A stretch of 64,000 bases of DNA from Arcobacter defluvii (GTDB lineage Bacteria; Campylobacterota; Campylobacteria; Campylobacterales; Arcobacteraceae), in NCBI RefSeq assembly GCF_013201725.1, contig NZ_CP053835.1:1054001-1118000 (forward strand), given 5' to 3'. The notes beneath the pieces were generated by a model. The model was not told where the DNA came from. It searched no databases and saw only the letters and a program-made list of their open reading frames with translations. This document shows, one piece after another, positions 1 to 64,000 of this stretch. Within the stretch, counting starts at the first letter, position 1; every line of letters starts with the position of its first letter. The position numbers were made by a program, and so were the translations under genes.

Positions 1-1
1 A

Positions 2-3000
2 ACAGTAAGTGGAACAGTAGGAACAGATGCAAATAAATTGAAAGAGATAAACGCAGGAGCGAATGGTTCAAACTCAACATTTAGTGATGATGTGTACGCA
101 ACAAACCTAGATGTAGAAGGAACAGGGACAGTAAATTTAGATGGGAATTATAAAGGGACGTCAATAAGATATAACGCAGATGGAACAGTAGTTTTAGCAG
201 ATAATAAAAATATAAACTCTTCAATAATAAATAATAGTAGTACAACTCCAACAGGAACATTAACTTTAGAAGGAAGTTCAACAGTAAGTGGAACAGTAGG
301 AACAGATGCAAATAAATTGAAAGAGATAAACGCAGGAGCGAATGGTTCAAACTCAACATTTAGTGATGATGTGTACGCAACAAACCTAGATGTAGAAGGA
401 ACAGGGACAGTAAATTTAGATGGGAATTATAAAGGGACGTCAATAAGATATAACGCAGATGGAACAGTAGTTTTAGCAGATAATAAAAATATAAACTCTT
501 CAATAATAAATAATAGTAGTACAACTCCAACAGGAACATTAACTTTAGAAGGAAGTTCAACAGTAAGTGGAACAGTAGGAACAGATGCAAATAAATTGAA
601 AGAGATAAACGCAGGAGCGAATGGTTCAAACTCAACATTTAGTGATGATGTGTACGCAACAAACCTAGATGTAGAAGGAACAGGGACAGTAAATTTAGAT
701 GGGAATTATAAAGGGACGTCAATAAGATATAACGCAGATGGAACAGTAGTTTTAGCAGATAATAAAAATATAAACTCTTCAATAGTAACAAATAGTACAA
801 CTCCAACAGGAACATTAACTTTAGAAGGAAGTTCAACAGTAAGTGGAACAGTAGGAACAGATGCAAATAAATTGAAAGAGATAAACGCAGGAGCGAATAG
901 TTCAAACTCAACATTTAGTGATGATGTGTACGCAACAAACCTAGATGTAGAAGGAACAGGGACAGTAAATTTAGATGGGAATTATAAAGGGACGTCAATA
1001 AGATATAACGCAGATGGAACAGTAGTTTTAGCAGATAATAAAAATATAAACTCTTCAATAGTAACAAATAGTACAACTCCAACAGGAACATTAACTTTAG
1101 AAGGAAGTTCAACAGTAAGTGGAACAGTAGGAACAGATGCAAATAAATTGAAAGAGATAAACGCTAATGGAATTACTGGAAAAACTGTAACATTTGAAAA
1201 AGATGTATATGCAATAACTACAAATATTAATTCTTTAGAAATAAAATTTGAATCGGATTTAACAAGTAATATAGTTGCAAATATGAGTGATCAAGGAGTG
1301 GTAAGTTTTATAGGTGATAATAGCGGAAAATCACAAATTATTACTGGAAATATAGGAAGTTCTGGATCATTTATTTCAACTTTAAATATTGGAGAAAGTG
1401 GAAATTCAACAAACTATTCAACTACAACAATAAATGGAAATATATACGCAAACAGTACAGTTTTAAATAATAATGGAACAGCAAATAGCTCAACATTAGT
1501 TTTAGCTGATGGAAGTGATATTACATCGACAATTACAACAGCAGATGCAAATATGGGAATACTTACTTTAGAAGGAAGTTCAATAGTAAGTGGAACAGTA
1601 GGAACAGATGCGAATAAATTAAAAGAGATAAATGCAGGAGCGAATAGTTCAAACTCAACATTCAGTGATGATGTGTACGCAACAAACCTAGATGTAGAAG
1701 GAACAGGGACAGTAAATTTAGATGGGAATTATAAAGGGACGTCAATAAGATATAACGCAGATGGAACAGTAGTTTTAGCAGATAATAAAAATATAAACTC
1801 TTCAATAGTAACAAATAGTACAACTCCAATAGGAACATTAACTTTAGAAGGAAGTTCAACAGTAAGTGGAACAGTAGGAACAGATGCGAATAAATTGAAA
1901 GAGATAAATGCAGCAACAGATGGGGAAACTGTAACATTTGAAAAAGATGTATATGCAATAACTACAAATCTTGGTTCAGGAATTACTAACTTTAATACAA
2001 TTTCTGGAAATACAACTTCAAATATAGTATTTTCAGGAGTTGGAAAAGCAAATTTAAATGGATATTTAGATGGAAATATAAACTTTGCTGGAAATGATGC
2101 AGTTGTAAATATTGCTGATGGAAAAGGAATTTTAGGTTCAGTTGAAACATTAGCAAATAATACAGGAATTTTAAATTTTAGTGGAGATGGTGTTGTTGAT
2201 GATCTTATTGGAAGCGCACTTTATGGTATTAATGAGTTAAATATTAATACAAATGATGAACAAGATAAAGATAGTAATGGAACAGTAACTTCAAATGGAT
2301 TATTAGCAAGAAAAGAAATTTTTGCAGATATTATAAATTTAAGAAATAATGCAACTTTAACATTAGCAGATAATGCAAATATTACAAATACAGGATTAAA
2401 TAGTTTAATCATATCAACAGATAATGCAAATACTGGAAATTTAGTATTTGAAGGAAGTTCAAGTGTAACTGGAACTGTGGGAAGTAGTAGTAAAAATTTA
2501 GAAAGTATAGTTGCTGGAGCAAGTGGTGAAACTGTAACATTTAATAATATGGTTTATGCAAGTAATTTAAATTATGCTTCAGATGGAACAGTTATCTTAA
2601 AAGGTAATAATGATACAAATAATGAAGGTTTTATAGGAAATGTAGATTTTAATTCAAATGCTGGAACTTTAGAAATTGCAGATAATGTAAATCTTACAAC
2701 AGGAAGTTCAGGAATAGAGTTTACAAATGCAAATGATGCAACTTTAACTTTTAATGGAACTTCAACTGTTTATGGTGTTTTAGGTGGAAATACAACTGGA
2801 AATTCAACTTTTGAAAGAATTTATGCAGGAGCAAATAACGAAATAGTTACTTTTAAAAATGATGTGTATGTTGAAGAAAGTAATGATACTACATTTCATG
2901 TGAGTGGTAATGGAGTTGTAAATTTTGAAGGTGATTTATATGGGGATTTAATCTTTGATGCAGATGGAATAGTAAATGTAGATGATTCAAAATCCATAAT

Positions 3001-4858
3001 TGTTTCAAGTGTACCAACATCAATAAGAACAAAAAATGATGGAAAAGGAACAGTAAATTTTGAAGGAACAACGACTTTATACACTGATATAGGTGAATCT
3101 TCTTCTAAACTTAATAGCGTTTATTTTGCTTCAAATGGGACATCAGCTGATACTTATACACAAGACCTTGGATATAATATTTATTCTTTAGATACAACAA
3201 TTGGGAATAATTTAAATAAAACAACTGTGAATATAAAAGATGATATAGCATTTGGTGGAAATTTAACTTTAAATGATAATTCAACATTAAATGTTAGTAA
3301 TAATGATATTTCAATAGCTGATAAATTAAATATAGGTAAGGATTCAACTTTAAATTTTAAAGTTTATACAACAGATTTAAGTGCGGGACAAGCTGTAGAA
3401 AATGGTGCTTCTGGAAGTATTACAGCTTCTTCTTTAACAATAGATAATAGTTCAAAAATTAATATTGATTATGAAGGAAGTTGGGAAGGTGCAGGGCAAT
3501 ATAATCTTATTACAACATCAAATTATTTAATTTCAAACTATTATGGAACAGAAGATAATGGTTTGGTTACGGATAATAGTATTATAGATTCAATCGTTAC
3601 AGTAAATGGAACAAATCTTACTTTATATGCGGATAGAACAAGTGGAGGCTCATTTAATCCAGAAGATTTATATATTGTAAAATCTGAAATAGGAAAAGAT
3701 TATTCAAATGGTGCTTCACAATCACTTGCTGGATATGCAAATGAAGCTGATAGAGCAGGAGCTTTAGCAGATATTGTTAGAAATATGGAAAAATATGATG
3801 GTGGAACACAATTATCAGCAGAGAAAAAACAAGAGATGATAAATACTCAAAGATTACTCGCTCCAACGGCAAATAATTCAAATATGCAAACTTCTATAAC
3901 TGCTTCAAATTTAGCAATAACAACAATAAGAGGAAGATTATCAGATATTAGAACAACAGAAATGAATAATTTCACTCCTAATATTTATAAAATGGGATTA
4001 TCATCAGGAGATTATTATAGTTTTGATACATCATTTTGGTTAAAAGCAATGGGTGGAAAAGCAACTCAAGATAAAGTAAATGAATACGATGGTTTTGATA
4101 CAACTACTTATGGTTTTGTTGGTGGTATGGACAAAATTACAAATGATGGAACAATTTTTGGTGCGGCTGTTGCTTATTCTACAACAAAAACAAATCAGGA
4201 CAATCTTGCTTCTGATAGTTCAGATACAACTAGTATTCAAGCAACACTTTACTCTTCTTTAGCTTTTGAAAATGCTTATGTAGATAGTTATTTATCTTAT
4301 GCAAAACATAAAACTGACGGTACAAGAACTGCAAATTCAGGAAAATTAACGTCAACAGTTGATGCTGATCAGATTTCAGCTAAAGTAGAAACAGGATATT
4401 CAATTCCTGTTAATGATGGAATTTCTGTAACGCCTTTTGCATCTTTAGAGTATAGTTTATTAAATCAAAAAGGTTATACAGAAAAAGGTACAGCTTATCA
4501 AAACGATGCTTTAAAAGTTGATAGTCTAAAATTAAATAGAGGAACAGTTGAAGTTGGAGCAAAACTTACTTCAAATATAGAGTTAGAAGATACTTTGATT
4601 ATTCCTCAGTTATCTGCAAGTGTATATAACTCATTTGGAGATAATAGCGCAGATATAAAAGCACAATATATAGGTGGAGGGAAAGAGTTTATTACACCAG
4701 CTAGTGAACTTAATAAAACTATGTATAACGTTGGATTAGGAGTAGAAACAAAAATATCTGATTCAACAAGTTTAATTTTTGATATGGATTATGATAGAAG
4801 TAAAGATGGTAAATTCCAAGGATATTCAGGAACAGTAACATTTGGTATTAGTTTCTAA
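2..4858 (+). CDS. Autotransporter adhesin (type Va), 3' part, repeat-rich passenger
   Basis: Open from the left edge, so the true start and signal peptide lie outside the window. The first part is a passenger rich in Gly, Asn, Ser and Thr with short beta-strand-like units such as GTLTLEGSS and VVLADN, as expected for a beta-helix passenger. Residues encoded up to about 1150 are tandem, near-identical units of 92-93 residues, and a further copy lies at about 1620-1895. The last roughly 300 residues (from about 3960) look like an autotransporter beta-barrel, with alternating aromatic strands and a terminal Phe after GTVTFGIS. Family knowledge says such proteins are exported by Sec, inserted by BAM and displayed as adhesins. 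The parvulin-like gene just downstream would suit outer-membrane assembly. The substrate or host ligand cannot be told. Confidence 0.85.
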   Translation, partial: TVSGTVGTDANKLKEINAGANGSNSTFSDDVYATNLDVEGTGTVNLDGNYKGTSIRYNADGTVVLADNKNINSSIINNSSTTPTGTLTLEGSSTVSGTVGTDANKLKEINAGANGSNSTFSDDVYATNLDVEGTGTVNLDGNYKGTSIRYNADGTVVLADNKNINSSIINNSSTTPTGTLTLEGSSTVSGTVGTDANKLKEINAGANGSNSTFSDDVYATNLDVEGTGTVNLDGNYKGTSIRYNADGTVVLADNKNINSSIVTNSTTPTGTLTLEGSSTVSGTVGTDANKLKEINAGANSSNSTFSDDVYATNLDVEGTGTVNLDGNYKGTSIRYNADGTVVLADNKNINSSIVTNSTTPTGTLTLEGSSTVSGTVGTDANKLKEINANGITGKTVTFEKDVYAITTNINSLEIKFESDLTSNIVANMSDQGVVSFIGDNSGKSQIITGNIGSSGSFISTLNIGESGNSTNYSTTTINGNIYANSTVLNNNGTANSSTLVLADGSDITSTITTADANMGILTLEGSSIVSGTVGTDANKLKEINAGANSSNSTFSDDVYATNLDVEGTGTVNLDGNYKGTSIRYNADGTVVLADNKNINSSIVTNSTTPIGTLTLEGSSTVSGTVGTDANKLKEINAATDGETVTFEKDVYAITTNLGSGITNFNTISGNTTSNIVFSGVGKANLNGYLDGNINFAGNDAVVNIADGKGILGSVETLANNTGILNFSGDGVVDDLIGSALYGINELNINTNDEQDKDSNGTVTSNGLLARKEIFADIINLRNNATLTLADNANITNTGLNSLIISTDNANTGNLVFEGSSSVTGTVGSSSKNLESIVAGASGETVTFNNMVYASNLNYASDGTVILKGNNDTNNEGFIGNVDFNSNAGTLEIADNVNLTTGSSGIEFTNANDATLTFNGTSTVYGVLGGNTTGNSTFERIYAGANNEIVTFKNDVYVEESNDTTFHVSGNGVVNFEGDLYGDLIFDADGIVNVDDSKSIIVSSVPTSIRTKNDGKGTVNFEGTTTLYTDIGESSSKLNSVYFASNGTSADTYTQDLGYNIYSLDTTIGNNLNKTTVNIKDDIAFGGNLTLNDNSTLNVSNNDISIADKLNIGKDSTLNFKVYTTDLSAGQAVENGASGSITASSLTIDNSSKINIDYEGSWEGAGQYNLITTSNYLISNYYGTEDNGLVTDNSIIDSIVTVNGTNLTLYADRTSGGSFNPEDLYIVKSEIGKDYSNGASQSLAGYANEADRAGALADIVRNMEKYDGGTQLSAEKKQEMINTQRLLAPTANNSNMQTSITASNLAITTIRGRLSDIRTTEMNNFTPNIYKMGLSSGDYYSFDTSFWLKAMGGKATQDKVNEYDGFDTTTYGFVGGMDKITNDGTIFGAAVAYSTTKTNQDNLASDSSDTTSIQATLYSSLAFENAYVDSYLSYAKHKTDGTRTANSGKLTSTVDADQISAKVETGYSIPVNDGISVTPFASLEYSLLNQKGYTEKGTAYQNDALKVDSLKLNRGTVEVGAKLTSNIELEDTLIIPQLSASVYNSFGDNSADIKAQYIGGGKEFITPASELNKTMYNVGLGVETKISDSTSLIFDMDYDRSKDGKFQGYSGTVTFGISF
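38..1147 (+). repeat. Four tandem near-identical passenger repeats (279, 279, 276, 276 bp)
   Basis: The segment beginning with codons for LKEINAGA recurs at 38, 317, 596, 872 and 1148, giving unit lengths of 279, 279, 276 and 276 bp. Units 1 and 2 appear identical base for base. Units 3 and 4 differ by loss of one codon (INNSS becomes VTNS) and a G-to-S change. Because all lengths are multiples of three, gain or loss of a unit keeps the frame. Confidence 0.95.
1619..1894 (+). repeat. Fifth, detached copy of the 276-bp passenger repeat
   Basis: A copy of the same unit, nearly identical to units 3 and 4, separated from them by about 470 bp of unrelated passenger sequence. It is followed by a segment starting with TVTFEKDVYAITTN, which also follows the fourth unit at about 1183, so the repeat plus its flank were duplicated together. 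Confidence 0.9.
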
Positions 4859-4879
4859 AAAGATTTAATTTAAGGATAA

Positions 4880-5611
4880 ATGATGATAGTAAAGAAAATA
4901 TCTCTATATATATTTTTAGCTTTTTTTAGTATTAATATATATGCAAATGAAATAGCTTCATATTCAGCTATAAAATATCATGCTGATTATGAAAAACAAA
5001 ATCCTAAAATGAAAGAATCTTTAGCAAAAGAATATTCAAAAGTTAGAAATTTAGCAAAAACTTTAGAAGCTACGGTTATGAAAAATGATGTTGATGTAGA
5101 AGTTGCAAAAAATTTAGCAATTGTTGATATTTGGTCGAATAAATTTATACAAAGTTATAAGCCAACTCAAAAAGAGTTAGAAGAACTTTATAAATTAGAA
5201 AAACCAAGAACAGTTGCAAAATATGAATTAAGAAATATTTTAGTTTCTTATGAAAAAAATGCCGATAGAATTATTGAAATGCTAAATGAAATAAAAAATA
5301 AACAAGAAAAAAAAGATTCATTTATCAAATATGTAAGATCAGTTTCAAATGATGTTGCTTCAAAGCAAAACAATGGTTTAACGGCATTAGTTGATGAAAA
5401 TAAATTAAATCCTCAAATAAAAGAGTCTTTAAAAGGAAAAAAAGAGGGTGAGATAGTAAAAGTAACTTTAAAAGATTTAGGAACACAAATTTTATATATA
5501 GAAAAATTTATTCCAGAAAAAGTTGCAACATTTGAAGAATCAAAAGATGCTTTAATAAATTTAGCAAAGAAAAAAGCTTTATTGAGAGAGATTGAATTAT
5601 TATCAAAATAA
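4880..5611 (+). CDS. Periplasmic parvulin-like peptidyl-prolyl isomerase / chaperone (SurA/PEB4 type)
   Basis: About 243 residues with a clear signal peptide ending near YANE. The N-terminal part is helical and charged, like the chaperone arm of SurA/PEB4 proteins. Residues of about 115-215 resemble a PpiC rotamase domain, including RNILVSYEKN and, near its end, GEIVKVTLKDLGTQILYIEK. Such proteins escort outer-membrane proteins through the periplasm. The gene begins 21 bp after the autotransporter stop, so the two are probably co-transcribed and the autotransporter is a likely client (inference). Two ATG codons lie in tandem; the second, at 4883, has the better spacing from AAGGA at 4872. The isomerase domain is divergent, so activity is uncertain. 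Confidence 0.7.
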   Translation: MMIVKKISLYIFLAFFSINIYANEIASYSAIKYHADYEKQNPKMKESLAKEYSKVRNLAKTLEATVMKNDVDVEVAKNLAIVDIWSNKFIQSYKPTQKELEELYKLEKPRTVAKYELRNILVSYEKNADRIIEMLNEIKNKQEKKDSFIKYVRSVSNDVASKQNNGLTALVDENKLNPQIKESLKGKKEGEIVKVTLKDLGTQILYIEKFIPEKVATFEESKDALINLAKKKALLREIELLSK

Positions 5612-5614
5612 AAA

Positions 5615-6436
5615 ATGAAATATATAAATTTTTTATTAGTAATTTTTCTTTTAACAGGTTGTATAAAAGATATTCCAACACCAAGTGAAAGAAAAAATAG
5701 TGTTTTATCTCTTGCAACAACGAAAAATTTTGATGAAATTGATATTTCTACTTCAACTTTTTCTTTATTTTCTTTGCAAAAACCAAATATCAACTGTCAA
5801 AATAAAAATCTAAAAGTTTACATTGAAGGTGATGGTTTAGCTTGGTTATCAAGAACCATAATTTCAAAAAATCCTACACCTCTAGATTCAACAATTATAA
5901 AACTAATATTTGATGATAATAGTGAATGTAAAGTCTATCTTGCCCGACCTTGTCAATATATAGATTCAAATATATGTAATAATAGTTTTTGGACTAATAA
6001 AAGATTTTCAGATGAAGTAATAAAGAGTTTTGATGAAAGCTTAAATATATTAAAAACAAAATATAAAAATAAAAATTTCACTTTAATAGGTCATTCAGGA
6101 GGAGGTGCTGTTGCAACTATATTGGCTTCAAAAAGAAATGATGTAGATTTACTTATTACAATAGCTGGAAATTTAGATATAGAAAAATGGACTACAATGC
6201 ATAAAATTTCTAAATTGGAAGGTTCTTTAAATCCAGCAGATTTTTCAAAAAATTTAGAACATATTAAACAATATCATTTAATTGGAACAAAAGATAAAAT
6301 TATTCCTAAAGATATATTTTTATCTTATTATTCAAAATTTTCAAAAAAAGATAATATAAAGTATAAATATTTTGATGCTGAACATAATTGTTGTTGGGAA
6401 GATCCATATAAAAAAATATTAGAAGAATTAAAATAA
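5615..6436 (+). CDS. Lipoprotein with alpha/beta-hydrolase fold
   Basis: The N-terminus is a short hydrophobic segment ending in LTGC, a lipobox, so the mature protein is probably lipid-anchored. A nucleophile elbow GHSGGG lies near residue 160, and a candidate catalytic His sits in DAEHNCCW near the C-terminus; an acid could be the Asp of GTKDKI. This is the usual serine-hydrolase triad order. It starts 3 bp after the chaperone gene and appears to be the third gene of the autotransporter operon. Cys residues are unusually frequent (CQNKN, CKVY, CQYI, CNNS, NCCW), which suits disulfides in the periplasm. Substrate unknown. Confidence 0.7.
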   Translation: MKYINFLLVIFLLTGCIKDIPTPSERKNSVLSLATTKNFDEIDISTSTFSLFSLQKPNINCQNKNLKVYIEGDGLAWLSRTIISKNPTPLDSTIIKLIFDDNSECKVYLARPCQYIDSNICNNSFWTNKRFSDEVIKSFDESLNILKTKYKNKNFTLIGHSGGGAVATILASKRNDVDLLITIAGNLDIEKWTTMHKISKLEGSLNPADFSKNLEHIKQYHLIGTKDKIIPKDIFLSYYSKFSKKDNIKYKYFDAEHNCCWEDPYKKILEELK

Positions 6437-6506
6437 ATTTTAGATAAAAAAAAGTAATTTGAGAGTAATTTGTAATATATAATTAAAAAAAATTCTAAGG
6501 AAAAGT

Positions 6507-7289
6507 ATGTATTCATTTTTAATGAACGAATCATTGAAAAATTTAATAATTCACCGCGTTGCACTTTTTAAAGCTTTAATAATCCCATTTATCTTATTAA
6601 CAATGATAAATATGATTTTTGATAATTTTATGATTTATGATGAAGTACAAGGGAGATTAGTATTTGCTAATGAAGAAGAAAAATATTTAGTATATTTTCT
6701 TTTATTTTTGACTTTCTTGATTAATATCTCAATTGCAGTATCTGTACATAGAATACTTCTAATAAATGAAGATATTTCGCCATGGCAAAGTGTTAAAACA
6801 ACAAAAAGAGAATGGAAATTTTTCTTTAAATCTTTTTTGATTTTTCTTTTTGGAGCTTTAACTTTTTTATTGATTTTTTTCTTTTCAACAGCCTTATTAA
6901 AAATCTTTATTGCAAATTTTACATTTCCAGTCTCTTTACTTTTATCTTTAATATTTACTCTAATAGTAATTAGCAGAATTTCTATTGTATTACCAGCAAT
7001 TGCAACAGATGAAGAGCTGGGCTTTTATGAAGCTTTCTCAATTACAAAAAATTATAAATTTTTATCTTTTTACATGGTAGGAATTTTCCCTACAATTATT
7101 TCTGTATTAGTTTTTTTTGTATATGGTTTAATTATAAATTTTTTGACAGTAGTTGTTTCAAATTATTTTGAATTACTTTATTCTTTATTGAATATGTTTA
7201 TTACGGCTTTTGTAATTAGTTGTTTATCTGTAACATATAAATATTTGAAAGAAGAAAGTTTGAGAAATATAGAGCAAATAGAAGAATAA
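6507..7289 (+). CDS. Multi-pass membrane protein of unknown function
   Basis: 260 residues with about six hydrophobic segments (around residues 20-40, 62-83, 107-132, 140-165, 187-212 and 222-245). The Arg and Lys residues lie in short loops. No catalytic motif is visible. The start is supported by AAGGA about 8 bp upstream of ATG. The layout loosely resembles membrane proteins of the YciC/DUF975 type, but I do not recognise it. It stands alone between the hydrolase and a hairpin terminator at 7295. Confidence 0.6.
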   Translation: MYSFLMNESLKNLIIHRVALFKALIIPFILLTMINMIFDNFMIYDEVQGRLVFANEEEKYLVYFLLFLTFLINISIAVSVHRILLINEDISPWQSVKTTKREWKFFFKSFLIFLFGALTFLLIFFFSTALLKIFIANFTFPVSLLLSLIFTLIVISRISIVLPAIATDEELGFYEAFSITKNYKFLSFYMVGIFPTIISVLVFFVYGLIINFLTVVVSNYFELLYSLLNMFITAFVISCLSVTYKYLKEESLRNIEQIEE

Positions 7290-7294
7290 TTTAT

Positions 7295-7325
7295 CTATAC
7301 ATAAAAATATTATTTTTATGTATAG
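7295..7325 (+). terminator. Perfect 15-bp inverted repeat after the membrane-protein gene
   Basis: Arms CTATACATAAAAATA and its exact complement surround a single central base, just after the stop at 7289. It is AT-only apart from two G/C pairs and is followed by AATTTTG, so it could be a weak terminator or a protein-binding palindrome. Confidence 0.5.
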
Positions 7326-7438
7326 AATTTTGTAAATTATATAAATAATACTTATTAATCATATGTAGTTAAATAGCAAAATCTTATAAATTAATTATTA
7401 ATATTATATAATATAATAATTCTAATTTAGGTGTTATT

Positions 7439-8347
7439 TTGTTGAAAATAATTTGTTATATATTTCCCTTGGTAATTTATCTATTTGCTAAAGAACCAAT
7501 ATCTCCAATTCCTTTAAATATAAAGGTAAATATAGAAAAAGCAGATTTAGGAAAAGAACTTTTTTTTGATACTATTTTGTCTAAAAATAATACAATTTCT
7601 TGCCATACTTGTCATTTATTAAATCAAGGTGGAGTTGATAATCTACAGTTTTCCGTTGGCATTGATGGAAAATTAGGAAATATAAATGCACCTACCGTTT
7701 TAAACTCTATTTTTAACTTTGTACAATTTTGGGATGGAAGAGCTAAAAATCTTCATCAACAAGTATTTGGTCCAGTAACTAATCCTGTTGAGATGGATAA
7801 TAACTTTGAAAATTTAATAACAAAGTTAAATAAAACTGATTATAAAAATAAATTTGAATCTATTTATAAAGATGGAATTACAAAAAATAATATTGCAGAT
7901 GCAATAGCAGAATATGAAAAAACATTAATTACCCCAAATGCTCCTTTTGACAGATATTTAAGAGGGGATAAAAATGCAATTAGTGATGAAGTAAAACAAG
8001 GATATGTTTTATTTAAAACTCAAGGTTGTATTGCTTGTCATCATGGAATAAATATAGGCGGAAATTTATATGCGAAATTTGGAATTGTATCTGAACTTAA
8101 AAGTAAATCAAAAGGTAGATATGAAGTAACAAAAAATGAGTTAGATGAATATTATTTTAAAGTTCCAACTTTAAGAAATATTGAATTAACAGCACCTTAT
8201 TTACACGATGGGCGAATAGATAATTTAGAGGATACTGTCAAGTTTATGGCTCATTATCAATTGGGCAAATCATTGAATGAAGATGAAGTTCAAAAGATAG
8301 TTCTATTTCTAAAATCTCTAACGGGACAATTATATAATCATGAATAA
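7439..8347 (+). CDS. Di-haem cytochrome c peroxidase (CCP/MauG family)
   Basis: Reduces H2O2 to water in the periplasm with electrons from c-type cytochromes. There is a short signal peptide (residues 1-18), two CxxCH haem sites (CHTCH at residues 55-59 and CIACH at 197-201) and a probable distal Met in VKFMAHYQLG near residue 270. The length of 302 is near the family norm of about 320. The start is TTG-TTG; no ATG is available before the signal peptide. A TATAAT-like AT run lies upstream at about 7408-7420. The next gene overlaps its 3' end by 8 bp, which suggests translational coupling. Confidence 0.9.
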   Translation: MLKIICYIFPLVIYLFAKEPISPIPLNIKVNIEKADLGKELFFDTILSKNNTISCHTCHLLNQGGVDNLQFSVGIDGKLGNINAPTVLNSIFNFVQFWDGRAKNLHQQVFGPVTNPVEMDNNFENLITKLNKTDYKNKFESIYKDGITKNNIADAIAEYEKTLITPNAPFDRYLRGDKNAISDEVKQGYVLFKTQGCIACHHGINIGGNLYAKFGIVSELKSKSKGRYEVTKNELDEYYFKVPTLRNIELTAPYLHDGRIDNLEDTVKFMAHYQLGKSLNEDEVQKIVLFLKSLTGQLYNHE

Positions 8348-10832
8348 AATTCAGAAATTTCTTTTTAAATATCTTGATCCAGTTTTGATATTTTTATTTT
8401 TATTCATAATTGTATCAACACTTTTTATTTACAATCTTACTTTACTCAATAGTAAAATTAAAAATTTCAATTATTATTTAAATACTTTAAGTAATATAAA
8501 AATATTACATAATGAATTCGAATCTCTTTTTGATAATAAAGCTACTTTTATAAATTATGATAAGATAGTTAAAAAAACACAAGAGATGAATAATTTAATA
8601 GATGAATTTAAAAATGAAAAATTTTATAAAAAATTTGGAAGTAAATTAAGTACAAGTATTGAGCTTTTAGAAGAAAAATGGAATGAAAAATATGAAAATA
8701 TTGAACGTTTTAAATCTAATAATTCTGCAATAATCGGTTCTTTAAGTTATATAATAGAGTTGAGTAAAAAAATCAAAACAACTTACATAGTAGATAATTC
8801 AGCTGATATTTTAACTTTTGATAACAGCTTAATTACTTTAATCAAACTGTTTGTAAATAATATTGAACTTGAAAAGGAAGCTATAGAAGAAAGCCTAAAA
8901 AATCTCTCTTTTTTAGCTAAAAAATATAATAATCAAGATTTTAATTTTTTAAATAAAACAGTTAATTCAACAGTTGATAATTTAACTAGATTAAATAACA
9001 TAAAACAAGAATATATTTCTATTGATATGAAAAAAATAATAGATTTTATAGAATCAACTTTGATAAAAGAATACAATAGCAATATAAAGAGTCAACAAAA
9101 GACTGCTTGGGTTTTATTTTTTATTTCCTTATCTCTTCTAATTACGTTAATTATCATTTATATTAAATCAATAAAAACAAAAAAAGAGTTAATAGCATTT
9201 AAATATGCAGTTGAAAATAGTGATAATTCAATCGTAATGACAGATAAAAATAGAAGAATTATCTATGTAAATGAATCTTTTGAAAAAGTAACAGGATATA
9301 AAAGAGAGGAAGCTTTAGGAAAAGATCCAAGTATATTAAAATCTGGTAGATTATCAAGTGAATTTTATAACAATATGAATGAAATACTTAATCGAGGAGA
9401 AAAATGGACAGGAGAGTTTATTAATGTAAATAAATATCATGAAATATATTATGAAACGGCTTCTATTACTCCAATTATAAGTGATGATGAAATTACTGGT
9501 TATCTTGCAATAAAACTAAATATAACTGATTATGTAAGACAACAAGAAAAAGTTGAATTTTTAGCTTATCATGATAATTTAACTCTATTGCCAAATAGAA
9601 GAAGTTTAGAAAAAAAGTTAAATGAACTAATATCTAAAGCTACTAAAAATGATAAATTAGCAGTTTTATTTCTAGATTTAGATGGTTTTAAAATCATAAA
9701 TGATAGTTTAGGTCATGATATTGGAGATTTATTATTAAAAGAAATTGCAAAAAGATTTCAAGAATCTTTACATAGTGATAATTATGTTTTTAGAGTAGGT
9801 GGAGATGAATTTGCAATTATAATTGAATATACGAATGATAATAGTAATGAAATAATCAAAGATATTGCAAAAAATATTATAAAAAATATTAATAAAAATA
9901 TAGTTATTAAAAATAACTCTTTACAAGTTGGTTGTAGTATAGGAATAGCAAAGTTTCCAGAAGATGGAGAAAATCTAACAAATTTATTAAAACATTCAGA
10001 TACAGCTATGTATAAAGCAAAACAAAATGGAAAAAATAGATTTGAATTTTATACAGAAGATTTATCAAATAGTGTACATACAAGATTAAATATAGAACAA
10101 TCAATGTCTAAAGGTTTGAAAAATGGTGAATTTTATCTTGTTTATCAACCAAAGTATAATCTTCAAACAAGAAAAATATTTAGTGTTGAAGCTTTATTAA
10201 GATGGAAAAGTTCTATCTTAGGAAATATAGAACCAATGAACTTTATTTCAATTGCAGAAGAAACAGGATTTATTAATCAATTGGGTCTTTTTGTATTCAA
10301 AAAAGCTTGTGAAGATTTTAAATATTTACAAAAAGAGACAAACTTAGAAATGATTTCTATAAATGTATCAACTGTGCAATTGATGGATTCTGAATTTATT
10401 AAAAATCTTAAAGATATTTTGTTTGAAACAAAACTAAATGCTTCAAATATTGGAATTGAAGTTACAGAAACTTTTATAATTAAAAATATGGAAGAAATTT
10501 TAGAAACATTAAATGAATTGAGAAAAATAGGGTTTAAAATCATAATAGATGATTTTGGAACAGGTTATTCTTCTATGCAATATTTACAAAAACTTCCAAT
10601 AGATGTAATTAAAATTGATAAATCATTTATTGATGATTTATCTTCTAATAATCAAGAAATTATAAAAGCAATAGTAGCTATTTCAAAAAGTTTTGGTTAT
10701 CTGACTGTTGCAGAAGGAATTGAGTTAAAAGAGCAAGAAGAGAATTTATTGAAATTAGGAGTAGATTTAGGTCAAGGATATTTTTTCTCTAAACCAAAAA
10801 CATTACAAAAACTCATTAACTATTTAGCTTAA
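8340..10832 (+). CDS. Membrane-bound PAS-GGDEF-EAL c-di-GMP enzyme
   Basis: 830 residues. TM1 is at about 10-32 and TM2 at about 256-276, enclosing a long helical periplasmic domain. A PAS domain follows (about 288-400), then GGDEF (GGDEF motif intact near residue 487) and EAL (motif EALLRW near residue 617, plus EVTET, DDFGTGYSS and the Lys of IKIDKSF). The residues at the inhibitory I-site position upstream of GGDEF are not RxxD, so product inhibition looks absent. Both catalytic signatures look intact, so it could be a bifunctional cyclase/phosphodiesterase; direction cannot be decided from sequence. It overlaps the peroxidase gene, which hints at a redox-linked input (inference). Confidence 0.9.
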   Translation: MNKIQKFLFKYLDPVLIFLFLFIIVSTLFIYNLTLLNSKIKNFNYYLNTLSNIKILHNEFESLFDNKATFINYDKIVKKTQEMNNLIDEFKNEKFYKKFGSKLSTSIELLEEKWNEKYENIERFKSNNSAIIGSLSYIIELSKKIKTTYIVDNSADILTFDNSLITLIKLFVNNIELEKEAIEESLKNLSFLAKKYNNQDFNFLNKTVNSTVDNLTRLNNIKQEYISIDMKKIIDFIESTLIKEYNSNIKSQQKTAWVLFFISLSLLITLIIIYIKSIKTKKELIAFKYAVENSDNSIVMTDKNRRIIYVNESFEKVTGYKREEALGKDPSILKSGRLSSEFYNNMNEILNRGEKWTGEFINVNKYHEIYYETASITPIISDDEITGYLAIKLNITDYVRQQEKVEFLAYHDNLTLLPNRRSLEKKLNELISKATKNDKLAVLFLDLDGFKIINDSLGHDIGDLLLKEIAKRFQESLHSDNYVFRVGGDEFAIIIEYTNDNSNEIIKDIAKNIIKNINKNIVIKNNSLQVGCSIGIAKFPEDGENLTNLLKHSDTAMYKAKQNGKNRFEFYTEDLSNSVHTRLNIEQSMSKGLKNGEFYLVYQPKYNLQTRKIFSVEALLRWKSSILGNIEPMNFISIAEETGFINQLGLFVFKKACEDFKYLQKETNLEMISINVSTVQLMDSEFIKNLKDILFETKLNASNIGIEVTETFIIKNMEEILETLNELRKIGFKIIIDDFGTGYSSMQYLQKLPIDVIKIDKSFIDDLSSNNQEIIKAIVAISKSFGYLTVAEGIELKEQEENLLKLGVDLGQGYFFSKPKTLQKLINYLA

Positions 10833-10845
10833 AAAAGCTAAATAG
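10820..10845. terminator. Bidirectional hairpin between convergent genes
   Basis: Arms CTATTTAGCTT and AAGCTAAATAG pair perfectly around AAAA. The stem overlaps the stop of the GGDEF-EAL gene and faces the convergent gene ending at 10852. Confidence 0.6.
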
Positions 10846-10851
10846 TATAAT

Positions 10852-11577
10852 TTAAAATTCAATTTTCATTCTAAAATATCTTGGAAAATTGTTTTTAATT
10901 GATTCATCCATCATAACAGGAAATGAATTATAAATTGAATTTTTAATTAATTCATAATTCTCTTTATTTCCACCCATAAAAGTTAATTGTTCATATCTAC
11001 CATCTTTTAAAATAGTTACTCTTATATTTACAGATTCTTTATTTTTTAAAGATGTTTTATCAATATTCTTTTCTATATTTGAATAAATTTTTTCTCTTAT
11101 TGTTTGATAAAATGCTTCAATTTTTGCTTTTTCATCAAGTATTTGTTCTTCTTTTTGTAGAGGTTTTTCTGATAACTCATCTACATTAGGTTTATTTTCT
11201 ATTATTTTTTCAGTAGTTATTATTGGTTCTTCTTTTTTTATCTCATCAATAATAGGTTTATTTTCTGTTCTTTCTACATCATTTGTAGTTTTATCATTAT
11301 CAGTAGGTGTTGGTTCAATTAAAGTAGTAGAAGGTTCTTTTTGCGTTTCTGTAATAGTCTCTTCAACTTTTTTCTCTAACTCTTCATCTTTTATTTCATC
11401 AACAATTGGTTTTGAAAAATTGTCATTTTCAACACTTTTTTCTATAACAGGTTTATTTTCAACAAATTCATCTTTTTCTTCATCAGAAAAAACGAAACTA
11501 TAAATTGCATAAATGATTATTCCAAGTACTAAAAGTACAAATAAATCTTCAAAAAAAGTTTTAGTTTTTGTTGTCAA
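10852..11577 (-). CDS. Single-pass protein with acidic linker and TonB/TolA-like C-terminus
   Basis: 241 residues. One transmembrane segment lies at residues 12-31 (FVLLVLGIIIYAIYSFVF), followed by a long Glu/Lys/Pro/Thr-rich linker with repeats of the type NKPxIDExKxEE. A compact C-terminal domain of about 85 residues includes VNIRVTILKDGRYEQL. This is the arrangement of TonB and TolA, proteins that span the periplasm, but the tonB box-region signature is not clear. The start is TTG with GGA 9 bp upstream. It is the last gene of a minus-strand unit after a TlpA-like gene and ftsY, 13 bp behind ftsY. Function unproven. Confidence 0.55.
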   Translation of the reverse strand: MTTKTKTFFEDLFVLLVLGIIIYAIYSFVFSDEEKDEFVENKPVIEKSVENDNFSKPIVDEIKDEELEKKVEETITETQKEPSTTLIEPTPTDNDKTTNDVERTENKPIIDEIKKEEPIITTEKIIENKPNVDELSEKPLQKEEQILDEKAKIEAFYQTIREKIYSNIEKNIDKTSLKNKESVNIRVTILKDGRYEQLTFMGGNKENYELIKNSIYNSFPVMMDESIKNNFPRYFRMKIEF

Positions 11578-11590
11578 GGTCTATTCCTTT

Positions 11591-12643
11591 TTATTTTTCT
11601 TCAGGCGTATAAATTTCATCAAGTAAACTATCAACAAAATTTTCAGGAGAAAATTCTATTAAATCATCTTGTTTTTCACCAATTCCAACATAAAAAATTG
11701 GAAGTTCAAGTTGATTTGAGATAGAAAATAAAGCACCACCTTTTGCAGTTCCATCTAATTTTGTAACAATTATTCCATCAATTCCTATCATTTCATTAAA
11801 AGCTTTTGCTTGTGCAATTGCTGTATTTCCTTGTGTACCATCTAAAATCATTAGTTTTTGATGTGGCGCATCGTTCATTGCTTTAGAACAAACTTTTACT
11901 ATTTTTTTTAGCTCATTATTTAGGTTTGTTTGTGTTTGTAACCGTCCTGCTGTATCAATAATAACATTATCAATATTTCTAGCAATTGCAGCACTTATTG
12001 TATCAAATGCAACGGCACTTGAATCATGTCCTTGTTTAGTTTTAATAATAGGAACATCTAGCTTATTTGCCCAAGTAGAAAGTTGCTCAATAGCAGCAGC
12101 TCTAAAAGTATCACCAGCACCCAATATTACAGATTTACCTTCTTTTTTACATTTATTTGCAAGTTTTGCAATAGTCGTAGTTTTTCCTGCACCATTTACT
12201 CCAATAATCAATCTTACAAATGGTTTTGGAAGATTTGATAAATCAACTTTTGGAGCATGTTCAAAAAGCATTACAAGTCTATGTCTTAATTGTTTTCTTG
12301 TAATTTCATCAGGAAGACCATTCATAGCTTTTTCTATGATTTCATATTCCATATCTGCTTCAATTAAAAGTTCTTCAATATCATCAAAAGAGATTTTTTC
12401 CTTTTTTTGAGGAACTACATTTTTAATGCTTGCAAAAGTTTTTTCTAATGCTCTTGATAAAAAACTTTTTTTCTCTTCTAGAATTTCTTGTTTTTCTAAA
12501 TTTTGATTTTCTTCTTCTTTTATTTCAACTGGATTTGCATATGCTTCATCATTTAGTGTTGAATTTTCTAAAGTTTCTATCTCTTTAGTTACTTCTGTTT
12601 GTTCAACATTTTCTTCTTTTTTCTTTTTAAAAAAACTAAACAT
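11591..12643 (-). CDS. ftsY: Signal recognition particle receptor FtsY
   Basis: GTPase that docks ribosome-SRP complexes at the inner membrane. An acidic, Glu-rich A region (about residues 8-60) precedes the NG domain. The G1 loop is GVNGAGKTTT (about residue 148), with DTAGR near 231 and the specificity motif TKLDGTAKGG near 291. At 350 residues the length fits the family with a shortened A domain. The start MFSFFKKKK is supported by AAGGG upstream. It lies 8 bp after the TlpA-like gene on the same strand, so the two are probably co-transcribed. Confidence 0.95.
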   Translation of the reverse strand: MFSFFKKKKEENVEQTEVTKEIETLENSTLNDEAYANPVEIKEEENQNLEKQEILEEKKSFLSRALEKTFASIKNVVPQKKEKISFDDIEELLIEADMEYEIIEKAMNGLPDEITRKQLRHRLVMLFEHAPKVDLSNLPKPFVRLIIGVNGAGKTTTIAKLANKCKKEGKSVILGAGDTFRAAAIEQLSTWANKLDVPIIKTKQGHDSSAVAFDTISAAIARNIDNVIIDTAGRLQTQTNLNNELKKIVKVCSKAMNDAPHQKLMILDGTQGNTAIAQAKAFNEMIGIDGIIVTKLDGTAKGGALFSISNQLELPIFYVGIGEKQDDLIEFSPENFVDSLLDEIYTPEEK

Positions 12644-12651
12644 TTTTACCC

Positions 12652-13209
12652 TTATTTTTCTAATACTTTTTTAATATCTATTTCCATCATTTCAGCTGGA
12701 ACTAAACCTACATATTTTTGGAAAATTTTTGAATTTTTATCTACTAGAAACATAGTTGGAATTGATTTAATTCCTCCTAAACTTTTGGCTAAATCAAAAC
12801 TATCAGGAGTATTTACAACTGTATAATTTATATCAAAGCTTTTAATAAAATCTAAAATTTCTTCGTTTGTTTTCATCTCTTCAAGTAATACAGAAATTAC
12901 TACAAAATCATTCTTGTAATTTTCTTGTAGTTTTACTAGATTTGGGATCTCTGCTTTACAAGGTGGACACCATGTAGCAAAAAAGTTTAATAATACTATT
13001 TTATTTGGATAATCTTTTAAAATGATTTTATCATTTTCAAGTTTTAAATCAATTATCGTGTTATCTGTGGTTTTTAGTTGAAAATCTGTTTTTCTATCAA
13101 CTTTTTCAATTTTTGTTTCATTATTGTTTTCATTTTTATCTTTAGAATCACACCCTGTAAAGAATAAAATAAATAAAATTGATAAAAATGCTAAACTTTT
13201 AAACTGCAT
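12652..13209 (-). CDS. TlpA-like thioredoxin-fold lipoprotein
   Basis: The start is placed at 13209 (MQFKSLAFL) rather than the upstream in-frame codon at 13257, because AAAGGA precedes it and it gives a proper signal peptide ending in the lipobox FTGC. The mature part carries a thioredoxin fold with the redox motif WCPPC at about residue 84 and the cis-Pro region SIPTMFLV. Such membrane-tethered oxidoreductases reduce apocytochrome c or other periplasmic disulfides; the abundance of c-type cytochromes here fits. A palindromic region separates it from the divergent folate gene. Confidence 0.85.
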   Translation of the reverse strand: MQFKSLAFLSILFILFFTGCDSKDKNENNNETKIEKVDRKTDFQLKTTDNTIIDLKLENDKIILKDYPNKIVLLNFFATWCPPCKAEIPNLVKLQENYKNDFVVISVLLEEMKTNEEILDFIKSFDINYTVVNTPDSFDLAKSLGGIKSIPTMFLVDKNSKIFQKYVGLVPAEMMEIDIKKVLEK

Positions 13210-13219
13210 TTTAAGTCCT

Positions 13220-13257
13220 TTGGGTAAAATTATTTGTTGGGTAGAAATTTTACCCAA
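13220..13257. promoter_or_regulatory. 12-bp perfect inverted repeat between divergent genes
   Basis: TTGGGTAAAATT at 13220-13231 is repeated inverted as AATTTTACCCAA at 13246-13257, with a third partial TTGGGTA at 13237-13243. It fills most of the 61-bp gap between the divergent TlpA-like and cyclo-ligase genes, so it may be an operator shared by both, or an RNA hairpin in either leader. Confidence 0.5.
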
Positions 13258-13270
13258 GTGAGGCTTAAAT

Positions 13271-13810
13271 ATGAAAAATGATCACAAAAGTGATTTTAGA
13301 AAATCGTGTATAAAGAAATTAGAATTTATCAGCCTTTTTTCAAAGTATTATAAAAACAAAATTATTGTAAAAAAATTAGAAAAATTTATAAAAATAAGTG
13401 AATCAAAAAATATTTTATTATATATACCTTTAGGCATAGAAGTAGATGTAAAACCTTTGATTGTAACTTTAAGAAAGATGAAGAACAAAAATGTCTATGT
13501 TCCATTTATGCAAGGGGATAGTTTTAAAATTGTAAAATTTAGATTGCCTCTGTATAAAAAAAAGTTTGCTATAAAAGAGCCAAACAACTCTTTTTTTAAA
13601 CCTAATAAAATAGATATAGCTATAGTTCCTGTGGTTGGGATAGATGCTATAAATAAAAGAATAGGTTATGGAAAGGGTATGTATGATAGATTTTTTGATA
13701 GATTGGATTACAAACCAACAATAATTTTCACCCAATTAATACTTTGTAAAAGTAAGGAGATTCTATCTGATAATTACGATATTCAAGCTGATAATATAAT
13801 TACAAGTTAA
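13271..13810 (+). CDS. 5-formyltetrahydrofolate cyclo-ligase
   Basis: Converts 5-formyl-THF to 5,10-methenyl-THF with ATP. The family signature is the C-terminal GYGKGMYDRFF at about residues 136-146, preceded by IDIAIVPVVGIDA. The N-terminal lysines replace the usual KxxxR start region (KNDHKSDFRKSCIKKL). At 179 residues it is near the usual 180-200. The start is supported by GAGG 8 bp upstream. It is followed 11 bp later by the RNase Y gene, probably one operon. Confidence 0.88.
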   Translation: MKNDHKSDFRKSCIKKLEFISLFSKYYKNKIIVKKLEKFIKISESKNILLYIPLGIEVDVKPLIVTLRKMKNKNVYVPFMQGDSFKIVKFRLPLYKKKFAIKEPNNSFFKPNKIDIAIVPVVGIDAINKRIGYGKGMYDRFFDRLDYKPTIIFTQLILCKSKEILSDNYDIQADNIITS

Positions 13811-13821
13811 GGTTTTTGAAT

Positions 13822-15366
13822 ATGGAATATATGATAGTGACAGTTTTTGTCGGAATTTTAAGTTCGGCAATTAGTATATTTGTGATAAAAAAATTAGATA
13901 AAGCAAAATTTCAAATTTTTATAGAACAAGCAAAGGCCAAAGCCAAGGTTATTGAACATGAGGCAGAAGTTGCTTTAAAAGATGCTCAATTAAAAGCTAA
14001 AATGGAATGTGATAGAGAGTTTAAAAATGCTCGTAGAGAGTATGAAATAATGCTTTCAAAGATAGAAAAAAAAGAGAGAGATTTAAACGAACATTTAGAA
14101 TCTGAATTAAAAACTATAAAAGTTGAAAAAGAACAAATTGTAGAAAAAAATAGACAAATTACTACTTTAAAAGAGGGATTAGAACAACAGAAAAAAACAT
14201 ATGAAGAAAAAACACTAGAAGCTATTAAAATTTTAGAAAATGCTTCTGGATTAACTCAAAGTGAAGCAAAAGAGTTAATGATTAAAAAAGTAAAAGAAGA
14301 TTCAAGAGCTGAAATATCATCAATTTTTAGAAAAAAATATAAACTTGCAGAACAAAATTCTAAAAATGAAATAAATAATATGTTTTCTATGGCTGTTACA
14401 AGATATGCTGGTGAGTTTGCTGCTGAGAGATTAATCAATAATATTCCTTTAAGTGATGAAGAGACAAAAGGTAAGATTATAGGAAAAGAAGGAAGAAATA
14501 TAAAAGCATTAGAGATGCTTTTAGGTGTTGATATTATCATTGATGATACCCCTAATACTATCACTATTTCATCTTTTAATTTATATAGACGAGCAGTTGC
14601 TACAAAAACTATTCAAGAATTATTAGAAGATGGAAGAATCCAACCAGCTAGAATAGAAGAAATTTATAAAAAAGTAAAATCCGAATTTGATAAAAATATT
14701 CAAAAAGAGGGTGAAGATGTAGTTATGGAACTTGGAATAAAATCTATGCATCCTGAACTTATCAAACTTGTTGGAAGATTAAGATATAGAGCAAGTTATG
14801 GTCAAAATGCATTAGCGCATACACTTGAAGTTGCACATTTATCTGGATTATTAGCAGCTCAAATGGGTGGAGATGCAATTCTTGCACGACGAGCTGGATT
14901 ATTACATGATATTGGTAAAGCTTTAACACATGAAGCACCAGGTTCACATGTACACTTAGGTGCTGAAATCTGTAAAAGATATGATGAATGTGACACAGTA
15001 ATCAATGCAATTTATGCTCATCATGGTCATGAAGAACCAATAAATGTTGAATCAGCTTCTGTTTGTGCAGCTGATGCTTTAAGTGCTGCAAGACCAGGTG
15101 CTAGAAGAGAAGTTCTTGAAAGTTTCCTAAAAAGAGTAGAAGAAGTTGAAAATATTTCAACAAGTAAGCTAGGTGTTTTAAATGCTTATGCGATAAATGC
15201 AGGGCGTGAAGTTAGAGTTATAGTAAAAGCTGAACTTGTAAATGATGATGAAGCAGTTTTATTAGCAACAGAGATTGCAAAAGAGATAGAAGAAAAGGTA
15301 CAATATCCTGGTGAAATAAAAGTTAACGTTATTAGAGAATTAAGAGCAGAAAGTTACGCAAGATAA
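13822..15366 (+). CDS. rny: Ribonuclease Y
   Basis: Membrane-anchored endoribonuclease that initiates mRNA decay. The start is set at ATG 13822 (MEYMIV), with AAGG 10 bp upstream, rather than the TTG at 13816. It shows an N-terminal TM (residues 3-23), a long coiled coil (about 30-190), a KH RNA-binding domain with IIGKEGRNI (about 215-225) and an HD domain with HTLEVAHLSG and LLHDIGKA (about 335-365). At 514 residues it matches the family. rsmD follows 21 bp downstream. Confidence 0.95.
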   Translation: MEYMIVTVFVGILSSAISIFVIKKLDKAKFQIFIEQAKAKAKVIEHEAEVALKDAQLKAKMECDREFKNARREYEIMLSKIEKKERDLNEHLESELKTIKVEKEQIVEKNRQITTLKEGLEQQKKTYEEKTLEAIKILENASGLTQSEAKELMIKKVKEDSRAEISSIFRKKYKLAEQNSKNEINNMFSMAVTRYAGEFAAERLINNIPLSDEETKGKIIGKEGRNIKALEMLLGVDIIIDDTPNTITISSFNLYRRAVATKTIQELLEDGRIQPARIEEIYKKVKSEFDKNIQKEGEDVVMELGIKSMHPELIKLVGRLRYRASYGQNALAHTLEVAHLSGLLAAQMGGDAILARRAGLLHDIGKALTHEAPGSHVHLGAEICKRYDECDTVINAIYAHHGHEEPINVESASVCAADALSAARPGARREVLESFLKRVEEVENISTSKLGVLNAYAINAGREVRVIVKAELVNDDEAVLLATEIAKEIEEKVQYPGEIKVNVIRELRAESYAR

Positions 15367-15387
15367 ATCTTTTACAAGGCAAAGCAT

Positions 15388-15984
15388 ATGAAAACGGATA
15401 AACCAACTACAAAAATAATTGCAGGGGCGTATAGAGGTAAAGTTTTGGAACTTCCTTCTTTGGATGTGACAAGAAGTTCAAAATCTGTTTTAAAAGAATC
15501 TTTATTTAATGTTTTACAATTTGACATAATTGATAAAATATTTATTGAATCTTTTGCAGGAAGTGGTTCTATTGGTCTTGAAGCGATAAGTAGAGGTGCA
15601 AAAAGAGCTTATTTTATTGAACTTGATAAACAATCTTATCAAATTTTATTAAAAAACTGTAAATTAGTTGATATAGAAAAATGTCAAACAATCCAAGGAA
15701 ATACTTTTGTTCAAACACCTTTAATCATAGATTTTATGAGAAATTCAAAAGATGAAATTATTTTGTATGTAGATCCACCTTTTGATTATAGAGAAGGAAT
15801 GGAAGAAATATATAATAAATCTTTTCATATGATTGAAAATATTGAAGTTGATAATATTTATATGATTATTATAGAGCATGTTTCAAGTTTAGAAGTACCA
15901 AAAGTTTTAGGAAAGTTTTCTTTAGATAAGACTAGAAAATTTGGTAAGAGTTCACTTTCTTATTATACTTATACAAAAGAATAA
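15388..15984 (+). CDS. rsmD: 16S rRNA (guanine966-N2)-methyltransferase RsmD
   Basis: SAM-dependent Rossmann-fold methyltransferase of 198 residues. The RsmD signature is present: an N-terminal IIAGAYRGKVLELP, the SAM loop ESFAGSGSIGLEA (about residue 53) and the catalytic DPPFDYR (about residue 129). It acts on the 30S subunit during assembly. It lies between rny and a permease gene, with 5 bp to the latter. Confidence 0.92.
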   Translation: MKTDKPTTKIIAGAYRGKVLELPSLDVTRSSKSVLKESLFNVLQFDIIDKIFIESFAGSGSIGLEAISRGAKRAYFIELDKQSYQILLKNCKLVDIEKCQTIQGNTFVQTPLIIDFMRNSKDEIILYVDPPFDYREGMEEIYNKSFHMIENIEVDNIYMIIIEHVSSLEVPKVLGKFSLDKTRKFGKSSLSYYTYTKE

Positions 15985-15989
15985 GTTAG

Positions 15990-16790
15990 ATGTTTAAAGT
16001 TGCATTATATCTTTTGATAGCTGTAATTTTAGCTATTTTTTTTCTTCCTTTTTTTTATACAGTTTCACCATATGAGTTAAATCCATTGAGGATTTTAGAA
16101 GCTCCATCTTTGCGGCATTTATTTGGTACTGATAGGTTAGGACGTGATGTTTTAGCTAGAATTTTGGAAGGTGGACAAACATCTTTAATCATTGGATTTT
16201 TAGCAGCTTCTATATCATCTATAGTTGGATTATTTATAGGAATAACTGCTGGTTACTTCAAAGGAAATATTGATAAAACAATTACAATTGTAATTGATTT
16301 ATTTTTAACTTTTCCTACATTTTTTTTACTTTTAGCTTTGGTTTCTTATATCCAAGCATCTTCAATTATTTTAATTATAGTAATATCAATAACTGGATGG
16401 ATGGGAATGTCAAGAATGATAAGGAGTGAAAGTTTTGCAATAAGTAATAAACCATATATTAAAATTTTAAAAATTTCAAATGTTTCAACATTTAAAATTA
16501 TATTTAAATATTTTGCACCACTTCTTGCACCTATTTTTTTAATTTCTTTTACTTTTGGAGTTGGTGGAGCTATTTTAGCAGAATCTGGTTTATCATTTTT
16601 AGGACTTGGTATAAATCCTCCACAAATGTCTTGGGGAAGTTTACTTAGTGATGGAAAAGCTGTGATTGATATAGCTTGGTGGGTTAGTTTCTTCCCTGGA
16701 TTTATGATATTTATAATTACATTTTGTTTAATACAAATAAGTGATTATTTACAAGGTTTGGCAAATAAAAAAGAGATGATAAAAAACTAA
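15990..16790 (+). CDS. Peptide ABC transporter permease (DppC/OppC type), orphan
   Basis: 266 residues with an N-terminal TM and five more hydrophobic segments. The BPD-transporter signature region is near the C-terminal third (SGLSFLGLGINPPQMSWG). The N-terminal LRHLFGTDRLGRDVLAR is typical of DppC/OppC proteins. No partner permease, ATPase or binding protein is visible in the window, so its complex must be encoded elsewhere. It is placed tightly after rsmD. Confidence 0.85.
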   Translation: MFKVALYLLIAVILAIFFLPFFYTVSPYELNPLRILEAPSLRHLFGTDRLGRDVLARILEGGQTSLIIGFLAASISSIVGLFIGITAGYFKGNIDKTITIVIDLFLTFPTFFLLLALVSYIQASSIILIIVISITGWMGMSRMIRSESFAISNKPYIKILKISNVSTFKIIFKYFAPLLAPIFLISFTFGVGGAILAESGLSFLGLGINPPQMSWGSLLSDGKAVIDIAWWVSFFPGFMIFIITFCLIQISDYLQGLANKKEMIKN

Positions 16791-16802
16791 AAGGAGTCTT
16801 TT

Positions 16803-17447
16803 ATGAAATATTTAAATCAAGTTTTTTTGATTTTTTTGATGGCTTTTTTTTCTGCGTGTAGTTCAAAACAAAATTTAAATCTCAACGAAATAAATTCAAT
16901 ATCGTTAAATAACAATATTATTGTTGCAGGAGTTCCTCAGACTTATAGAAGCCCTGTTTCTGTAGGTTTAGGTGTTGGTGGATTAGTTTCTCGACATGTG
17001 GGAATTGGTGTTAATACTTTTTTTACTCCTGAATTTTCAAATAATGAAGATTTAAGAATGCAAGATGCTTTTTATAGAAATAATATATCAATAGCTTCAA
17101 TGATAGAAAATGAGTTTGAATTTCAAATGAAAAATGATGAAGTTTTTAAAAATCGATTTACTCCTTTTGGAAGTGATTATATGATTTATCTTTTTGTTCC
17201 AAAATATAGTTTAGAACAAGCAACTTTTTCCTCAAAAGTTCAAGTTAAAATCACAATAGAGTTGAAAATTATTGATAAAAACAATAAGATAATTTATGAA
17301 GATAAAAAAGATAATATTTTATTTTCTGATAATTATATTTTTAATGAAAGTGAAATTTTTTATTCAAAAGAGGCTTTACTAAAAGCCTCAAATCTTGCAA
17401 TTAGACAAGTAGTTACAAGATTGATTTTACAGATGAAAAAGAATTAG
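16803..17447 (+). CDS. Putative lipoprotein, unknown function
   Basis: 214 residues. The signal peptide ends in a lipobox FSAC, followed by SSKQ. A glycine-rich stretch (VGLGVGGLVSRHVGIGV) at about residues 58-75 is followed by an alpha/beta region with strands such as YLFVPKYSL and KITIELKIIDKNNK. No known catalytic motif is seen. It begins 12 bp after the permease gene with AGGAG upstream, so it belongs to the same operon. Its stop overlaps that of the convergent SDR gene by 4 bp. Confidence 0.65.
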   Translation: MKYLNQVFLIFLMAFFSACSSKQNLNLNEINSISLNNNIIVAGVPQTYRSPVSVGLGVGGLVSRHVGIGVNTFFTPEFSNNEDLRMQDAFYRNNISIASMIENEFEFQMKNDEVFKNRFTPFGSDYMIYLFVPKYSLEQATFSSKVQVKITIELKIIDKNNKIIYEDKKDNILFSDNYIFNESEIFYSKEALLKASNLAIRQVVTRLILQMKKN

Positions 17448-18265
17448 ATTTTATTTAATAGTTTATCTAAAAGTGAAGTTGATAAAACTCTTTTGAAAAA
17501 GCCTAAGATATGTGTAGCAAATGTGACATAATATCTAGGTTTTGGTTTTTTACTTTTCATGATTTTTAATACAACATTTGCAACACTCGAAGCTGGAAGA
17601 TTAAAAGGCGCTTTATCTTCAGTTGTTTCAAGTCTAGCTTTTAACTCTTTTTTATAAGTTTCTTCCCAAAAACTTCCTTCAACTGTGATATTTTTATTGA
17701 ATTTTTTTAGGGCATTTTCTCTAAACTTTGAAGTAACTGGTCCTGTGTTTATGGTACTAATATATATTTGACTTCCAAGAACTTCTTGTCTTAAAGTGTC
17801 ATTTATTCCTTCTATTGCATATTTACTAGCGTTATAAGCTCCTCTAAATTTCAAAGATATTATTCCAAGAATGGAACTGTGTTGGATAATTTTTCCATAT
17901 CCTTGAGTTCTAAATATTTTCATAGCTTGAATTGTTACTTCATGAAGTCCAAAAAAGTTTGTATCAAACTGCTTTTTTAAAACTTCTACACTCAAATCTT
18001 CAACAGCTCCTGGTTGTCCAAAACCTGCATTGTTAAAAACTGCATCAAGTTTTGAATCATTTCTTAAAATAGTTTTTAATGCATAATCTATCTCATTTTT
18101 ATTTCGTACATCTATTTTAAAAGTTTCAAAACCTAAATCTTTTAACATTTCAACATCTTTATCTTTTCTTGCACTTGCATAAACTTTGATTCCATTTTTT
18201 TTCAATATAAGTGCAGTTTCAAGTCCAATTCCACTTGAACATCCAGTTATTAGTATATTTTGCAT
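17444..18265 (-). CDS. Short-chain dehydrogenase/reductase
   Basis: The start is placed at MQNILITG (18265), because an upstream in-frame extension is hydrophobic junk overlapping the divergent gene. Classical SDR features are visible: the dinucleotide loop TGCSSGIG, the NAG of FNNAGFGQPG, and the catalytic YxxxK in YNASKYA with an upstream Ser (HSSILG). The length of 273 is usual. The Asp/Arg pattern after beta-2 (SARKDKD) suggests NADP(H). Substrate not evident. Confidence 0.88.
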   Translation of the reverse strand: MQNILITGCSSGIGLETALILKKNGIKVYASARKDKDVEMLKDLGFETFKIDVRNKNEIDYALKTILRNDSKLDAVFNNAGFGQPGAVEDLSVEVLKKQFDTNFFGLHEVTIQAMKIFRTQGYGKIIQHSSILGIISLKFRGAYNASKYAIEGINDTLRQEVLGSQIYISTINTGPVTSKFRENALKKFNKNITVEGSFWEETYKKELKARLETTEDKAPFNLPASSVANVVLKIMKSKKPKPRYYVTFATHILGFFKRVLSTSLLDKLLNKI

Positions 18266-18334
18266 ATTTTTAATCCATATAAATTTTTGAAATGGTATTA
18301 TAACTTTATAAATATAAAAGCACTTTGGATAAAA

Positions 18335-19114
18335 ATGACAAAAAAAGATAAACAGATTAAACAACTTTTAGATATTGAAGTAGAAAATAGAAATAAAAAT
18401 GATGAAATAAGTTACGATAAACCTGACCCTTTGATGGTTGCAAGAAGATATGATGATGAATTTATTATACTTTTATGTGCATTGTTTGCTTATGGAAATG
18501 CAAAGTTGATAGTGAAATTTTTAGATAGTTTGGATTTTTCATTGTTAAATCAGAGTGAAGAAATAATAGAAAAAGAGCTTAAAAATCATTATTATAGATT
18601 TCAAAATAGTTTAGATGTGATAAATATATTTAAAACTTTTAGACGAATGAAACAAGAGAATAGTCTAGAAAACTTATTTTATGAAGCTTATAAAAAAGAG
18701 AACTCTATCTTAGAAGGAATTGATGCTTTAATTCAAAAGATTCATAATCTATCAAACTACAATTCTCAAGGTTTTACTTTTTTAGTTTCTAGCCCTTTTA
18801 AAAGAGACAAAGTTGGACTTATAAAAGAAAATGGAAATGCTCCATATAAAAGATGGAATATGTATCTTAGATGGATGGTACGAGATGATAATCTTGATTT
18901 AGGACTTTGGAAAAATATAGATAAAAAAGATTTGATACTTCCACTTGATACTCACACTTTTAAAGTAAGTCAAAAACTTGGGTTATTAGATAGAAAAAAT
19001 TATGATTTGAAATCTGCTTTATTAATAACAGAAAAACTAAAAGAGTTTGATAATCTTGACCCGATTAAATATGACTTTGCGATATATAGGTTAGGACAAG
19101 AGAAAATTATATAA
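18335..19114 (+). CDS. TIGR02757 / DUF2400 family protein
   Basis: 259 residues from the ATG at 18335 (MTKKDKQ), preferred over an in-frame codon at 18260 whose extension overlaps the divergent SDR start. Diagnostic stretches are MVARRYDDEFIILLCALFAYG near the N-terminus, KRWNMYLRWMVR near residue 190, and LPLDTHTFKVSQ near residue 215. The family is common in Bacteroidota and Campylobacterota and resembles helix-hairpin-helix glycosylase-like folds, but its activity is unknown. Confidence 0.8.
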   Translation: MTKKDKQIKQLLDIEVENRNKNDEISYDKPDPLMVARRYDDEFIILLCALFAYGNAKLIVKFLDSLDFSLLNQSEEIIEKELKNHYYRFQNSLDVINIFKTFRRMKQENSLENLFYEAYKKENSILEGIDALIQKIHNLSNYNSQGFTFLVSSPFKRDKVGLIKENGNAPYKRWNMYLRWMVRDDNLDLGLWKNIDKKDLILPLDTHTFKVSQKLGLLDRKNYDLKSALLITEKLKEFDNLDPIKYDFAIYRLGQEKII

Positions 19115-19198
19115 ATAATCTTAAATTTGATTAATTTAAATTAAATACAATTTAGATAAAATAACTAAAAATTATATTTAGAAAGTTATATTTAATCG

Positions 19199-20722
19199 AT
19201 GGCAAAAGAAAAAAATAATAAAAATCAAAAATCTATGGAAGAAACTCTTTGGGAGAGTGCAAACAAACTAAGAGGTAGTGTTGAATCAAGTGAATATAAA
19301 CACATTGTTTTAGGGCTAATATTTCTTAAGTTTGTTAGTGATACATTTGAAGAACGAAGAGAAAAACTACTAGCTGAGGGTAAAGAAGCATTTATCGATA
19401 TGGTGGAGTTTTACGCTATGGAAAATGTATTTTATCTTCCTAGTGAGTCAAGATGGTCATACATAAAACAAAATGCAAAGCAAGATGATATAGCTCTCAA
19501 AATCGATACAGCTCTTGCAACCATAGAAAAAAACAATCCTAGCCTAAAGGGTGCATTACCTGATAACTACTTCTCAAGACTAAATCTTGATGTGAGTAAA
19601 CTTTCAAGCTTAATAGACACTATCAACAACATCAACACAATAGAAGACAAGGGACACGATGTAGTAGGTCGTGTATATGAATATTTCTTAGGTGAATTTG
19701 CACTTGCTGAGGGAAAACAAGGAGGGCAATTCTATACTCCAAAATCAATAGTAAATCTTTTAGCAAATATGATAGAACCATACAAAGGAAAAATCTACGA
19801 CCCTGCTTGTGGAAGTGGTGGTATGTTTATCCAATCTTTGAAGTTTATAGAAGTTCACAAAGGAAATAAAAAAGATATTTCTATCTATGGGCAAGAGTTT
19901 ACAGCTACCACTTATAAACTAGCAAAGATGAACTTAGCTATTAGAGGAATATCTGCAAATCTTGGAGCTGTTCCAGCTGATACATTTTTTAAAGACCAAC
20001 ATCCTGATTTAAAAGCTGATTATATTATGGCAAATCCACCTTTTAATCAAAAAGAGTGGAGAGGTGTAAATGAGCTACTAGATGATCCAAGATGGGCTGG
20101 ATATGATGTACCCTCAACTTCAAATGCAAACTATGGTTGGATTCTTCATATGCTTTCAAAACTATCTGAAAATGGAATAGCTGGATTTGTACTAGCAAAA
20201 GGAAGTTTGACAAGTAACTCAAGCAACGAAGGAGAGATAAGAAAACAACTAATAGAAAATAATCTAGTTGATTGTATAGTAAATCTTCCTGCAAAACTAT
20301 TTTTTAATACTCAAATTCCTGCGTGTTTATGGTTTATTAAAAAAAATAGAAAAACAAATGATATTTTATTTATAGATGCAAGAAATCTAGGGCATTTGAT
20401 AAATAGAAAAAACAAAGATTTTAGCCCTGAAGATATAGAACAAGTTGCATCTACTTATCACAACTGGAAAGTAAAAGAAAACTATGAAGATATAAAAGGG
20501 TTTTGTAAAAGTGCTTCTTTAGAAGAGGTTCGAGAACTAAACTATGTTTTAACTCCTGGGCGATATGTAGGACTAGAAGAAAGCGAAGATGAGTTTGATT
20601 TCAAAGAGAGATTTGAAAGCCTACAAAATGAACTGATAAACCAAATGAAAGAAGAAAAAGAGCTAAATGATAGGATATTGGCAAATTTAGCAAAAGTAAA
20701 TTTGGTGGCTGTTGATGAGTAG
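19199..20722 (+). CDS. hsdM: Type I restriction-modification methyltransferase subunit HsdM
   Basis: N6-adenine methyltransferase of a type I system. The N-terminal HsdM domain includes TLWESANKLRGSVESSEYKH. The SAM motif DPACGSGGMF lies at about residue 201 and the catalytic motif IV NPPF at about 279. At 507 residues it is full length. It opens a unit in which the following genes overlap or are 1-4 bp apart. Leu codons CTA/CTT are frequent here, unlike the inserted helicase module downstream where TTA dominates. Confidence 0.95.
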   Translation: MAKEKNNKNQKSMEETLWESANKLRGSVESSEYKHIVLGLIFLKFVSDTFEERREKLLAEGKEAFIDMVEFYAMENVFYLPSESRWSYIKQNAKQDDIALKIDTALATIEKNNPSLKGALPDNYFSRLNLDVSKLSSLIDTINNINTIEDKGHDVVGRVYEYFLGEFALAEGKQGGQFYTPKSIVNLLANMIEPYKGKIYDPACGSGGMFIQSLKFIEVHKGNKKDISIYGQEFTATTYKLAKMNLAIRGISANLGAVPADTFFKDQHPDLKADYIMANPPFNQKEWRGVNELLDDPRWAGYDVPSTSNANYGWILHMLSKLSENGIAGFVLAKGSLTSNSSNEGEIRKQLIENNLVDCIVNLPAKLFFNTQIPACLWFIKKNRKTNDILFIDARNLGHLINRKNKDFSPEDIEQVASTYHNWKVKENYEDIKGFCKSASLEEVRELNYVLTPGRYVGLEESEDEFDFKERFESLQNELINQMKEEKELNDRILANLAKVNLVAVDE

Positions 20723-21935
20723 TTGGAGAGAGTGTAAGTTGGGGGAATGTATAGAAGTGATTAATGGATATGCTTTTAAATCACAAAATTTTCTTGAAGA
20801 ACAAATTGAAAACTCATTGCCAGTTATCAAAATTAAAAATGTAGCCAATGGTGATGTGAATCTAAAAGCTGTTCAATTTCATTTATTTGATAAAAGTTTA
20901 GAAAAATATCTAATACAAAAAAATGATGTTTTAATTGCTTTGACAGGTAATCATCCTCAAGCAATAACACAAGTTGTAGGAGAGGCTTCTAAATATAAAC
21001 TTAATGAACTGGCATTTTTAAACCAAAGAGTCGCAAAAATAAAAGCCAGAGACAATATGTCTAATGATTTTCTTTACTATTTTTTGAAAGATGACGCCAG
21101 TCATGATTATTTAGCAAGTCAATCTTCAGGAAGTGCAAACCAAGCAAATATTTCTAAAAGTGATATTGAAAATATGCCAATTTCCCTTCCACCCCTTGAA
21201 GAACAAAAAGCAATAGCAGAAGTATTAAGTAGCCTTGATGATAAGATAGACCTTCTACATCACCAAAACCACACCCTAGAATCCCTCGCCCAAACTCTTT
21301 TTAGACAATGGTTTATCGAAGAAGCAAAAGAGGAGTGGGAGGAAAAACCGCTTGGTAAAATTACTAATATTACCATAGGAAGAACTCCTCCACGAAAAGA
21401 AGAAGAATGGTTTTCGACTGATCCTCAAGATGTTAAGTGGATTTCAATTAAAGATTTAGGTAATGATGGAGCATTTATTTTTAAAACGTCAGAATATTTA
21501 ACACAAGAAGCAGTTGAAAGATTTAATGTACCAGTGATTCCAAAAGATACAGTTGTTTTAAGTTTTAAAATGACTGTTGGAAGAGTAGCTGTTACAACAG
21601 AAGCAATGTTATCAAATGAAGCAATAGCACATTTTAAATTTAATGATAAAACACCTATCAGCAAAGAATATCTTTATTTGTTCCTAAAAACTTTTCCATA
21701 TGAAAGTTTAGGAAGTACATCTTCAATAGTTACAGCTATAAATTCAGCAATGATAAAGGAGATGATGATTTTAATTCCAGATGAAAAAACTATCAAAGAT
21801 TTTTCATCTATTGCAGAACCACAATTTGAAAAAATAAGACAAAATCAAAAACAAATTCAAACCCTTGAAAACTTGCGAGATACACTCTTACCTAAGTTTT
21901 TGAGTGGAGAAGTGAGGGTAAAGTTTGACAATTAA
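20715..21935 (+). CDS. hsdS: Type I specificity subunit HsdS
   Basis: Start ATG at 20715, overlapping hsdM by 8 bp; an adjacent TTG at 20712 is also possible. The 406 residues have the classic two-half design: TRD1 (about 1-160), a central conserved helix with SLPPLEEQKAIAEVLSSL and TLFRQWF (about 160-215), TRD2 (about 215-355) and a distal helix ending ENLRDTLLPKFLSGE. The two target domains decide each half of the bipartite recognition site, which cannot be predicted from sequence alone. It appears intact. Confidence 0.93.
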   Translation: MSSWRECKLGECIEVINGYAFKSQNFLEEQIENSLPVIKIKNVANGDVNLKAVQFHLFDKSLEKYLIQKNDVLIALTGNHPQAITQVVGEASKYKLNELAFLNQRVAKIKARDNMSNDFLYYFLKDDASHDYLASQSSGSANQANISKSDIENMPISLPPLEEQKAIAEVLSSLDDKIDLLHHQNHTLESLAQTLFRQWFIEEAKEEWEEKPLGKITNITIGRTPPRKEEEWFSTDPQDVKWISIKDLGNDGAFIFKTSEYLTQEAVERFNVPVIPKDTVVLSFKMTVGRVAVTTEAMLSNEAIAHFKFNDKTPISKEYLYLFLKTFPYESLGSTSSIVTAINSAMIKEMMILIPDEKTIKDFSSIAEPQFEKIRQNQKQIQTLENLRDTLLPKFLSGEVRVKFDN

Positions 21936-22695
21936 TCCATTAACTCATCATATTATTAATATAAATAATAATGTAAATTTACATATACTTGAGCTACAAG
22001 AAATAACAGATGAAATCAAAAGTTTTATAGATTCTAAAATTGTAAATATTACTAATGGAACAAGAAAAATAGATTTAAAAATCGTTAAAACTAAACTCAA
22101 AAACTTTCTAGCTTCAAAAAAAGGTAGCACTACAGAAATGGGTGCTATAGCTGAGTTTTTTATTCATTTGTATTTATCTACTCAAGAATATAAACAGGAG
22201 TGTTTATTTTTTAATTTAGAAGAAAATTCAATTAAAAAAGGATTTGATGGTTACTATTCAAAAGAAACTTTAGAATGGATTATGGAAAGTAAATCTGGTT
22301 TAAGTAGTACAAAAGGAATTTCTCATAAATCAAAAATCAAAGAAGCTTATGATGATTTAGATAATAAATTAAAAGGTAATGTATCAAATAATCCTTGGGA
22401 AAATGCTTTTCGACATGCAGATCAAAAAAGTGTAAATACGCAACAAAATATTGTTACAAATATAGATAATTTTTCTAATGAATTTGAACTTGGCATATTT
22501 AAAGATATAAAAGATTTTAACATTATTCCGACTGCTACAATTTTTTTAGATGGCAGTTGGAGTAATGATATTGAAAAAATAAAACAAGAAATTACAACAT
22601 TAATATCAACATTACAATACCAGAAGCTTGAAGTGATTTGTTTTACAAAAAAATCGTTAAATATATTTATTGACTATTTAAATTTGAAAGATTAA
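21925..22695 (+). CDS. PD-(D/E)XK nuclease-like protein, HamA/AbpA type (Hachiman-like)
   Basis: 256 residues. The start is TTG at 21925, overlapping hsdS by 11 bp, with GAGGG just upstream; the next in-frame Met is at residue 72, so a non-ATG start is needed. The core shows a restriction-nuclease pattern: Glu77 in the helix GAIAEFFIHLYL, Asp108 in KKGFDGYY, then Glu121-Ser-Lys123 in MESKSG, i.e. E...D...ExK. This spacing and the directly following Ski2-like helicase are what HamA (DUF1837) of the Hachiman defence system shows; the C-terminal strand TATIFLDGSW also suits. The family assignment is inference by pattern and context, not by search. It could alternatively be another helicase-coupled nuclease. 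Confidence 0.6.
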   Translation: MTINPLTHHIININNNVNLHILELQEITDEIKSFIDSKIVNITNGTRKIDLKIVKTKLKNFLASKKGSTTEMGAIAEFFIHLYLSTQEYKQECLFFNLEENSIKKGFDGYYSKETLEWIMESKSGLSSTKGISHKSKIKEAYDDLDNKLKGNVSNNPWENAFRHADQKSVNTQQNIVTNIDNFSNEFELGIFKDIKDFNIIPTATIFLDGSWSNDIEKIKQEITTLISTLQYQKLEVICFTKKSLNIFIDYLNLKD

Positions 22696-22696
22696 T

Positions 22697-25186
22697 ATGA
22701 ATCAAGCAGAAAAAACAAACTTAACGAATCTTGGCAAAAATCAAAAATTTAATGATGTTATGGAAAAATTAACTAAAAATATTCAATTAACAGAAGAAGA
22801 AAAAACTTATGTTCTAACGATTGCATTAATTTTTTTAAGATATTACGATAATGATAAAAAGTTTACTACATATATTGAGTTTGCATACTATATCATTCTA
22901 AAATATTCTATACAGTATCAAGATTATAAACCACTTTATGACTTTTCTACAGAGTTTGGTTTTTTTCCTATAACAAAAAATATACTACTAAATAAGTTAC
23001 TTGATAATTTGAGTATCAAAGATATTTTAATAGATTCAGAAATAGATTTTTATAACTATAAAGACCAATATATTCAAACAATAGAACAGTTTGATATTCA
23101 TAAAAATCTTTTAGAAGAAAATTTTCAAGATATTGCTTTCATTGCTCCTACTTCATATGGTAAAAGTTCTATTATTGTTGATTTTATCAAAAAATATAAT
23201 ACGGATGATATAAAAATAGGTGTAATTGTACCAAGTAAATCTCTTTTAATTCAAACATTTAATTTATTGAAAAAAGAGGATTTAGAAAAAAGACTTTTGC
23301 TTCATGATGAAATGTATGATAATGATAAAAGTTTTATAGCAATATTTACACAAGAAAGAGCATTAAGGCTTTTAAAAAAGAAAGATGTATATTTTGATAT
23401 TTTATTTATTGATGAAGCACACAATCTTTTTAAAAAAGATTCACGAAGCATCCTTTTATCAAGACTTATAAAAAGAAATTTACAAAGTAAATCAGATTCA
23501 AAAATAATATATTTATCCCCTCTTGTTCAAGAAATAAACAATCTTAAGGTTGGAAATACACAAGTTATAAATGAACAAAGAATTCATTTTAATATAAAAG
23601 AACCTGAAATTTTTGAGTATCTTACAAATGGAAATATTAGACAATACAATAGATTTACTGGGCAATTTTATGAAGTAGGTAATAGTTCAAACTATTTGGA
23701 ATATATTAATAATAATTCTTTAACAAAAAACTTTCTTTATTTAAAACGACCTAAAATGGTTGAGCAATTAGCAAATACATTAGCTGATAACCTTCCAGAA
23801 ATAAAGGGTATACAAAGTTTAATTAATATACTAAATGAAAATGTTCATGAAGAATTTTATATTTCAAAACTACTTACTAAAGGTGTCATCTATATTCATG
23901 GTAAACTTCCAGATATTATCAAAGAATATTTAGAATATAAGTTTAAAACAATTACATCATTAAAATATATTGTTGCTAATACAGTTATTTTGGAGGGTAT
24001 TAATTTACCAATAGATAATATGTTTATATTGAATGTTCACGAGTTATCAGAGAAAGATTTAACAAATTTAATAGGTCGAATCAACAGACTTGATACTATT
24101 TTCACATCTAATTCCAATAATTTATATAAATTACTACCAAAAGTCCATTTTGTCAATACTGATGAATATGGTCGAAAAAATGGGAAGATGCAGACCAGTA
24201 TAGAAAAATTAAGAAGTAAAATCTTTAAAGATAAAATTCAAAATCCGACTTTAGAATCATTTGATTTTGATGAACTTGATAAAAAGATTGAAAAAGCCAA
24301 AAAAGAGAAAGATAAAGAGTCGGCTATAAAAATGAAAGAAAGAATCATAGAATTGGTTGCAAATGAAAATTATTTATATCAAAAGTCAATAACTGAATTC
24401 GATAAATTAAAAAAATATTTCATAGAAAATGAACTAAATACATTTTATAAAAATTTTGATTCTACTATAGAAAAGATAAGTTTGAAAATTCAGAATATCA
24501 ATTTATCTGAGTGGCAACAAAAAAGGTTGCTTGATAAAATTTATAGTATTTTTATTGAAGGAATTGAAAACGACATCTCAAAGTATGAATTTAAACGATT
24601 GGAATTTGAGCCAACAAGAAATTATTATTCAGTCTATATTGACAGAAGTCATCAAAATACACTAAAAGAAAATATAAATCATTTATTTGAATATTTTAAA
24701 AAAAGAATTAAAGAAAAGAATAGTGAATTTTATTTTGGTGAATCTTATGGTGAAATCCCTAAGAGTACATCATCTTATACTGGCTATTCTAAACCTGTGT
24801 ATGTTGATTTAGCTAAATACAAAGACGATAGTAACAAATTAATCAATTTAGCAATCGTAAAATTACAAATGGAAGATAATTTTATTAGCTACAAATTAAA
24901 TAAATTCGTTGAGATGATGTATGACTATAAGTTAATTACCGATGAAGAATATAATCTTCATATCTATGGCACAGAAAAACCTAAAAATATTAATTTAATA
25001 AAATTTGGATTAAGTAGTAGTTTAATTTCAAAATTGGATGCTGATGAACAATTAGGAAATCTGTATATTGATGATTATGGTAATTTAAGATGTAATAATC
25101 TATTTGAAAATTTTTTAGAAAATATAGATGATTTTTATAAATTCCAGATTGAAAAATATATTTCAAAAGGTTTTGTAAATGAATAA
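22697..25186 (+). CDS. Ski2-like superfamily 2 helicase, HamB type (Hachiman-like)
   Basis: 829 residues, starting 1 bp after the nuclease gene. SF2 motifs in order: motif I APTSYGKSS (150-158), DEAH box FIDEAH (237-242), motif III-like YLSPL, a Ski2-type motif IV YIHGKLPD (399-406), motif V ANTVILEGINLPID (427-440) and motif VI NLIGRINRLD (457-466). EGINLP is typical of Ski2-like helicases. The C-terminal 360 residues are charged, partly coiled, and match nothing I can name. In Hachiman the HamB helicase senses damaged or phage DNA and licenses the HamA nuclease; the same role is inferred here. TTA dominates for Leu, unlike hsdM/hsdR, suggesting a separate origin. Confidence 0.7.
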   Translation: MNQAEKTNLTNLGKNQKFNDVMEKLTKNIQLTEEEKTYVLTIALIFLRYYDNDKKFTTYIEFAYYIILKYSIQYQDYKPLYDFSTEFGFFPITKNILLNKLLDNLSIKDILIDSEIDFYNYKDQYIQTIEQFDIHKNLLEENFQDIAFIAPTSYGKSSIIVDFIKKYNTDDIKIGVIVPSKSLLIQTFNLLKKEDLEKRLLLHDEMYDNDKSFIAIFTQERALRLLKKKDVYFDILFIDEAHNLFKKDSRSILLSRLIKRNLQSKSDSKIIYLSPLVQEINNLKVGNTQVINEQRIHFNIKEPEIFEYLTNGNIRQYNRFTGQFYEVGNSSNYLEYINNNSLTKNFLYLKRPKMVEQLANTLADNLPEIKGIQSLINILNENVHEEFYISKLLTKGVIYIHGKLPDIIKEYLEYKFKTITSLKYIVANTVILEGINLPIDNMFILNVHELSEKDLTNLIGRINRLDTIFTSNSNNLYKLLPKVHFVNTDEYGRKNGKMQTSIEKLRSKIFKDKIQNPTLESFDFDELDKKIEKAKKEKDKESAIKMKERIIELVANENYLYQKSITEFDKLKKYFIENELNTFYKNFDSTIEKISLKIQNINLSEWQQKRLLDKIYSIFIEGIENDISKYEFKRLEFEPTRNYYSVYIDRSHQNTLKENINHLFEYFKKRIKEKNSEFYFGESYGEIPKSTSSYTGYSKPVYVDLAKYKDDSNKLINLAIVKLQMEDNFISYKLNKFVEMMYDYKLITDEEYNLHIYGTEKPKNINLIKFGLSSSLISKLDADEQLGNLYIDDYGNLRCNNLFENFLENIDDFYKFQIEKYISKGFVNE

Positions 25187-25313
25187 CTACATTCCACCAT
25201 ACAAAATAACCTCAAAGATACTAAAGCTATTAATCCAAACTATTTTGAAAAGTGACCAAAAAAGTAACTATAAAAGTGACCGAAAATTTGTTTATTTTGA
25301 AGTAAAGGAATAA
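25179..25313 (+). pseudogene. Remnant of a Fic-family gene (44 codons)
   Basis: A short ORF starts inside the end of the helicase gene (8-bp overlap) and stops 3 bp before rhuM. It begins MNNYIPPYKITSKILKLL, which is the usual opening of Fic-domain AMP-transferases, but there is no Fic core motif (HxFx(D/E)GNGR). The second half (KSDRKFVYFEVKE) resembles the end of a winged-helix tail. I infer that an internal deletion removed the catalytic core and left the two ends fused in frame. Fic genes are often found in type I R-M loci. Confidence 0.5.
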
Positions 25314-25316
25314 AAA

Positions 25317-26321
25317 ATGGATAAATTTATACGAAATAGCACCGCTGAATTTTTAATTTTTACTTCACAAAACAAAGAAGATAGTATTGAAGTAAAAGTT
25401 TTTGAAGAATCTGTTTGGCTTACTCAAACTATGATAGCACAGCTTTTTGATGTTCAAAGACCAGCTATAACAAAACATTTAAAAAATATCTTTGAAAATG
25501 GTGAATTAGATGAAAATCAAGTTAGTTCCATTTTGGAACATACTGCAAATGATGGTAAAACTTACAATACAAAATATTATAATTTAGATGCAATTATTTC
25601 CGTTGGATATAGAGTAAACTCAAAAAAAGCTACACAGTTTAGACAATGGGCTACAAGTGTATTAAAAGAGTTTGCTATAAAAGGATTTGTTCTTGATAAA
25701 AAAAGACTAGAAAATGGTTCATTTTTAGGTCAAAACTATTTTGATAAACTACTTGAAGAAATAAGAGAGATAAGACTAAGTGAAAGAATGTTTTATCAAA
25801 AGCTAACAGATATTTACTCTACAAGTGTTGATTATAATAAAGATGATGAAACAACTAAAAACTTTTTTGCAAAAGTACAAAACAAACTTCATTTTGCTAT
25901 TCATGGACAAACAGCAGCTGAATTGATTTTCAATAGAGCAAATAGCGAAAAAGAGAAAATGGGATTAACTTCTTGGGATAATGCACCTGATGGTAAAATA
26001 TTAAAATCTGATGTAACAATTGCAAAAAATTATCTTAGTCGTGATGAACTTGAATCCCTTGGACGAGTTGTCAATGCTTTTTTAGATTTAGCAGAAGATA
26101 GAGCAAAAAGAAATATCCCAATGACTATGGAAGATTGGGCTACAAGACTTGATAAGTTTTTAGATGCAGATGATAGAGAAATTTTAAAAGATAGTGGAAA
26201 AATTACTAAAAAGATAGCTGATGAAAAAGCAATAACTGAATTTGAAAAATATAGAGTAATTCAAGATAGATTGTTTATGAGTGATTTTGACAAATTACTA
26301 CTTGAAATGGAAATAAAATGA
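25317..26321 (+). CDS. rhuM: RhuM-family protein
   Basis: 334 residues. The family hallmark is the DNA-binding-like N-terminus with VWLTQTMIAQLFDVQRPAI, followed by the Bro/KilA-like region LDAIISVGYRVNSKKATQFR. The C-terminal half includes HFAIHGQTAAELIFNRANS and ends in a helical segment. RhuM proteins are frequently encoded inside type I R-M operons and toxin islands; their role is not established, though a regulator or Fic/death-domain-like accessory function has been suggested. Its stop overlaps the hsdR start by 4 bp (ATGA), indicating coupling. Confidence 0.85.
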   Translation: MDKFIRNSTAEFLIFTSQNKEDSIEVKVFEESVWLTQTMIAQLFDVQRPAITKHLKNIFENGELDENQVSSILEHTANDGKTYNTKYYNLDAIISVGYRVNSKKATQFRQWATSVLKEFAIKGFVLDKKRLENGSFLGQNYFDKLLEEIREIRLSERMFYQKLTDIYSTSVDYNKDDETTKNFFAKVQNKLHFAIHGQTAAELIFNRANSEKEKMGLTSWDNAPDGKILKSDVTIAKNYLSRDELESLGRVVNAFLDLAEDRAKRNIPMTMEDWATRLDKFLDADDREILKDSGKITKKIADEKAITEFEKYRVIQDRLFMSDFDKLLLEMEIK

Positions 26322-29300
26322 GTAAATTTACAGAAGAAAAATTAGAGTTAGCATTTATAGAGCTACTTGAAAATCAAGGTATCACTTATCAATTTGGAAA
26401 AGAAATTATAAGAAATGAAAGTGAAGTTTTACTAGAAGATGATTTAAAAAAGTATTTAAAAAGTAGATATAAAACTGAAAATATCACTGATAGTGAAATC
26501 ACGGGGATTGTTCGAAAACTTCACTCTTACCCAGCAAGTGATTTGTATGATTCAAACAAAGCTATAATGAAACTAATCTCTGATGGATTTATTCTAAAAA
26601 GAGAAAAAGCTGATGATAAAGATATTTATATAGAGTTTATAAACTATAACGATGTAAACTCGAACAACTTTAAAATAGTAAATCAACTTGAAATTATAGG
26701 CTATGAAAAAAGAATACCTGATGGAATACTATATATAAATGGTATTCCATTGGTTGTGTTTGAGTTCAAAAGTGCCATAAGAGAAGAAGCAACTATACAT
26801 GATGCTTTTGTACAGCTAACAGTTAGATATAGAAGAGATATTCCAGAGCTTTTTAAATACAACGCATTTTGTGTAATAAGCGATGGAGTAAATAATAAAT
26901 CAGGTTCATTTTTCTCACCTTATGAGTTTTTTTATGCTTGGAGAAAAATTACTGGAAATGAAATAGATGTAGATGGAATCGCTTCTATGCACTCTATGAT
27001 TCAAGGAATGTTTGATAAAGAAAGACTTGTTGATGTAATTCACAACTTTATTTATATGCCTGATAAATCAAAAAAAGAAGAAAAGATAGTTTGTCGTTAT
27101 CCTCAATACTATGCTACTAGAAAACTATATGAAAATATAAAAGTTCATCAAAAGCCACAAGGGGACGGAAAAGGTGGTACATACTTTGGTGCTACTGGAT
27201 GTGGTAAAAGTTTTACTATGCTTTATCTTACTCGTATGCTTATGAAAAGTATTCATTTCTCAAGTCCTACAATTATACTTATAACTGATAGAACAGATTT
27301 AGATATACAGCTTAGTAGTCAGTTTTCAAATGCAAAAGGTTTTATCGGTGATGATGGAATAGTAAGTGTTGAAAGTAGGGTAGATTTAAGAGCTAGATTA
27401 AATGGAAGAGAAAGTGGGGGAGTATTTTTAACAACTATACATAAGTTCACAGAAGATTTAGAGATTCTAAGTCATAGAACAAATATTATAGTGATTTCAG
27501 ATGAAGCCCATAGAAGCCAAATTAACCTAGACCAAAAGGTAAAGGTAACTGATAAAGGTGTTAAAAAAACTTACGGTTTTGCAAAATACTTGCATGATTC
27601 ACTACCAAATGCAACTTATGTTGGATTTACTGGAACTCCTATTGATGCAACACTTGATGTGTTTGGAGATGTTATTGATAGTTATACTATGACTGAATCA
27701 GTTAGAGATGAAATCACAGTTAGAATTGTATATGAAGGAAGAGCAGCTAAAGTTTTACTTGATAACTCAAAACTTCATGAAATAGAAAAATATTATGATG
27801 AATGTGCAACTCTTGGAGCAAATGAACATCAAATAGAAGATAGTAAAAATGCTATGGCAAATATGAGTCAAATTCTTGGTGACCCAGATAGAATAAAAGC
27901 AATAGCAAAAGATTTTGTAGAACACTATGAAAAAAGAGTAGAAGAGGGTGCAACACTAAAAGGAAAAGCTATTTTTGTATCAAGTTCAAGACCTATTGCT
28001 TATGCACTTTTTAAAGAACTAATAGCATTAAGACCATCATGGAATGAATCAAGAGTTTGTGATGAGGGAATAGAGCTAAGTGATAAAGATAAAAAAGAGA
28101 TTCTTCCTCTTGAAAAACTAAAAATGATTATGACTCGAAATAAAGATGATGAAAAAGAGTTGTATGATGCACTTGGTACAAAAGAGTATAGAAAAACTTT
28201 AGATACACAGTTTAAAAATGAAAAATCAAACTTTAAAATAGCTATTGTTGTTGATATGTGGCTAACTGGATTTGATGTACCATTTTTGGATACTATTTAC
28301 ATAGATAAACCTATACAAGAACACAATCTAATCCAAACTATCTCAAGGGTAAATAGAAAATATGCAGGAAAAGAAAAAGGATTAGTAGTTGATTATATAG
28401 GTATAAAAACTGCTATGAATAAAGCTTTAAAACAATTCTCAAGAATAGACTCTCAAAACTTTGAAGATATTGAAGCTTCAATAGTTGTAGTAAGAGACCA
28501 ACTTGATTTACTTGCTAAACTATTTTATAAATTTGATACTAACAAATATTTTAGTGGAAGTGCCTTAGAACAATTAGAGTGTTTAAATCTTGCTAGTGAA
28601 TTTGTACAACTTACTAAAGAGCTTGAAACTAGATTTATGTATATAGTAAAAAGACTAAAATCAGCTTATGATATTTGTTGTGGTAGTGAAGTGTTTAGTC
28701 AAAAGGAAAAAAATTATATTCACTTCTATTTAGCTGTTCGTTCAATCGTTGTTAAACTTACAAAAGGAAAAGCTCCTGATACAGCTCAAATGAATGCAAA
28801 AGTTGCCCAAATGATAGAAGAAGCACTAAAAAGTGAAGGTGTAGAAGAAATCTTCAAGCTTGGAAGTGAAGATGAAAGCAAGATTGATATTTTCGATGAA
28901 GATTACATAAACAAAATAAATAAAATCAAACTACCAAATACAAAGATAAAACTACTTCAACAGCTACTAGCCAAAGCTCTTGAAGAGTTTAAAAAAGTAA
29001 ATAAAGTAAAAGCAGTGGATTTTTCTAAAAAGTTTAATGCCCTTGTAGAAAAATACAATGAAAGAAAAGAAGAAGATGTACTTGTCAGTGAGGTCTTAAA
29101 TGACTTTACTGATGAGATAATTGACCTTTATCATGCTTTACAAAAAGAAAAAGAATCATTTGGTGATTTAGGTATAGACTTTGAAGAAAAAGCTTTTTAC
29201 GATATTTTAAAAACAATAGCTATTAAATATGATTTTTCATACCCTGAAGATAAACTTCTATCACTTGCAAAAGAAGTAAAAATTGTAGTTGATGATAAAT

Positions 29301-29461
29301 CAAAATATACAGATTGGAATATAAGAGAAGATATAAAAGCAGAGTTAAAAGTAGATTTGATAATGCTTTTAGCAAAACATGGTTATCCACCAATTACAAA
29401 AGATGAAGTATTTAAAGAGATTTTTGAACAAGCTGAGAATTTTAAAAAATTTAGAAAATAA
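26318..29461 (+). CDS. hsdR: Type I restriction endonuclease subunit HsdR
   Basis: 1047 residues, the DNA-translocating restriction subunit. The N-terminal PD-(D/E)XK nuclease is seen as GIPLVVFEFKSA (ExK, near residue 143). The helicase motor has Walker A GATGCGKSFTM (about 291), DEAH in SDEAHRSQ (about 394), FTGTPI (about 438) and motif VI-like QTISRVNRKY. The C-terminus is the HsdM/HsdS-binding helical domain. Length and motifs indicate an intact enzyme. It closes the island; about 70 bp separate it from the next gene. Confidence 0.95.
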   Translation: MSKFTEEKLELAFIELLENQGITYQFGKEIIRNESEVLLEDDLKKYLKSRYKTENITDSEITGIVRKLHSYPASDLYDSNKAIMKLISDGFILKREKADDKDIYIEFINYNDVNSNNFKIVNQLEIIGYEKRIPDGILYINGIPLVVFEFKSAIREEATIHDAFVQLTVRYRRDIPELFKYNAFCVISDGVNNKSGSFFSPYEFFYAWRKITGNEIDVDGIASMHSMIQGMFDKERLVDVIHNFIYMPDKSKKEEKIVCRYPQYYATRKLYENIKVHQKPQGDGKGGTYFGATGCGKSFTMLYLTRMLMKSIHFSSPTIILITDRTDLDIQLSSQFSNAKGFIGDDGIVSVESRVDLRARLNGRESGGVFLTTIHKFTEDLEILSHRTNIIVISDEAHRSQINLDQKVKVTDKGVKKTYGFAKYLHDSLPNATYVGFTGTPIDATLDVFGDVIDSYTMTESVRDEITVRIVYEGRAAKVLLDNSKLHEIEKYYDECATLGANEHQIEDSKNAMANMSQILGDPDRIKAIAKDFVEHYEKRVEEGATLKGKAIFVSSSRPIAYALFKELIALRPSWNESRVCDEGIELSDKDKKEILPLEKLKMIMTRNKDDEKELYDALGTKEYRKTLDTQFKNEKSNFKIAIVVDMWLTGFDVPFLDTIYIDKPIQEHNLIQTISRVNRKYAGKEKGLVVDYIGIKTAMNKALKQFSRIDSQNFEDIEASIVVVRDQLDLLAKLFYKFDTNKYFSGSALEQLECLNLASEFVQLTKELETRFMYIVKRLKSAYDICCGSEVFSQKEKNYIHFYLAVRSIVVKLTKGKAPDTAQMNAKVAQMIEEALKSEGVEEIFKLGSEDESKIDIFDEDYINKINKIKLPNTKIKLLQQLLAKALEEFKKVNKVKAVDFSKKFNALVEKYNERKEEDVLVSEVLNDFTDEIIDLYHALQKEKESFGDLGIDFEEKAFYDILKTIAIKYDFSYPEDKLLSLAKEVKIVVDDKSKYTDWNIREDIKAELKVDLIMLLAKHGYPPITKDEVFKEIFEQAENFKKFRK

Positions 29462-29531
29462 CAAAATGTTACTTTCAAGTTATATATAAATGTTATACTT
29501 CTTCTATCAAAATAGTAGGGGGAAATTATTT

Positions 29532-30524
29532 ATGAAAAAAGTTATAGTTATAGCAACATTATCTGCTTTATGTGCAAGTTTTTTATCAGCTAATGAAGTT
29601 CAATTTGATGCGAAAGTATTAAAAGAACGTTCAAATAATGGATATAAAACTGATGCAAAATTAGAATACAAAGTTCCAGATGTAAATACAATACCAAATA
29701 ATCAATTTGGTGATTTAGTAAAATACGGAAGAGAACTTATAGTTCATACTTCAAAATATATAGGTCCAGAAGTTGATGACCCAAAAATGAGATTTGCTGG
29801 AAATAACAACCAATGTCAAAACTGTCACTTAGATGCAGGAACAAAAGCATATTCAGCTCCATTTGTTGGAGTATTTGCTGCATTTCCACAATATAGACCA
29901 AGAGAGAATACAATTGGTACTTTAGCTGATAGAATCAACGGTTGTATGGAAAGAAGTATGAATGGTTATAAATTACCTGTTGATAGTAAAGAGATGAAAG
30001 CTATGGAAGCTTATATGTTCTGGTTGAGTCAAGGAGTTCCAGTTGGTGGTGCTAATGCTTTAGAAGGAAGAGGATTAGCAAAAATTGATAGAAAAATGAT
30101 AAAAAAACAAGCAGCTGACCCAGAAAAAGGAAAAGTTGTTTATGAACAACAATGTGCAGCCTGTCATGGTATGAATGGGGAAGGTATCAAAAACGAAGGA
30201 AAAGCAAATGGATATATGTATCCAGCACTTTGGGGTACAGATGATACTTATAACAAAGGTGCAGGAATGTATAGAGTTCTTAAAGCAGCAGATTTTATAA
30301 AATCTAATATGCCTTTAGGTGCTACAAAAGAAGCTCCAATTTTAACTGATGAAGAAGCTTATAATGTTGCTGCGTATATAAATATGGATTCTCATTATAG
30401 ACCTGAAAAAATAAATAGAGTAAATGATTTCCCTGATGATGTTGTAAAAGCACCAGATGTTTATAGACCATCAATTGAATCAAAAGAACATCAAGTTGGT
30501 CCTTTTGGAAAAATTATAAAATAA
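29532..30524 (+). CDS. TsdA-like di-haem c-type cytochrome
   Basis: Start at ATG 29532 (MKKVIV), with AGGGGGA 8 bp upstream and a signal peptide ending LSANE; the earlier in-frame codon at 29490 is rejected. The first haem site CQNCH (about residue 95) is followed by DRINGCMERSMNG, in which the Cys is the axial haem ligand typical of TsdA thiosulfate dehydrogenases / tetrathionate reductases. The second domain has CAACH near residue 207 and a possible Met ligand in NMPLG. TsdA interconverts thiosulfate and tetrathionate in the periplasm. The assignment rests on these motifs; other SoxA-like cytochromes remain possible. A sensor triad follows. Confidence 0.75.
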   Translation: MKKVIVIATLSALCASFLSANEVQFDAKVLKERSNNGYKTDAKLEYKVPDVNTIPNNQFGDLVKYGRELIVHTSKYIGPEVDDPKMRFAGNNNQCQNCHLDAGTKAYSAPFVGVFAAFPQYRPRENTIGTLADRINGCMERSMNGYKLPVDSKEMKAMEAYMFWLSQGVPVGGANALEGRGLAKIDRKMIKKQAADPEKGKVVYEQQCAACHGMNGEGIKNEGKANGYMYPALWGTDDTYNKGAGMYRVLKAADFIKSNMPLGATKEAPILTDEEAYNVAAYINMDSHYRPEKINRVNDFPDDVVKAPDVYRPSIESKEHQVGPFGKIIK

Positions 30525-30557
30525 AAAAGAGGAATATCTTAGGATATTCTCTTTTTT
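30524..30557 (+). terminator. Strong hairpin terminator after the TsdA-like gene
   Basis: The stem pairs AAAAAGAGGAATATC with GATATTCTCTTTTT across a TTAG loop with one bulged G, and ends in a T run. It separates the cytochrome transcript from the sensor gene starting at 30576. Confidence 0.8.
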
Positions 30558-30575
30558 ATTTAGTTAGAATTACTT

Positions 30576-31511
30576 ATGAGTAAAACATACAAAAACTTTA
30601 TCTTACTATTCATTTTAGTAGTTATTACACTACTTTACTTTTTAAATAAATACAATAATATTATTCATAAAAATCAAATAGATATACTTGTTTCAAATAG
30701 AGTTGAAATGGTACAAAATGAGCTAACAAATCAAAAAAATCAAGCCTTGTCATTGGCAATTTTATTTTCAAAAAATCAAAATATAATAAATAATTTAGAA
30801 CAAAATAATCCAAAAGAATTAAAAAAAGAACTTTTAAAGCTACTTGATAATATAAAAACATATACAAATCAAAATAATATACAGGTACAAATTCATACAA
30901 AAGATTTAAAGGTCTTCGTACGAAGTTGGGAAGATAAAGATGTTGGATTAAATTTAGAGAGTTTTAGAAAAGGATTAGTAAAAGTAAAAGAGACAAAAGA
31001 GCCTTTTGTTTCAAATGAATTAGGAAAAAGATTTAATATAAAAGCAATCTCTCCGATTTTTAATAAAAATGATGAATACATCGGAACGATTGAAGTTATT
31101 ATGGATTATAGTGATTTGAAAAATCGATTAAAATATATGGGAATAGAGATAATTCCTCTTTTAGAAAAAAAATATTTACAAATAGCAGAATATTATAAAG
31201 ATAATATAACTTTGGCAGATTATGTTGTAATTCAACAAGAATATGATAAAAAGTTATATGATTTTTTATTACAACATAAAGAGTATTTATCGAATGAAAA
31301 TTTTTATTATGAGAATAAAAATCGAATAATTACACAAATACCTCTTGGAAATATTGATAATCAAAGTGTTGGAGTTATGGTGATTTGTTTTGATAAAAAT
31401 GAGCAAAACTTTAACTATCTACCAAAATATGAATATTTAGGTGACATAAATACAAAATCAAATTTTAAAAATATTGAAGAAAAAGATAGAAAAGAGATTA
31501 TTATAAAATGA
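30576..31511 (+). CDS. Periplasmic Cache-like sensor protein, no output domain
   Basis: 311 residues with one N-terminal TM (about residues 8-25) and a large extracytoplasmic domain. The helical lead (residues 30-95) and the mixed region with VFVRSWEDKDVGLNL, FVSNELGKRFNIKAISPIF and YIGTIEVIMDY resemble a double-Cache ligand-binding module. No kinase, GGDEF or methyl-accepting part follows. The gene overlaps the response regulator by 4 bp, so it probably acts as a separate ligand sensor for the kinase two genes down (inference). Its position after a TsdA-like gene suggests a sulfur compound as ligand. Confidence 0.7.
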   Translation: MSKTYKNFILLFILVVITLLYFLNKYNNIIHKNQIDILVSNRVEMVQNELTNQKNQALSLAILFSKNQNIINNLEQNNPKELKKELLKLLDNIKTYTNQNNIQVQIHTKDLKVFVRSWEDKDVGLNLESFRKGLVKVKETKEPFVSNELGKRFNIKAISPIFNKNDEYIGTIEVIMDYSDLKNRLKYMGIEIIPLLEKKYLQIAEYYKDNITLADYVVIQQEYDKKLYDFLLQHKEYLSNENFYYENKNRIITQIPLGNIDNQSVGVMVICFDKNEQNFNYLPKYEYLGDINTKSNFKNIEEKDRKEIIIK

Positions 31512-32170
31512 TTAAAATTTTATTATTAGAAGATGATTATTTATATAAAATCTCAATCAAAGAGTTTTTAGAAGAGTTAGACTTTTATGTTGATGATTTT
31601 GAAAATGGTGATGAAGCTCTTGATGCTATTTTTGAAAACTCTTATGATTTACTTTTATTAGATATCAGAGTTCCTGGAATGGATGGCTTTTCATTAGTCG
31701 AATATGTAAGAAAAGAGAAACTTGATGTTCCTATTATTATTTTAACTTCCTTAACTGATATAGCTGATTTAAGTAAAGGTTATGAACTTGGTTGTAATGA
31801 TTATATAAGAAAACCCTTTGATATGATAGAGTTAAAATTTAGAATTGAACAACTTATAAAAAACTGTTTCAAAACAAATGAAGATTTGATAGTTTTAACA
31901 AATTCTTTTAAATTTGATGTAAAAAAATCTATTTTATATAAAAATGATAAGATAATTGATTTAACTCAAAAAGAGAGTGAATTAGTAGCTCTATTAGTTT
32001 TAAATAGAGGTTTTTTTGTATCAATTGAAACGTTACATGAAAAAATATGGGAAAGTAAAGAAATCTCATATTCAGATATTCGAATGTGCATAAAAAGAAT
32101 TAGAGAAAAGACAGATAAAGATTTTATAAAAACAAAGAGATTTGTAGGATATAAAATTGATAAACAATAA
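31508..32170 (+). CDS. OmpR/PhoB-family response regulator
   Basis: 220 residues. The receiver domain carries the acidic pair LEDD, the phospho-acceptor Asp in LLLLDIRVPGMDG (about residue 51), Thr in ILTS and the Lys of IRKPFD. The C-terminal winged helix includes IDLTQKESELVALL and FVGYKI. It binds DNA as a transcription factor when phosphorylated. ATGA overlap with the sensor gene upstream and a 14-bp overlap with the kinase gene downstream show a tight three-gene unit. Confidence 0.92.
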   Translation: MIKILLLEDDYLYKISIKEFLEELDFYVDDFENGDEALDAIFENSYDLLLLDIRVPGMDGFSLVEYVRKEKLDVPIIILTSLTDIADLSKGYELGCNDYIRKPFDMIELKFRIEQLIKNCFKTNEDLIVLTNSFKFDVKKSILYKNDKIIDLTQKESELVALLVLNRGFFVSIETLHEKIWESKEISYSDIRMCIKRIREKTDKDFIKTKRFVGYKIDKQ

Positions 32171-33296
32171 ATATGAAATAAAGTATATACTTATACAAGT
32201 TATTTTAACTTTGTTTATTGCTTTTATCCCTATATATTTTTATTTAGATGCCTCTTTTGAAAATCAATCTATAAAAGATAAAATGGATTTGAAAAATTAT
32301 GCAACTTCTATTATTTTAAAAATAGAAAATTTTGAAAAAGAAAATAGCGAGATTTTTTATTATCCACGTTCAAATATTTTTACTTCTGCTGTATTTGATA
32401 AAAATAATAGTGAAATTTTTTCATTGCTAAAAACTAAAAACCTTAATTTTGATGAAGAATTTAAAAAAACTAAAAATCAACTTTGTTATAAAGAGTATCT
32501 TCTTGAAAATATTTTACAAGGAAAAACTCTAATAGTTTGTAAAGAGATTGATAATTCATTAGTTATTTACAATGCGATTATTTTACTTTTAACTATTAGT
32601 TTTTTCATCTTTTTATCTTCTTTTTTCATTATAAAACAAAGTATTGAACCATATAGAAAACTAAATCAATATTTAGATGATTTTTTAAAAGATGCAATGC
32701 ATGAACTAAAAACTCCTATTGGTGTTGCTAGAATAAATGTTGATATGTTGCAATTAAGACTTAAAAATGATAAAAATATTCTAAGAATAAAATCTGCACT
32801 AAAAAATATGACAGTTATTTATGAAGATTTAGAATATTATATGCAACAAAACGCTGTAAAAGATGAAAAAAGAGATATTGATTTTTCATCTTTTTTGGCA
32901 AAAAGAGTGGAATTCTTCAATGATTTAGCAATCTCAAAAAATATCACTTTTTACAAATATATTGAAAAAAATATTAGTATAAATTTTAATGAAATAGAAC
33001 TTTATAGAATTATAGATAATAATCTTTCAAATGCAATAAAATATTCAAAAGATAGCTCAAATATTACTGTATCTTTGAAAAAAGAAGAAAATTTAGTGAA
33101 ACTTATTTTTCAAGATGAAGGAGTTGGCATAAAAGATACTTCAAAAATCTTTCAAAGATATTTTAGAGGTGATAAAATCACTGGAGGCTTTGGAATAGGG
33201 CTTAGTATAGTGAAAAATATTTGTGATAAAAATGGTATAAAAATAGAAGTAAATTCTCAAGTAAATGAAGGAAGTTCTTTTATGTATATATTTTAG
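32157..33296 (+). CDS. Sensor histidine kinase
   Basis: 379 residues. The start is TTG at 32157, within the end of the regulator gene; no in-frame ATG precedes the first TM. TM segments lie at about 13-30 and 139-160 with a small periplasmic loop of about 110 residues. The H-box is AMHELKTPIG (His about 183), the N-box NNLSNAIKYSKD, G1 DEGVGIKD and G2 GGFGIGLSIVKNI. All ATPase motifs look intact. It should phosphorylate the adjacent regulator; the companion Cache protein may provide extra input. Confidence 0.92.
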   Translation: MINNKYEIKYILIQVILTLFIAFIPIYFYLDASFENQSIKDKMDLKNYATSIILKIENFEKENSEIFYYPRSNIFTSAVFDKNNSEIFSLLKTKNLNFDEEFKKTKNQLCYKEYLLENILQGKTLIVCKEIDNSLVIYNAIILLLTISFFIFLSSFFIIKQSIEPYRKLNQYLDDFLKDAMHELKTPIGVARINVDMLQLRLKNDKNILRIKSALKNMTVIYEDLEYYMQQNAVKDEKRDIDFSSFLAKRVEFFNDLAISKNITFYKYIEKNISINFNEIELYRIIDNNLSNAIKYSKDSSNITVSLKKEENLVKLIFQDEGVGIKDTSKIFQRYFRGDKITGGFGIGLSIVKNICDKNGIKIEVNSQVNEGSSFMYIF

Positions 33297-33372
33297 TCTT
33301 TTTTTTAGCTTATCGTTATATATTTATGTATATAATGATATTTTTAAAATAACTTTTTGAAGGAATAAGGTA

Positions 33373-33933
33373 ATGACACGAGAAAAGATTATGACTGAAC
33401 TTTTTGAGTTCTCATCTCCAACATATTATAAATGGACAAAACAAGATAAAAGAAAGATTTTTGATTTGTTAAATTATGCATTTACAAACAATGAATTAGA
33501 AGAGTTTATAAAAACAGGAAAAATAAATAAGATTGAAGAGTTAGGAAATCAAGCTCAACTTTTTGAGTTGGCTATTAGATTTTATAAAACTTCAAGACAT
33601 ATAACAAATTTCAAAATTGCAAAAAATTTATTATATTTATTAGAAAGAAGTTATGAACAAAACAATAATAGTGTTGTTATTGAAAAAATTGCAGAAGCTA
33701 TTTATAAATCTGATAGAGAGTTATTTGAAAAAAGTGATTCAAATAAAAATTTTGAGATTATTACTTCAATGAAATTAGCTTTACTAAACTTAATACAAAA
33801 ACAAGATATTTTCGTATTAGAATATATTTGTAAAAATAGAAAAGAGTTAGAAAAAAGCTCTCTTAGAAAATCAACTACAAAATATATAAATAAAATAGAT
33901 TTTTCTTATGCAAATTTAGCTTACAGGGCATAA
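33373..33933 (+). CDS. Hypothetical protein, helical
   Basis: 186 residues, preceded by AAGGA and a sensible gap. The opening resembles a short helix-turn-helix (SSPTYYKWTKQDKRKIFDLL), as seen in some Campylobacterota hypothetical proteins. The rest is predicted helical and highly charged, without catalytic motifs or a signal peptide. It stands alone, convergent to a diguanylate cyclase gene, with a shared hairpin at 33939. I do not recognise the family. Confidence 0.6.
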   Translation: MTREKIMTELFEFSSPTYYKWTKQDKRKIFDLLNYAFTNNELEEFIKTGKINKIEELGNQAQLFELAIRFYKTSRHITNFKIAKNLLYLLERSYEQNNNSVVIEKIAEAIYKSDRELFEKSDSNKNFEIITSMKLALLNLIQKQDIFVLEYICKNRKELEKSSLRKSTTKYINKIDFSYANLAYRA

Positions 33934-33938
33934 ATTTT

Positions 33939-33963
33939 AACGGGATTAGATTTCCATCCCGTT
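33939..33963. terminator. Bidirectional hairpin between convergent genes
   Basis: AACGGGAT and ATCCCGTT pair around TAGATTTCC; A/T runs lie on both sides. It overlaps the stop of the diguanylate cyclase gene on the minus strand. Confidence 0.7.
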
Positions 33964-35073
33964 TTCTAAAATTATTTTATTTCTTCCTGCTTCTTTTGCT
34001 TGATATAAAAGCATATCAGCTTTTTGTAAAGTATTTTCATAAGATGGATAACTACTTCTTATTGCAACTCCAGCTGAAAATGTAACTTTTATCTTTTTAT
34101 CTTTGTATAAAAAACTATTTTCAGTTACTATTGTTTTTATTCTTTTTAAAAATTGTAATAATTCTCTATTTAAATTGAAGTGAATAATAGCAATAAACTC
34201 TTCACCTCCATATCTTCCTACGATATCATGATCTCTTACACTTTTATTTAAAATTTTTCCAAATGTAGAAAGTACAACATCTCCACATTCATGACCATAT
34301 GAATCATTTAAATTTTTGAAGTGATCTAAATCAAAAAAAACTACAGCATATTGTGTATTTATTCTTTTAAATGAACTCTCTATTCTTTTTATTTCTTCAC
34401 TAAAAGCTTTTCTTGTAAGAAGACCTGTTAGATGATCTCTCATATTCTCAGATTTTGTTCTATTTAACTCTTCTTCTAAAGTTTTTACTTTTTCTTCAAG
34501 TTCTTGAACTTTTGATTTCCCTGTTTCTAGTTTACTTGTTACTGTGTGCATCTCTTTTTCAATAGATGCTGCTGCATTCACAAGTTCATTTTGAAGTTTA
34601 GTTAGAGATTCTATTCCATTCTCATTTACATCAATAGCTGCAATTCTTTCTCTAATATTAAAAACATTTTTTGTTCCTGAACCATTACTTGAAATAGCTT
34701 CATTTAAGTATTCTTCCATAAGTAAAACAAGTTTTGAAATATCAGAAGCTCTTTCTATAACAACTTGTTTATCTCTTTGAAATCTTTTTGCAGTAAATTC
34801 TTCAATTTTATGTTGAACATTTCTATCAAATAAGAGATTTGGTTCTTTATCAATTTGTGTAAAAAGTTTATCTATTTCTTCATTTGTTTCTATGCAAATA
34901 GAAGGTAATAAAGATTGTTTTATAATTGCCGCTAAAACATGTACATTTTGTGGATGAACTCTTTTTAATAAAAGAGGGATTAATTTTATTGCAGAATCTA
35001 TTTGATTTGATTCTACTTCAATCTTTTCTTTTTCATCTAATTGATTTAAAATATTTTCAAATTCTATATTCAT
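33946..35073 (-). CDS. Cytosolic diguanylate cyclase (GGDEF)
   Basis: 375 residues with no TM segment. A helical N-terminal domain (about 1-150) and a coiled coil (about 150-210) precede a GGDEF domain with the active motif GGEEF. Just upstream, RDHD stands at the I-site position (RxxD), five residues before the motif, so product inhibition is expected. The FFDLDHFKNLNDSYGHECGD stretch supports metal and GTP binding. Makes c-di-GMP from two GTP. It contrasts with the GGDEF-EAL protein at 8340, which lacks the I-site. Confidence 0.92.
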   Translation of the reverse strand: MNIEFENILNQLDEKEKIEVESNQIDSAIKLIPLLLKRVHPQNVHVLAAIIKQSLLPSICIETNEEIDKLFTQIDKEPNLLFDRNVQHKIEEFTAKRFQRDKQVVIERASDISKLVLLMEEYLNEAISSNGSGTKNVFNIRERIAAIDVNENGIESLTKLQNELVNAAASIEKEMHTVTSKLETGKSKVQELEEKVKTLEEELNRTKSENMRDHLTGLLTRKAFSEEIKRIESSFKRINTQYAVVFFDLDHFKNLNDSYGHECGDVVLSTFGKILNKSVRDHDIVGRYGGEEFIAIIHFNLNRELLQFLKRIKTIVTENSFLYKDKKIKVTFSAGVAIRSSYPSYENTLQKADMLLYQAKEAGRNKIILENGMEI

Positions 35074-35098
35074 ATAAACATTCCCTAGATTTTTTTAT

Positions 35099-35542
35099 TT
35101 AAGCTAATAGTTTTTTTACCATTTCATTTATTCTTTTTCCATCTGCAACACCTGCAAATTTTTTAGTTGCAGCTCCCATAACTTTACCCATATCTTTAAC
35201 TGATGTTGCACCAGTTTCTGTAATAATTTCTTTCATTCCAGCTTCTAATTCTTCATCACTTAGTTGTTTTGGAAGATATAACATAAATACATCAACTTGC
35301 TCTTGTTCTTTTTGAACTAAATCATCTCTTGAAGCAGCTTTATATTGAGAAATAGCTTCTTCTCTTTGTTTGATTCCTTTTTGAATTAGTTTAATAATAT
35401 CTTCATCATTTAACTCTTTTCTTTCATCAACTTCAATTTGTTTAATCATTGTATTAATAGCTCTAATTGAATCTCTTTTTACAACTTCTTTGTTTCTCAT
35501 TGCAGTTTTTAAATCTTCGTTTAATTGCTCTTTTAGGCTCAT
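35099..35542 (-). CDS. GatB/YqeY domain protein
   Basis: 147 residues. Diagnostic sequence includes LNEDLKTAMRNKEVVKRDSIRAI and, near the end, MGKVMGAATKKFAG. The family shares its fold with the tail domain of GatB, which recognises tRNA in the amidotransferase complex; free-standing YqeY proteins have no settled role. It lies 25 bp upstream of the diguanylate cyclase gene on the same strand. Confidence 0.9.
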   Translation of the reverse strand: MSLKEQLNEDLKTAMRNKEVVKRDSIRAINTMIKQIEVDERKELNDEDIIKLIQKGIKQREEAISQYKAASRDDLVQKEQEQVDVFMLYLPKQLSDEELEAGMKEIITETGATSVKDMGKVMGAATKKFAGVADGKRINEMVKKLLA

Positions 35543-35588
35543 TTGAATCCTTTTAATTGTTATTAATATATTTAAATATTATATCTTT

Positions 35589-37538
35589 TTATGAATTAAA
35601 GCTTTCAATTAACTCTTCAAGTTCTAAAAATCTTTCTACTTTTTGTTCATAAATTTCTTTTGTCTCTTCAAGCTCTTTTGACATGGCAACGATTCCTTTT
35701 TGTTCGTAACATTTTGGATCCATTAAACATGCATTTATACTTTCTAGTTTTTGCTCTAAATCTTCAATCTCTTTAGGAAGCAAGTCATATTCCCTTTGGT
35801 CTTTATATGAAAGTTTAGTTTGTTTTTTTGCAGTTTGTGTAACTTTTGGTGTGTTATCTTCTTTTGAAATTTCAGTTTCAAGTGAACTAAGGTCTTTTAA
35901 CTCTTTTTCAATTTCAAGATATTCAGTATAAGGTTGGAAACTTTCCATGATATTTCCATTTCCTTGGAATACAAAAAGTTTTTTAGCAATTTTATCTACA
36001 AAATATCTATCATGAGATACAAAGATTAATGCACCTTGAAAATTTTGTAAATACTCTTCTAATATATTAATTGTAGGAATATCTAAATCATTTGTAGGCT
36101 CATCAAGGATTAAACAATCAACTTTTCTAGTAAAAAGTAAAGCTAATGCCACTCTATTTTTTTCTCCACCACTTAAAACACCAACTTTTTTATCAAGATA
36201 CTCTCTTGGAAATAAAAAGTTTTTTAGATATCCGTAAACATGCATGTTTCTTCCATCATCTAAAATAACTCTATCTCCACCATTTGGACAGAAAGTTTCC
36301 ATCAAGTTTTTATTGTCATCTAAGCTATCTCTTTGTTGGTCAAAATATCCAATATTAAAATCACCTTTTTTGAAATTACCACTATCTATTTTCATTTTTT
36401 CCATAAAGATTTTTAGTAGTGTTGATTTTCCACTTCCATTTGGTCCAACTATTGCGATTGTATCTTTTTGTAAAATTCTAGTTGTAAAGTTTTTGATTAG
36501 TTGTTTGTCACCAAGAGTTTTACAAACATCATCTAATTCATAAAGCATTTTTCTTTTATTTTGTTGTTTTTCTTCTGTATTAAAAGCTTTTTGTTCCCTT
36601 TGTAACTCTAAAGACATTTTTCTAATTGCAGCTGGATTTGAACGTGCTTTTTGTTTTAAATCAAAATATTCTGATTTTCTTCTTTCATTTCTTTTTCTTC
36701 TTGCAGTAATTCCATGTTGCATCCAGTGAGCTTCACGTTTTACCATTCGAAGTAAATTTTCATGCTCTTTTTGCATATTTTCTAATATTTGAGATTTTTG
36801 TTCTAAGTATGAAGAATATCCACCATTAAATCTTCTTAAAACTCCACCATCAACTTCAACAACACTTGTTGCAATATTATCAATAAAATATCTATCGTGA
36901 GAGATAAAAAGTAGGGTGAAATTGTTTTTTAGTAAAAGTTGTTCTAGAAACTCAACCATATAAACATCAAGGTGGTTTGTAGGCTCATCTAAAAGTAAAA
37001 CATCAGGTTTTTTTAAAATTAGTCCAGCAAGGCTAACTCTTCTTTGTTCTCCTCCACTTAAAAGGTTTACATCTTTGTATTCATATTGTTTTAATTGAAA
37101 CTCAACTAAAACTCGCTCAATCATATTGTCTAAATCCCAAGCATTATGAAACTCTAAAAAAGAAGCAAGTTCACTTTGTCTTCTAATAAGATCTTCATTT
37201 TCATAATCTGTCATTAATTGATTAGTGATTTTTTCATATTCATTTTTTGCAGTTTTTAATTCTGTCAATTGATTTTCAATTGCATCTCTAACATTTAGAT
37301 TTGCTTTAAACTTTGGTTGTTGGTCAAGCATTTCAATTTTTAAAGATTTATCAATAGCCATTTCTCCGCTATCTGCTTCTACTTGTCTCATAATTATTTT
37401 AAAAAGTGTTGATTTTCCTTGTCCATTTTGACCAATAACAGCAATTCTTTGTCCTTGGTTTAATGTAAAGTTAGCATCTTTTAAAATAACTTTTGTGTCG
37501 TATTGTTTTGAAATGTTTTGTAAGTCGATTAGTGCCAT
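35589..37538 (-). CDS. ABC-F family ATPase (Uup-like)
   Basis: 649 residues with two ABC domains and no membrane part. Walker A motifs are GQNGQGKST (about residue 37) and GPNGSGKST (about 366); signatures are LSGGEQRR and LSGGEKNR; Walker B regions read LLLDEPTNHLD and LILDEPTNDLD. The linker between domains is charged and helical, and a C-terminal coiled coil with KEIEDLEQKLESI suits Uup. ABC-F proteins act on the ribosome; the Uup branch has also been linked to DNA transactions. Not a transporter. Confidence 0.92.
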   Translation of the reverse strand: MALIDLQNISKQYDTKVILKDANFTLNQGQRIAVIGQNGQGKSTLFKIIMRQVEADSGEMAIDKSLKIEMLDQQPKFKANLNVRDAIENQLTELKTAKNEYEKITNQLMTDYENEDLIRRQSELASFLEFHNAWDLDNMIERVLVEFQLKQYEYKDVNLLSGGEQRRVSLAGLILKKPDVLLLDEPTNHLDVYMVEFLEQLLLKNNFTLLFISHDRYFIDNIATSVVEVDGGVLRRFNGGYSSYLEQKSQILENMQKEHENLLRMVKREAHWMQHGITARRKRNERRKSEYFDLKQKARSNPAAIRKMSLELQREQKAFNTEEKQQNKRKMLYELDDVCKTLGDKQLIKNFTTRILQKDTIAIVGPNGSGKSTLLKIFMEKMKIDSGNFKKGDFNIGYFDQQRDSLDDNKNLMETFCPNGGDRVILDDGRNMHVYGYLKNFLFPREYLDKKVGVLSGGEKNRVALALLFTRKVDCLILDEPTNDLDIPTINILEEYLQNFQGALIFVSHDRYFVDKIAKKLFVFQGNGNIMESFQPYTEYLEIEKELKDLSSLETEISKEDNTPKVTQTAKKQTKLSYKDQREYDLLPKEIEDLEQKLESINACLMDPKCYEQKGIVAMSKELEETKEIYEQKVERFLELEELIESFNS

Positions 37539-37633
37539 ATTTGTTTAGTATTTCCTAGTTTTTTGTTGCGTAATGTAGCATTTTTAGCGTTAATATTTGC
37601 TTTTTGTAGATAAAAAAAAGGAAGTTATAAGTT

Positions 37634-37666
37634 CATTAAAAAAAGAATAATTATCTTTTTTTAATG
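37634..37666 (-). terminator. Hairpin terminator of the CDF gene
   Basis: CATTAAAAAAAGA and TCTTTTTTTAATG are perfect 13-bp arms around ATAATTA. The structure overlaps the CDF stop codon on the minus strand and ends in T/A runs. Confidence 0.6.
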
Positions 37667-38548
37667 ATGTAAATCATTTATTTTGAAATCATCATATGGA
37701 TCCATATGAATATTTATAATCCAATCTCTAGAGGTATCTAATTTTTTTATTTTATTTTCTATTGAATCACTTGCTCTATGTGCATCCATCAAAGTAATTA
37801 AACAATCAAATACAAGATGAACTTCAACAAATGTTTGATTTGCAGCTTCTCTTGTTTTTAATAAATGGTAAGTATTAACTTTATTATTTTCTTTTATAAT
37901 TTCTTCAATTTTTGATACAACTTCTTCATCAACAGCTCTATCTAATAAAACTAAAATCCCTTCATGAATTAATTCGTAAGCGGAATAAATAATATAAATT
38001 GCAATTCCTCCACCAACAAAAACATCAATGATTTCATATCCAGTGAAAGTTACAAGTAAAAGTGAAATTAGAACAGCAAGATTACTAAAAACGTCAGTTT
38101 TATAGTGTAATGCATCAGCTTTAATAACCATAGAATTTGTTTTTTTAGCGACAAAATTTAAATAAGTTACTAATGAGATAGTGATGATTAAAGAAATAAT
38201 CATAACATATATAGAAATATCAAGATATTGGGATGTTTCACCAACAATTGCTTTTTTTATTGCTTGATAAAGTAAAAAAAATCCAGATAAGGTAATAATA
38301 GTACCTTCAATAACAGAAGCTAAGGCTTCAATCTTTCCTCTACCATAATTAAAATTTTTATCAGCTGGTTTTTCAGATTTTGAAATTGCAAAATAGTTAA
38401 ATATAGATACAAACATATCTAAAATAGAATCAACAGCAGATGCTAAAACAGCTACAGAACCACTTGCAAATCCAATTATAAGTTTTAAAAGAGTAAGTAC
38501 CGCTGCAACACTTGATGAAACAACGGTAGCTTTTTTTTGAGAAGTCAT
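37661..38548 (-). CDS. Cation diffusion facilitator (FieF-like)
   Basis: 295 residues with six TM segments and a cytosolic C-terminal domain. The metal site is seen as DSILD in TM2 (DxxxD) and HYKTD in TM5 (HxxxD), the pattern D-D/H-D found in FieF/YiiP, a Zn2+/Fe2+ proton antiporter. The C-terminal domain has HLLKTREAANQTFVEVHLVF and HRASDSIENKIK. Exports divalent metals from the cytosol. It shares a boundary base with the aminotransferase stop on the same strand, suggesting co-transcription. Confidence 0.9.
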   Translation of the reverse strand: MTSQKKATVVSSSVAAVLTLLKLIIGFASGSVAVLASAVDSILDMFVSIFNYFAISKSEKPADKNFNYGRGKIEALASVIEGTIITLSGFFLLYQAIKKAIVGETSQYLDISIYVMIISLIITISLVTYLNFVAKKTNSMVIKADALHYKTDVFSNLAVLISLLLVTFTGYEIIDVFVGGGIAIYIIYSAYELIHEGILVLLDRAVDEEVVSKIEEIIKENNKVNTYHLLKTREAANQTFVEVHLVFDCLITLMDAHRASDSIENKIKKLDTSRDWIINIHMDPYDDFKINDLHH

Positions 38549-39717
38549 TATTTACTTTCTACAAACTCTTTGATTCTTTTGATACCTTCTTTAATAGTAT
38601 CTAAATCTGTAGCAAAAGAGAATCTTATATATCCTTCTGTACCAAAGGCAAGTCCAGGTACTAAAGCAACACCTTTTTCCTCTAATAAATCTGCGCAGAA
38701 TTTCATAGAATCATTTGAAACTTCTTTGATATTTACAAAAAGATAAAATGCACCATCAGGTTCAATACAAGATAAACCTTTGATATCATTGAATGCTTTA
38801 ACAGCATAATTTTTTCTTTTTTCAAATTCAACTCTCATCATCTCAATATCTTTATCAGCATCACCTTCAAGTGCAGGAATAGCAGCATATTGAGTCATTG
38901 TATTGATATTTGAAGTTACTTGTCCTTGAAGTTTAGTTAAAGCTTTTGCAAGTGCAGTATCGCAAGTTGCAATATATCCAAATCTCCATCCAGTCATAGC
39001 AACAGCTTTACTTAAACCATTGATAGTTACTGTTCTTTTAAACATATCTTCAGATACTTCAGCACAAGCAGTAAATTTTTTACCATTGTAAATAATTTTT
39101 TCATACATTTCATCTGATAAAATGATAATATCTGTTCCTTTTAAAACTTCTCCAAGTGCAGTTAATTCTTCTTTTGAATATACTGAACCAGTTGGGTTTG
39201 AAGGTGTATTTAAAAGTAAAATTTTTGTTTTTGGTGTGATAACAGCTTTTAATTGAGCAGGTGTAATTTTAAATTCTGTTGAATCATCTGTATCAATAAA
39301 TACAGGAACACCACCTGAAAATTTTACTTGTTCTGGATAAGTTACCCAATAAGGTGCTGGAATAATTACTTCATCACCATCTTCAACAAGTACTTGGAAT
39401 AGGTTAAATAATGAGTGTTTTGCACCGTTGCTAATTACGATACCATCTAACTTATAATCTAAATTGTGGTCTTTTTTTAGTTTGTTAATAATTGCTTGTT
39501 TGGTTTTGATAATACCTTCTACGGCTGTATATTTAGTTTGTCCTTCATTAATAGCTTTTATTGCAGCTTGTTTAATTAATTCAGGTGTATCAAAGTCAGG
39601 TTCTCCTGCACTAAAACTTAGTATATCTTTACCTTGAGCTTTAAGCTCTCTTGCTAGGGCAGTTATTGCCATAGTAACCGATGGAGATAAGTTCTCCATT
39701 CTGTTTGCAATTTTCAT
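38548..39717 (-). CDS. Aspartate/aromatic aminotransferase, PLP class I
   Basis: Start at 39717 (MKIANRM), supported by GAGGAAA about 8 bp upstream; the extension to 39921 is a low-complexity run overlapping the divergent gene. The 389 residues match subgroup I-gamma aspartate aminotransferases. Visible motifs are FSAGEPDFDTP, TPSNPTGSVY (substrate/PLP contact), the PLP Lys in NGLSKAVAMTGWR and the carboxylate Arg near the end in YIRFSFAT. Transfers amino groups between aspartate and 2-oxoglutarate. Confidence 0.9.
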   Translation of the reverse strand: MKIANRMENLSPSVTMAITALARELKAQGKDILSFSAGEPDFDTPELIKQAAIKAINEGQTKYTAVEGIIKTKQAIINKLKKDHNLDYKLDGIVISNGAKHSLFNLFQVLVEDGDEVIIPAPYWVTYPEQVKFSGGVPVFIDTDDSTEFKITPAQLKAVITPKTKILLLNTPSNPTGSVYSKEELTALGEVLKGTDIIILSDEMYEKIIYNGKKFTACAEVSEDMFKRTVTINGLSKAVAMTGWRFGYIATCDTALAKALTKLQGQVTSNINTMTQYAAIPALEGDADKDIEMMRVEFEKRKNYAVKAFNDIKGLSCIEPDGAFYLFVNIKEVSNDSMKFCADLLEEKGVALVPGLAFGTEGYIRFSFATDLDTIKEGIKRIKEFVESK

Positions 39718-39742
39718 TAGCATTTTCCTCAATAAAATTAAC

Positions 39743-39761
39743 ATTATACTTTTGATATAAT
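39743..39761. promoter_or_regulatory. Divergent overlapping promoters
   Basis: TATAAT at 39756-39761 on the plus strand faces the YgjP-like gene, and ATTATA at 39743-39748 reads TATAAT on the minus strand toward the aminotransferase. The two -10 boxes are 7 bp apart, so polymerase binding should be mutually exclusive. No -35 is obvious, as is common in Campylobacterota. Confidence 0.5.
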
Positions 39762-39803
39762 AGTTCGGGATTTTAACAAATAAATACTTAAGGAATAAAT
39801 AGT

Positions 39804-40397
39804 TTGAGTTTTCAAATTGAAATAAATAAAAAAATTGTAACTGTAAAATTGGAAAATAAAAAAAATATAAAACATTGTTATATGAGAGTAATAAAAGATG
39901 ATTTGATACATATTCGAGCAAATTTTTATTTTACTATTTATGATGCCAAAAGTTTGGTAGAAAAGAAAAGAGAATGGATAGAAACTTCAATAGCTAAATT
40001 ATCAAAAAATATAATAAATGAAGATGAATTTTTATATTTAGGTGAAAGAAAAAAGATAGAAGATTTTAGAATAAAAAATTTAGATCTTTTTTACAAAAAA
40101 GAAATTCAAAAAATATTACCAGCAAAATTAGAAGAGTATTCAAGAAAAATGAGTCTTTTCCCAACTTCAATAAGTTACAGAAAAAATAAAAGAACTTGGG
40201 GTTCTTGCAATTATAAAAATGGATTAAATTTTAATATTTTACTTATGAAATTCCCCATTGAAGTTATGGAATATGTAATCGTGCATGAATTAGCTCATAT
40301 AAAACATAAAAATCATTCTAAAGATTTTTGGAATTTAGTAGCTGTTTATTGTCCAAACTATAAAGAGATAGAAAAAAGATTTAAGAATTTTTTATAA
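39804..40397 (+). CDS. YgjP-like metallopeptidase (DUF45)
   Basis: 197 residues. The zinc motif HELAHIKHKNH (HExxH plus a downstream His) lies near the C-terminus, preceded by KRTWGSCNYKNGLNFN, the usual family core. The start is TTG at 39804 with AAGGA 9 bp upstream. The N-terminal beta-rich half is typical. The substrate of these proteins is not established. It is convergent with the next gene, overlapping its end by 17 bp. Confidence 0.88.
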   Translation: MSFQIEINKKIVTVKLENKKNIKHCYMRVIKDDLIHIRANFYFTIYDAKSLVEKKREWIETSIAKLSKNIINEDEFLYLGERKKIEDFRIKNLDLFYKKEIQKILPAKLEEYSRKMSLFPTSISYRKNKRTWGSCNYKNGLNFNILLMKFPIEVMEYVIVHELAHIKHKNHSKDFWNLVAVYCPNYKEIEKRFKNFL

Positions 40398-40797
40398 TTT
40401 CTCTTATCTTTTCAAATTTCTTGAAGATTTTTTCATCTTTCGCTTTATTTTCAAAAATACCATAAGAACGCTCTTTATAAAGTGGTTTTTCTTCTTCTAT
40501 TATCTCTTTTTTTTCAATTACATTGGTCACAAAAAATCCTATATCTTCAACATTTGCAATCTTGAAATTTTTTAATAATGATTTTATATCTGCTTTGTTA
40601 TACTCAAATTCCATTTTATAAACAGGATGAGTTAATACAAAATATAAAGTTTGGTTCTTAACATAGCCAAATTTTACACCTTTTTTAAGTTTTAACGGAA
40701 GTGCTTCTATAAACTTACTTATTAAAGAAGAAGTATTAATCTTTCTAAATTCAGGATTATTTTTAAGATGACTAAGTATTTCATTAATTTTTTTCAT
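40381..40797 (-). CDS. DUF721 (DciA-like) protein, putative
   Basis: 138 residues. The first 90 residues have the outline of a DUF721/DciA KH-like domain: an N-terminal helix, then LPLKLKKGVKFGYVKNQTLYFVL and EFEYNKADIKSLLKNF. DciA is the ancestral replicative-helicase loader; Campylobacterota often carry divergent copies. The charged tail is unassigned. Overlaps the end of the YgjP gene and the start of the divergent small lipoprotein gene. Assignment by outline only. Confidence 0.45.
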   Translation of the reverse strand: MKKINEILSHLKNNPEFRKINTSSLISKFIEALPLKLKKGVKFGYVKNQTLYFVLTHPVYKMEFEYNKADIKSLLKNFKIANVEDIGFFVTNVIEKKEIIEEEKPLYKERSYGIFENKAKDEKIFKKFEKIREIIKNS

Positions 40798-40914
40798 GTG
40801 CTAATTATAGCAAGTTTTATATTATCATTAAGTGGTTGTGGATATAAAGATGATCCAACATATATCCAATCTGATTCAAAAGTTGCTCAAAATAATAAAG
40901 TTGAACAACAATGA
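40768..40914 (+). CDS. Small lipoprotein, 48 residues
   Basis: ATG at 40768 (MTKYFINFFHVLII) gives a hydrophobic signal segment ending in LSGC, a good lipobox, followed by a short polar mature peptide GYKDDPTYIQ and onward to a stop at 40912-40914. AGGA lies 12 bp upstream. A GTG at 40798 is a second possible start. The stop overlaps the nadB ATG (ATGA), so the two genes are coupled. It resembles the tiny outer-membrane lipoproteins of the LptM/YifL kind in size and CG start of the mature part, but this is weak. Confidence 0.6.
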   Translation: MTKYFINFFHVLIIASFILSLSGCGYKDDPTYIQSDSKVAQNNKVEQQ

Positions 40915-42362
40915 TATATGATTATGTAATAATAGGTACAGGTGTTGCAGGATTAAATGCAGCTAGATTGATCCCAAAAGATAAAAGAGTTTTAATTTTA
41001 TGTAAAATGTCTACTTGGAATTGTAATACTTTTTGGGCTCAAGGAGGAATAGCAAGTGCTGTTGATGAAAGTGATATTCCCACTCATATAAAAGATACTT
41101 TAACAGCTGGAGTTAATTACAACGATAAAGAAGCAGTTGAACTTTTAAGTAAAAAATCAATTTCAACAATAAAAAGTCTTATTGATGCAGGTATGAAATT
41201 TGATTTAAATGACAAGGGTGAATTAGCTTATACAAAAGAAGCAGCTCATAGCAGAAATAGAATTTTACATGCTGATGGTGATGCAACAGGTAGAATGATG
41301 CATATCTTTTTGCTAGAAAATTGTCCTCATGAGATTGTAACACAAGCAGTTGTTTGTGATTTACTTATTGAAAATGATATCTGTTATGGAGTTCAATATT
41401 TTACTAATGAAACAAATCAAAAAATAGTTTATGCTCACAATACAATAATTGCAAGTGGGGGAGTAGGTTCAATCTATAGATACCATACAAATTCAACTGC
41501 AAATGCAGGAGAAGTGCAAGGAATTATTGCAGAAAAAAATCTTCCATTAAAAGATATGGAGATGATGCAGTTTCACCCAACAGTTGTAAGAGGTACAAAC
41601 TTTGCTAGAAAGCCTCTTTTAAGTGAAGCTTTAAGAGGTGAAGGGGCATATATTGTTGATGAAAACGGATATAGATTTTTATTTGATTATCATAAAGATG
41701 GTGAATTAGCACCAAGAGATGTAGTTAGTCGTTCTATTTTTGATTACAATAAAAAAACAGGTTTGGGAGTTTATTTATCTTTTGAAACTTTTGAAAAAAA
41801 AGCTTTTAAAAAACGATTTCCAAATATTTATTCTAATTTGAAAGAATTAGGATATGAATTACCTTTTGAAAGAGTTCCTATTTCACCTGCATTTCATTAT
41901 TCAATGGGAGGAATAGAAGTTAATTTAAACGGAAAAGTAAAAGGAATGAAAAATCTTTATGCAATAGGTGAAGTAGCTTGTACAGGAGTTCATGGAGCAA
42001 ATAGATTGGCTTCAAATTCTTTGCTTGAAGGTTTAGTATTTTCCCAAATAGCTGTTGAAACTTCATTAAAAGAAAATTTTAAAATTAATCCAGAAAGTTA
42101 TGATAAACCAATTATTAATTATGTAAGAAATAAAGATATTGATAAAGATATAAAAGATAATTTAAGAGAGATTATGTGGACTTATGCATCAATAGTAAGA
42201 GAGCCAAAAAGTTTGGAAAAATCCCTAGAAACCATTGAAGAGTATCTAAAAAAAGATGTAGGTAGATTACTTTTTTTAAGGCTACTTACGGCAAAATCTA
42301 TTCTAAAATCTGCATTAAAGCGTAAAGAATCGCTTGGTGCACACTATATTAAGGAGAATTGA
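40911..42362 (+). CDS. nadB: L-aspartate oxidase
   Basis: 483 residues. FAD enzyme oxidising aspartate to iminoaspartate, the first step of de novo NAD synthesis. The N-terminal FAD loop is GTGVAGLNAA; NTFWAQGGIASA, EAAHSRNRILHADGDATG and the C-terminal GEVACTGVHGANRLASNSLLEG (key residues His and Arg) are family hallmarks. It is coupled to the lipoprotein upstream and shares a base with nhaD downstream. nadA and nadC are not in the window. Confidence 0.95.
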   Translation: MIYDYVIIGTGVAGLNAARLIPKDKRVLILCKMSTWNCNTFWAQGGIASAVDESDIPTHIKDTLTAGVNYNDKEAVELLSKKSISTIKSLIDAGMKFDLNDKGELAYTKEAAHSRNRILHADGDATGRMMHIFLLENCPHEIVTQAVVCDLLIENDICYGVQYFTNETNQKIVYAHNTIIASGGVGSIYRYHTNSTANAGEVQGIIAEKNLPLKDMEMMQFHPTVVRGTNFARKPLLSEALRGEGAYIVDENGYRFLFDYHKDGELAPRDVVSRSIFDYNKKTGLGVYLSFETFEKKAFKKRFPNIYSNLKELGYELPFERVPISPAFHYSMGGIEVNLNGKVKGMKNLYAIGEVACTGVHGANRLASNSLLEGLVFSQIAVETSLKENFKINPESYDKPIINYVRNKDIDKDIKDNLREIMWTYASIVREPKSLEKSLETIEEYLKKDVGRLLFLRLLTAKSILKSALKRKESLGAHYIKEN

Positions 42363-43741
42363 TGTTAAAAGTTATAATGACTTTGCTCTTAGGAACTTTA
42401 TCTTTATTTGCTAGTTCAGCAAGTGAAAGTGAAATTCCTAATTTAACTATGACTTGGGTTGGGTTCGCAACTTTAATTATATTTGTAATTGGTTATTATT
42501 TTGTAGCTGCGGAAGAAAAATATGCAATTGATAAAGCAAAACCTGCTTTATTTATAGGTACATTTATGTTTATTCTAGTAGCTATTTATTATTCATTAAA
42601 TGGCTTAGATATGAATTTAGTTCACACTCAAGCTCAACATTTGATTTTAGAAATTGCTGAAATTTTCTTCTTCTTATTTGTTGCCATGACTTATATTGAA
42701 TCATTATTACATATGGGTGTATTTGATAGATTAAAATATAATCTAATCTCAAAAGGTTATACATATAGAAAACTATTTTGGGTAACTGGATTTTTAGCAT
42801 TTTTTATCTCTCCAATTGCAGATAACTTGACAACAGCACTTATTTTATCAACTGTTTTAATCACTATTGAAAAAACTAGAAAAGATTTCCTAGTTCCAGG
42901 TGCAATAAATATTGTTGTAGCTGCAAATGCAGGAGGTGCATGGTCACCTTTTGGAGATATTACAACACTTATGGCATGGACTGCTGGAAAAGGTGTATTT
43001 ACAGACTTTTTATATTTATTTCCATCAGCTATTATAGGTTATGGAGTTACAGCATTTTTATTATCAAGATTTGTTCCAAAAGTAGTACCAGAATTTGATG
43101 CAACAAAAGAGAAAAAACCTGAAATGGTTGAAGGTGCTAAAGTTGTTATGATTCTTGGAATATTTACAATCTTCTGTGCGGTTATGTCTCATCAAGTATT
43201 ACATTTACCTGCAATGTGGGGTATGATGTTTGGTTTAGCTTTATTAAAAGTTTATTCTTATGGATTAAGTAAAAAATATGGGAAAGAACATTTTAATATT
43301 TTTCATTCAATGGCAAAAATTGAAAATAATACTTTAATGTTTTTCTTTGGTATTTTAGCTGCTGTTGGTGCATTATATTTTGTTGGATGGTTAGCTTTAG
43401 CAGCAATAGTATATGATCCGTCAGTATTAGGTGCAACTTGGGCAAATATTGGTGTTGGATTCTTATCTGCTATTGTTGATAATGTTCCAGTAATGAGTGC
43501 AATATTAAAAGCAAATCCAGAAATGGGACTTGACCAATGGATGTTAGTTACATTAACAGCAGGAGTTGGTGGTTCATTAATCTCTTTTGGATCGGCTGCT
43601 GGTGTTGGAGTAATGGGTAAATTACACGGAATTTATACTTTTGGTTCTCATATGAAATTTGCATGGACAGTTCTTATTGGTTATATAGTTTCTGTTAGTA
43701 TTTGGTATTTCCAATATCACATTTTGGGAATTAGTCACTAA
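42362..43741 (+). CDS. nhaD: Na+/H+ antiporter NhaD
   Basis: 459 residues from ATG 42362, with AAGGAG 6 bp upstream; a TTG one codon earlier is rejected. About 12 TM segments after a short signal-like start. Typical ion-transporter-superfamily sequences include ISPIADNLTTALILSTVLI and NAGGAWSPFGDITTLMAW, and near the end VDNVPVMSAIL and ISFGSAAGVGVMG. Exports sodium or lithium in exchange for protons. Ends the lipoprotein-nadB-nhaD operon before a strong terminator. Confidence 0.93.
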   Translation: MLKVIMTLLLGTLSLFASSASESEIPNLTMTWVGFATLIIFVIGYYFVAAEEKYAIDKAKPALFIGTFMFILVAIYYSLNGLDMNLVHTQAQHLILEIAEIFFFLFVAMTYIESLLHMGVFDRLKYNLISKGYTYRKLFWVTGFLAFFISPIADNLTTALILSTVLITIEKTRKDFLVPGAINIVVAANAGGAWSPFGDITTLMAWTAGKGVFTDFLYLFPSAIIGYGVTAFLLSRFVPKVVPEFDATKEKKPEMVEGAKVVMILGIFTIFCAVMSHQVLHLPAMWGMMFGLALLKVYSYGLSKKYGKEHFNIFHSMAKIENNTLMFFFGILAAVGALYFVGWLALAAIVYDPSVLGATWANIGVGFLSAIVDNVPVMSAILKANPEMGLDQWMLVTLTAGVGGSLISFGSAAGVGVMGKLHGIYTFGSHMKFAWTVLIGYIVSVSIWYFQYHILGISH

Positions 43742-43762
43742 TAAATTATTATTAAATATTTG

Positions 43763-43803
43763 AAAGGCTATTAGAAGATTTTTTCTAATAGCCTTTTTTT
43801 TTA
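43763..43803 (+). terminator. Rho-independent terminator after nhaD
   Basis: Arms AAAGGCTATTAGAA and TTCTAATAGCCTTT around GATTTT, followed by a run of T. A textbook terminator. Confidence 0.9.
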
Positions 43804-43908
43804 GCTATTTTTTTACTTAACCAATTTTTTACAACTCTTTAGATAAAATATCTAACTTAAATTTGTAATATTCAAGCACTTAAGTGTAAAATACGAAGGA
43901 AACAATAT

Positions 43909-45444
43909 ATGAAACATGTACCAATAGTAGTATTAGATTTTGGTAGTCAATATACTCAAATCATTGCTAGAAAATTAAGAGAGGCAGGTGTTTACTCTGA
44001 AATAGTTCCTTATAGTGAATCTATCGAAGATATTATGGCTAGAACTCCAAAAGGAATTATTCTTTCAGGAGGACCTGCTTCTGTTTATGCTGATGATGCT
44101 TATCATCCTGATACTACAATATTTGAACTTGGTCTTCCAATTTTAGGTATTTGTTATGGAATGCAGTTAATTTCTCAACACTTTGGTGGAAGCGTAATTC
44201 CTGCAAGTCATCATGAATATGGAAAAGCTAAACTTAAATTTGAAGTTGAAAATCCAATTTTTAAAGATACACAAGACGGTCAAATAGTTTGGATGAGTCA
44301 TGGAGATAGAGTAGAAAATATTCCATCAGGATTTGAAAAAATCGCAACAAGTGAAAATTCGCCTTTTGCAGCTATTGCAAATACTGAAAGAAATATCTAT
44401 GCTTTCCAATTTCATCCAGAAGTTTACCACTCAGTTGAGGGAAGTAAATTATTAAAAAACTTTGCAAAATATATTTGTGGTTGTGAATCTACTTGGAATA
44501 TGGGTTCATTTGCTAAAGAGCAAATAAAAAGAATTCAAGAACAAGTTGGAAATAAAAAAGTTCTTTGTGGTGTTTCAGGAGGAGTTGATTCTTCTGTTGT
44601 AGCAACACTTTTAGCTGAAGCAATTGGTGAAAATGTAATTCCAGTATTTGTTGATAATGGATTATTAAGAGCAAATGAGAGAGAACAAGTTGAATCAATG
44701 TTCAAAGCACGTGGTGTAAAACTTATCACTGTTGATGCAAGTGAAGAATTTTTAACTAAACTTGCAGGTGTTACAGACCCTGAAACAAAAAGAAAAATCA
44801 TTGGTGAAACATTTATCGAAGTATTTGATAAAGAAGCAAAAAAACACCAAGGTATTGAGTTCTTAGCACAAGGGACTTTATATACAGACGTTATTGAATC
44901 AGTTTCTGTAAAAGGTCCTTCAAAAACTATCAAATCTCATCACAATGTAGGTGGACTTCCCGATTGGATGAAATTTGAATTAGTTGAGCCTTTAAGAGAA
45001 ATCTTCAAAGATGAGGTTAGAGCTTTAGGATTAGAACTTGGACTTCCAGCATCTATGATTGGACGTCATCCATTCCCAGGACCAGGACTTGCTATTAGAA
45101 TCATGGGAGATGTAAATAAACCTGATTTAGAGTTATTAAGAAAAGCTGATGTTATTATGCTTGATGTATTACATGCAACTGGTTATTATGATAAAACTTG
45201 GCAAGCATTTACAGTATTATTAAACGTAAAATCTGTAGGTGTTATGGGTGATAATAGAACTTATGATAACACTGTTTGTGTAAGAATAGTAGAAGCAACA
45301 GATGGAATGACAGCAACTTTTGCACATATTCCACATGAAATACTTGAAACAATCTCTAGAAGAATTATTAACGAAGTTGATGGAATTAATAGAGTAGTGT
45401 ATGATATATCATCAAAACCACCAGCAACTATCGAGTGGGAATAA
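43909..45444 (+). CDS. guaA: GMP synthase (glutamine-hydrolysing)
   Basis: 511 residues. Converts XMP to GMP with ATP and glutamine. The N-terminal class I amidotransferase has Cys in GICYGMQ (about residue 84) and [10 protein letters not shown]. The PP-loop [10 protein letters not shown] lies near residue 223; the C-terminal dimerisation domain ends [10 protein letters not shown] as usual. The start is backed by AAGGA upstream and a TAAAAT -10-like box near 43888. Confidence 0.97.
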
Positions 45445-45450
45445 AATAAA

Positions 45451-45608
45451 GCAGTATCTTTTAACTTGATACTGCGTCAAATAAGAAAATCAACTCAATC
45501 ACATACTTATTGTATGCTCAATCGTTGATTTTCTTCTTTTCCTTGTCTGAAGCTAAAATTTACAGCTTTATTTAAAATCATTCAACTTTTTTATTATATG
45601 GAAACTCA
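45451..45608 (+). promoter_or_regulatory. Structured intergenic region with nested inverted repeats
   Basis: Three structures lie in 158 bp. GCAGTATC / GATACTGC (45451-45475) follows guaA. AAGAAAATCAAC / GTTGATTTTCTT (45483-45494 and 45524-45535) encloses an inner CATAC/GTATG hairpin (45502-45516) flanked by direct repeats CTCAATC. A small AAGCT/AGCTT pair follows near 45550-45567. The first may end guaA transcription; the second resembles a dispersed repeat or small structured RNA. Confidence 0.45.
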
Positions 45609-45923
45609 ATGGCAAATAATTGGAATATACCTTCTTCTTTAGAACAAGAAATTAGACAAAGAGATAAAGTTTGTGTTTATTGTGGTGTTGAATTTACATC
45701 AGTTAAAATTTCAAAAAAGACGGCTGCAAGTTGGGAACATATAATCAATGATGCCAAAATTATAACAAGAGAAAATATAGCTTTATGCTGTTGTGGTTGT
45801 AATGCTAGTAAAGGGCAAAAACAACTTTCAACTTGGCTTCAATCTAAATATTGTAAAGATAAAAATATCACTTCTGAAAATGTTGCACAAATTATAAAAG
45901 ATGCAATAAAAAATGGACAATAA
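45609..45923 (+). CDS. HNH endonuclease domain protein
   Basis: 104 residues. Zinc-knuckle pairs CVYCGVEF and CCCGCNASKG bracket the conserved WEHIIND, giving an HNH-type core (His of WEHI, Asn of IND and NIALCC). Short single-domain HNH proteins of this kind occur in phage, mobile elements and as housekeeping accessory genes; no partner is visible. The sequence before it is unusually structured, and a selO-like remnant lies 27 bp after it, so the locus shows signs of rearrangement. Confidence 0.75.
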   Translation: MANNWNIPSSLEQEIRQRDKVCVYCGVEFTSVKISKKTAASWEHIINDAKIITRENIALCCCGCNASKGQKQLSTWLQSKYCKDKNITSENVAQIIKDAIKNGQ

Positions 45924-45949
45924 AAAAATATTATCCTTTTTAATTACCC

Positions 45950-45989
45950 TTAATTTCTTTCTAGAATGAACAACTAACATGTAAAATAC
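45950..45989. repeat. Degenerate copy of the selO 3' end
   Basis: About 40 bp nearly match 46579-46617, which holds the last codons and stop of selO. Shared blocks are TTAATTTCTTT and GAACAACTAACATGT. The two copies lie in the same orientation and flank the GNAT gene. Confidence 0.6.
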
Positions 45990-46009
45990 TTGATCTGTTT
46001 GTTTTTTGA

Positions 46010-46015
46010 TATAAT
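46010..46015 (+). promoter_or_regulatory. Likely -10 box of the GNAT gene
   Basis: TATAAT preceded by G and a T-rich stretch, 45 bp upstream of the start at 46060. A possible TTGATC at 45990 is too close for a normal -35. Confidence 0.45.
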
Positions 46016-46059
46016 ATTTACTAACTACACATTAGTTATAGTTTTTAAAGGAGTAAATT

Positions 46060-46506
46060 TTGATAAGAAAAGCTAAAGTTTCTGATGCTCAGCAAATCTG
46101 TAATATTTTACGTAGATCAATAATAGAGTTATGCGAACTTGACCATCAAAAAAATCAAAAAGAGCTAGATGAGTGGCTTGCAAATAAAACTATACAAAAC
46201 TGTAAAGCTTGGATTAATAATAAAAAGATAAATTTCTTTGTAGCTGAAAATGATGGAAAATTAGTTGGCGTATCAAGTATAAATCACAATGGATTTTTAG
46301 AACTTTGCTACATTTTACCTGAAGCTAAAGGTTTAGGTTTTGGTAGAGAGTTATTAAAAGTAGCGGAAAATAGTATTTTAGATTTGGGTATTCAAGTATT
46401 TACTCTTGAAAGTACATTAACAGCTAAAGGATTTTATGAACATTTTGGTTATATACAAACTGGTATAAAAGAAAATAGTTTATGTTATATGAAATTTACT
46501 AAATAA
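46060..46506 (+). CDS. GNAT family N-acetyltransferase
   Basis: 148 residues. The start is TTG with AAAGGAG 6 bp upstream. The N-terminus IRKAKVSDAQQICNILRRS and the acetyl-CoA loop AKGLGFGRELL (about residue 90) are characteristic, followed by FTLESTLTAKGFYEHFGY. The acceptor substrate is not evident. The gene is bounded by two copies of the selO tail sequence, which suggests that it was inserted next to selO. Confidence 0.88.
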   Translation: MIRKAKVSDAQQICNILRRSIIELCELDHQKNQKELDEWLANKTIQNCKAWINNKKINFFVAENDGKLVGVSSINHNGFLELCYILPEAKGLGFGRELLKVAENSILDLGIQVFTLESTLTAKGFYEHFGYIQTGIKENSLCYMKFTK

Positions 46507-46543
46507 TATAAGATTATATAGATAAAAACTAATTTGTACTTTT

Positions 46544-46569
46544 CTATCCCAACATTAAAGTTGGAATAG
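46544..46569. terminator. Hairpin between GNAT and selO
   Basis: CTATCCCAAC and GTTGGAATAG pair with one mismatch around ATTAAA, between convergent genes. No long T run follows, so termination is only probable. Confidence 0.4.
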
Positions 46570-46578
46570 ATATTAAAC

Positions 46579-46617
46579 TTAATTTCTTTTACGACGAACA
46601 ACTAACATGTGATATAC
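46579..46617. repeat. selO 3' end, partner of the degenerate copy at 45950
   Basis: Contains the final codons and stop of selO (minus strand); see the copy at 45950-45989. Confidence 0.6.
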
Positions 46618-48280
46618 CAGCTATTCCAAAAAAATCTGAAGGTTTTTTTATATAATATTTTTCTTCTATCTCTTCTGTTTGTTCTTCATATGGTTTTGTC
46701 ATTATCTCTTGCAACTCTTGCACTGGTTGATAATTTCCATTTTCAGCTTCTTGATACGCCCAAACTAGATGCCATTCTCTTAGAGTGTATTTTGGATTGG
46801 TAAGTTTCATTTGCTTTGATAGTTTTTGTTTTGATTCTTCATCATTTACATTTATAAGTGATTTCCAGCTTTCAAGCCAACTGTTCCATCTTAATTTGAT
46901 ATTTTCATTTTGTGTTTTTCCATAAAAACTTTTTTCAAGGCTACTTATATCATCAGGGATATTTGATAACTCTCTAAAAAATATAGTATAGTCAACTTTT
47001 GTATCTATCATAAGATTGATTAGTTCTTCGAACAACTCAACATCAAACTTATCAAGTCCAAGTTTTTTAGCCCACATATTTTCCATCTTTTCTTGCATAA
47101 CTTTGCTAAAGTTATTTTCGATTTTTTCTAGTTCTTCTAAAGTTTCTTTATTTGAACTAAGTAGTGGTTTTAATGCACTACAAAATGATTTGAAGTTTTT
47201 AAAAGCAGCAACTGGTTGATTGAAAAATGAAAAGTGATTTCCTCCACCAGTCCAAGATTGATATTTAGGGTCGAACATCTCTATAAATCCAAAAGGACCA
47301 TAATCAAGTGTAAAACCACCAGCTGCACAGTTATCACTGTTAAAATTACCTTGGCAATATCCAACTCTTATCCAGTTGGCTACTAGTGATGTAAGACGAT
47401 TTTGAAACTCAATTGCAAGTAATATTATCTTTTCTTCTAAACTCAAATTTTGATTGATTACTTCACTATATTCTCTTTCAATCAAATGTAAAACAATCAT
47501 TTCTAACTCTTTTAAAGCATTTTCATGTTCATTTTTTCTAGCTCGTCTGCCAAAAAGTTCTAATTGACCAACTCTTAAAAAAGAAGTTGCAACTCTTGTA
47601 GTAATTGCTACATCTTCTTCTATCATAACTTCTGGGTCTTTTGAGTATGAATTATCTCTAAACCAAGGTCTAGTTACTTGCTCTTTTGTTGAAGTAAAAA
47701 GGGTTAAAGACCTTGATGTTGGAATACCAAGTGAGTGCATATGTTCTTGAGCTAAAAACTCTCTTACACTTGACCTTAAAACTGCACGTCCATCTGCACC
47801 TCTACAATATGGAGTTTTTCCTGCACCTTTTAGTTGAAATTCCCATCTTTTATCATTTATTAGGGCTTCTAAAACTGAGATTGCTCTACCATCTCCATAC
47901 CCATTTCCAGTTTGAAAAGGACATTGTGCATAATATTCAGTTCCATAAATAGATAAGGCATATCCAGTTGCCCAACCTTTATTTTGTGAAAGATTAGAGA
48001 TATTAGACATATCACCTGAAAATAGTTTGATAAAATCATTTGATTTTAGTAAGTTCTCACTAAAACCTAACTCTTTAAAAAAATTCTCACTATGAGAAAT
48101 ATATATCGGGTCTTTGATAGCAGTTGGACTTACTGGCACATAATGTCCAGTAAAAACCTCTCTTGGAAATTTATTATCTCCACTATATTTTGCGTCTGGG
48201 TCAGCATTTAGCTTATTTGTAAAAGAGTAATCACTTAGATTGATAAGTTCTTCAAAAGTTTCTATATTATTTTTATTCAT
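46589..48280 (-). CDS. selO: Protein adenylyltransferase SelO (YdiU)
   Basis: 563 residues of the pseudokinase SelO family, which transfers AMP from ATP to Ser, Thr or Tyr of target proteins and is linked to redox balance. Family marks include [20 protein letters not shown] (nucleotide loop and Lys), [20 protein letters not shown], the metal/catalytic region GNFNSDN and [13 protein letters not shown]. It ends HVSCSS: the Cys sits three from the end, where eukaryotic SelO has selenocysteine. Full length. Divergent from the ABM gene across 117 bp. Confidence 0.95.
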
Positions 48281-48397
48281 TATTGTATTTATCCATAAAT
48301 TTATTTATTAAGATTTTAATATAGTAAATTTGTACTTAAATATAGAAACTAAAGCTACTATTAATTAGAATACAAAAAACAAATTAAAGCGATTATC

Positions 48398-48682
48398 ATG
48401 GCAGTAACAAGACAAATAATATTTTTAGCAAAAAGAGATTGTATAGAAGAACTAAAAGCATTACTTAAATCAACTATAGAAGATACAAAAAAAGAAGAGG
48501 GTTGTTTGATGTATGAAGTTTTTCAAACAAAAACAAATCCAGTAGAATTTATCGTGATTGATTCATGGGAAAGTGAAGAAGCTTTAAACAAACACTATGA
48601 AACTCCTCATTACTCACACTTTATAAATAACTTCAAACAATACAATGCACATATTGAGCCTTTTGAATTAGAAGTTTTATAG
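48398..48682 (+). CDS. Antibiotic biosynthesis monooxygenase (ABM) domain protein, YgiN-like
   Basis: 94 residues forming a single ABM ferredoxin-like domain. Characteristic stretches are KKEEGCLMYEVFQ, FIVIDSWESEEALNKHYETPHY and HFINNF. The group includes putative quinol monooxygenases and haem-degrading relatives; substrate unknown. It starts a plus-strand run with a DUF gene, an HTH gene and ridA, with gaps of 9-33 bp. Confidence 0.85.
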   Translation: MAVTRQIIFLAKRDCIEELKALLKSTIEDTKKEEGCLMYEVFQTKTNPVEFIVIDSWESEEALNKHYETPHYSHFINNFKQYNAHIEPFELEVL

Positions 48683-48691
48683 GAAATATAA

Positions 48692-49201
48692 ATGCAAGAA
48701 AATGAACTAAAAGCTTACATAAAAGAAAATTCACCTTTGATATTTGAGTATATCAATAAAGAAATATTAAAAGATATTGGTGTTATGTCATCAAATTTTT
48801 TTGTTAGATTACTTGATGAATTTTTCAATAAACAAAAAAGAGTTTATGATGAAAAGATTACAGCTGATACCCTTGGATATTATCTCATAACTGAAGTTTT
48901 AGGAGATGCAAAACAAGCTTTTCCATTTTTTAGAAAAGATACTTTGAGTTTAGATGAGATTTTTAAAGAAGCAAAGGTTTATTTTAATCATGTGAAATTT
49001 ACTATAAAAGATGATATTTTTACTATCTTATTAGTTCAAACAAAAGCAGGGGTTTCTACACTTGATGAAGAGATTATAAAGTTCTCAAAACAATTTCCAA
49101 TTAAAACTTTTGGTTTAGAAGAATTTTTATCAAAAAACTCTAATATCACTTTAGATGAAAGCATGCAAAAACTAAAAGAAGATGTAAAAAACATTCTTTA
49201 A
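48692..49201 (+). CDS. Hypothetical protein
   Basis: 169 residues, no signal peptide or TM. Helical N-terminal half (residues 1-85), then a short alpha/beta part with FTIKDDIFTILLVQTKAGV. No motif I can assign. Starts 9 bp after the ABM gene and is followed 9 bp later by the HTH gene, so it is probably co-expressed with both. Confidence 0.6.
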   Translation: MQENELKAYIKENSPLIFEYINKEILKDIGVMSSNFFVRLLDEFFNKQKRVYDEKITADTLGYYLITEVLGDAKQAFPFFRKDTLSLDEIFKEAKVYFNHVKFTIKDDIFTILLVQTKAGVSTLDEEIIKFSKQFPIKTFGLEEFLSKNSNITLDESMQKLKEDVKNIL

Positions 49202-49210
49202 AGGAAGTAA

Positions 49211-49558
49211 ATGAAAATCTCTTATCATCGTAGACGAAAAATAAAAACGAGAAGAATTGCAATAAGAGATTTGATTTTAAGAGGTATAGAAGATCCTATT
49301 GATTTAGCAAAAGAGTTAAAAGTCACAGTTCCTACTATAAAAAGGGATTTAGAAGCTATTAAAACTATGGATGAAGAGGATTTTACATTTCAAACAAGAC
49401 AAACATCAGAGCAGTTACTTGAGAAAAAAGACTTAATACTAAAAATGTTAGATGATGAAGAGTACTATACTGAAAAAGGTGAACTAAACATCAGTAAAAT
49501 TATGGATGAACTTAAAACAAGTAGAGCAACTATAATGTCAGTTTTAAATGGTGATTAG
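49211..49558 (+). CDS. Small protein with HTH motifs, putative regulator
   Basis: 115 residues, strongly basic start (YHRRRKIKTRR). An HTH-like segment IEDPIDLAKELKVTVPTIKRDL lies at about residues 26-48, as in DeoR-type winged helices. A second candidate HTH is at the C-terminus, LNISKIMDELKTSRATIMSVL. The double HTH with no effector domain suggests a small DNA-binding protein. AAGGA precedes the start. Confidence 0.6.
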   Translation: MKISYHRRRKIKTRRIAIRDLILRGIEDPIDLAKELKVTVPTIKRDLEAIKTMDEEDFTFQTRQTSEQLLEKKDLILKMLDDEEYYTEKGELNISKIMDELKTSRATIMSVLNGD

Positions 49559-49591
49559 ATATATTTAAAACAAATTTTAAGGAGTATAACA

Positions 49592-49954
49592 ATGAAAATT
49601 CATAGAATCAACCCATGCAAAAGATGGTCAGATGTGACAGTTTTTAATGGAATTGCAACTTTTACAGAAATTGCAGATACAGATACAAGTGCAGATATAA
49701 AAGGACAAGTAAAACAAATATTTGACCAAGCCCAAGCTTCACTTGCTTTAATAGATAGTGATAAATCACGAATTTTAGCAGTTACGATTTATATCACAGA
49801 TTTTGCAAACTTTGATGGCTTAAATGAGATTTGGGATGAGTGGTTCCCTGAAAATTGTGCGCCAAGTAGGGCTTGTGTAAAAGCTGAATTGGTTGATCCA
49901 AATTTATTGGTTGAAATGACATTTACAGCAGCTGCTGGTGAGAAGTTTCAATAA
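49592..49954 (+). CDS. RidA family protein (YjgF/UK114)
   Basis: 120 residues. RidA-type deaminases hydrolyse reactive 2-aminoacrylate and related imines. The C-terminal signature is present in altered form: NCAPSRACVKAEL with the active-site Arg, followed by LVEMTFTAAAG. VKQIFDQAQASLALI and VTIYITDFANFDGLNEIWDEW also match. AAGGAG precedes the start. One base separates it from the methyltransferase start. Confidence 0.88.
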   Translation: MKIHRINPCKRWSDVTVFNGIATFTEIADTDTSADIKGQVKQIFDQAQASLALIDSDKSRILAVTIYITDFANFDGLNEIWDEWFPENCAPSRACVKAELVDPNLLVEMTFTAAAGEKFQ

Positions 49955-49955
49955 T

Positions 49956-50555
49956 ATGAAGCCATTAGATATTGGTAATTCTTACAATCAAATTACCCAT
50001 ATATGGGAAAATGAAAAATTTGATAAAACAAATGGAATTATACAACATAAAAAAGCAATAAATTTTGCCAAAAATCGAGGGAAAGCACTAGATATTGGTT
50101 GTGGTTGTACAGGAAGATTTATAGATTTACTAATAGATGAAGGTTTTACTCCAAGTGGAATTGATGTATCTAGTAAAATGATAGAATTAGCAAAAGAACG
50201 TCATCCTTCTATTGATTTTTATTATGGAGATATTTGCGAATATGAATTGTCTGAGAAGTATGATTTTATTACTGCATGGGATAGTATTTGGCATATTCCT
50301 TTATCAAAACAAGAAAAAGTAATCGCAAAAATAATTGATAGCTTAAATGTTGGTGGTATTTTTATATTCTCTTTTGGTGGTACAATTGATTCTGGTGAAC
50401 ATATAGATGATTATATGGGAGCAGAAGTTTATTATTCTTCCCTTGGAATAAATGGTTTTCTAAAATGTTTTTTAGATTTAGGTTGTATTATAAGACATTT
50501 AGAATTTGACCAATATCCAGAATTACATACATACTTAATTGTAGAAAAAGCTTGA
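49956..50555 (+). CDS. Class I SAM-dependent methyltransferase
   Basis: 199 residues from ATG 49956 (MKPLDIGNSY); the in-frame GTG at 49938 lies inside ridA. The SAM loop is ALDIGCGCTGRFIDLL (about residue 48), followed by SGIDVSSKMIELAKERHP, DFYYGDICEYEL and AWDSIWHIPL. Acceptor unknown; the sequence is of the small-molecule Methyltransf_11/25 kind. Followed by an AT-rich hairpin region at 50555. Confidence 0.85.
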   Translation: MKPLDIGNSYNQITHIWENEKFDKTNGIIQHKKAINFAKNRGKALDIGCGCTGRFIDLLIDEGFTPSGIDVSSKMIELAKERHPSIDFYYGDICEYELSEKYDFITAWDSIWHIPLSKQEKVIAKIIDSLNVGGIFIFSFGGTIDSGEHIDDYMGAEVYYSSLGINGFLKCFLDLGCIIRHLEFDQYPELHTYLIVEKA

Positions 50556-50613
50556 TATTGGCTTTTATTTAACTCTTCGAGTTAGTTTTAAATTAAAAGT
50601 TAGAAGCAATATA
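50555..50613 (+). terminator. Imperfect long hairpin after the methyltransferase gene
   Basis: ATATTGGCTTTTA pairs imperfectly with TAGAAGCAATAT, with an inner AACTC/GAGTT stem at 50571-50583. It overlaps the stop codon and precedes the RNase D-like gene. Confidence 0.4.
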
Positions 50614-50677
50614 AGTGTCTAAGCTCTTTATGTTACAATACTTTTTTAAAAATGCTTGTATTAATTAGGAGCTTAAA

Positions 50678-51466
50678 ATCAAAATAATAAATGTAATCTC
50701 TAATGAAAATAGATTAAATCTAATTCGAAATTATTGTGAAGATGATTTAGAAAATAAAGTAGAAAATGTTTTAAAAAATATTTTAGAAAATGGTTCTACT
50801 TCTTTGAAATCAATGATAAAACTTTTTAATTTAATGGATAATTCACTTGATAGTGATTTACAAGTTTCTTATACAATAGGTAATAGAACAATAGAGGTTG
50901 TTAATACTTCTGAACAATTAGAAAATGTAATGAACTCAATCCAATTAACTCCTTTTATTGGTTTTGACAGTGAACAAAAACCAACTTTTAAAAAGGGTCA
51001 AGCAGATAATGGTGTTTGTCTAATTCAATTAGCTACAAAAGATAAGTGTTATCTTATTCAAATTAAACAAATCAAAAATTTAAAATCACTTATAAATTTT
51101 TTAGAAGATGATAAAATAATAAAAATTGGAACGGGATTAAAAGGTGATAATGAAGCACTTTTTAAACAATTTAATCTAAGAGTAAAATCAATGATTGATT
51201 TAGAAGATATATTTAAAAAATTATCATCAAAAAATCAAATCGGGGCTAAAAAAGCTGCTTCAATAATTTTGAATAAAAAATTACAAAAATCAAAAAATAT
51301 GTCAAGATCAAATTGGGAAAATAAAGAGCTAAGTTCTGGACAGATTAAATATGCTTCAGAAGATGCAACAGTTGTATATGATGTAATGGATAAAATTTTA
51401 GAACAATATCCTTTTGTAATGAAAATGATGCCTGAATTTTTTCAACTACACTATTTGCAAAAATGA
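50678..51466 (+). CDS. RNase D-like 3'-5' exonuclease (DEDDy), probable ATC start
   Basis: The catalytic core is clear: ExoI IGFDSE (Asp/Glu), ExoII KIGTGLKGDN, ExoIII KYASEDATVVYDV (YxxxD), a DEDDy exonuclease acting on structured RNA or DNA ends. The frame is open and coding-like back to 50669, but contains no ATG, GTG or TTG before TTG 50804. AGGAG at 50667-50671 lies 6 bp before ATC 50678, the best candidate start, giving 262 residues. If translation began at 50804 the N-terminal 42 residues would be lost but the core kept. Its stop overlaps the EamA gene start. Confidence 0.75.
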   Translation: MKIINVISNENRLNLIRNYCEDDLENKVENVLKNILENGSTSLKSMIKLFNLMDNSLDSDLQVSYTIGNRTIEVVNTSEQLENVMNSIQLTPFIGFDSEQKPTFKKGQADNGVCLIQLATKDKCYLIQIKQIKNLKSLINFLEDDKIIKIGTGLKGDNEALFKQFNLRVKSMIDLEDIFKKLSSKNQIGAKKAASIILNKKLQKSKNMSRSNWENKELSSGQIKYASEDATVVYDVMDKILEQYPFVMKMMPEFFQLHYLQK

Positions 51467-52338
51467 AAAATTTATTAAAACTAAACACCATAGATAAAGG
51501 TGTTTTATTTATGCTTTTAAGTGCATTAATAGGTGCACTTAATGGTGCTGTTGCCAAGTATTTATCTCAAAGTATGGATCCAATAGAGATAGTTTTTTAT
51601 AGAAACTTAATAGGTGTTTTAATTGTACTTTATAGTTTTAAAAAATTTTCTGTTTCTATTGATACATCAAAACTTCATCTACTTTTTTTAAGAGGAGTTT
51701 TTGGAGCACTTGCTATGGTTTTATTTTTTTATACAATAGCAACTATTCCTTTGGGAGAAGCTGTTGTATTAAATAAAACATCACCTTTTTTTGTGACTAT
51801 TCTTGCATACTATTTGATGAAAGAAAGTATTACTCTTCGTACATTTTTTGCTCTTATTATTGGGTTTATTGGAATTGTTTTTATTATGAAACCGTTTGGA
51901 GTTGAAATATCTATTGAGCATATTTTGGGAGTCTTGGGTGGTTTTTTTGCAGCTTGTGCTTATGCTACTATTAAAAAGATAAAAGATATTTATGATGCCA
52001 GGGTTATTATGCTTTCATTTATGACAGTTGGAGTATTAATTCCTTTAGGATTGTTTTTATTTACGCCTTATGTTCATTTTAAAATACATACAGATATTTT
52101 TATTTGGGCTTTGATAATTTTTATGGCGATTATTTCAACTGCTTCTCAATGGTTTTTAACAAGAGCTTACAGTATTAGTCGTGCTAGTATCATCGGAGTT
52201 GTTAGTTATTCTAATATTCCTTTTGCTATAGGATTTGGAGTGATACTTGGAGATTCATTACCTGATTTATATACTTTTTTAGGTATTGTTCTTATAGTTA
52301 TTGGTGGGATTTTAGTTAGCAAAAAATCATCAAAGTAA
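51463..52338 (+). CDS. EamA/DMT-family transporter
   Basis: 291 residues with ten predicted TM helices in two EamA repeats. The first repeat contains GALNGAVAKYLSQSMDPIE and RNLIGVLIVLY, and PLGEAVVLNKTSPFFVTILAYY; the second has IISTASQWFLTRAYSISRAS. Drug/metabolite or solute exporters; substrate cannot be told. The start ATG overlaps the exonuclease stop by 4 bp (ATGA), so the genes are coupled. Confidence 0.88.
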   Translation: MKNLLKLNTIDKGVLFMLLSALIGALNGAVAKYLSQSMDPIEIVFYRNLIGVLIVLYSFKKFSVSIDTSKLHLLFLRGVFGALAMVLFFYTIATIPLGEAVVLNKTSPFFVTILAYYLMKESITLRTFFALIIGFIGIVFIMKPFGVEISIEHILGVLGGFFAACAYATIKKIKDIYDARVIMLSFMTVGVLIPLGLFLFTPYVHFKIHTDIFIWALIIFMAIISTASQWFLTRAYSISRASIIGVVSYSNIPFAIGFGVILGDSLPDLYTFLGIVLIVIGGILVSKKSSK

Positions 52339-52356
52339 ATATATAAAAAGAGAAAA

Positions 52357-52923
52357 ATGTTTAAAACAAATGATTATTGGGAAGAAGAGTTTATAGATTT
52401 AGAAGAAAAAGAGTTAGACTCTATATATTTTGATAATTGCACTTTTGTAAAGTGTAATTTTTCAAAAGCAGTTATTTATAAATGCAAATTTACAGAGTGT
52501 AGATTTGTAAATTGTGATTTATCACTTGCTGTTTTAAAAGCTTCTACTTTCAACGATGTTTCATTTGAAAACTGTAAATTGATTGGTATTTCATGGAGTG
52601 GTTGTGATGAACCATTTGATGTTACTTTCAGCTCTTGTAATCTTTCTCAAAACTCATTTCATCTTATGGATTTAAGACAAATAAAATTTATAGATTCTCT
52701 TATAAAAGATAGTGGTTTTGAAGAGTGTAATATGGAAAAATCTCTTTTTGATAATTGTGATTTACAATTATCATCTTTTATAAAAAACAATCTAAAAAAA
52801 GCAAATTTTGTAACATCAAAAAACTACTTAATTGACCCAAAACAAAATGATTTGACAAAAGCTTCATTTTCTCTTCCCGAGGCTTTGAGTTTTCTTTCTT
52901 TACTTCCTATAGAAATAAAATAA
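52357..52923 (+). CDS. Pentapeptide-repeat protein (Qnr/McbG-like)
   Basis: 188 residues made of A(D/N)LxX-type five-residue steps: NCTFVKCNFSKAVIYKCKF at about residues 25-45, NCDLSLAVLKASTF, NCKLIGISWSGC, SCNLSQNSFHL, ECNMEKSLFDNCDLQLSSF. Central F or L positions are regular, predicting a right-handed beta-helix that mimics DNA shape. Qnr and McbG proteins protect gyrase; the size (188 versus about 218 for Qnr) and absence of a distinct loop leave the function open. Begins 18 bp after the EamA gene. Confidence 0.85.
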   Translation: MFKTNDYWEEEFIDLEEKELDSIYFDNCTFVKCNFSKAVIYKCKFTECRFVNCDLSLAVLKASTFNDVSFENCKLIGISWSGCDEPFDVTFSSCNLSQNSFHLMDLRQIKFIDSLIKDSGFEECNMEKSLFDNCDLQLSSFIKNNLKKANFVTSKNYLIDPKQNDLTKASFSLPEALSFLSLLPIEIK

Positions 52924-53021
52924 CAACTGTTTTTATACTTTTAACGCTATTCTAAATAGCTGTATGATATGATTAGCGACCACTTTTATTTAAGAAAAAT
53001 CAATTAAAAATTAGGAGAATC

Positions 53022-54326
53022 ATGAGATTTATTGTTATATGTGTTATTTTTTTTATTCCACTTTTTGCTGCAAATAAGGATTTTACTCTATACAAAAAAG
53101 AAGGGAATATAAAAGGTAATACACTTTTAATTATTGGAGGGATTCACGGCGATGAACCAGGAGGATATTTTGCACCTGCTTTTTTGGAGAAACATTACAA
53201 AATAAAAAAAGGTAATGTTTGGATAGTTCCAAATATAAATGCAGATAGTATCATTGCTAATAAAAGAGGTCTTTACAATGATATGAATAGAAAGTTTAGT
53301 GTTATAGAAAAAGATGATCCTGATTATTTAGTTGTAAACAAGATAAAAAAAATTATTTTAGATAAAAAAGTTGATTTAGTTTTAAATTTGCATGATGGTC
53401 ATGGTTTTTTTAGAAAAAATTATGAGAATGCAATTTTTAATCCAAATGCTTGGGGACAAGCAACTATAATAGACCAAGAAAAAATAAATGGTCTTGAAAA
53501 GTTTGGAAATCTTGATGAAATTGCCACAAAAGTGAATAATGCTTTAAATAATGATAAATTGTTTCAAGATTTTCATTCTTTTGGAGTTAAAAATACAGAA
53601 ACAAAGTTTAAAGATGAACAAATGCAATTATCTTTAACTTTTTTTGCTGTTACTCACAATAAACCAGCATTTGCCATAGAAACAAGTAAAAATATTACAG
53701 ATTTAGCCCATAAAGTTATATATCAATTAAAATCAATTGAAGAATTTATGAAAGTAATGAACATTGAATTTGAAAGAGATTTTGATGTAAATAACTATGA
53801 AGAGGTAAGTAAAAAACTTTTTGATTTTGGAAAAGTAAGAATTAATAATAATATGATTTTTGATTTAAGTGATATTAAGAAAACGACAAGATTTGTACCT
53901 TTAAAAAATGATAAAAATGATTTTAAGTTTGAACATATTTTAGCAGATACTAAATTTATAGATAATCGATATGAAATCTATATTGGAAATTTAAAAGTAT
54001 CTGATTTTTATCCTCAAATTTTTCCTATTGCAGAGTATAAAAAAGATATAAAAATAGAAGTTGATGGAAAAATTATAAATACAAAATTTGCTGAAGAAGT
54101 AAATATTAAAGAAAATTTTAAAATTCTAAAAACAGATTTTAGGGTTAATATTATTGGATTTAGTAAAACGGGTGTTGAAAGTGAAGATGATATCTTAGTT
54201 AAAAAATCTGATATTTTAGATAATTATTCAGTTGATAATGGGAAAACAAAATATAGAGTTGAATTTTATAAAGATGGTAAATTTTATGGAATGATTATTT
54301 TGAATTTCCTTAAAGATGATATATAA
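53022..54326 (+). CDS. Peptidoglycan DL-carboxypeptidase (Csd4/Pgp1 family)
   Basis: 434 residues with a signal peptide (1-17). The M14 zinc motif is GGIHGDEPGG (HxxE near residue 45), followed by VVPNINADSI, RGLYNDMNRKFS and a downstream metal His in LNLHDGHGFF. These match Csd4/Pgp1, the tripeptide-trimming enzyme that generates helical cell shape in Helicobacter and Campylobacter. H. pylori Csd4 has Gln at the first zinc position, whereas this protein has the ordinary His. The C-terminal half contains beta-domain repeats. AGGAG precedes the ATG. Confidence 0.85.
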   Translation: MRFIVICVIFFIPLFAANKDFTLYKKEGNIKGNTLLIIGGIHGDEPGGYFAPAFLEKHYKIKKGNVWIVPNINADSIIANKRGLYNDMNRKFSVIEKDDPDYLVVNKIKKIILDKKVDLVLNLHDGHGFFRKNYENAIFNPNAWGQATIIDQEKINGLEKFGNLDEIATKVNNALNNDKLFQDFHSFGVKNTETKFKDEQMQLSLTFFAVTHNKPAFAIETSKNITDLAHKVIYQLKSIEEFMKVMNIEFERDFDVNNYEEVSKKLFDFGKVRINNNMIFDLSDIKKTTRFVPLKNDKNDFKFEHILADTKFIDNRYEIYIGNLKVSDFYPQIFPIAEYKKDIKIEVDGKIINTKFAEEVNIKENFKILKTDFRVNIIGFSKTGVESEDDILVKKSDILDNYSVDNGKTKYRVEFYKDGKFYGMIILNFLKDDI

Positions 54327-54345
54327 TTATTTTAAAACTAAAATG

Positions 54346-54378
54346 AAAAAGGGAAGATTTTAAATCTTCCCTTTTTTT
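54346..54378. terminator. Strong bidirectional terminator
   Basis: Perfect 15-bp arms, AAAAAGGGAAGATTT and complement, with one central base, and a T run beyond. Lies between convergent Csd4-like and DUF2892 genes. Confidence 0.9.
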
Positions 54379-54571
54379 ATGATTTTGTTTTTGGTGTACA
54401 TTTTTTAGAAATAATACAAACAGGACAAAAGTCAATAATTCCTACAACTAAAGGAATAATTCCTAAATAGAACCAAGCAATCCCTGTAAAGTATCCAATT
54501 GCAATTAATACAATACCTAAAACTATTCTAAATGGTCTACAAAAAGCTCTAATTTTATCAAATTTATTCAT
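54377..54571 (-). CDS. DUF2892 small membrane protein
   Basis: 64 residues with two TM segments (about 14-30 and 32-48) and a short tail. IRAFCRPFRIVLGIVLIAIGY and GIIPLVVGIIDFCPVC are the DUF2892 pattern, also found as the tail of YgaP rhodaneses. The CPVC pair near residue 50 may bind metal or be redox active. Divergent promoters are likely in the 166-bp gap to the next gene. Confidence 0.85.
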   Translation of the reverse strand: MNKFDKIRAFCRPFRIVLGIVLIAIGYFTGIAWFYLGIIPLVVGIIDFCPVCIISKKCTPKTKS

Positions 54572-54737
54572 AATTAATTTCCTATAATATTTTTTATTTG
54601 AGATTATTATATAAGTAAACTTAATTTACTATAAATAATAAAAACTTATTTTTATTAAAAAATCAGAATAAGTTACATATTCTGATTAAGTGATTTTTTT
54701 GTACAATTTTTATAAATTTAATTGATATTGGTAAGTA

Positions 54738-55436
54738 ATGAAAGAGAAAATATATTTTATTCCAGGGCTTATGACAGATGAAAGATTATGGAAAAGAGTT
54801 ATTCCTTTTTTAGAAAAAGAGTACGAAATAATACATATTCCAATACCTGAGAGTTCAGATTTTGATGAAATAATAGATATTTTATATGGTACTTTTGTAG
54901 AAGAAAAAATAAATCTTTTAGGATTTTCTTTAGGTGGATATATTGCTTCATATTTTACAATAACTTATCCTAATAGAGTAAAAAAACTTTTTATGGTTGC
55001 TTCAACTCCTGGTGCTACAAATGAAGCTGAAATTGAAAGAAGAAAAGAAAAATTTACAATCATTGAAAAAGAAGGTTTTGGGTTGACTTATGAAAAAGCT
55101 TTATCTTTAGTTGAAGAACAAAATAAAAATGATAAAGATTTAATTCAAACTATTATGGATATGTTTCATGATTTGGGAAAAGAAAAATTTATTTCTCAAT
55201 TAACTTCAACTTTTTATAGAAAAGATTTATTTGAAGATTTAACTCATTTAGATATTCCAATTTGGATGTTTTATAGTCTAAATGATAGGCTTTTAAATAA
55301 ACAAGCAATAGAAAAAATTTTGAAAACAAAACATAATATAACTGTAATTTCACGAGAGGGAACAAGTCATAATATACCTTTAGAAGTTCCCTTTGAATTT
55401 GCTATAAATATAAAAAAATGGATGGAAATTAATTGA
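54738..55436 (+). CDS. Alpha/beta hydrolase
   Basis: 232 residues, cytosolic. The nucleophile elbow is LGFSLGGYIA (Ser about residue 70), the acid is probably Asp in YSLNDRLL, and the His in GTSHNIPLEVP near residue 215. This completes the triad order. The N-terminal IYFIPGLMTDERLW gives the oxyanion loop. Likely an esterase or short-chain acyl hydrolase; substrate unknown. Its stop overlaps that of the convergent acyltransferase by 8 bp. Confidence 0.88.
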   Translation: MKEKIYFIPGLMTDERLWKRVIPFLEKEYEIIHIPIPESSDFDEIIDILYGTFVEEKINLLGFSLGGYIASYFTITYPNRVKKLFMVASTPGATNEAEIERRKEKFTIIEKEGFGLTYEKALSLVEEQNKNDKDLIQTIMDMFHDLGKEKFISQLTSTFYRKDLFEDLTHLDIPIWMFYSLNDRLLNKQAIEKILKTKHNITVISREGTSHNIPLEVPFEFAINIKKWMEIN

Positions 55437-56112
55437 TATGAAATTGTTTTTTATATGACTCTTCTAATGAAGTTTTATCTTTATAATCAATAATTTCTCC
55501 AATTTCTATCTCTATATTTAAATTTTTACTTCTTTTATTTATTGCCTCTTTCAAAACTTCATTTGCATGAGTTTTTATATAAACTGGTAAAATATTAATT
55601 TTATTTTTTAAAGCAATTAATTTTGCTCCTTCTTTAAAACTACTGATTTGATTATCTGTTTTATTTCTTGTTCCTTCTGGAAAAATAAATATAGAATTAC
55701 CTTCTTGAATAACTTTTTTTGTATCTTTAAAAAAAGATGACATATTTGCTGATTCTCTATCTAATAGGATTGAATCTGCATTTTTAGTAAAAGAGCCAAA
55801 GAAAAAAGAGTTATATAACTCTTTTTTAGAAACCCAAAAACCATGAATTGGAGAATCTTTTAGTGCAATTTCAATAATAAGTGGGTCAATTATACTTCTA
55901 TGATTTGCTACTAACAAATATTGACCTTCTTTAGGAAGATTTTCTTCATTTAAAACTTTTATATTAATATTTAGTTTTGATAGAAGTATTTGAGAATATT
56001 CTAATCTTAATTTTCTCTTTTCTTGTGATGTTTTGGCTCTTTTTAATTTAAAACCAAATTTGTTTGTTAAGTATGTTGCATATATTGCAATGCTTATTTG
56101 TTTTAAGTTCAA
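55429..56112 (-). CDS. 1-acyl-sn-glycerol-3-phosphate acyltransferase (PlsC-like)
   Basis: 227 residues. Motif I is NHRSIIDP in place of NHxSxxD, motif III FPEGTRNKT; both catalytic His/Asp and the substrate-binding EGTR are intact. Motif II-like DRESANM follows. Makes phosphatidic acid or an analogous lipid at the inner membrane. There is no obvious long TM segment; a short N-terminal helix may anchor it. Followed on the same strand after 30 bp (upstream) by sfsA. Confidence 0.88.
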   Translation of the reverse strand: MNLKQISIAIYATYLTNKFGFKLKRAKTSQEKRKLRLEYSQILLSKLNINIKVLNEENLPKEGQYLLVANHRSIIDPLIIEIALKDSPIHGFWVSKKELYNSFFFGSFTKNADSILLDRESANMSSFFKDTKKVIQEGNSIFIFPEGTRNKTDNQISSFKEGAKLIALKNKINILPVYIKTHANEVLKEAINKRSKNLNIEIEIGEIIDYKDKTSLEESYKKQFHIN

Positions 56113-56142
56113 TATAATCCTAATAATATTTTTGCAATTGTA

Positions 56143-56838
56143 TCAAAATGAAGATATATTTGAAGCTTTTTTTATAAAAATTTCATCAAGATTTATTGCT
56201 GATTGATAGACTAAAACTTCAACACCGTTTTTGGTCACTTCTTTAAAAGTTTCACAATATTTTTTATCAATTTCGCAAGCTAATCTAAAAGGTAATTCAT
56301 CATCTCTTTGAATGATGTATAACATTACAGCTCGATGACCAAGTTTTACCATATCTTCAAGTTCTTTTAGATGTTTAGTTCCTCTTGAAGTTACAGCATC
56401 TGGAAAGGCTAAATAGTTATCTATTTTTAAACTTACACTTTTGATTTCAACATAACATTTTTGTTTTTCATTTTCAAGCAAAATATCAATTCTACTATTT
56501 TGACCATATTTTTGTTCAGGTTTTAAAGAGTTATATCCTTGAAGCTCTTTTATTGTTCCTTCTTTTATAGCTTCAATTGCTATTTTATTTGCAACACCTG
56601 TATTTGTACAAATTATATTTTCATTTATTTTTGTGAGTTCCAATGTATATTTTAATTTTCTTTTTGGGTCATCGTGAAAACTTACCCAAACATCACAATT
56701 ATCTTCTATACAGCTAGTCATTGCTCCACTATTTGGTACATGAGCAGTTATCATTTCACCATTTTCTAAAATAATATCAGCTAAAAATCTTTTGTATCTT
56801 TTTATTAATTTTCCATGTATGAGTTTTTCAAATTTCAC
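56143..56838 (-). CDS. sfsA: SfsA family DNA/RNA-binding nuclease
   Basis: 231 residues. The N-terminal OB fold includes KRYKRFLADIIL and the family GEMITAHVPNSGAMTSC. The nuclease-like part has RIDILLENEKQKCYVEIKSV (PD-ExK style Asp, Glu-x-Lys) and FPDAVTSRGTKHLKEL. SfsA proteins were described as sugar fermentation stimulation factors and bind DNA non-specifically; a nuclease role is inferred from the fold. Complete. About 80 bp separate it from the divergent permease. Confidence 0.92.
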   Translation of the reverse strand: MKFEKLIHGKLIKRYKRFLADIILENGEMITAHVPNSGAMTSCIEDNCDVWVSFHDDPKRKLKYTLELTKINENIICTNTGVANKIAIEAIKEGTIKELQGYNSLKPEQKYGQNSRIDILLENEKQKCYVEIKSVSLKIDNYLAFPDAVTSRGTKHLKELEDMVKLGHRAVMLYIIQRDDELPFRLACEIDKKYCETFKEVTKNGVEVLVYQSAINLDEIFIKKASNISSF

Positions 56839-56919
56839 TAAATTACCTTTTTTTATAATCTTTTAAATCAGAATTATTATACTATCTGAACTTCGATTTT
56901 GTTTTTATAAGGAAAAGTG

Positions 56920-58215
56920 ATGGATGACATTCATAGAAAAAGAGATAAAACCTTAGGAATTCCAGAATTAATTGCAATTGCATTAGGTGGAATGGTAGGT
57001 GGAGGAATTTTTACAATTTTAGGAATTTCTGTCTCTATGATTGGAGCATATACTCCGTTTGCTATTATTTTAGGAGGAATAGTTGCCGCATTAGCTGCAT
57101 ATTCATATATAAAATTAGGAGTTTATTATCAAGATGAAGGAGCAACATACTCTTTTTTTAAAAGAACCTTTCCAAATTCAGCTTTTGCAGCTTCATTGAT
57201 TGGTTGGTGGGTTATTTTTGGATATATAAGTACACTTTCTTTATATGCATATACTTTTTCTTCTTATGCTCTTAGTAGTTTTTCTTATGCAAATGATGAG
57301 ATTATTAGAAAATTAGTTGCAGGAGTTGTAATCTTTGTTTTTACACTTATAAATCTTTGGAGTGTAAAAGGTATGGGAAAAATTGAAGATTTGATGGTTT
57401 ATACAAAATTGGTTATTTTGATTATCATATCTTTTGTATTAATTAACCATAGTAATACAACTATTCCAAATTTATTAAATGAAAGTAAAGATGTAGAATT
57501 TTCAGCTATTTTAATCGTTGCTTCAATTACTTTTGTGGCATATGAAGGTTTTCAATTAGTTATAAATGCTGTAAATGAGATGGATAATCCACAAAAAAAT
57601 ATTCCAATTGCTATTTATAGTGCAATTGCATTAGCCATTTTACTTTATGTAGTTATTTCTTTTGGGGCAATTTTAGCAATATCATTTGATGATATTATTG
57701 CAAATAAAGAGTATGCTTTAGCTTCAGGAGCTAATAAAGTTTTAGGACATTGGGGAAATGATTTGGTAATTATTGGAGCTTTACTTGCTACAAGTAGTGC
57801 AATAAGTGGTACTCTTTTTGGTGCTTCAAGACAAATGTCAATTGTTGCAAAAGATGGATTCTTCCCAAAATTTTTAGAAAAAAGAAATATATATAATATT
57901 CCAACAAACTCTATTTTGATGATGAGTTTTTTAGCTTTTTGTTTGATTTTAAGTGGTTCATTAAAATTGATATTAGAGTTTGGAAGTGTTACCTTTTTGA
58001 TTGTATCTTTGCTTATGGCAATTGCAAATTTCAAAATAAGAGATAAAACTGATTCTTCTTTTTTTATTACAATTTTAGCAATTGTTTTATTGTTGGCAAG
58101 TACAATATTAATAATTTTCTACGAGTTTCAAGTTGAAATGGAACAAATGTTTTTTATAGTGTTTCTTTATGTAGTTTTAACTTTTTTATCTTGGATTTAT
58201 TCAAAGAGAAAATAA
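56920..58215 (+). CDS. APC-family amino acid permease
   Basis: 431 residues from ATG 56920 with AAGGA 6 bp upstream (GTG at 56917 is less likely). About 12 TM helices. TM1 has the APC glycine-rich GGMVGGGIFTILG, and TM6 the YEGFQLVINAVNEMDNPQKNIP typical of the family (key residues E, N, P). Imports or exchanges amino acids with protons or sodium. Stands alone upstream of the hemerythrin gene. Confidence 0.9.
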   Translation: MDDIHRKRDKTLGIPELIAIALGGMVGGGIFTILGISVSMIGAYTPFAIILGGIVAALAAYSYIKLGVYYQDEGATYSFFKRTFPNSAFAASLIGWWVIFGYISTLSLYAYTFSSYALSSFSYANDEIIRKLVAGVVIFVFTLINLWSVKGMGKIEDLMVYTKLVILIIISFVLINHSNTTIPNLLNESKDVEFSAILIVASITFVAYEGFQLVINAVNEMDNPQKNIPIAIYSAIALAILLYVVISFGAILAISFDDIIANKEYALASGANKVLGHWGNDLVIIGALLATSSAISGTLFGASRQMSIVAKDGFFPKFLEKRNIYNIPTNSILMMSFLAFCLILSGSLKLILEFGSVTFLIVSLLMAIANFKIRDKTDSSFFITILAIVLLLASTILIIFYEFQVEMEQMFFIVFLYVVLTFLSWIYSKRK

Positions 58216-58264
58216 CTTTAAGGAATACAAATTGCATTATTAGTTTCCAAAGTAGGAGGAACTA

Positions 58265-58696
58265 ATGAGAGTATTAAAGTTATTAAAAAAAGAGAATCAT
58301 CTTCTAAACAATGAGTTAATTGATACTTTACATATGGAGTTTATTGATATTTATAATAGTGTAGATATTAATTCAAATGAGAGTATAAAATCAAAAGCAA
58401 TTGCATTACTTGTGCATACAAGAAATCATTTCAGAAAAGAAGAAACTTTAATGAATAGATACAAATATCCAAGAAGTACAGAACATAAAAATGAACATAA
58501 CAAAGTTATTGCAGAGTTGGAATTTTTTATTGATAAATCTTCAAGTATATTTGGTATGAATATTTTAAAATCATACTATTTAGAAAAACTTCCTTATTGG
58601 TTTAATTATCATTTATTAAGTATGGATAGTGATTTAGTAGCTTTTTTAAGAACATCAAAAACTTCTTTTCACAAAAAAAAATTAGAAGTAAATTAG
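58265..58696 (+). CDS. Bacteriohemerythrin
   Basis: 143 residues. The di-iron ligands fit: His in DTLHMEF, His and Glu in HTRNHFRKEE, His residues in EHKNEH, and the C-terminal HLLSMDSD. Binds O2 at a non-haem di-iron site. Such proteins are frequent in microaerophilic Campylobacterota, where they buffer oxygen and protect Fe-S proteins. AGGAGG precedes the ATG. Confidence 0.9.
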   Translation: MRVLKLLKKENHLLNNELIDTLHMEFIDIYNSVDINSNESIKSKAIALLVHTRNHFRKEETLMNRYKYPRSTEHKNEHNKVIAELEFFIDKSSSIFGMNILKSYYLEKLPYWFNYHLLSMDSDLVAFLRTSKTSFHKKKLEVN

Positions 58697-58859
58697 AAAT
58701 AGATAAAACAAGCATATAATTAAATAAATGACTTTTATATAAGTGCTTAATAATGGATTTTAAGGTATTATGTCGCCCAATTGAAGAATAAAATTTGATT
58801 ATCCTCACAAGGAAATTAAGTTATTTTTTAAGAAATTATCTTAGAAATCTGGAGGTTTA

Positions 58860-60005
58860 ATGCCTATTACGCTTACTGATAATGTTGCATTATCAACAAA
58901 TATAGTTATTGCTGTTTTATTAACGGTTTTATTTCTTACATTTAAGAAGTCTCAACATACGGATGTTTTTCCTATTTCTGTTACACAGGAGTTAAAAGGT
59001 TTAGGAATTTTAACAGTTGTATTTGCTCATTTTGCATATATGAAGGTTACAAATTCAGAGTTTTTATTTCCTCTTTCTATTATTGCAGGTGTTGGAGTAG
59101 ATTTATTTCTATTTATGTCTGGTTATGGTTTGAGTGTTGGAATGCTAAAAAGACCTATGTCTGCTTTAGAGTTTTATAAAAGAAGATTAATCAAAATATT
59201 TATACCATTTTGGGTAGCTTTAATTATAATTTTTGCAGCTGATGCGATATTTTTAGGGACTTTCTATTCTGTACCATATATGATTCAATCACTTTTGGGT
59301 TGGTTCCCAACAGCAAGAGGTTTTGGTGATGTGAATTCACCATTTTGGTATATTACTTGGATGATTATGTTTTATGCTCTTTTCCCACTATTATTTAGTG
59401 TAAAAAGACCTTGGTTAACAGCTTTAATTTTAGCTGTAATTGCAACACTGATTGGAACATTTAATCCTTTAAATTTAGAGGATAATTGGCTACATAGATT
59501 ACATACTTTAGCTTTTCCTATGGGGATAGTTGCTGCTTGGTTATTACAAGAAAGTAAAGATAAAGAAAACAAACTTGTAAAATATATCAAAGAGTTTAGA
59601 AATAATTCTAAAGGATTAGCTAGATATATAGTAATTATTTTGATGTTTGCAGTTGTAGTTTATATGTCATTGCATACAAGTGCAAATCATTGGCCAACTA
59701 TTGCTTCTATTTTGGGAAAAGGTTTCTATGTTGAACAATTATCTTGTTTGATAATAATGTTAGCATTTATAGTAATCTTCTCATTGAAAAAGCTTGACAA
59801 TAAGTTTTTAGCAGTTTATGGACTTTACTCTTATGAAGTTTATTTAATACATTGGCCACTAATTGGAAGATATGATATTTTCTTTGATTATTTGCCAGCA
59901 TGGGCAGCTGTAATTGCTTGGATGTTTGCGTTTATAGTTGTTAGTTGGTTATTAACAAAAATTGTAAATCCTATAAGTGCATGGGTTGATAAAATAGCAA
60001 AATAA
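58860..60005 (+). CDS. Membrane acyltransferase (acyltransferase-3 / OafA type)
   Basis: 381 residues with about ten TM helices. The family start is KGLGILTVVFAHFAYM, with the key His at about residue 53; DLFLFMSGYGLSVGM, KRRLIKIFIPFWVA and SPFWYITWMIMFY follow. Transfers acyl groups, usually acetyl, to surface sugars or lipids. GGAGG precedes the ATG. It is convergent with the SGNH and MBOAT genes, and the three probably serve surface O-acylation. Confidence 0.88.
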   Translation: MPITLTDNVALSTNIVIAVLLTVLFLTFKKSQHTDVFPISVTQELKGLGILTVVFAHFAYMKVTNSEFLFPLSIIAGVGVDLFLFMSGYGLSVGMLKRPMSALEFYKRRLIKIFIPFWVALIIIFAADAIFLGTFYSVPYMIQSLLGWFPTARGFGDVNSPFWYITWMIMFYALFPLLFSVKRPWLTALILAVIATLIGTFNPLNLEDNWLHRLHTLAFPMGIVAAWLLQESKDKENKLVKYIKEFRNNSKGLARYIVIILMFAVVVYMSLHTSANHWPTIASILGKGFYVEQLSCLIIMLAFIVIFSLKKLDNKFLAVYGLYSYEVYLIHWPLIGRYDIFFDYLPAWAAVIAWMFAFIVVSWLLTKIVNPISAWVDKIAK

Positions 60006-60008
60006 GAT

Positions 60009-60038
60009 AATAATTCCAATCTTTTGATTGGAATTATT
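60009..60038. terminator. Bidirectional hairpin terminator
   Basis: AATAATTCCAAT and ATTGGAATTATT are perfect 12-bp arms around CTTTTG, between convergent genes, with T and A runs on the two sides. Confidence 0.85.
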
Positions 60039-61026
60039 TTTTAGGAACAAATCTTCCAAAGTCCTCAGGAACATTTGTATTTGCATCATTGAAAATTCTT
60101 GCAAGATATAAATATAGATACTCTTGTTTTATATGGGAAGAATCTATATATTTTTCTTCATCATTACTAATACTATTTTCATACATAAAATCCCAATAAG
60201 GTGTTATCTTAGCTATTTCATATTTCCATTTATAGTAAATATCCATTTTATTTACTTCTTCTAAAATTTTTAATTGTGAAGTATGAATTGCAGTTGTGAA
60301 TACTTTTAAATTTACATTATGTTCTTTACATAATTCAACCATCTTTTTAAAGTAGTTTAAGTTTGTATCTCCCCAAACTAAATAGTCTTTATATTTAGTT
60401 TTATATCCACTAAGAGAAGCTTCCCATCTTGGTTTTTTAGGTTCACTTAAAGTCATCTGTTCTTGATAAGCTGTAATAGCTCCATCTTTGTAAAAAGGCT
60501 CTTTTAAATCAGTTGTTAATACATATCTTAAATATTTAAATAAAGGCACTTCTAAATAGTGTTTTATCTGTTTTGTAAAAGTAAATCCATCTTCAAATAA
60601 CTCTTTATCAAAATCACTATTGTTATTTGGTAATTTTTCACTAAATGGATAAAGATTCAATCCAATTATTACATTTTTTATTTCAAAGTGTTCAAGTGAA
60701 TATTTCAAAAAATAGTATTGCTCTTCTAAGGTACCAAATGGGAAACCTAGATTATATACTCTGTCTTTTGTATATTTTTTTACATCTTGTGGATTCATAT
60801 AGTGAACTCTACTTCCTCCTAATATGATTGTATTAGGTTTAAATTCATTTAATTCAATAAACTTTTGAGTTCTATATGCAAGTGCTGTATCTTTAAATAA
60901 ACCTGTGTGAAATTTATTATTTAAGCCAACGGGGTCAATTATATATCTTACAGCTATTCCTAAGGAGAAAAGAATAAATGTAAAGATGATAGTTAAAACT
61001 AGATAGTGTTTATGTTTTCTTTTCAT
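60034..61026 (-). CDS. SGNH-like membrane-anchored protein, MBOAT partner
   Basis: 330 residues with one N-terminal TM (about 9-28), the rest extracytoplasmic. ILGGSRVHYMNP near residue 75 gives a GxSR-type nucleophile block, and SSHIKQEY with preceding Asp (YIDSSH) near residue 303 a DxxH pair, together the SGNH-hydrolase pattern of AlgJ/AlgX/DltD-like proteins. The gene follows the MBOAT gene by 9 bp, so it probably accepts or transfers the acyl group exported by it. The sugar acceptor is unknown. Confidence 0.7.
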   Translation of the reverse strand: MKRKHKHYLVLTIIFTFILFSLGIAVRYIIDPVGLNNKFHTGLFKDTALAYRTQKFIELNEFKPNTIILGGSRVHYMNPQDVKKYTKDRVYNLGFPFGTLEEQYYFLKYSLEHFEIKNVIIGLNLYPFSEKLPNNNSDFDKELFEDGFTFTKQIKHYLEVPLFKYLRYVLTTDLKEPFYKDGAITAYQEQMTLSEPKKPRWEASLSGYKTKYKDYLVWGDTNLNYFKKMVELCKEHNVNLKVFTTAIHTSQLKILEEVNKMDIYYKWKYEIAKITPYWDFMYENSISNDEEKYIDSSHIKQEYLYLYLARIFNDANTNVPEDFGRFVPKK

Positions 61027-61035
61027 TTTTTCTTC

Positions 61036-62418
61036 CTAGAATTGAAAATATAAGAATTCTTTTGCACTTGAAAAAGTAAACAAAGATGCAGTTAAAAGAA
61101 TTACTGTATAAAATATGTATTTGAAATTTGGTTTGAAATTTTGTGCAATTTCCATACTGTTTTTACAAGCAAGTGCTAAAAATAGTGCTAAGACTATATA
61201 AAAACTTTGTAAATATGGGTCAATATGCATAAGATTTGAAAAACTTAAATTTGAAATATCAAATAGCGTTGTTGATACATACCAAGCATCACTAAAATTA
61301 TTTGAAACAAACAGAATTCTTGTGATTATTAATCCTAAAAACATCAAACTCCAAGCTACATAAAAGTTCATTTGTAAATTTGCTCTTTTCATCATATGAG
61401 CCATAACAACAAAAATACCATTTAATAATCCCCAAACAACAAATGTCCATCCAGCTCCATGCCAAAAACCTGATACAAAAAATGTAATCATAATATTTAA
61501 GTACATAACCCAAGCAATAGTTTTATTTCCTCCAAGACTTTTATAAATATAATCTCCTAAAAATCTAGAAAGAGTGATATGCCATCTTTTCCAATAATCA
61601 GCAAAGTTTCTTGCTTTGTATGGACTATTAAAGTTTTTAGGAATATCAATATTGAACATTTTCCCAATTCCTATTGCCATATCAGCATAACCAGAAAGGT
61701 CAAAATAGTATGATAAAACATAAGATGTTGAAGCATACCAAGCTTCAATCATTGATAGTTTTTGAGCATTATCAAAACCATATTGGGCAAAATCTGTAAG
61801 TGGATCCCCAATTAAAGTTTTTTTAGCCAATCCAATAGCGAAAATAAACAATCCTAAAGATACATTTTCCCATTTTATATAAGATTTCCATCTTGTTTGA
61901 AATTGTGGAATAATCTCTTTATGGTGCATAATAGGTCCCATAAGTAATTGAGGGAAGAAAGTAATAAATAAAGAGTAATTTAGAAAGTTGTACTCTTTTG
62001 TTTCACCTCTATAACTATCAACTAAAAAAGCTATTTGTTGGAAAGTAAAATAACTAATAGCTAAAGGAAGAGCTAAATGTAGTAAATTTACATCTTTATT
62101 TAAAACCCAGTTAAAATTTTCTATAAAAAAATCAGCATATTTAAAATATCCTAAAAGTGCTACATTTCCAACTATCCCAAAAGTTAGCATAAATTTTGAG
62201 TTCTTTTTACCTAATTTTTGTCCTACTAAAAAGTTAAAAACCATACTTCCTAAAATCAAAGGAAGATATATTGCATTCCACCAAGAATAAAAAACTAAAG
62301 AAGCAACAACTAAAAAGATTTTACTAAGAGTAACAAGTCTTTTGGAGTTTAAATAAAAATATATGAAAAATGTAATAGGTAAAAATAAAAAAACAAATTC
62401 ATATGAGTTAAATAACAA
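61036..62418 (-). CDS. MBOAT-family O-acyltransferase (AlgI-like)
   Basis: 460 residues with about ten TM helices. The catalytic His is in SGFWHGAGWTFVVWG, and the second conserved region reads WKRWHITLSRFLGDYIY. LMGPIMHHKEIIPQF is also typical of AlgI/DltB proteins, which move acetyl or D-alanyl groups across the inner membrane. Polysaccharide biosynthesis genes for alginate are absent, so the acceptor is another surface polymer. Runs with the SGNH gene as a two-gene unit. Confidence 0.92.
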   Translation of the reverse strand: MLFNSYEFVFLFLPITFFIYFYLNSKRLVTLSKIFLVVASLVFYSWWNAIYLPLILGSMVFNFLVGQKLGKKNSKFMLTFGIVGNVALLGYFKYADFFIENFNWVLNKDVNLLHLALPLAISYFTFQQIAFLVDSYRGETKEYNFLNYSLFITFFPQLLMGPIMHHKEIIPQFQTRWKSYIKWENVSLGLFIFAIGLAKKTLIGDPLTDFAQYGFDNAQKLSMIEAWYASTSYVLSYYFDLSGYADMAIGIGKMFNIDIPKNFNSPYKARNFADYWKRWHITLSRFLGDYIYKSLGGNKTIAWVMYLNIMITFFVSGFWHGAGWTFVVWGLLNGIFVVMAHMMKRANLQMNFYVAWSLMFLGLIITRILFVSNNFSDAWYVSTTLFDISNLSFSNLMHIDPYLQSFYIVLALFLALACKNSMEIAQNFKPNFKYIFYTVILLTASLFTFSSAKEFLYFQF

Positions 62419-62486
62419 AAGATACCCTTTTAGTGATGTGAAAAAATTGTGGAAATTTAATTGAAAATTGTGAAATAATTGCTAAA

Positions 62487-63365
62487 TTATTTAATTACTT
62501 GTTTTGAAGAGAATTTATAAATAATATCCAAAAATTTAAACTCTAAATAATCTGCTTGTAACATCAATCTTTTTGCTTTTGTAACTTCTTCTCTTTTTTC
62601 ATTTGAAATCTTTTTATTTAAAAAATCATTTGCAAAATTCATATCAACACCATAAAGTGTATCTCCAATTATAGAGTGACCAATAGAGTCTAAATGAACT
62701 CTTATTTGATGTTGTCTTCCTGTTAGTGGAATAGCTTCAACTAAAGTTTGATTTTTATTTTTATCATAAGATATAGGAGTTATCAACGTTGTTGAGTTTT
62801 TACCGTTTATATCAGTTTTCATTTTTAGTTTTATAATTCCATCATCATTTGTGATTGGTGTGTCTATTTTTATAGGTTTATCTATTTTTCCAAAAACAAT
62901 AGCTTTATATTTTTTTATGTACTCTTTTTCTTCAAACATAGCTTTTAAAAACATATCACTAAAAGCATTTTTAGCAACTAATACTAATCCTGATGTTTCT
63001 GTATCAATTCTATGAACTAAAGAAGCATTTTCTCCTAAATAAAATCTAATTTCATCTAAAAGAGTATATAGGTTTAGTTGATGAGTTAAAGGATGAACAG
63101 TTACCCCACTTGGTTTATCAAAAATAGCAAAATGAAAAGTTTCAAATATTGGTTTTAAACCATATGAGAGAGGTTCAAAAATAGTTATATAAATATAGTT
63201 TGATTTTAAGATTTGATTTTTTTGTAAACGATTGTTATTTTCGTCACTTATTTTGCCTTTTTCAAGTAAAGATAGAGTTAGTTTTAAATCAAGATTTAAA
63301 GTTTGCAAAAAATCTTCAATCTTTTTACCTTTTATTGTTTCAAACTCTTTTTTTATATACGGCAA
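62487..63365 (-). CDS. RluA-family pseudouridine synthase
   Basis: 292 residues. An S4-like N-terminal segment (FETIKGKKIEDFLQTLNL) precedes the catalytic core with the Asp in LVHRIDTETSGLVLVAKN, then GRQHQIRVHLDSIGHSIIGD. Converts specific uridines of 23S rRNA or tRNA to pseudouridine; RluA, C or D type cannot be separated here. It is divergent from the integrase start across 170 bp. Confidence 0.9.
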   Translation of the reverse strand: MPYIKKEFETIKGKKIEDFLQTLNLDLKLTLSLLEKGKISDENNNRLQKNQILKSNYIYITIFEPLSYGLKPIFETFHFAIFDKPSGVTVHPLTHQLNLYTLLDEIRFYLGENASLVHRIDTETSGLVLVAKNAFSDMFLKAMFEEKEYIKKYKAIVFGKIDKPIKIDTPITNDDGIIKLKMKTDINGKNSTTLITPISYDKNKNQTLVEAIPLTGRQHQIRVHLDSIGHSIIGDTLYGVDMNFANDFLNKKISNEKREEVTKAKRLMLQADYLEFKFLDIIYKFSSKQVIK

Positions 63366-63486
63366 ATTAAATTCCTATAGAAAAATATAGTTAAATATAA
63401 ATACCCTTAAAATAGATATTTTTAGATTTATTTAAGAGTTAATGTAAATATAACTGAATATAATTATACATAAATAAACTTAATTT

Positions 63487-63518
63487 AGTATACTTTATAG
63501 TATACTAACAAGTATACT
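63487..63518. promoter_or_regulatory. Three AGTATACT palindromes at exact 12-bp spacing
   Basis: AGTATACT occurs at 63487, 63499 and 63511, each an 8-bp palindrome, starts exactly 12 bp apart, 18 bp before the integrase ATG. Each also holds TATACT, close to a -10 box, so they could be operators over the integrase promoter or recombinase arm sites. Confidence 0.7.
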
Positions 63519-63535
63519 TTAAAAAGGTTTGGCAT

Positions 63536-64000
63536 ATGAATAAATTTGTAAGCATCAATATTGATAAAAAAGATTGCAAAGGTTTATACTTATATTGTGA
63601 TACAGAATTAAAATCAATTAATACAGCAGATGAAGCTACAAAACTAATAGGAAACATTTTTAAATTGCAACTCAAAACTAGAGTTGATGGAAAACTATTT
63701 AAAAAAACTTTCTCATTCAATAAAAATAAAAAATCATTTATAAAAGCATTGGAATATGTAGCAAGTCAAAGAGATGATTTAAGAGCAAAGATTAAAATTG
63801 ATGGAACAGTTAGAGAAATAAAGAGTAATGAAGAAAATACTATAACCAAAAAGATTACATTTTTAAAAGCAGTTGAAGAATATCTACAATTAAAAGAAGT
63901 ATCATTAAGGGCAAGAACTTTAGTATGTTATGAAACAGCTTTATTAAATCATTGTAAAGAGTTACACAATAGAGAAATAACAACTATAACAACTTACGAT
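63536..64000 (+). CDS. Tyrosine recombinase/integrase, N-terminal part, cut by the window edge
   Basis: Open to the right edge without a stop (155 codons). Starts MNKFVSINIDKKDCKGLYLYC; an arm-type binding domain comes first (KLQLKTRVDGKLFKKTFSFN), then a SAM-like core-binding domain with FLKAVEEYLQLKEVSLRARTL and YETALLNHCKEL. The catalytic domain with R-H-R-Y lies outside the window. This is the usual N-terminus of phage or ICE integrases, so a mobile element probably begins here. No tRNA is seen next to it. Confidence 0.75.
   Translation, partial: MNKFVSINIDKKDCKGLYLYCDTELKSINTADEATKLIGNIFKLQLKTRVDGKLFKKTFSFNKNKKSFIKALEYVASQRDDLRAKIKIDGTVREIKSNEENTITKKITFLKAVEEYLQLKEVSLRARTLVCYETALLNHCKELHNREITTITTYD

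Follow-up and report, generated by a model that had tools for sequence, protein, structure and literature searches.

A putative Hachiman pair within a type I restriction-modification operon

A type I restriction-modification (R-M) operon of Arcobacter defluvii very probably houses an anti-phage system of the Hachiman (HamAB) kind, whose HamA is divergent, in an exchange slot between hsdS and hsdR. The operon lies in the 64,000-nucleotide stretch analysed here (the window; contig NZ_CP053835.1), and all genes are on the forward strand. The first, hsdM (19199..20722), encodes the modification subunit (Pfam PF02384, 2e-109; HsdM_N, 1.4e-25; PADLOC MTase_I). The specificity subunit gene, hsdS (20712..21935), matches PF01420 in two stretches (5.3e-35). 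A hamA-like nuclease gene (21925..22695; TTG start, 256 aa) follows, assigned by fold match, transitive profile homology and invariant residues. Beside it is hamB (22697..25186; ATG start, 829 aa), predicted to encode an SF2 Ski2-like helicase from PADLOC HamB1, PDB profile and fold matches. A remnant of a fic 5′ end (25177..25239) overlaps the hamB stop; its 63 nt are 88.9% identical to the fic start of L052 (E 3.75e-17). Between the pair and hsdR is rhuM (25317..26321; PF13310, 3.6e-108; PADLOC PDC-S05). The last gene, hsdR (26318..29461), encodes the restriction/translocase subunit (PADLOC REase_I, 1270 bits; PF04313, PF18766 and PF11867).

The 256- and 829-residue reading frames between hsdS and rhuM/hsdR, with every motif quoted for them in a preliminary description of this DNA, are present in the translation. 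The ORF coordinates also agree with the earlier statement that the pair begins inside hsdS. The hsdS 3′ end (21935) shares 11 nt with the hamA start, and 1 nt separates hamA from hamB. The TTG start is supported because the N-terminus, MTINPLTHH, aligns with MNINPFDSH of the relative L010, and GAGG lies 7 nt upstream. Gene order and overlaps suggest that hamAB is co-expressed with hsdM and hsdS from one operon transcript. An internal promoter at hamA was rejected; no signal was found there, and the region contains 60 promoter-like sites compared with a mean of 64.7 in shuffled sequences.

The helicase is a HamB of ordinary size

Comparison with profiles and models identifies the second protein as a predicted HamB-family SF2 Ski2-like helicase. 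The HMM search against HamB profiles that had been suggested returned PADLOC HamB1 as the best match (PDLC00176, E 1.7e-38, residues 26–780). The top eight PADLOC matches were all HamB models, with lengths of 836–871. The size of the helicase, and its unassigned last 360 residues, had earlier been taken as reasons to suspect a new variant. Neither reason survives. Given the lengths of the eight models, 829 aa is an ordinary HamB size, and the best model, which spans residues 26–780, accounts for most of the last 360 residues. A new helicase class was rejected on account of this full-length match.

All eight aligned HamB sequences share the Walker A motif, DEA, the G-x-N-x-P of EGINLP and GRxxR without variation. 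A profile of eight HamB sequences matched three PDB chains: 9wh1_B (E 7.4e-57, profile positions 7–803), 8zue_B (3.4e-31) and 8vx9_B, which is named HamB (2.8e-17). A phmmer search of PDB with the HamB protein gave no match. The best of the three profile matches, an 853-aa helicase chain, is matched over nearly its full length; the HamA-type chain of 9wh1 has 528 aa, about twice the length of the window HamA. The chains of that entry are named Anti-bacteriophage protein A/HamA C-terminal domain-containing protein and DNA polymerase theta (Helicase domain only).

Confidence in the HamB model is modest (pLDDT 66.1 overall). The model places predicted N-terminal helices within residues 3–87; Hachiman HamB has an N-terminal helical bundle, together with C-terminal WH*/helical/OB parts in contact with HamA and DNA. 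By Foldseek, 8zue_B ranked top (4.6e-13), 8vx9_B scored 2.0e-10, and the fold matches included Hel308. Pol theta, Ski2 and Hel308 were among the first rows in VIA. The best 50 VIA rows included no HamB chain, which says nothing against HamB identity.

The nuclease is very probably a HamA, missed by Pfam and PADLOC

The first protein is a predicted HamA whose sequence has diverged beyond the Pfam and PADLOC profiles, as judged by transitive homology and predicted fold. It stayed below profile threshold in Pfam and PADLOC, with no family match in either. NCBIfam gave no match, a result that is uninformative since L012 receives none either. This member of the middle group (G067) passes Pfam HamA with 46.4 bits (cut-off 25). 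L013 matched four PADLOC HamA models and no Pfam family. We aligned the window HamA with nine relatives, 22–48% identical to it (L080 and L081 are near copies). PF08878 matches three of these ten sequences and the best PADLOC HamA models match four; one member also matches a CARF_PDDEXK_AAA model (E 0.00047). E77, D108, E121 and K123 are invariant in 10/10. Such invariance across aligned relatives, here and in the eight HamB sequences, indicates that the motifs of both proteins are not chance. The published HamA motif, D-GEXK, has Gly before Glu, whereas the window HamA has Met before E121 (PMC12799240).

Intermediates, themselves encoded next to HamB, connect the window HamA to canonical HamA. 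By hhalign, the close and middle HamA groups matched strongly (Prob 98.6, E 8.9e-16). The close group against canonical HamA alone was weak (Prob 16.5, E 0.0015). With intermediates added, the close group reached canonical HamA with Prob 89.9 and E 1.7e-6, and with Prob 93.9 and E 1.5e-7. The proposed search against HamA profiles found nothing directly in Pfam or PADLOC but succeeded transitively. Against PDB, profiles of the HamA groups found no HamA chain, and phmmer gave two weak matches (E 0.25 and 0.69) that we take as chance. Of the idea of a divergent or new variant, what stands is divergence in HamA; the reasons drawn from the helicase do not hold. The pair very probably belongs to a known system, as a divergent member, and its site is likewise of a known kind.

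Structure prediction gave a HamA model with pLDDT 75.8 and pTM 0.76. The sole Foldseek match in PDB at E ≤ 0.001 was 8vxy_A, the HamA of E. coli Hachiman (E 1.2e-6). In VIA, Z was 11.3 to 8zue_A (258–535), 10.4 to 8vx9_A (205 residues at 3.9 Å; model 2–256 on HamA 1–252) and 10.1 to 8vxy_A. The next row after the HamA structures was MspJI, with Z 5.4. From the model, the first protein is predicted to have the HamA fold with D108/E121-x-K123. Lack of a match to a PD-(D/E)XK fold had been named beforehand as grounds for abandoning the assignment; a match, to HamA, was found by both Foldseek and VIA.

For HamA, VIA ranked the HamA-like domain of AbpA first, and the top Foldseek match of HamB, 8zue_B, comes from the same PDB entry. 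AbpAB (PDB 8zue; PMC10732053) shares with the window pair a HamA-like domain and a related helicase. The pair could therefore be of AbpAB type rather than Hachiman, the HamA-like domain being an adaptor for another nuclease domain and working with an AbpB helicase. However, the 538 aa of AbpA include a Cap4 nuclease domain at the N-terminus (5–215) as well as HamA (294–519; PMC10732053). Only the HamA part is aligned with the window protein, which retains its own D/E-x-K residues. The Z scores of 11.3 and 10.4 differ by less than 1 and are tied. We rejected the AbpAB type, which is highly improbable, because the window protein is without a Cap4 domain (256 aa; no Pfam family).

The Hachiman pair shares with its E. 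coli counterpart (PDB 8vx9, 8vxa, 8vxc and 8vxy; PMC12278908) the hamA-hamB order, a HamA fold with D/E-x-K and a Ski2-like HamB helicase. It differs in that HamB has 829 aa, compared with 1174 for 8vx9_B, in that HamA escapes the Pfam and PADLOC profiles, and in its location inside an hsd operon.

The two genes lie side by side

A HamA-like ORF lies directly upstream of hamB, on the same strand and as a two-gene unit, at all 11 loci that could be judged. Consistent separate occurrence of the two genes had been named as evidence against the pair. None was seen at the judged loci; three HamA matches elsewhere (G004, G086 and G106; E about 0.009) are very weak. The window HamA does not match the HamA-like ORF of L014 by tblastn. 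The proposal first made, of a HamA/HamB pair enclosed by a type I R-M operon, is supported by the HamB profiles, the transitive HamA homology, the HamA fold match and the 11/11 adjacency. This HamA branch is invisible to current Pfam and PADLOC models, though PADLOC recognises its HamB. Hence, such Hachiman systems are likely to be under-counted or scored as lone helicases.

The hsdS-hsdR interval is an exchange slot

ORFs occur between hsdS and hsdR in 13 of the 16 operons, window included, with both genes in view. The 7 of these 13 operons scanned in PADLOC (all but L067, L068, L070, L071, L073 and L074) hold different systems. In related operons these include Kiwa, Lamassu and Dsr1 as well as an AAA/Fic set. 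Four operons, the window and three relatives with hsdR proteins 79–97% identical, carry four different cargoes. Foreign genes between hsdS and hsdR are exchanged among related operons. These four operons form a natural series in which to ask whether embedded systems depend on the R-M enzyme, and reading the hsdS-hsdR interval is a simple way to look for new systems.

Related operons show cargo exchange independently of codon use, in which a contrast between hamAB and the hsd genes had been read as pointing to later insertion. The contrast is real. The TTA share of Leu codons is 0.62 in hamA and 0.52 in hamB, versus 0.24, 0.33 and 0.29 in hsdM, hsdS and hsdR. In five nearby host genes the share is 0.42–0.79, which makes the hsd genes the exception by this measure. 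As a pointer to later insertion the contrast is weak, since hamAB resembles the nearby host genes. We rejected Leu codon use as proof of insertion because the hamAB values are within the host range.

Other type I R-M operons likewise enclose a second defence module. DarTG2 occupies the hsdS-hsdR interval in EPEC (PMC12255303), TgvAB is embedded in a V. cholerae operon (PMC11411939), rlo genes occur in those of C. jejuni (Miller 2005, as cited in PMC2610378), and prrC is embedded in a type I operon (PMC3874165). The available text of these reports does not name the embedded system as Hachiman. That type I operons can enclose other systems has already been published, and the site is of a known kind. 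In a literature search that was not exhaustive, we found neither a report placing Hachiman between hsdS and hsdR nor a paper on Arcobacter and Hachiman together. Kiwa, Lamassu, hsdR and hsdS were named together, in the literature text available, in one Staphylococcus review only.

A possible second barrier behind restriction

DNA-damaging agents activate Hachiman (Tuck et al. 2024; PMC12278908). By analogy with the E. coli system of that work, HamB would hold HamA inactive while surveying intact DNA. Damaged or aberrant DNA, arising from phage infection or other insults, would start ATP-driven HamB action. This would activate HamA, phage and host DNA would be degraded, and the infected cell would end. 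If co-expressed with hsdM and hsdS, as gene order suggests, the pair would give the cell a suicidal second barrier behind the sequence-specific first barrier of R-M.

The pair might instead serve the R-M enzyme as a guard or accessory. Like PrrC with EcoprrI, it would be released or triggered by failed restriction or by breaks that restriction makes. Its place within the hsd operon fits this, as do the embedding of PrrC in a type I operon and its sequestration by the type I enzyme (PMC3874165), and the activation of Hachiman by DNA-damaging agents (PMC12278908). However, at the other 10 judged loci the related pairs are not part of an hsd operon; the window hsdM, hsdS, rhuM and hsdR had no tblastn match there, within 7–15 kb each. 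The slot also carries unrelated systems in sister operons, so adjacency alone is no proof of R-M coupling. We consider a guard role quite unlikely.

A broader proposal, which we advance as unlikely, is that the slot does not take up cargo at random. It would favour second-line systems that the R-M enzyme, depending on its state, holds silent or sets off. DNA ends made by HsdR, translocation that has stalled, or anti-restriction proteins would then activate HamAB and, in the sister operons, their Lamassu, Kiwa, Dsr1 or AAA/Fic set. If so, the operon would act as a general alarm for failed restriction, and its killers would be interchangeable.

Relatives in mobile DNA and in decay

By tblastn, the window HamA had no match in plasmids or phages, and the close HamA group was not found in viral contigs. 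For HamB, 19 of 21 matching plasmid records fall short of 80% query coverage, the matched part being mainly the helicase core. Some relatives are decayed: G390 carries a fused deletion remnant, an S. aureus plasmid copy is in pieces, and the hamB of L008 is interrupted by a transposase-like gene. Damage in these three, and the fic remnant adjoining the window pair, could mean that the pair is itself decaying, non-functional cargo. We give this very little weight, as both window ORFs are full length with every motif present.

A HamA/HamB pair within a type I restriction-modification operon

Six genes, hsdM, hsdS, ORF A, ORF B, rhuM and hsdR, span positions 19199-29461, all on the forward strand. 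Family assignment with Pfam and PADLOC was unambiguous for hsdM, hsdS, RhuM and hsdR. ORF A (21925-22695; 256 aa) and ORF B (22697-25186; 829 aa) are 1 nt apart. There are 11-nt overlaps between hsdM and hsdS, and between hsdS and ORF A, while rhuM and hsdR overlap by 4 nt. The sole longer gap, of 130 nt, separates ORF B from rhuM. The GC content of hamA and hamB is 23%, compared to 29-33% for hsdM, hsdS and hsdR.

ORF B matches 11 PADLOC models, and the top eight are all HamB, the Ski2-like helicase of the Hachiman anti-phage system. The best match, to PDLC00176 (E 1.7e-38), runs over residues 26-780 and so enters the final 360 residues, which a preliminary description had left unassigned. 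That description also took the size of the helicase as making a divergent or new variant possible. The eight best HamB models are 836-871 long; hence, the size is ordinary. Pfam identified generic helicase domains only. A profile (A6), built from eight HamB sequences including that of the window, was compared with PDB chains. The chains 9wh1_B (E 7.4e-57, profile positions 7-803), 8zue_B (3.4e-31) and 8vx9_B, which is named HamB (2.8e-17), outranked those of Brr2-type, Ski2 and Hel308 proteins. With the predicted HamB model (pLDDT 66.1), the first Foldseek match was 8zue_B; Hel308 and 8vx9_B were within the first six.

ORF A has no match in Pfam, PADLOC or NCBIfam, and the genome of the window has no match to Pfam family PF08878 at E 0.001. 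ORF A is identified as HamA by three routes: neighbours, profiles and fold. Of 150 related genomes, seven (that of the window among them) have relatives of HamB; further relatives came from two genome contigs, three viral contigs and 21 plasmid records (2 with cover of at least 80%). A HamA-like ORF lies immediately upstream of hamB, on the same strand, at each of the 11 assessable loci (the window, L008-L014 and L080-L082). The ORF at L014 was identified via alignment to canonical HamAs, and was unmatched by the window HamA in tblastn. The count leaves aside a locus at a contig end (L062, genome G095), a gene fusion (L061), a plasmid with only a C-terminal piece of HamA (L065), 19 plasmid records with partial matches and a Staphylococcus aureus plasmid (L064) in which both genes are in pieces yet adjacent.

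At L008, from a Helicobacteraceae MAG, hamB is split by an opposite-strand gene (7948-8778), transposase-like by eye. At L061 (5325-7388; genome G390), one deletion has apparently fused the first half of HamA, in frame, to the later part of HamB, giving an ORF of 687 aa. The pair at L082 (3075-6394), on a viral contig, is flanked by genes that by eye resemble those for phage tails. This suggests a prophage-borne Hachiman.

For profile comparison, HamA sequences formed a close group (window, L008, L009 and L010) and a middle group (L011-L013). These match each other with an hhalign E of 8.9e-16. Directly, the close group matches canonical HamA weakly (Prob 16.5); the value is 89.3 for the middle group alone and 93.9 for all ten aligned sequences. 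One middle-group member, L012, exceeds the Pfam HamA cut-off (46.4 bits vs 25). Within the 10-member alignment, PF08878 matches three sequences and the best PADLOC HamA models four. Residues E77 and D108 align with the Glu and Asp conserved in HamA, and E121 and K123 with its conserved Glu-x-Lys.

The ORF A AlphaFold2 model (pLDDT 75.8) has a single PDB match at E<=0.001 in Foldseek, HamA 8vxy_A. VIA comparison gave Z scores of 11.3 to 8zue_A (residues 258-535), 10.4 to 8vx9_A and 10.1 to 8vxy_A, bearing out the proposed PD-(D/E)XK nuclease fold. MspJI followed these entries, with Z falling to 5.4. The pair is real, and was correctly read in the preliminary description as HamA/HamB in a restriction-modification operon; the HamB profiles, HamA homology and fold, and adjacency at the 11 judged loci support this reading.

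Relationship to known systems

AbpA of the related AbpAB system is described as an N-terminal Cap4 nuclease domain with a C-terminal HamA domain (PMC10732053). Unlike AbpA, the window protein is the HamA part alone, and it retains the D/E-x-K residues. We therefore set aside the name AbpAB; Hachiman is the better name.

Five of the 397 phylum-sample genomes matched the close-group HamA profile. They include that of the window, two with middle-group sequences and G390, with its fused remnant. In the class sample, PF08878 matched 24 of 298 genomes; G000 and G041 were missed. A different Hachiman-like pair occurs in G006, of the same genus (L063, 4788-7992). Its 390-aa HamA passes PF08878 and adjoins a 679-aa ORF judged by eye to be helicase-like.

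As Tuck et al. describe Hachiman (PMC12278908), HamB scans DNA and holds HamA in check; DNA damage is sensed, the helicase acts and HamA degrades phage and host DNA. Because the HamA fold, D/E-x-K residues and helicase motifs are kept, we infer that the window pair works likewise. Thus, HamB would survey DNA and restrain HamA until damage is detected; its helicase action would then lead HamA to degrade DNA of both phage and host.

The hsdS-hsdR slot holds varied cargo

Of the 150 genomes searched, 21 (that of the window among them) carry related hsdR genes. Regions were taken for 18 of the 20 others, omitting G116 and G014, where the contig begins at hsdR. Both hsdS and hsdR were in view in 16 of the 21. 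In 13 of these 16 operons, window included, one or more same-strand ORFs of at least 100 aa lie between the two genes; L066, L072 and L079 have no such ORF. PADLOC scanning covered the cargo of 7 of the 13. Alongside Hachiman and RhuM in the window, we found AAA_13/PDC-S06, PDC-S42 and Fic (G018, hsdR 97% identical); Kiwa, as KwaA (1e-76) and KwaB (3.6e-124), with PDC-S42 (G032, 87%); and Lamassu, as LmuA, LmuC and LmuB (G034, 79%). The others hold weaker, Kiwa-like KwaA/KwaB with PDC-M62A/B (G063), a weak KwaA (1.1e-07) with two ORFs lacking a match (G125), and Dsr1 (1888 bits; G138).

Among the related operons compared by blastp with window hamA and hamB, only the window has Hachiman in this slot. 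The sole other hamB observed beside hsd genes is on a Subdoligranulum plasmid (L065, 112-7412), where hsdM/hsdS-like genes and then a DUF3800 gene precede the HamA piece and a full-length hamB. Both the system and the type of location are known, and the window pair is a divergent member of the former. We do not claim control of hamAB by the restriction-modification enzyme; prrC is a precedent for such control (PMC3874165), but a general dock would explain the exchange of unrelated systems equally well.

History of the site

The window and G018 share DNA similarity at 19130-20202 (87.7%) and 26310-29461 (93.1%). Between these, the sole similarity is 63 bp at 25177-25239 (88.9%). This is a remnant of the start of fic, intact in G018, and overlaps the hamB stop codon. 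Most simply, the sequence suggests that a fic gene formerly lay 3' of hamB and has since been lost.

A TIGR02757 gene lies on one side of the whole hsd operon (19114-29490) and a cytochrome c-like gene on the other. The TIGR02757 gene is present in 28 relatives from the genus, with the cytochrome gene inside the 1.5-kb flank in seven. In three of the seven (L089, L101 and L105), the two genes are adjacent and the hsd operon is absent. In G001 (L084), a distant hsdM (32% identical) occupies this site.
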